Shown piece after piece: positions 1-11,268 of a stretch of 11,268 nucleotides of DNA (positions are counted from its first letter, which is position 1; the number at the start of each line of letters is the position of its first letter). Origin of the DNA: Thiohalobacter sp. (GTDB lineage: Bacteria > Pseudomonadota > Gammaproteobacteria > DSM-19610); assembly GCA_027010005.1 (NCBI GenBank), contig JALVCM010000230.1, positions 1 through 11,268 on the forward strand, read 5' to 3'. The position numbers were made by a program, and so were the translations under genes. Below the pieces are notes generated by a model. It did no database searches. It was given only the letters and a program-made list of their open reading frames with translations, and was not told where the DNA came from.

Positions 1-891
1 GATGCGCCAGAGCAGTTTCAGCCAGCCCAGTGGCAGCAACCGGCCGTTCAGGTCCCTGATCGCCTGGTTGATATCCGGCAGGCCGATAATCATTGCTGCA
101 GGTTCGCCATCGACTTCGGCAATCTGCACAAAGTCATCGTCCAGCAGCAGGGTCATGGCCTTGCCGACTTCCCTGAACTCCGCCTCGGTGAAAGGCACAA
201 ATCCCCAGTTTTCCGACCAGGCGTCGTTGAAAATATGCCGCAGGGTGGCGAGTTCCTCGTCGAGCTTTTTGCGGTTGAGGGGGCGCAGGTGTATACGGCC
301 GGACAGACGTTCCAGCAGGCGTTTTACAGTCGGGGAGAACTGGTAGGTTGGTGGCTGGTGGTAGGCCAGGAGGTCAAGGGCCGGTGCATAGCCGTTGGCT
401 TCTACCTGCGCGCCGTAATAGGGCGGGTTATACCCCATCATGATGCATGGCGGGGTATCGAAACCATCAACCAGCAAGCCGGCCTCCTCGTTGATTGACA
501 GGGTAAACGGCCCTGTGGCGTGCGTCATGTTCTCGTTGATCAACCATGACTCGGCGGCCTGGAACAGCGCGCTGAAAATGGCCGGGTCATCCCTGGCTTC
601 GAGGCTGCCGAAATAGCCGGTGCGCTCTTCAAACCGCTCAAGGAACAGCTGATCGATCTGTGCCGTGATACGGCCAACGGGTCTGTCGTTACGGTAGGCG
701 ACCCAGCCTCGCCAGCGGGCATGTTCAAAAAACGGGTTTTTGTGGCTATAACGCTGTTTCTGCTCGATCAGTAGCGGGGCGACCCAGTTGGGATCGTTGC
801 GGTAGATGGACCAGGGCAGGTGAATGAAGTCCCTGAGCCGGGCCTTGCTGTCCACGCAGCGGACGTCCAGATCATCCTTGTCGGCTTGCAT
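1..891 (-). CDS. GNAT-fold N-acyltransferase, bacterial ceramide synthase-like (C-terminus off window)
   Basis: The reading frame is open for 297 codons from ATG 891-889 to the left edge, so the stop and the C-terminus are not seen. An in-frame stop at 903-901, four codons upstream, fixes the start region; the ribosome site is weak. Visible blocks are LPWSIYRNDPNWVAPLL (about residues 24-40), KNPFFEHA (51-58), GRITAQIDQ (73-81), GPFTLSINEEAGLLVDGFD (127-145), NPPYYG (155-160) and NDAWSENWGFVPF (222-234). From memory these blocks are typical of a proteobacterial GNAT-related family of roughly 370-400 residues. Members are often annotated as N-acetyltransferase. It includes the Caulobacter ceramide synthase, which N-acylates a sphingoid base with an acyl-CoA. 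No signal peptide is seen, so it is probably cytosolic. The divergent acyl-AMP ligase and the nearby SDR reductase support a sphingolipid role, which remains inference; it could acylate another amine. Confidence 0.85.
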   Translation of the reverse strand, partial: MQADKDDLDVRCVDSKARLRDFIHLPWSIYRNDPNWVAPLLIEQKQRYSHKNPFFEHARWRGWVAYRNDRPVGRITAQIDQLFLERFEERTGYFGSLEARDDPAIFSALFQAAESWLINENMTHATGPFTLSINEEAGLLVDGFDTPPCIMMGYNPPYYGAQVEANGYAPALDLLAYHQPPTYQFSPTVKRLLERLSGRIHLRPLNRKKLDEELATLRHIFNDAWSENWGFVPFTEAEFREVGKAMTLLLDDDFVQIAEVDGEPAAMIIGLPDINQAIRDLNGRLLPLGWLKLLWRI

Positions 892-922
892 CGAGCTTCG
901 CTAGTTGGCTGTCGGGGCGCTG

Positions 923-951
923 ATCATACCGGGCCAGCGAGTGTGTCGCTA
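923..951 (-). promoter_or_regulatory. possible activator-dependent promoter of the acyltransferase gene
   Basis: On the minus strand TATGAT (928-923) is a good -10 match, preceded at 17 bp by a poor -35, TAGCGA (951-946). A start about 7 bp downstream would give a leader of roughly 25 nt before ATG 891. The weak -35 would fit activation from the CRP-like site, whose centre lies about 55 bp upstream of that start. That is not one of the standard CRP activation distances, so this is tentative. Confidence 0.25.
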
Positions 952-960
952 CCTGGGGTA

Positions 961-982
961 TAATGTGTTGTGCATCACATTT
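961..982. promoter_or_regulatory. CRP/FNR-family operator (CRP-like palindrome)
   Basis: The 16 bp core reads TGTGT-N6-TCACA, one base from the CRP consensus TGTGA-N6-TCACA. The flanks extend the dyad to AATGTG (962-967) and CACATT (976-981), with a further T at 982 as in the 22 bp consensus. It lies 70 bp upstream of the acyltransferase start and about 380 bp upstream of the ligase start. Control of the acyltransferase by a CRP/Vfr-type regulator is therefore the simpler reading. The dyad is seen directly; the binding protein is inferred. Confidence 0.55.
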
Positions 983-1011
983 TCTTTATGAGCAAGCACT
1001 TATACTTCTGG

Positions 1012-1049
1012 AGCAGAAAATTGACCGCAAAACTGGTCTGAATTTTGCT
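1012..1049. repeat. imperfect inverted repeat / hairpin
   Basis: The left arm (1012-1026) and right arm (1035-1049) pair as AGC, AAAATT and GACC blocks, with a two-base bulge on each side and an 8 nt loop. It is not followed by a T-tract, so it is not a typical terminator. It could be a structured leader element or chance folding of AT-rich DNA. Confidence 0.35.
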
Positions 1050-1126
1050 TAAATAGCAGGCGGTATTTGTTGGGTATGCTAACCCCCGGGTTTACAGGGT
1101 TTTGCGCAAAGTGTTGTATTATTTCT

Positions 1127-1275
1127 GTCGCGAATTGGCGACATTTCTGAAATAAGTCCAACAAGTGCCGAAAAAACGTTGAAAAAGTATTGTGTTTTCT
1201 TCCTATTGTAGGAATAATTCACAACCGGTTGACTGAAGGGTCAAGTGCAGGCGTTGTTGTTGTGAAAAAACAACG
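1127..1275. promoter_or_regulatory. cluster of four short inverted repeats upstream of the acyl-AMP ligase
   Basis: Four dyads occur within 150 bp. GTCGC-N6-GCGAC (1127-1142) has a nearly symmetric AATT centre. TTCCTA-N3-TAGGAA (1200-1214) has perfect arms. TTGAC-N6-GTCAA (1229-1244) also has perfect arms. CGTTGTT-N10-AACAACG (1252-1275) could form a hairpin. Any of them could be an operator. The second overlaps a weak candidate -10 (1204-1209). Short dyads are also expected by chance in such DNA, so none is assigned to a regulator. Confidence 0.3.
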
Positions 1276-1364
1276 TTGCCAGACGGGATGTGTGTTTGCA
1301 CGATTAGTGTGTATGACAAGACACCATCACCTTGCCGGTCGGTAATAACTGAAACTTTTTTGGG

Positions 1365-3191
1365 GTGTTCCTGTCACTGACCGGAACCGTACACAATCCT
1401 CAAACAGGGAAAAGACTTTTGGGCGCTGAATCGACACCAACTTTACACAATCTGCCGTTTCGTGCCGCTGATTTCGCAACCCTGCCCGAAGCACTCGACT
1501 ATGCTGCCAGGGGCGAGACGGGTGCAAACTTCTACACGGGTCGGGGCAAGCTCTATGCGACCATGCCTTACGCCGAGTTGCGGGACGCATCTCGCGTACT
1601 CGCTCGCAAACTGCTTGGCATGGGCCTGCAGAAGGGCGATCGCGTTGCACTGGTGGCCGAAACCAACCCGGATTTTCTGAGATTCTTTTTTGCCTGCCAG
1701 TATGCCGGGCTGATTCCCGTTGCCTTGCCGGCCTCGGTGAATCTTGGCGGGCACACGGTTTATGTCACCCAGTTGCGTGGCCTGCTCGAGAGCAGCATGG
1801 CTTCCGTTGCGATGGCACCGGAAGGTTATGCGTCATTCCTCGAGGAAGCCGGTGACGGCCTGGGCCTGAAACTGATTGGCTCACCTGACGTTTTCGATGC
1901 TTTGCCGGAGGCAGAGATTGAATTCCCGTCTATCCGGCCGGGAGACATTGCCTACATCCAGTACACCTCTGGCAGTACACGCTTCCCGCGTGGTGTTGTC
2001 ATCGAGCAGGGTGCCGTGATGAGCAACCTGGGCGGGATCATCCGTCACGGTGTTTGCATTGGTCCCGGTGACCGTTGTTTCTCCTGGTTGCCGTTCTACC
2101 ACGACATGGGGCTGGTTGGCCTGGTGCTGGTACCGGTTGCTTCACAGATTTCCGTCGATTATCTCGACACGCGCGAATTCGCCATGCGTCCCCGTCAGTG
2201 GCTGAACCTGATGACGCAGACGAAAGCAACCATCTCCTTCGGGCCTCCGTTCGGTTACGAGTTGTGTACCCGTCGTCTGCGCCCGGGCGAGGCAACAAAA
2301 TATGACCTGAGCAACTGGCGTGTTGCGGGGGTTGGTGCGGAAATGATCCGTTCCGAGACACTGACGCGCTTTGCCAAGGCACTGGCACCGGCGGGCTTTG
2401 ACGACAGGGCCTTCCTTGCCTGTTACGGCATGGCCGAGTGTTCGCTGGCAATCAGTTTTGCACCGTTGTTCGAGAAGCATTCAACAGACTGTGTCGATGG
2501 TGATCACCATTCGGATCACCAGGAAGCCTTGCCGATTCATCTCTCCGAGAATCCCGGTCGTGCACGTTGCTTTGTGGACTGCGGGCAGCCGTTACCTGAT
2601 TACGAAGTCGAGATTCGTAATGAAGAAGGCAAGGTATTGTCCGACCGCCTGAGTGGATCGATCTTTGTGCGTGGCCCGAGCGTGATGTCCGGTTATTTCA
2701 ATGCACCGGAAGAAACCGCAGCCTGCCTTTCTGACGACGGCTGGCTGAATACCGGTGACGTGGGTTATCGTGTCAACGGCAACCTGATTATCACAGGCCG
2801 CAAGAAGGACCTGATTATCATCAATGGCCGCAACATCTGGCCGCAGGACCTGGAGTACCTGGCGGAACACCAGCCGGAAATCCGCATTGGTGACGCGCTG
2901 GCGTTCTCTGTACCCGGCCCGGACAATGATGAGATCTGTATACTGGTTGTGCAGTGCCGTGAATCGGATCCCGTCAAGCGAGCAGACCTGGCCGACCGGC
3001 TGAACCGCCTGGTTCACATGGAGCTGGGTATCGATGTGTTTGTCGAGCTGGTGCCGCTGCATACCCTGCCGCGTACCTCGTCTGGCAAGTTATCGCGTTC
3101 CAAGGCACGCCAGAACTTTATTGAGTCTCACGACATCAGTAACCTGGCGGCTGCCTCCGATGAGCCGGAGTTGAAACAGGGTTCGGTCTGA
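1365..3191 (+). CDS. fatty-acyl-AMP ligase / acyl-ACP synthetase-like adenylate-forming enzyme
   Basis: This is a 608-residue ANL-superfamily enzyme that should activate a fatty acid with ATP to acyl-AMP and pass it to an acyl carrier protein or CoA. Motifs are in order: YIQYTSGST (197-205, ATP loop), WLPFYHDMGLVG in the A4 region, YGMAE (354-358), TGD (463-465), GRKKD (478-482, hinge region), and the C-terminal catalytic lysine in SSGK (K575). The RPRQWL...FGYELC segment resembles fatty-acyl-AMP ligases rather than short-chain CoA ligases. No carrier domain is fused and no signal peptide is seen. The start is uncertain. GTG 1365 has no clear ribosome site. In-frame TTG 1419 is preceded at 8 nt by AGGGA and would give about 590 residues; a stop at 1350 bounds the frame. 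By its neighbours, it may be the acyl-ACP synthetase (AasR-type) of ceramide synthesis; the acyl acceptor is unproven. Confidence 0.9.
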   Translation: MFLSLTGTVHNPQTGKRLLGAESTPTLHNLPFRAADFATLPEALDYAARGETGANFYTGRGKLYATMPYAELRDASRVLARKLLGMGLQKGDRVALVAETNPDFLRFFFACQYAGLIPVALPASVNLGGHTVYVTQLRGLLESSMASVAMAPEGYASFLEEAGDGLGLKLIGSPDVFDALPEAEIEFPSIRPGDIAYIQYTSGSTRFPRGVVIEQGAVMSNLGGIIRHGVCIGPGDRCFSWLPFYHDMGLVGLVLVPVASQISVDYLDTREFAMRPRQWLNLMTQTKATISFGPPFGYELCTRRLRPGEATKYDLSNWRVAGVGAEMIRSETLTRFAKALAPAGFDDRAFLACYGMAECSLAISFAPLFEKHSTDCVDGDHHSDHQEALPIHLSENPGRARCFVDCGQPLPDYEVEIRNEEGKVLSDRLSGSIFVRGPSVMSGYFNAPEETAACLSDDGWLNTGDVGYRVNGNLIITGRKKDLIIINGRNIWPQDLEYLAEHQPEIRIGDALAFSVPGPDNDEICILVVQCRESDPVKRADLADRLNRLVHMELGIDVFVELVPLHTLPRTSSGKLSRSKARQNFIESHDISNLAAASDEPELKQGSV

Positions 3192-3214
3192 TCTACGCGT
3201 CATTGCGGCTAATG

Positions 3215-3248
3215 CGTCATTCCGGCGCAGGCCTCCGCCGGCATGACG
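3215..3248. repeat. intergenic inverted repeat (REP-like)
   Basis: Arms at 3215-3227 and 3236-3248 pair at 12 of 13 positions around an 8 nt centre. The left arm is preceded at 3197-3209 by a near-copy of its own first part (GCGTCATTGCGGC against GCGTCATTCCGGC). The words GTCATT, GGCGCAGG and ATGAC recur in the longer inverted repeat at 9552-9633, which suggests one dispersed family. It lies 23 bp after the ligase stop. Confidence 0.6.
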
Positions 3249-3278
3249 GTCGTCGTGATAATCAGAGTTTTGGCAGAA

Positions 3279-3310
3279 AAAATAACCGGCTTCGGCCGGT
3301 TATTTTGTTT
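3279..3310. terminator. intrinsic terminator, usable on both strands
   Basis: A perfect 12 bp stem (3279-3290 with 3295-3306) closes on a TTCG tetraloop. Rightward it is followed by TTTTGTTT; leftward the complementary strand reads TTTTTT. It lies 87 bp beyond the acyl-AMP ligase stop and only 32 bp before the SDR start. It would end the ligase transcript and could also stop leftward antisense transcripts crossing the SDR gene. Confidence 0.85.
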
Positions 3311-3342
3311 CAGGCCCGGAATTTTCTTCAGGACAAAGGCTG

Positions 3343-4284
3343 ATGTCGAAACAGATTGCCATTACCGGTGCCAGTGGCTTTATTGGCCGGAGCCTGTGCC
3401 AGCGGCTGTATGCCGGCGGCTGGCGTGTCCGGTTATTGCTGCGTTCCCCCGCCAGCGATGCACTGTTTGATGGCATCAATGCCGACATTGTTCGTGGTGA
3501 TCTCCATGATGAGGTGGCGCTGTCGCGTTTTGTTGAAGGGGCATACGCTGTTATTCACTGTGCCGGTGTGGTGCGTGGTGCCAGTCAGCAGGATTTCGAC
3601 CGCGTTAATGTAGAAGGTCTGGCCCGGTTGCTGGATGCCATAGAGCGCACCGAAACTTCGCCACGGCTTTTTGTGTTGTCTTCACTTGCCGCGCGTGAAC
3701 CGGGCCTGTCTTTCTACGCGGCCAGCAAGCGCCGCGGGGAACAATTGCTCGAACAACGGGCGGGTGGACTGAACTGGTTTGCGCTGCGCCCACCGGCTGT
3801 GTATGGCCCCGGTGACCGTGAAATGCTGCCGTTGTTTCGTGCCATGGCAAAAGGGTTTGCACCGGTGCCCGGTAAAAAGACCTCGCGATTTTCGATGGTC
3901 TACGTCGAGGACATTGCAGAGCTGGTTGTTGCCTGGCTGGAGCGCGAGACGGTGACACCCGGTATCTATACGTTACACGACGGGCGTGTCGGTGGTTACG
4001 ACTGGTACGATGTCTGTCAGACCGTTTCCGGGATTTGTCAGCGTCCCGTGCGCCCGGTCGAGATACCTCACCTGCTGCTGGATGCCCCTGCCTGGCTGAA
4101 CAGATACCTGTCGCGCTGGCTGGGTTATGCGCCCATGCTGACACCGGAAAAACTGCGTGAACTGCGGCATCCGGACTGGGTGTGTGATAACACCGGGCTG
4201 AGTGAAGTACTTGACTGGCAGCCGCGCATCCAACTCAGGGAAGGCCTGCTGAAAACACCTGGCTGGTCATCGCTCAATCGATAG
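3343..4284 (+). CDS. NAD(P)-dependent epimerase/dehydratase-family reductase (extended SDR, CerR-like)
   Basis: This 313-residue extended short-chain dehydrogenase has the nucleotide-binding motif TGASGFIG (8-15), the SS pair (S113-S114) and the catalytic Y125-x3-K129 (YAASK). The substrate-side block is RPPAVYGPGDREMLPLFRAM. ATG 3343 is supported by AGGA at 3330-3333. There is no transmembrane segment or signal peptide. Family members in this size class include CerR of Caulobacter, which takes part in the ketone-reduction step of ceramide synthesis. Because an acyl-AMP ligase and a ceramide synthase-like acyltransferase sit just upstream, reduction of a 3-oxo-sphinganine-type intermediate is the favoured guess. 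A nucleotide-sugar or other SDR substrate cannot be excluded. A terminator directly before the start means transcription needs read-through or a promoter not recognised here. The 3' end overlaps the convergent FAD oxidase by 11 bp. Confidence 0.88.
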   Translation: MSKQIAITGASGFIGRSLCQRLYAGGWRVRLLLRSPASDALFDGINADIVRGDLHDEVALSRFVEGAYAVIHCAGVVRGASQQDFDRVNVEGLARLLDAIERTETSPRLFVLSSLAAREPGLSFYAASKRRGEQLLEQRAGGLNWFALRPPAVYGPGDREMLPLFRAMAKGFAPVPGKKTSRFSMVYVEDIAELVVAWLERETVTPGIYTLHDGRVGGYDWYDVCQTVSGICQRPVRPVEIPHLLLDAPAWLNRYLSRWLGYAPMLTPEKLRELRHPDWVCDNTGLSEVLDWQPRIQLREGLLKTPGWSSLNR

Positions 4285-5656
4285 CCGGCAGTGCCTTGCC
4301 CGGGTTGAGTATGCCCTTCGGGTCGAACTGCTGCTTGATGGCGTGCATCAGCTGCAGGCTGTCAGCACCAATCTCCCTTGCCACCCAGTCACGTTTCACC
4401 AGGCCGATACCGTGTTCGCCGGACAGCGTGCCGCCCAGTTCGAGCACTGTGCTGAACACATCTTCAAGACAGGCTTCTGCATGTGCCTGTTGCCCGGCAT
4501 CGTCCGGGTCGTAGAGCAGGTTGACGTGCAGGTTGCCATTACCGGCGTGGCCGAAGTTGACAATGTGAATCGCATGCTTTTCTGAAAGCGCAGACAACCT
4601 GTCGACCAGCGCCGGAATACAGGATACCGGCACAACAACGTCTTCATTGATTTTTTTCGGCGCCACGCGCCGCAGGGCAGGTGACAGTGCCTTGCGCACA
4701 TCCCACAGTGCTGCGACCTCAGCGGCACTGTTTGCCTGGTGTACAACCAGGCAGCCGGGTGTTTTGGCACTGCCGGTAACCTGTCCGGCAAGTTCATCGA
4801 CCTGCGAGGCAAGGCCATCGACCTCGATAATCAGTAATGCACCGGTTTCACTGGTCAGGCTTCCCGCCAGTTCACTGCGCACCATATCGATCGCGTTCCC
4901 GTCCATGAATTCCAGTGCGCAGGGCGTGACCGGGCTGGCCATGATGTTGGCGACCGCTTCGGCGGCACTGTGCATGTCACGATACTCTGCGAGCAGGGTA
5001 CGTTTTGCCGGTTGTAAGGGCGTCAGTTTGAGCGTGGCTTCAGTGATAATTCCCAGCGTACCTTCGGAACCGATCAGCAGGCGCGTCAGGTCATAACCGA
5101 CCACGCCCTTTGTGGTGCGAACACCCGTGCGCAAGGTGCGGCCGTCACCGGTAACAACACGAAGCCCCAGGGTGTTGTCGCGTGGTGTTCCATACTTGAC
5201 TGCGCGTGGCCCCGCCGAGTTATAGGCAAGGTTGCCGCCCAGGGTGCAGACGGCGGCACTGGTCGGGTCGGGTGGCCAGAAGAACCCCTGTTCGGCAGCG
5301 GCCTGTTGTACCTGCTGGTTGGTAATCCCGGGTTCGGCCACCATCAGGCGGTTGTCCCGGTCGAGTTCCAGCAGGCGGTTCATCCGGTGCATCGAAATGA
5401 CAATGGATTGTTTGTCCAGCGGTACCGTGGCGCCGGTGGTGCCAGTGCCCTGGCCACGGGCCAGCAACGGGGTGTCATGCGCGTAACAGGCACGCACAAT
5501 ATCGACGACCTGGTCGTGGGTGGTCGGCAGCGCAACCGCCAGGGGTTGCCCCTGCAGCTTGCTGTTATCGTAGCCGTAGGTATGGCAGTCGGCCGGGTCG
5601 GTCAGCAGGCTGTCACCCAGTGAGGCGCGTAGTGCTTCAATAACGTCCTGCGACAT
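4274..5656 (-). CDS. FAD-linked 2-hydroxyacid dehydrogenase (GlcD / D-lactate dehydrogenase class)
   Basis: The 460-residue product has the two-domain layout of the GlcD/LDHD flavoproteins. An N-terminal PCMH-type FAD domain carries RGQGTGTTGA (67-76), PPDPTSAAVCTLGGNLAYNS and GSEGTLGIIT. A C-terminal FAD-oxidase domain carries GHAGNGN (369-375) and SGEHGIG (412-418), whose histidines belong to the active-site region of this family. It should oxidise a D-2-hydroxyacid such as D-lactate or glycolate and pass electrons to a quinone or cytochrome; the substrate cannot be read from sequence. No membrane segment is present. ATG 5656 has GAGG four bases upstream. It begins 31 bp after the dolP stop, so it is probably the last gene of the lpoA-yraN-dolP operon. 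No terminator follows it before the overlapping SDR gene. Confidence 0.93.
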   Translation of the reverse strand: MSQDVIEALRASLGDSLLTDPADCHTYGYDNSKLQGQPLAVALPTTHDQVVDIVRACYAHDTPLLARGQGTGTTGATVPLDKQSIVISMHRMNRLLELDRDNRLMVAEPGITNQQVQQAAAEQGFFWPPDPTSAAVCTLGGNLAYNSAGPRAVKYGTPRDNTLGLRVVTGDGRTLRTGVRTTKGVVGYDLTRLLIGSEGTLGIITEATLKLTPLQPAKRTLLAEYRDMHSAAEAVANIMASPVTPCALEFMDGNAIDMVRSELAGSLTSETGALLIIEVDGLASQVDELAGQVTGSAKTPGCLVVHQANSAAEVAALWDVRKALSPALRRVAPKKINEDVVVPVSCIPALVDRLSALSEKHAIHIVNFGHAGNGNLHVNLLYDPDDAGQQAHAEACLEDVFSTVLELGGTLSGEHGIGLVKRDWVAREIGADSLQLMHAIKQQFDPKGILNPGKALPAID

Positions 5657-5687
5657 ACGCCCTCACACCGGCACCAGGCAAACTGCG

Positions 5688-6275
5688 CTAGTCGAGGTAT
5701 TCAAACAGTTTGACGATACGTTGCACACCCTTGACCTGGCGGGCCTTGTCGGTGGCGGCATCGGCTTCGGCATGGCTCACCAGTCCAAGCAGGTAAACAG
5801 TACCGTTTTCCGTGACAACCTTGATGCGGGTCGGGTCAAAGCCTTTCAGCTTGACGGAAAGCAGGGATGTCTTGACCTTGGTGGTAATCCAGGTGTCGCT
5901 GGAGCGCGTCATCATCGAACTGGGTGCGGCGACCTTTATTTCGTTGTGCACCCGCCGTACTTTTTTGGCGCGGCGCGCAATATCCCCGGCGCGTTCACGC
6001 ATGGCGCCGGTGGGCGCTTCCCCGGACAGTAATACAACACCGTCATAGCTGGTAATGTTGATATGTGCCTGTTTGCTGATTTCCGGGTCCTTGTTCAGGG
6101 CGCTGCGGATGCGCAGCTCGATGGACTGGTCTTCAATGACAGTACCCGCTGTGCGGCGATCGTGTGCCAGCGATGCCGTGGTCGCGGCACCACCAACGAC
6201 CAGTGGTGCACAGGCGTTGAGCAATACGGTTGCAGTCAGTAGTGCTACAGGGGCCAGCCAGCGGTTTTTCATCAT
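5688..6275 (-). CDS. dolP: DolP (YraP), two-BON-domain outer-membrane lipoprotein
   Basis: The 195-residue product begins MMKNRW with a short charged region, a hydrophobic stretch and the lipobox LNAC (C22). Alanine follows the cysteine, which favours the outer membrane. Two BON domains follow, about residues 48-115 and 127-194, each with the pattern of a helix then a V-x-L-x-G strand (VVLLSGEA, TVYLLGLV). E. coli DolP has 191 residues; it supports outer-membrane integrity and division-site processes. The frame is open further upstream to 6332. ATG 6275 is preferred because GGAG lies 6 bases before it and it gives a normal signal peptide. It starts 34 bp after yraN. The E. coli neighbour diaA is missing here. 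Confidence 0.93.
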   Translation of the reverse strand: MMKNRWLAPVALLTATVLLNACAPLVVGGAATTASLAHDRRTAGTVIEDQSIELRIRSALNKDPEISKQAHINITSYDGVVLLSGEAPTGAMRERAGDIARRAKKVRRVHNEIKVAAPSSMMTRSSDTWITTKVKTSLLSVKLKGFDPTRIKVVTENGTVYLLGLVSHAEADAATDKARQVKGVQRIVKLFEYLD

Positions 6276-6281
6276 GTTGTT

Positions 6282-6285
6282 CTCC
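6282..6285 (-). promoter_or_regulatory. ribosome-binding site of dolP (decides the start)
   Basis: GGAG sits 6 nt before ATG 6275 on the minus strand. It favours this start over an upstream in-frame ATG at 6332, which would put about 19 polar residues before the lipoprotein signal. Confidence 0.7.
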
Positions 6286-6309
6286 AGTTTCCTGTATGGG
6301 TCGGTTTGG

Positions 6310-6672
6310 TCAGGCATCGGGACGGAAGGCATCCTTCAGCCAGCGTATTGCAGGCTTGTCCGCTTCCCCTTCGAGAGACACGATATCGAAGCGGGCGGCA
6401 TCGCTCCACGCCTGATGGCAGAGCATATAATACTGTGCGCAGTGTATGATGCGCACCTGTTTGCTTCTGACGACAGTTTCGGCCGCGTGCCCGTAACGTG
6501 TCTGCCGTCGGTAACGCACTTCCACGAACACCAGTATGTCCCGGTCCCGCATGACGAGGTCGATTTCACCGCCCCGGCAATGAAAGTTACGACTGACCAG
6601 CGTCAGTCCCTGGTTTTCGAGGTAATTACAGGCCAGGGCTTCGGCCCGGTCCCCTGTTTTTTTGCGATTCAT
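6310..6672 (-). CDS. yraN: YraN, UPF0102 family nuclease-fold protein
   Basis: The 120-residue protein carries the UPF0102 signature: GDRAEALACNYLENQG near the N-terminus, then RGGEIDLVMRD and VFVEVRYR. In this family the glutamate, aspartate and E-x-R/K positions form a restriction-endonuclease-like core; the cellular role is not settled. The final block (AARFDIVSLEG...IRWLKDAF) is also typical. ATG 6672 is chosen over longer in-frame options because GGAGGG lies 5 bases upstream and the protein then has the usual family length. The gene overlaps the end of lpoA by 47 bp, which suggests translational coupling, and it is followed closely by dolP, as part of the order known from E. coli. Confidence 0.93.
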   Translation of the reverse strand: MNRKKTGDRAEALACNYLENQGLTLVSRNFHCRGGEIDLVMRDRDILVFVEVRYRRQTRYGHAAETVVRSKQVRIIHCAQYYMLCHQAWSDAARFDIVSLEGEADKPAIRWLKDAFRPDA

Positions 6673-8617
6673 GGCGTCCCTCCATGGACACGGATGTTTC
6701 ACTGTGGGTGAGTTTCTGCGGTATGCCCCGGCGGAACTGCGCCCATTCCAGGGTACGGTGAAGCCGTTTGTGTTCATCCAGTGTCAGGACACCGGTGGCG
6801 CCCGGGTACTTGGCAAAACCGGGCATATTCAGGGTGCCCAGCCAGGGTGTGACCTGCCAGGCATCGTAACCCAGTGCAAATAATCGCTGAAAGCGTTTAC
6901 TGCGTACTGGCCAGACGCTGGCCAGCATCTGGCGCTTTTCGGCCCAGCGTCCGCCAGTGTCCAGCACCCAGGGAATATCACAGAACAACAGGCCGTCCAT
7001 GTCACGGTCCAGCCCGGGGTCGGATGTGGCGGCATACACGTGTGATGTGCTGTACACCGGCAGGTCGCCGGCATGGTGGAAGCGGAGTTGTGGCCGCAGT
7101 TGTCTGGCCTGTTGAGGAAAGCCAAGGATGAATACGGCTTCGACATCCTGGCGGCGGCGCGGTTCGTAGTTGAGCTTTTCACCGAGTAACCGTTGCAGGG
7201 CATTGTGTCGCCGCTTGCTGTCGTCGAGGTTGAGCGTTCGCTCGATCGGTTTTTTGAAGTCAGCTGTCCTGGGCGGGTAGTGGCCGGTTTCAAGCACTTC
7301 ACCACCCAGATCGCCAAAGGCGCTGGCAAAGGCGGTAAATACACGTTCGCCCCACGGGTTGTCGGGCACCAGTGAAACAACATACTGGTGGCCATCACTG
7401 AAGATACGTTGTGCCGCCTGGCGTGCTTCGTCCTCCGGTGCCAGGCCAAACTGGTAGAGTGGCAGGTCGTTCTCCGGTTCAGTGCTGATCTGGTTCAGGG
7501 CCATGACGGGAACCGGCAGCAAGCCGGATTGTGACAGCTGCTGGATGGATTCTTTCAGTAGCGGGCCGATGACAAAGTCTGCACCGTCATCCACCGCCTG
7601 CTGGTACACTGACCACAGCAGCATGGCATCCCCGCCGGTGTCATAAAAACGCAATGATGTCTCGACAGGTTGTTCCTCGTACCAGGCCGCGAGCATGCCA
7701 TCACGTAATGCGGCGGCCGACTCGCTGGCACGGCCACTGAACGGCAGCAGAACGGCAATGTGCTGCGGGCGCGCCGTGAGTTGTTCGAGTTGCCCGAGCA
7801 GGTCCGGCAGCAAGGCGCTTTCCGCCGCATGTCCCGGGTAGCGGTTGCGCCAGTTGGCCAGTTGCCGCATCCATTCCTGCCGGTCACCATGCGATTGCCG
7901 AGTAATCTGCAAGAGTTCCATCCAGCCGCTCAGCGGGTCGGGTGGCGGGCTGGTGCGCAGTTGTTCGAGTGCCTGGTCAGTGAGTGTGGAGAGTTGTTCC
8001 CAGATCCGGTACTGGTTTTCGAGTCGTTGTTGCGGGTCGTCGAGCAGGCCATCCAGCCAGATCAGCTGGCGGGCGGCTTCCAGTGCATTGCCACGCATGG
8101 CATAGGCCATGGCGCGCAGCTGGTAATAACGGTAGCCGTGGTCTGGCAGTAATTCCGGGTTATGGATGGCCTGCAGTTTCTGCAGGGCTGCTTCGCTGCG
8201 GCCCTCGGCAAGATCCAGCCGTACACTGAGCAGCAGATGCCGGATCTGTTGTGCGTCGTTCAGCGTGCGCGTGTCGATGCTGGCCAGCACCGGCTGGAGC
8301 TGGTCCCACAGTTCCCCTTGTTCCAGCAGGGCGGCCGCCTTGAGGCGCAGGGCGGGGCGCTGGTCAGGTGCCGCCGTGCGTGCGGCATCGAGGTATTGCC
8401 GGGCGGCGGTGAGGTAGTCTCCCTGCTCGACCCAGGACCGGACCCGGGCATCGATCCCCTGGTCAGAGGGCCTGACCGGTTGCACGGGGGAACCGCCGCA
8501 GCTGACAAGTCCCAGCAGCACCAGTGGAAGAAGCACGTATAATCTGGACACAAACACGAAGGGCGATACCTGTTTTGGTGAGCGCCTATTGTAAATGAGG
8601 TGGAAGCGGATGTGCAT
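6626..8617 (-). CDS. lpoA: LpoA, lipoprotein activator of PBP1A
   Basis: LpoA is an outer-membrane lipoprotein that reaches through the periplasm and stimulates the peptidoglycan synthase PBP1A. This copy has 663 residues, close to the E. coli length. The hydrophobic signal ends in lipobox LVSC (C40). An N-terminal helical, TPR-like region runs to about residue 280. A C-terminal domain resembling type-1 periplasmic binding proteins follows, starting near HIAVLLPFSG (286-295). The start is somewhat uncertain. ATG 8617 has a weak GGGA site and gives a long basic lead of about 24 residues. GTG codons at V21 or V23 would give a more usual short signal peptide but have no visible ribosome site. 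Divergent rsmI begins 39 bp away, and yraN overlaps the 3' end. Confidence 0.94.
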   Translation of the reverse strand: MHIRFHLIYNRRSPKQVSPFVFVSRLYVLLPLVLLGLVSCGGSPVQPVRPSDQGIDARVRSWVEQGDYLTAARQYLDAARTAAPDQRPALRLKAAALLEQGELWDQLQPVLASIDTRTLNDAQQIRHLLLSVRLDLAEGRSEAALQKLQAIHNPELLPDHGYRYYQLRAMAYAMRGNALEAARQLIWLDGLLDDPQQRLENQYRIWEQLSTLTDQALEQLRTSPPPDPLSGWMELLQITRQSHGDRQEWMRQLANWRNRYPGHAAESALLPDLLGQLEQLTARPQHIAVLLPFSGRASESAAALRDGMLAAWYEEQPVETSLRFYDTGGDAMLLWSVYQQAVDDGADFVIGPLLKESIQQLSQSGLLPVPVMALNQISTEPENDLPLYQFGLAPEDEARQAAQRIFSDGHQYVVSLVPDNPWGERVFTAFASAFGDLGGEVLETGHYPPRTADFKKPIERTLNLDDSKRRHNALQRLLGEKLNYEPRRRQDVEAVFILGFPQQARQLRPQLRFHHAGDLPVYSTSHVYAATSDPGLDRDMDGLLFCDIPWVLDTGGRWAEKRQMLASVWPVRSKRFQRLFALGYDAWQVTPWLGTLNMPGFAKYPGATGVLTLDEHKRLHRTLEWAQFRRGIPQKLTHSETSVSMEGRHESQKNRGPGRSPGL
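6678..6683 (-). promoter_or_regulatory. ribosome-binding site of yraN inside lpoA
   Basis: GGAGGG lies 5 nt before ATG 6672 and within the last codons of lpoA. This strong site decides the yraN start and shows that initiation occurs before the lpoA stop. Confidence 0.75.
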
Positions 8618-8656
8618 GTTCTTTTCCCGTCGCCGTTATGAGACGGATATGCAGTC

Positions 8657-9523
8657 ATGACGGTGCATGACCCGGAGATCGGGGGTGGCACCCTGTACGT
8701 GGTCGCCACACCGATCGGACACCTCGGCGATATCAGCGCGCGTGCCATTGAGGTACTCAAGCAGGTGGACCGGATTGCCGCCGAGGATACCCGCCACAGC
8801 GGCAGACTCCTGCAACATTATGCGATCCAGACACCCATGCTGGCGCTGCATGAGCACAATGAGCGCCAGGCGGCGCCGGCACTCATCGAACAGCTCCGGG
8901 CCGGTCAGTCGATTGCGCTGATTTCCGATGCGGGAACGCCCCTGATCAGTGACCCGGGTTTCAACCTGGTGAAACTGGCCCGTCAGGCCGGTGTGCGGGT
9001 GGTGCCGATCCCGGGGCCCAGTGCACTGGTCTGTGCCCTGTCCGCCGCCGGCCTGGCAACGGACCGTTTTGTGTTTGAGGGTTTTCTGCCGGCAAAGGCC
9101 ACGGCGCGGCACAACCGGCTGGCACAGCTGGCGCGTGAATCACGTACCCTGGTGTTCTACGAATCCAGCCACCGCATTGTGGATTGCCTCGCCGATATGG
9201 TTGAGGCGTTTGGCGCCTCGCGCCGTGCCGTGCTGGCGCGTGAACTGACCAAACAGTTCGAAACCATTCACCAGGATGAGCTGGGTGCATTGCAGCGCTG
9301 GGTGGAAGCCGACAGCAACCAGCAGAAAGGTGAGATCGTGGTGCTGGTGGAAGGCTGGTCGCAGCCCGATGATAACGTGCTCGATGCCGAAGCGGAGAGG
9401 GTATTGCAGATTCTTATGGAGGAGTTACCGGTCAGGACAGCGGCCAAGCTGGCAGCAAGACTGACCGGGCTGAACAAACGGGATTTGTATGAACGGGGTG
9501 TGGCACTTAAAAATAACGAGTGA
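8657..9523 (+). CDS. rsmI: RsmI, 16S rRNA (cytidine-1402-2'-O)-methyltransferase
   Basis: RsmI uses S-adenosylmethionine to methylate the ribose of C1402 in the ribosomal decoding centre. The 288-residue product has the tetrapyrrole-methylase fold blocks: ATPIGHLGD (17-25), AAEDTRHSGRLL, ISDAGTPLISDPG (starting at 89) and PIPGPSA (starting at 117). ELTKQFE and a C-terminal helical tail (RTAAKLAARLTGLNKRDLY) follow. The length is that of E. coli RsmI (YraL). ATG 8657 is used although its ribosome site is weak; no better start is seen. It is divergent from lpoA, as in E. coli, and converges on queG. Confidence 0.96.
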   Translation: MTVHDPEIGGGTLYVVATPIGHLGDISARAIEVLKQVDRIAAEDTRHSGRLLQHYAIQTPMLALHEHNERQAAPALIEQLRAGQSIALISDAGTPLISDPGFNLVKLARQAGVRVVPIPGPSALVCALSAAGLATDRFVFEGFLPAKATARHNRLAQLARESRTLVFYESSHRIVDCLADMVEAFGASRRAVLARELTKQFETIHQDELGALQRWVEADSNQQKGEIVVLVEGWSQPDDNVLDAEAERVLQILMEELPVRTAAKLAARLTGLNKRDLYERGVALKNNE

Positions 9524-9551
9524 GCGACTCTGGCGTAACAAAAACCCGCTT

Positions 9552-9633
9552 CGTCATTGCGAGCGTAGCGCGGCAATCTCCGTCAGTCTGGCGCAGGAGT
9601 TAAAGAGATTGCCGCGCTGCGCTCGTAATGACA
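9552..9633. repeat. long imperfect inverted repeat between rsmI and queG (possible terminator)
   Basis: Arms at 9552-9580 and 9605-9633 pair at 26 of 29 positions around a 24 nt centre. The centre contains GTCAGTCTGGCGCAGG, close to GTCATTCCGGCGCAGG in the repeat near 3216. The arms begin CGTCATTGCGAGCG, a word that I recall from short dispersed intergenic repeats in many proteobacteria. It begins 28 bp after the rsmI stop and ends 4 bp from the queG stop. Leftward it is followed by GCGGGTTTTTG (complement of 9539-9549), so it could terminate queG. Rightward there is no T-tract. Confidence 0.75.
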
Positions 9634-9637
9634 GGGG

Positions 9638-10744
9638 TCAGGGGATGCCGTCTCCCTGACCATGCTGCTGCAATGCCCATTGCACGTGTTCCTGCACCAG
9701 TTCCGATGGATGACTGCTGTGTGATCGCAGTGCTTCGATAACGTCCTCACTCCCCGGACTGTTCCCCAGTGCCACAGCAATATTGCGCAGCCAGCTGATA
9801 TGCCCGATGCGCCGGATTGCCGTACCTTCGGTATAGCGCAGGAATTCCACTTCATTCCATTTGAACAGATCGATCAGCGTACGGCTGTCGAGTCGGTGGC
9901 GCGGGGTGAAGTCACTCTCCTTGCTGGGTCGTGAGAAGCGGTTCCAGGGACAGATCAACTGGCAGTCGTCACAGCCGTAGATGCGGTTGCCGATACCCTT
10001 GCGCAGTTCCAGCGGGATGCTGCCGTGCAGTTCGATGGTCAGGTAGGAGATACAGCGTCGCGCATCCAGCCGGTAGGGTGCGATAATGGCCTGGGTCGGG
10101 CAAATGTCGATACAGGCCTGGCAACTGCCGCAATGGTTGTCCGCGGGATTATCGACCGGTAACGGCAGGTCAGTAAACAGTTCCCCGAGAAAGAACCATG
10201 AGCCTTCGCGGCGGTTGATCAGGTTGGTGTGTTTGCCGATCCAGCCCAGCCCGGCCTTTTGTGCAAGGGCCTTTTCCAGTACCGGTGCACTGTCGGTAAA
10301 GGCACGAAAGCCAAACGGGCCAACCTGTTCTGCAATATGGTCCGCGAGTTTCTGCAGACGCTTGCGCAATACCTTGTGGTAATCACGCCCGAGTGCGTAA
10401 CGCGAGACATAGGCGCGCGCGGGGTCATCCAGCACCTTGTCAGCCAGGTCGGCCTGGCCCGGCCAGTAGTCCATGCGTACGGAAATCACGCGCAGTGTCC
10501 CCGGCACCAGTTCCTGTGGCCGGCTGCGCTTGCTGTCGTGCGCCGCCATGTAGCGCATTTCACCGTGCAGATTTTCACCCAGCCAGCTCAACAGGTGGGC
10601 TTCGTCCTCGTCCAGGTTTGTATCGGTGATGCCGGTTTGCTGGAAGCCCAGTTCCTGTGCCCGGCACTTGATATCCCGCGCAAGCTGTGCGAAGTCGATC
10701 GTGTCGCGGCCGGGTGGCGTTGTGGATTTGGGTGAAAGCGTCAC
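9638..10744 (-). CDS. queG: QueG, epoxyqueuosine reductase
   Basis: QueG performs the last step of queuosine biosynthesis, reducing epoxyqueuosine in tRNA to queuosine with cobalamin and two 4Fe-4S clusters. The 368-residue product shows GFQQTGITDT near the N-terminus. FTDSAPVLEKALAQKAGLGWIG includes D151, which is at the position of the family's proposed catalytic aspartate. The ferredoxin-like cysteines are C205, C208, C211 and C215 (CGSCQACIDICP), then C231, C258, C261 and C265 (CDDCQLICPWN), so all eight ligands are present. A HEAT-like C-terminus follows. The start is GTG 10744, which has no clear ribosome site; no good alternative exists before the conserved region. It is divergent from nnr, as in E. 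coli (yjeS/yjeF). Confidence 0.96.
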   Translation of the reverse strand: MTLSPKSTTPPGRDTIDFAQLARDIKCRAQELGFQQTGITDTNLDEDEAHLLSWLGENLHGEMRYMAAHDSKRSRPQELVPGTLRVISVRMDYWPGQADLADKVLDDPARAYVSRYALGRDYHKVLRKRLQKLADHIAEQVGPFGFRAFTDSAPVLEKALAQKAGLGWIGKHTNLINRREGSWFFLGELFTDLPLPVDNPADNHCGSCQACIDICPTQAIIAPYRLDARRCISYLTIELHGSIPLELRKGIGNRIYGCDDCQLICPWNRFSRPSKESDFTPRHRLDSRTLIDLFKWNEVEFLRYTEGTAIRRIGHISWLRNIAVALGNSPGSEDVIEALRSHSSHPSELVQEHVQWALQQHGQGDGIP

Positions 10745-10787
10745 GGTGCGGTATGGTTTGCCAATGCCTCTCTGGAAAGGACATTGT

Positions 10788-11268
10788 ATGACGGAAACCG
10801 CTGCATTGCCGCTTTATACCGCGGCCGGGGTGCGCGAGCTGGACCGCCTTGTCATTGAGGGGGAGGGAATCCCCGGTTATACCCTGATGTGCCGGGCCGG
10901 GCAGGCGCTGTTCGACAGTATTGCCGCAAACTGGCCGGCCTGCAGGCGTATCAATATTCTGTGCGGTGCGGGTAACAACGCCGGCGACGGTTATGTGCTG
11001 GCGCGTCTGTGGCGTGAGGCAGGGCATACCGTCAGCGTGCAGTATCTTTATGAGCCGGCACAGCTCAAGTGGGATGCGGCAAAGGCCTACGCGGATTTTG
11101 CCGCGATGGGTGGTGAAGCGACAGCATTTGAAGGTGAACTGTGTATGGCGCCCCTGCAGGTGGATGCCCTGCTCGGCACCGGCCTGACGCGTGCCGTGGA
11201 AGGGCGCTGGCGACAGGCCATCGAATTACTGAACGGGCAGCCGGGACCGGTGCTGGCCGTCGACATTC
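10788..11268 (+). CDS. nnr: Nnr, NAD(P)H-hydrate epimerase/dehydratase (5' part only)
   Basis: 160 codons are visible before the right edge cuts the gene. They cover most of the N-terminal epimerase (YjeF_N) domain. LYTAAGVRELDRLVIEGEGI and LMCRAGQALF open it, then the phosphate-binding block GAGNNAGDGYVLARLW, VDALLGTGL and the start of VLAVDI. The epimerase interconverts R and S hydrates of NAD(P)H. In the bifunctional bacterial enzyme a C-terminal ADP-dependent dehydratase restores NAD(P)H; that part lies outside the window. ATG 10788 is chosen because AAAGG lies 7 bases upstream. An in-frame ATG at 10764 would add eight residues. The 43 bp gap to queG must hold both promoters or they lie inside coding sequence. 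Confidence 0.94.
   Translation, partial: MTETAALPLYTAAGVRELDRLVIEGEGIPGYTLMCRAGQALFDSIAANWPACRRINILCGAGNNAGDGYVLARLWREAGHTVSVQYLYEPAQLKWDAAKAYADFAAMGGEATAFEGELCMAPLQVDALLGTGLTRAVEGRWRQAIELLNGQPGPVLAVDI

Follow-up and report, generated by a model that had tools for sequence, protein, structure and literature searches.

In Caulobacter crescentus, the region CC_1152-CC_1168 comprises, according to PMC11324152 and PMC12275187, the five ceramide genes, a ceramide kinase and a potential flippase, together with a cytidylyltransferase needed for the lipid CPG2 and a second LptC, LptF and LptG. Gammaproteobacterial counterparts have been published as well: orthologous clusters exist in E. coli BL21 (PMC9386255) and in Azotobacter vinelandii and Pseudomonas luteola (PMC11324152). 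The island of E. coli BL21(DE3) (L017; PMC9386255) reads yghO(cerS) | aasR-cerR-acpR-spt and lies by copies of lptG-lptF.

Here, we analyzed contig JALVCM010000230.1 (C230), which we refer to in its full length of 11,268 nucleotides as the window, from the MAG of a Thiohalobacter sp. (82.4% complete, 523 contigs, estimated contamination 1.22%). Judged by sequence comparison, the window very probably holds three of the five genes that make up a complete ceramide pathway as found in alpha-, beta- and gammaproteobacteria, the other two being located on contig C184 of the same genome.

Results

Three ceramide-type genes in the window

The window carries three ceramide-type genes in the arrangement cerS(-) | aasR(+) cerR(+). 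Open reading frames and profile searches bore out an earlier reading of these letters alone (the sequence-only reading), which had placed a GNAT acyltransferase, an acyl-AMP ligase and an extended SDR side by side. The split layout it had pointed to, with one gene leftward and two rightward, is indeed present, but it is also what ceramide clusters usually show: a divergent cerS|aasR pair occurs in 14 of the 20 used for comparison, ruling it out as a peculiarity of the window. What is unusual is the displacement of acpR-spt from cerS|aasR-cerR.

The leftmost gene, cerS (bCerS/YghO family), encodes a predicted GNAT-type N-acyltransferase. Its first 297 codons occupy positions 1..891 on the minus strand; the reading frame is still open at base 1, and the 3' end lies beyond the contig end. 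This fragment covers about 78% of the 381 residues of the homologue in the complete relative G009 and shares 48% identity with BL21 YghO across the 297 residues present. Its translation contains both GPFTLSINEEAGLLVDGFD and NPPYYG, the blocks that the sequence-only reading had given for its GNAT-fold acyltransferase. Since the fragment gave no Pfam or NCBIfam match and no convincing PDB sequence match, a structure was predicted for the full-length homologue P0003, which adopts a GNAT fold in the model. One PDB match of the fragment was a ribosomal protein (E 0.71).

On the opposite strand, aasR (1365..3191, +, 608 aa) encodes a predicted acyl-AcpR synthetase of the fatty acyl-AMP ligase type, with an AMP-binding domain (PF00501, E 2.9e-55), a score of 797 bits against the NCBIfam fatty acyl-AMP ligase NF006624 (cut-off 600) and 46% identity to the BL21 homologue. 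Translation probably starts at the TTG at 1419 rather than the GTG at 1365, because the frame is unconserved ahead of 'LGAESTPTLHNLPFRAA', stops lie close upstream in relatives, and AGGGAA..TTG is retained in most aligned rows. Downstream, cerR (3343..4284, +, 313 aa) encodes a predicted ceramide reductase of the extended SDR type (Epimerase PF01370, E 4.1e-27). It is the top match of BL21 CerR in the MAG, at 224 bits versus 43 bits for the runner-up, with 42-43% identity.

The 3' end of cerR overlaps by 11 bp with that of a FAD-linked oxidase gene (4274..5656, -; TIGR00387 glcD, 410.8 bits, under the cut-off of 567.9), which probably stands outside the ceramide pathway. It is followed by a dolP-type lipoprotein gene with two BON domains (5688..6275, -; NF008247, 184.6 bits against a cut-off of 184), whose start was picked by eye, the longest ORF starting at 6332. 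YraN, LpoA, RsmI, QueG and NnrE were identified by eye from ORF sequences as further neighbours, and the neighbour order is common to G009, G002, G006 and G014 as far as their stretches extend. As the sequence-only reading had already judged, having LpoA and DolP genes close by is no more than suggestive.

Conserved elements between cerS and aasR

The divergent intergenic control region (892..1364) spans 473 bp, which a start of aasR at 1419 would lengthen to 527 bp. Aligning the window with 16 relatives revealed short conserved elements within this interval. A palindrome, TGTCGC-N6-GCGACA (1126..1143), is a candidate operator; judged by eye, it is intact in 8 of 16 same-group rows and carries at least one mismatch in the others, with the variant TGTCGT..ACGACA in several relatives. 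Further towards aasR, conservation suggests a sigma-70-like promoter, TTGTGT-17 nt-AATAAT (1190..1218, +), whose AATAAT and TTGTGT boxes were found by eye in 16/16 and 15/16 same-group rows, respectively. A stringent promoter scan called no promoter in the cerS-aasR interval. We also considered a regulatory RNA and rejected it: an Rfam search of the window returned no family at gathering score, and the conserved blocks resemble DNA palindromes plus a promoter. A scan of 11 sequences for both patterns as exact expressions located them only in the cerS-aasR interval and not ahead of acpR-spt, the one exception being a looser palindrome match in L085 at 4923-4940, and thus lends no support to co-regulation by these elements.

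The two remaining genes on contig C184

The missing serine palmitoyltransferase (SPT) and acyl carrier protein had been expected leftward of the window or elsewhere, and the lack of any SPT-like gene in the genome had been named as grounds for abandoning the ceramide reading. Both genes are present in the same genome, on C184. The SPT gene (C184:5358-6545) was found by a profile search of the MAG contigs (PF00155, E 5.6e-56), and its product is 56% identical to BL21 SPT. Among proteins of solved structure, serine palmitoyltransferases match it best (2x8u, 447 bits), followed at lower scores by 2-amino-3-ketobutyrate ligases (best 225 bits) and 8-amino-7-oxononanoate synthases (1bs0, 171). The other PF00155 matches in the MAG were discarded as SPT candidates, being ordinary aminotransferases or related PLP enzymes by eye. 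Directly upstream of spt, and overlapping its start by 4 bp, lies an acyl carrier protein gene whose product is 42% identical to BL21 AcpR; the G009 copy matches the PP-binding family PF00550 (E 6e-10).

Phylogeny and co-occurrence

Placement outside the ceramide families in phylogeny had likewise been proposed as a refutation. SPT, AasR and CerR fall inside these families, grouping with proteins encoded in the clusters of E. coli BL21, Pseudomonas luteola, Salinicola and alphaproteobacteria. The split between cluster-linked proteins and paralogues has a support of 99 for SPT and 100 for AasR; the CerR group received 100/100 with one long outgroup row left out, and only 47 in a first tree that kept this row. 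For CerS, the same taxa group together in a tree that is unrooted and has no outgroup. In the trees of all four proteins, the nearest neighbour of this MAG's copy is that of G009.

Complementarily, we evaluated co-occurrence across 56 genomes. The same 19 genomes hold spt, aasR and cerR orthologues, 18 of them carry cerS as well, and none of the four was found in the other 37, a single 21% match in G043 being left uncounted. These 19 carriers comprise 18 genomes from one family plus one, and thus represent few independent events. Within that family, spt, aasR and cerR are present in 18/18 genomes of two genera and in 0/2 of a third, indicating a lineage-wide pattern rather than stray transfer.

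The complete cluster in G009

In G009, a single cluster of about 25 kb has the two half-loci at its ends, with acpR-spt located beyond cerS, about 19 kb off; in G004, the two loci lie 1-1.5 Mb apart. Beside cerS, the G009 cluster encodes a cytidylyltransferase-family protein (the family of Caulobacter CpgD), and it further contains a DAGK-type lipid kinase, glycosyl- and sulfotransferases, an ABC exporter and a second LptF/LptG pair. The assignments of the CpgD-type cytidylyltransferase and the lipid kinase are family-level matches. Three ELM1-type paralogues and a conserved protein of about 312 aa without a Pfam match are encoded in the roughly 19 kb between the half-loci. Given these accessory genes, some of them putative head-group genes, the ceramide would most likely receive a head group that is anionic or a sugar, and be exported towards the outer membrane via a branch of the Lpt system.

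At least four LptF/LptG matches above cut-off were obtained in 16 of the 19 carrier genomes (fewer in G006, G010 and G011) and in none of the 37 others. This MAG has two LptF/LptG pairs, one on C184 by the sphingolipid genes and one on C521. Cluster-side copies form groups of their own apart from the other pair (support 99 for LptF, 100 for LptG); their kinship to the island copies of BL21 and P. luteola is weak for LptF (support 84), and the LptG tree gives no resolution here. LpxC was found in 17/18 genomes of the two genera g1 and g2, the one miss being G006 (79% complete); in this MAG, the match is partial and lies at the edge of a contig. We therefore set aside the idea that sphingolipid has replaced LPS. 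As LpxC accompanies the ceramide genes, the lineage would offer a test bed for why both lipids are kept and whether the second LptF/LptG carries the second one.

Discussion

The five genes suggest the following route. AasR would activate a free fatty acid and load it onto the dedicated carrier AcpR (C184), whereupon SPT (C184) would condense acyl-AcpR with serine to 3-ketosphinganine. CerS, encoded at the left of the window, would attach the second acyl chain by N-acylation of the sphingoid base, and CerR, at its right, would reduce the keto group to yield (dihydro)ceramide. By analogy, the order with CerS ahead of CerR, and a periplasmic CerR, are taken over from published Caulobacter work. 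A more far-reaching reading, which we hold less likely than not, is that the Thiogranum/Thiohalobacter-labelled lineage may make an elaborate, undescribed sphingolipid, a ceramide whose head group would be phosphate-linked, glycosylated and, in some members, sulfated. The genes in the stretch of about 19 kb, among them those for the three ELM1-type paralogues and the protein of about 312 aa, would build it, and the lineage's own ABC exporter and LptF/LptG proteins would export it alongside LPS.

Because AMP-binding ligases, GNATs and SDRs each form a large superfamily, the three window genes might resemble ceramide genes at superfamily level only and serve another lipid or natural-product pathway, such as a lipopeptide- or polyketide-type starter. 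Among the 25 of 102 NCBIfam matches listed for AasR there are indeed further fatty acyl-AMP ligases as well as an NRPS/PKS model, all except NF006624 being under cut-off, and none of the 24 NCBIfam matches of CerR reaches its cut-off. However, SPT and AcpR on C184 speak strongly against such a role, as do identities at the level of orthologues to each of the five BL21 genes, whose local order is conserved, the trees of SPT, AasR and CerR, the occurrence in the 19 genomes that also have SPT, and the lack of any NRPS/PKS-sized ORF within the window. We consider this alternative very unlikely. That C184 was binned from another organism in the sample would be conceivable for a fragmented MAG in which no single contig holds both halves, yet C230, C152 and C184 all line up along one stretch of G009, a genome in a single contig, the cluster and flanking proteins compared are 79-98% identical to those of G009 (83-84% for the DNA of C152 and C184), SPT shares its nearest relative with AasR, CerR and CerS, and the contamination estimate is the 1.22% given above, making a chimera extremely improbable.

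That this genome holds only a relic of the pathway or a partly broken one, with an incomplete cerS and absent head-group genes, also appears improbable, if somewhat less so. The cerS gene does end at the contig end, and a search of this MAG without a positive control found no DAGK-like kinase, whose region falls between contig ends. Among relatives, CerS was not found in G007 and only as pieces in G001 (at a contig edge) and G004, so CerS loss within the lineage is possible. Against a relic in the present genome, cerS stays open to the last base of the contig and is 89% identical to the intact 381-aa G009 protein, and the stretch adjoining cerS, absent from the assembly, falls between the ends of C230 and C152 in a MAG of 82.4% completeness and 523 contigs.

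The ceramide-locus proposal of the sequence-only reading is supported overall, whereas the novelty is smaller than it implied, since orthologous gammaproteobacterial clusters are in print: the locus adds a member to the known gammaproteobacterial sphingolipid genes, and the pathway itself is known. In the literature searched, which leaves most subscription papers outside its coverage, neither Thiogranum nor Thiohalobacter appeared together with a sphingolipid. Both genera are named for sulfur oxidisers. Ceramide-encoding bacteria hereby gain a gammaproteobacterial lineage, represented by public MAGs labelled Thiogranum, Thiohalobacter or just Gammaproteobacteria, and the locus is mainly an extension of a known pathway.

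Comparison with known systems

Like the BL21(DE3) island, the present system has all five families, a cerS divergent from aasR, cerR adjoining aasR and an LptF/LptG pair nearby. In BL21(DE3), acpR-spt directly follows cerR, whereas in G009 it lies about 19 kb away, beyond cerS, and in this MAG on a different contig; queries with the ELM1, sulfotransferase and ABC-exporter proteins of G009 found no match in the 35-kb BL21 stretch. The features of the Caulobacter cluster, compared by their published descriptions, correspond to G009 through family-level matches. Relative to that description, G009 adds the three ELM1-type genes and the glycosyl- and sulfotransferases, and the middle part is partly unassembled in this MAG.

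Pseudomonas luteola (L117) and Salinicola peritrichatus (L110) possess the complete set of five, arranged in the common order. The cytidylyltransferase-family protein of G009 has a homologue beside cerS there, and its ABC exporter has one just after spt; unlike in G009, the layout is compact, with SPT identities of 59% and 63%, respectively. The cluster of a Spongiibacteraceae MAG (L132) groups with the window lineage in the SPT, AasR and CerR trees and likewise has acpR-spt moved to the other side of cerS. It differs in that its halves are only about 3 kb apart, its acpR-spt runs parallel to aasR and its cerS-aasR interval is shorter, at 177 bp.

Ceramide genes on two contigs of one genome

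The left end of the window carries, as the sequence-only reading had claimed, a GNAT-like protein gene (cerS, 1-891, minus strand, running off the contig end), a fatty acyl-AMP ligase gene (aasR, 1365-3191, plus strand) and an extended SDR gene (cerR, 3343-4284, plus strand). The window is all of contig C230 in a metagenome-assembled genome (MAG) of 2.44 Mb, 523 contigs and 82.4% completeness. The same reading expected serine palmitoyltransferase (SPT) and a dedicated acyl carrier protein left of position 1 or elsewhere, and staked its case on an SPT-like gene being present in the genome; both partners were found on another contig, C184. A profile search of the genome gave 11 PF00155 matches; the one on C184 is an alpha-oxoamine synthase of 396 aa whose start is overlapped by an acyl-carrier reading frame. 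In a sequence search, the best solved relatives of this synthase were serine palmitoyltransferases (2x8u at 447 bits, others at 404-270 bits), compared with 225 bits for the best 2-amino-3-ketobutyrate ligase and 171 bits for 8-amino-7-oxononanoate synthases (1bs0).

As reference for protein identity we used the ceramide island of E. coli BL21(DE3). PMC9386255 describes SPT activity in E. coli B, studies its AcpR and AasR, and assigns the cerR and cerS counterparts (epi, yghO) via homology to Caulobacter. Identity to the BL21 set was 48% for CerS, 46% for AasR, 42% for CerR, 56% for SPT and 42% across 73 residues for the acyl carrier protein. Within the window's own genome, BL21 CerR matched the window gene best (224 bits, next 43), and window CerS matched only itself. 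The solved structure closest to CerR was 9g83, an NAD-dependent epimerase/dehydratase, at 82 bits; CerR's 47 matches included several NDUFA9/39-kDa complex I subunits, in agreement with PMC11087976, which states that Caulobacter CerR is homologous to NDUFA9. Since C184 supplies SPT and carrier protein, this genome has the whole gene set of the predicted ceramide pathway. By analogy, AasR would load AcpR and SPT would join acyl-AcpR to serine, the sequence of steps described for loading and condensation in PMC9386255; CerS would then acylate and CerR would reduce in the periplasm, following the model in PMC11087976, while the opposite order, reduction ahead of acylation, is mentioned in PMC11324152.

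An FAD-oxidase gene lies convergent to cerR with an 11-bp overlap (4274-4284), and its product scores under the GlcD equivalog cut-off; glcD is also near the BL21 island, a proximity that is probably chance.

Phylogeny and co-occurrence

Selected cluster-linked loci, among them part of a set of 48, went into the trees: those of BL21, Pseudomonas, Salinicola, Tatumella, Wenzhouxiangella, alphaproteobacteria, one MAG labelled Desulfobacterales, one labelled Methylomirabilis and the window's relatives, with paralogues in relatives as outgroups. In phylogeny, proposed earlier as a test, the assignment stood, with cluster-linked SPT (40 rows, SH-aLRT 99), AasR (34 rows, SH-aLRT 100, with a run warning of long branches meeting) and CerR each on one side of a branch, apart from paralogues. 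CerR support was 47 in a first version (32 rows), in which the long outgroup row L151 joined the base, and 100/100 without that row (31 rows); both versions leave out two of eight SDR paralogues, L149 and L150, which filtering removed. The CerS tree (26 rows) has no outgroup: L160 was the only candidate, a weak one, and yielded no match. The protein from the window's genome has that of G009, a complete, single-contig relative, as its neighbour in each of the four trees.

Orthologues of spt (at least 53% identity), aasR (at least 56%) and cerR (at least 45%) occur in the same 19 of 56 genomes: 17 of the window's genus g1, its own included, one of g2, a genus of the same family, and G032 from another family. 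These represent few independent events, because 18 of the 19 belong to one family. In the remaining 37 genomes, SPT reached at most 41% identity; AasR, among the matches listed, at most 34% across long stretches and more across short ones (for example 54% across 82 residues); and CerR about 32% near full length and at most 41% across short stretches, one of 29 residues reaching 59%. CerS was found in 18 of the 19 genomes (not in G007), only as pieces in G001 (contig edge) and G004. A match in G043 (21% identity, E 3e-4) was not counted. Both genomes of g3, in the same family, lack spt, aasR, cerR and cerS.

A displaced acpR-spt pair

The "split" layout singled out earlier, with one gene leftward and two rightward, is present in the window but is not special: the order cerS(-) aasR cerR acpR spt was seen in 14 of the 20 clusters used for comparison (BL21, G032 and 18 from the set of 48 loci), and cerS followed spt in another five, all alphaproteobacterial. 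The one-left-two-right layout is therefore ordinary, and the real variant is the displaced acpR-spt. In G009, the window's flanking genes are followed by cerR, aasR, cerS, about 19 kb of further sequence, and then acpR and spt. Four more relatives (G002, G006, G014, G005) hold cerS and spt on one contig, about 16-22 kb apart; most other group members have the two half-loci on separate contigs. In G004 (single contig, 2.447 Mb), the two genes lie far apart, at about 0.375 and 1.868 Mb; its CerS match covers only query residues 6-175, and two in-frame stops interrupt its AasR match, one of them within an unconserved leader.

The intervening G009 stretch encodes, adjoining cerS, a MobA-like/cytidylyltransferase-family protein (PF12804), of the enzyme class to which CpgD of Caulobacter belongs (PMC12275187). 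The cluster middle also holds a metallophosphoesterase, a DAGK-type kinase, three ELM1 proteins (PF06258), two sulfotransferases (PF00685), a GT4 glycosyltransferase, a Wzy_C protein, LptF, LptG, an ABC exporter, proteins of 319 and 295 aa without Pfam match, and two related proteins of about 312 aa (L142:9484-10419 and the next gene; one scanned, no Pfam match). The latter protein, duplicated in G009, is 80-89% identical in G002, G006, G014 and G017, is conserved at least as well as SPT, and by eye looks like a glycosyltransferase. The sulfotransferases matched stretches of G002, G014 and G017 and none of G006. An EPSP-synthase/MurA-type gene after spt is probably a bystander. The window's genome covers the middle DNA with C184 and with C152, a contig of 3,988 bp that matches from its base 13 onward to the end; the stretch adjoining cerS was not found there, nor was the DAGK protein in a search without positive control. 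Because C230 and C152 both end at this point, we read this as an assembly gap and not as proof of true absence. A dispersed repeat inside the G009 cluster (about L142:9361-9450) has many copies in the window's genome; it differs from an inverted repeat at window 9553-9632 (28-nt arms, 93% complementary), further copies of which lie on several other contigs of that genome.

An additional LptF/LptG pair

The extra LptF/LptG pair is a feature of the spt genomes: 16 of 19 have at least four PF03739 matches over cut-off (exceptions: G006 and G010 with two, G011 with three), and none of the 37 genomes without an spt orthologue reaches four (G023 has three). The lineage's cluster copies form their own groups (support 99 for LptF, 100 for LptG), apart from the same genomes' other pair; for kinship to the copies in the islands of BL21 and P. 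luteola, support is 84 for LptF, and the LptG tree gives no resolution. A role of LptF2/LptG2 in sphingolipid export has been put forward as a proposal for Caulobacter (PMC11324152). LpxC was found in 17 of 18 g1 and g2 genomes, in the window's genome as an incomplete match at the edge of a contig; these organisms therefore presumably also produce LPS.

The distant relative G023 has a candidate lipid locus of another kind (L171, G023:C27:24001-44000, about 8575-13903), in which genes for an alpha-oxoamine synthase (432 aa), a small GNAT (193 aa), a classical SDR (258 aa), an additional protein of LptF/LptG type and a GT2 follow one another. Window CerS had no match in G023, and this locus may be an independent route to a sphingolipid-like lipid.

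The cerS-aasR interval

We aligned the interval in 17 rows: the window, 15 same-group relatives (G016 and G007, the latter without cerS, left out) and a Spongiibacteraceae locus. By eye, the palindrome TGTCG[CT]-N6-[AG]CGACA (window 1126-1143) is intact in 8 of 16 same-group rows, with mismatches elsewhere; AATAAT is present in all 16, with TTGTGT 17 nt ahead in 15 (window 1190-1218). A stringent promoter scan found no promoter in this interval. The first codons of the 608-aa aasR reading frame (1365-1418) are not conserved in frame, and most rows retain AGGGAA..TTG at 1419; aasR thus likely starts at this TTG, and the longest-ORF start is probably mis-called.

Comparison with known clusters

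CerS relatives are abundant (at least 7,996, as 7,996 of 8,000 scored candidates pass E 1e-3), and some of the 120 matches listed bear source names such as YghO or "associated with Serine palmitoyltransferase". Gammaproteobacterial ceramide clusters are already published (PMC9386255, PMC11324152), as are candidate sphingolipid genes across 40 phyla (PMC11334938). The ceramide genes in this genome therefore extend a known kind; the rearranged, enlarged cluster is the interesting part. Scattered ceramide genes are known from Sphingomonadaceae (PMC9386255 and PMC11324152), and a Spongiibacteraceae MAG, the remaining one of the 20 clusters compared, carries acpR-spt across cerS on the far side, like the window's group.
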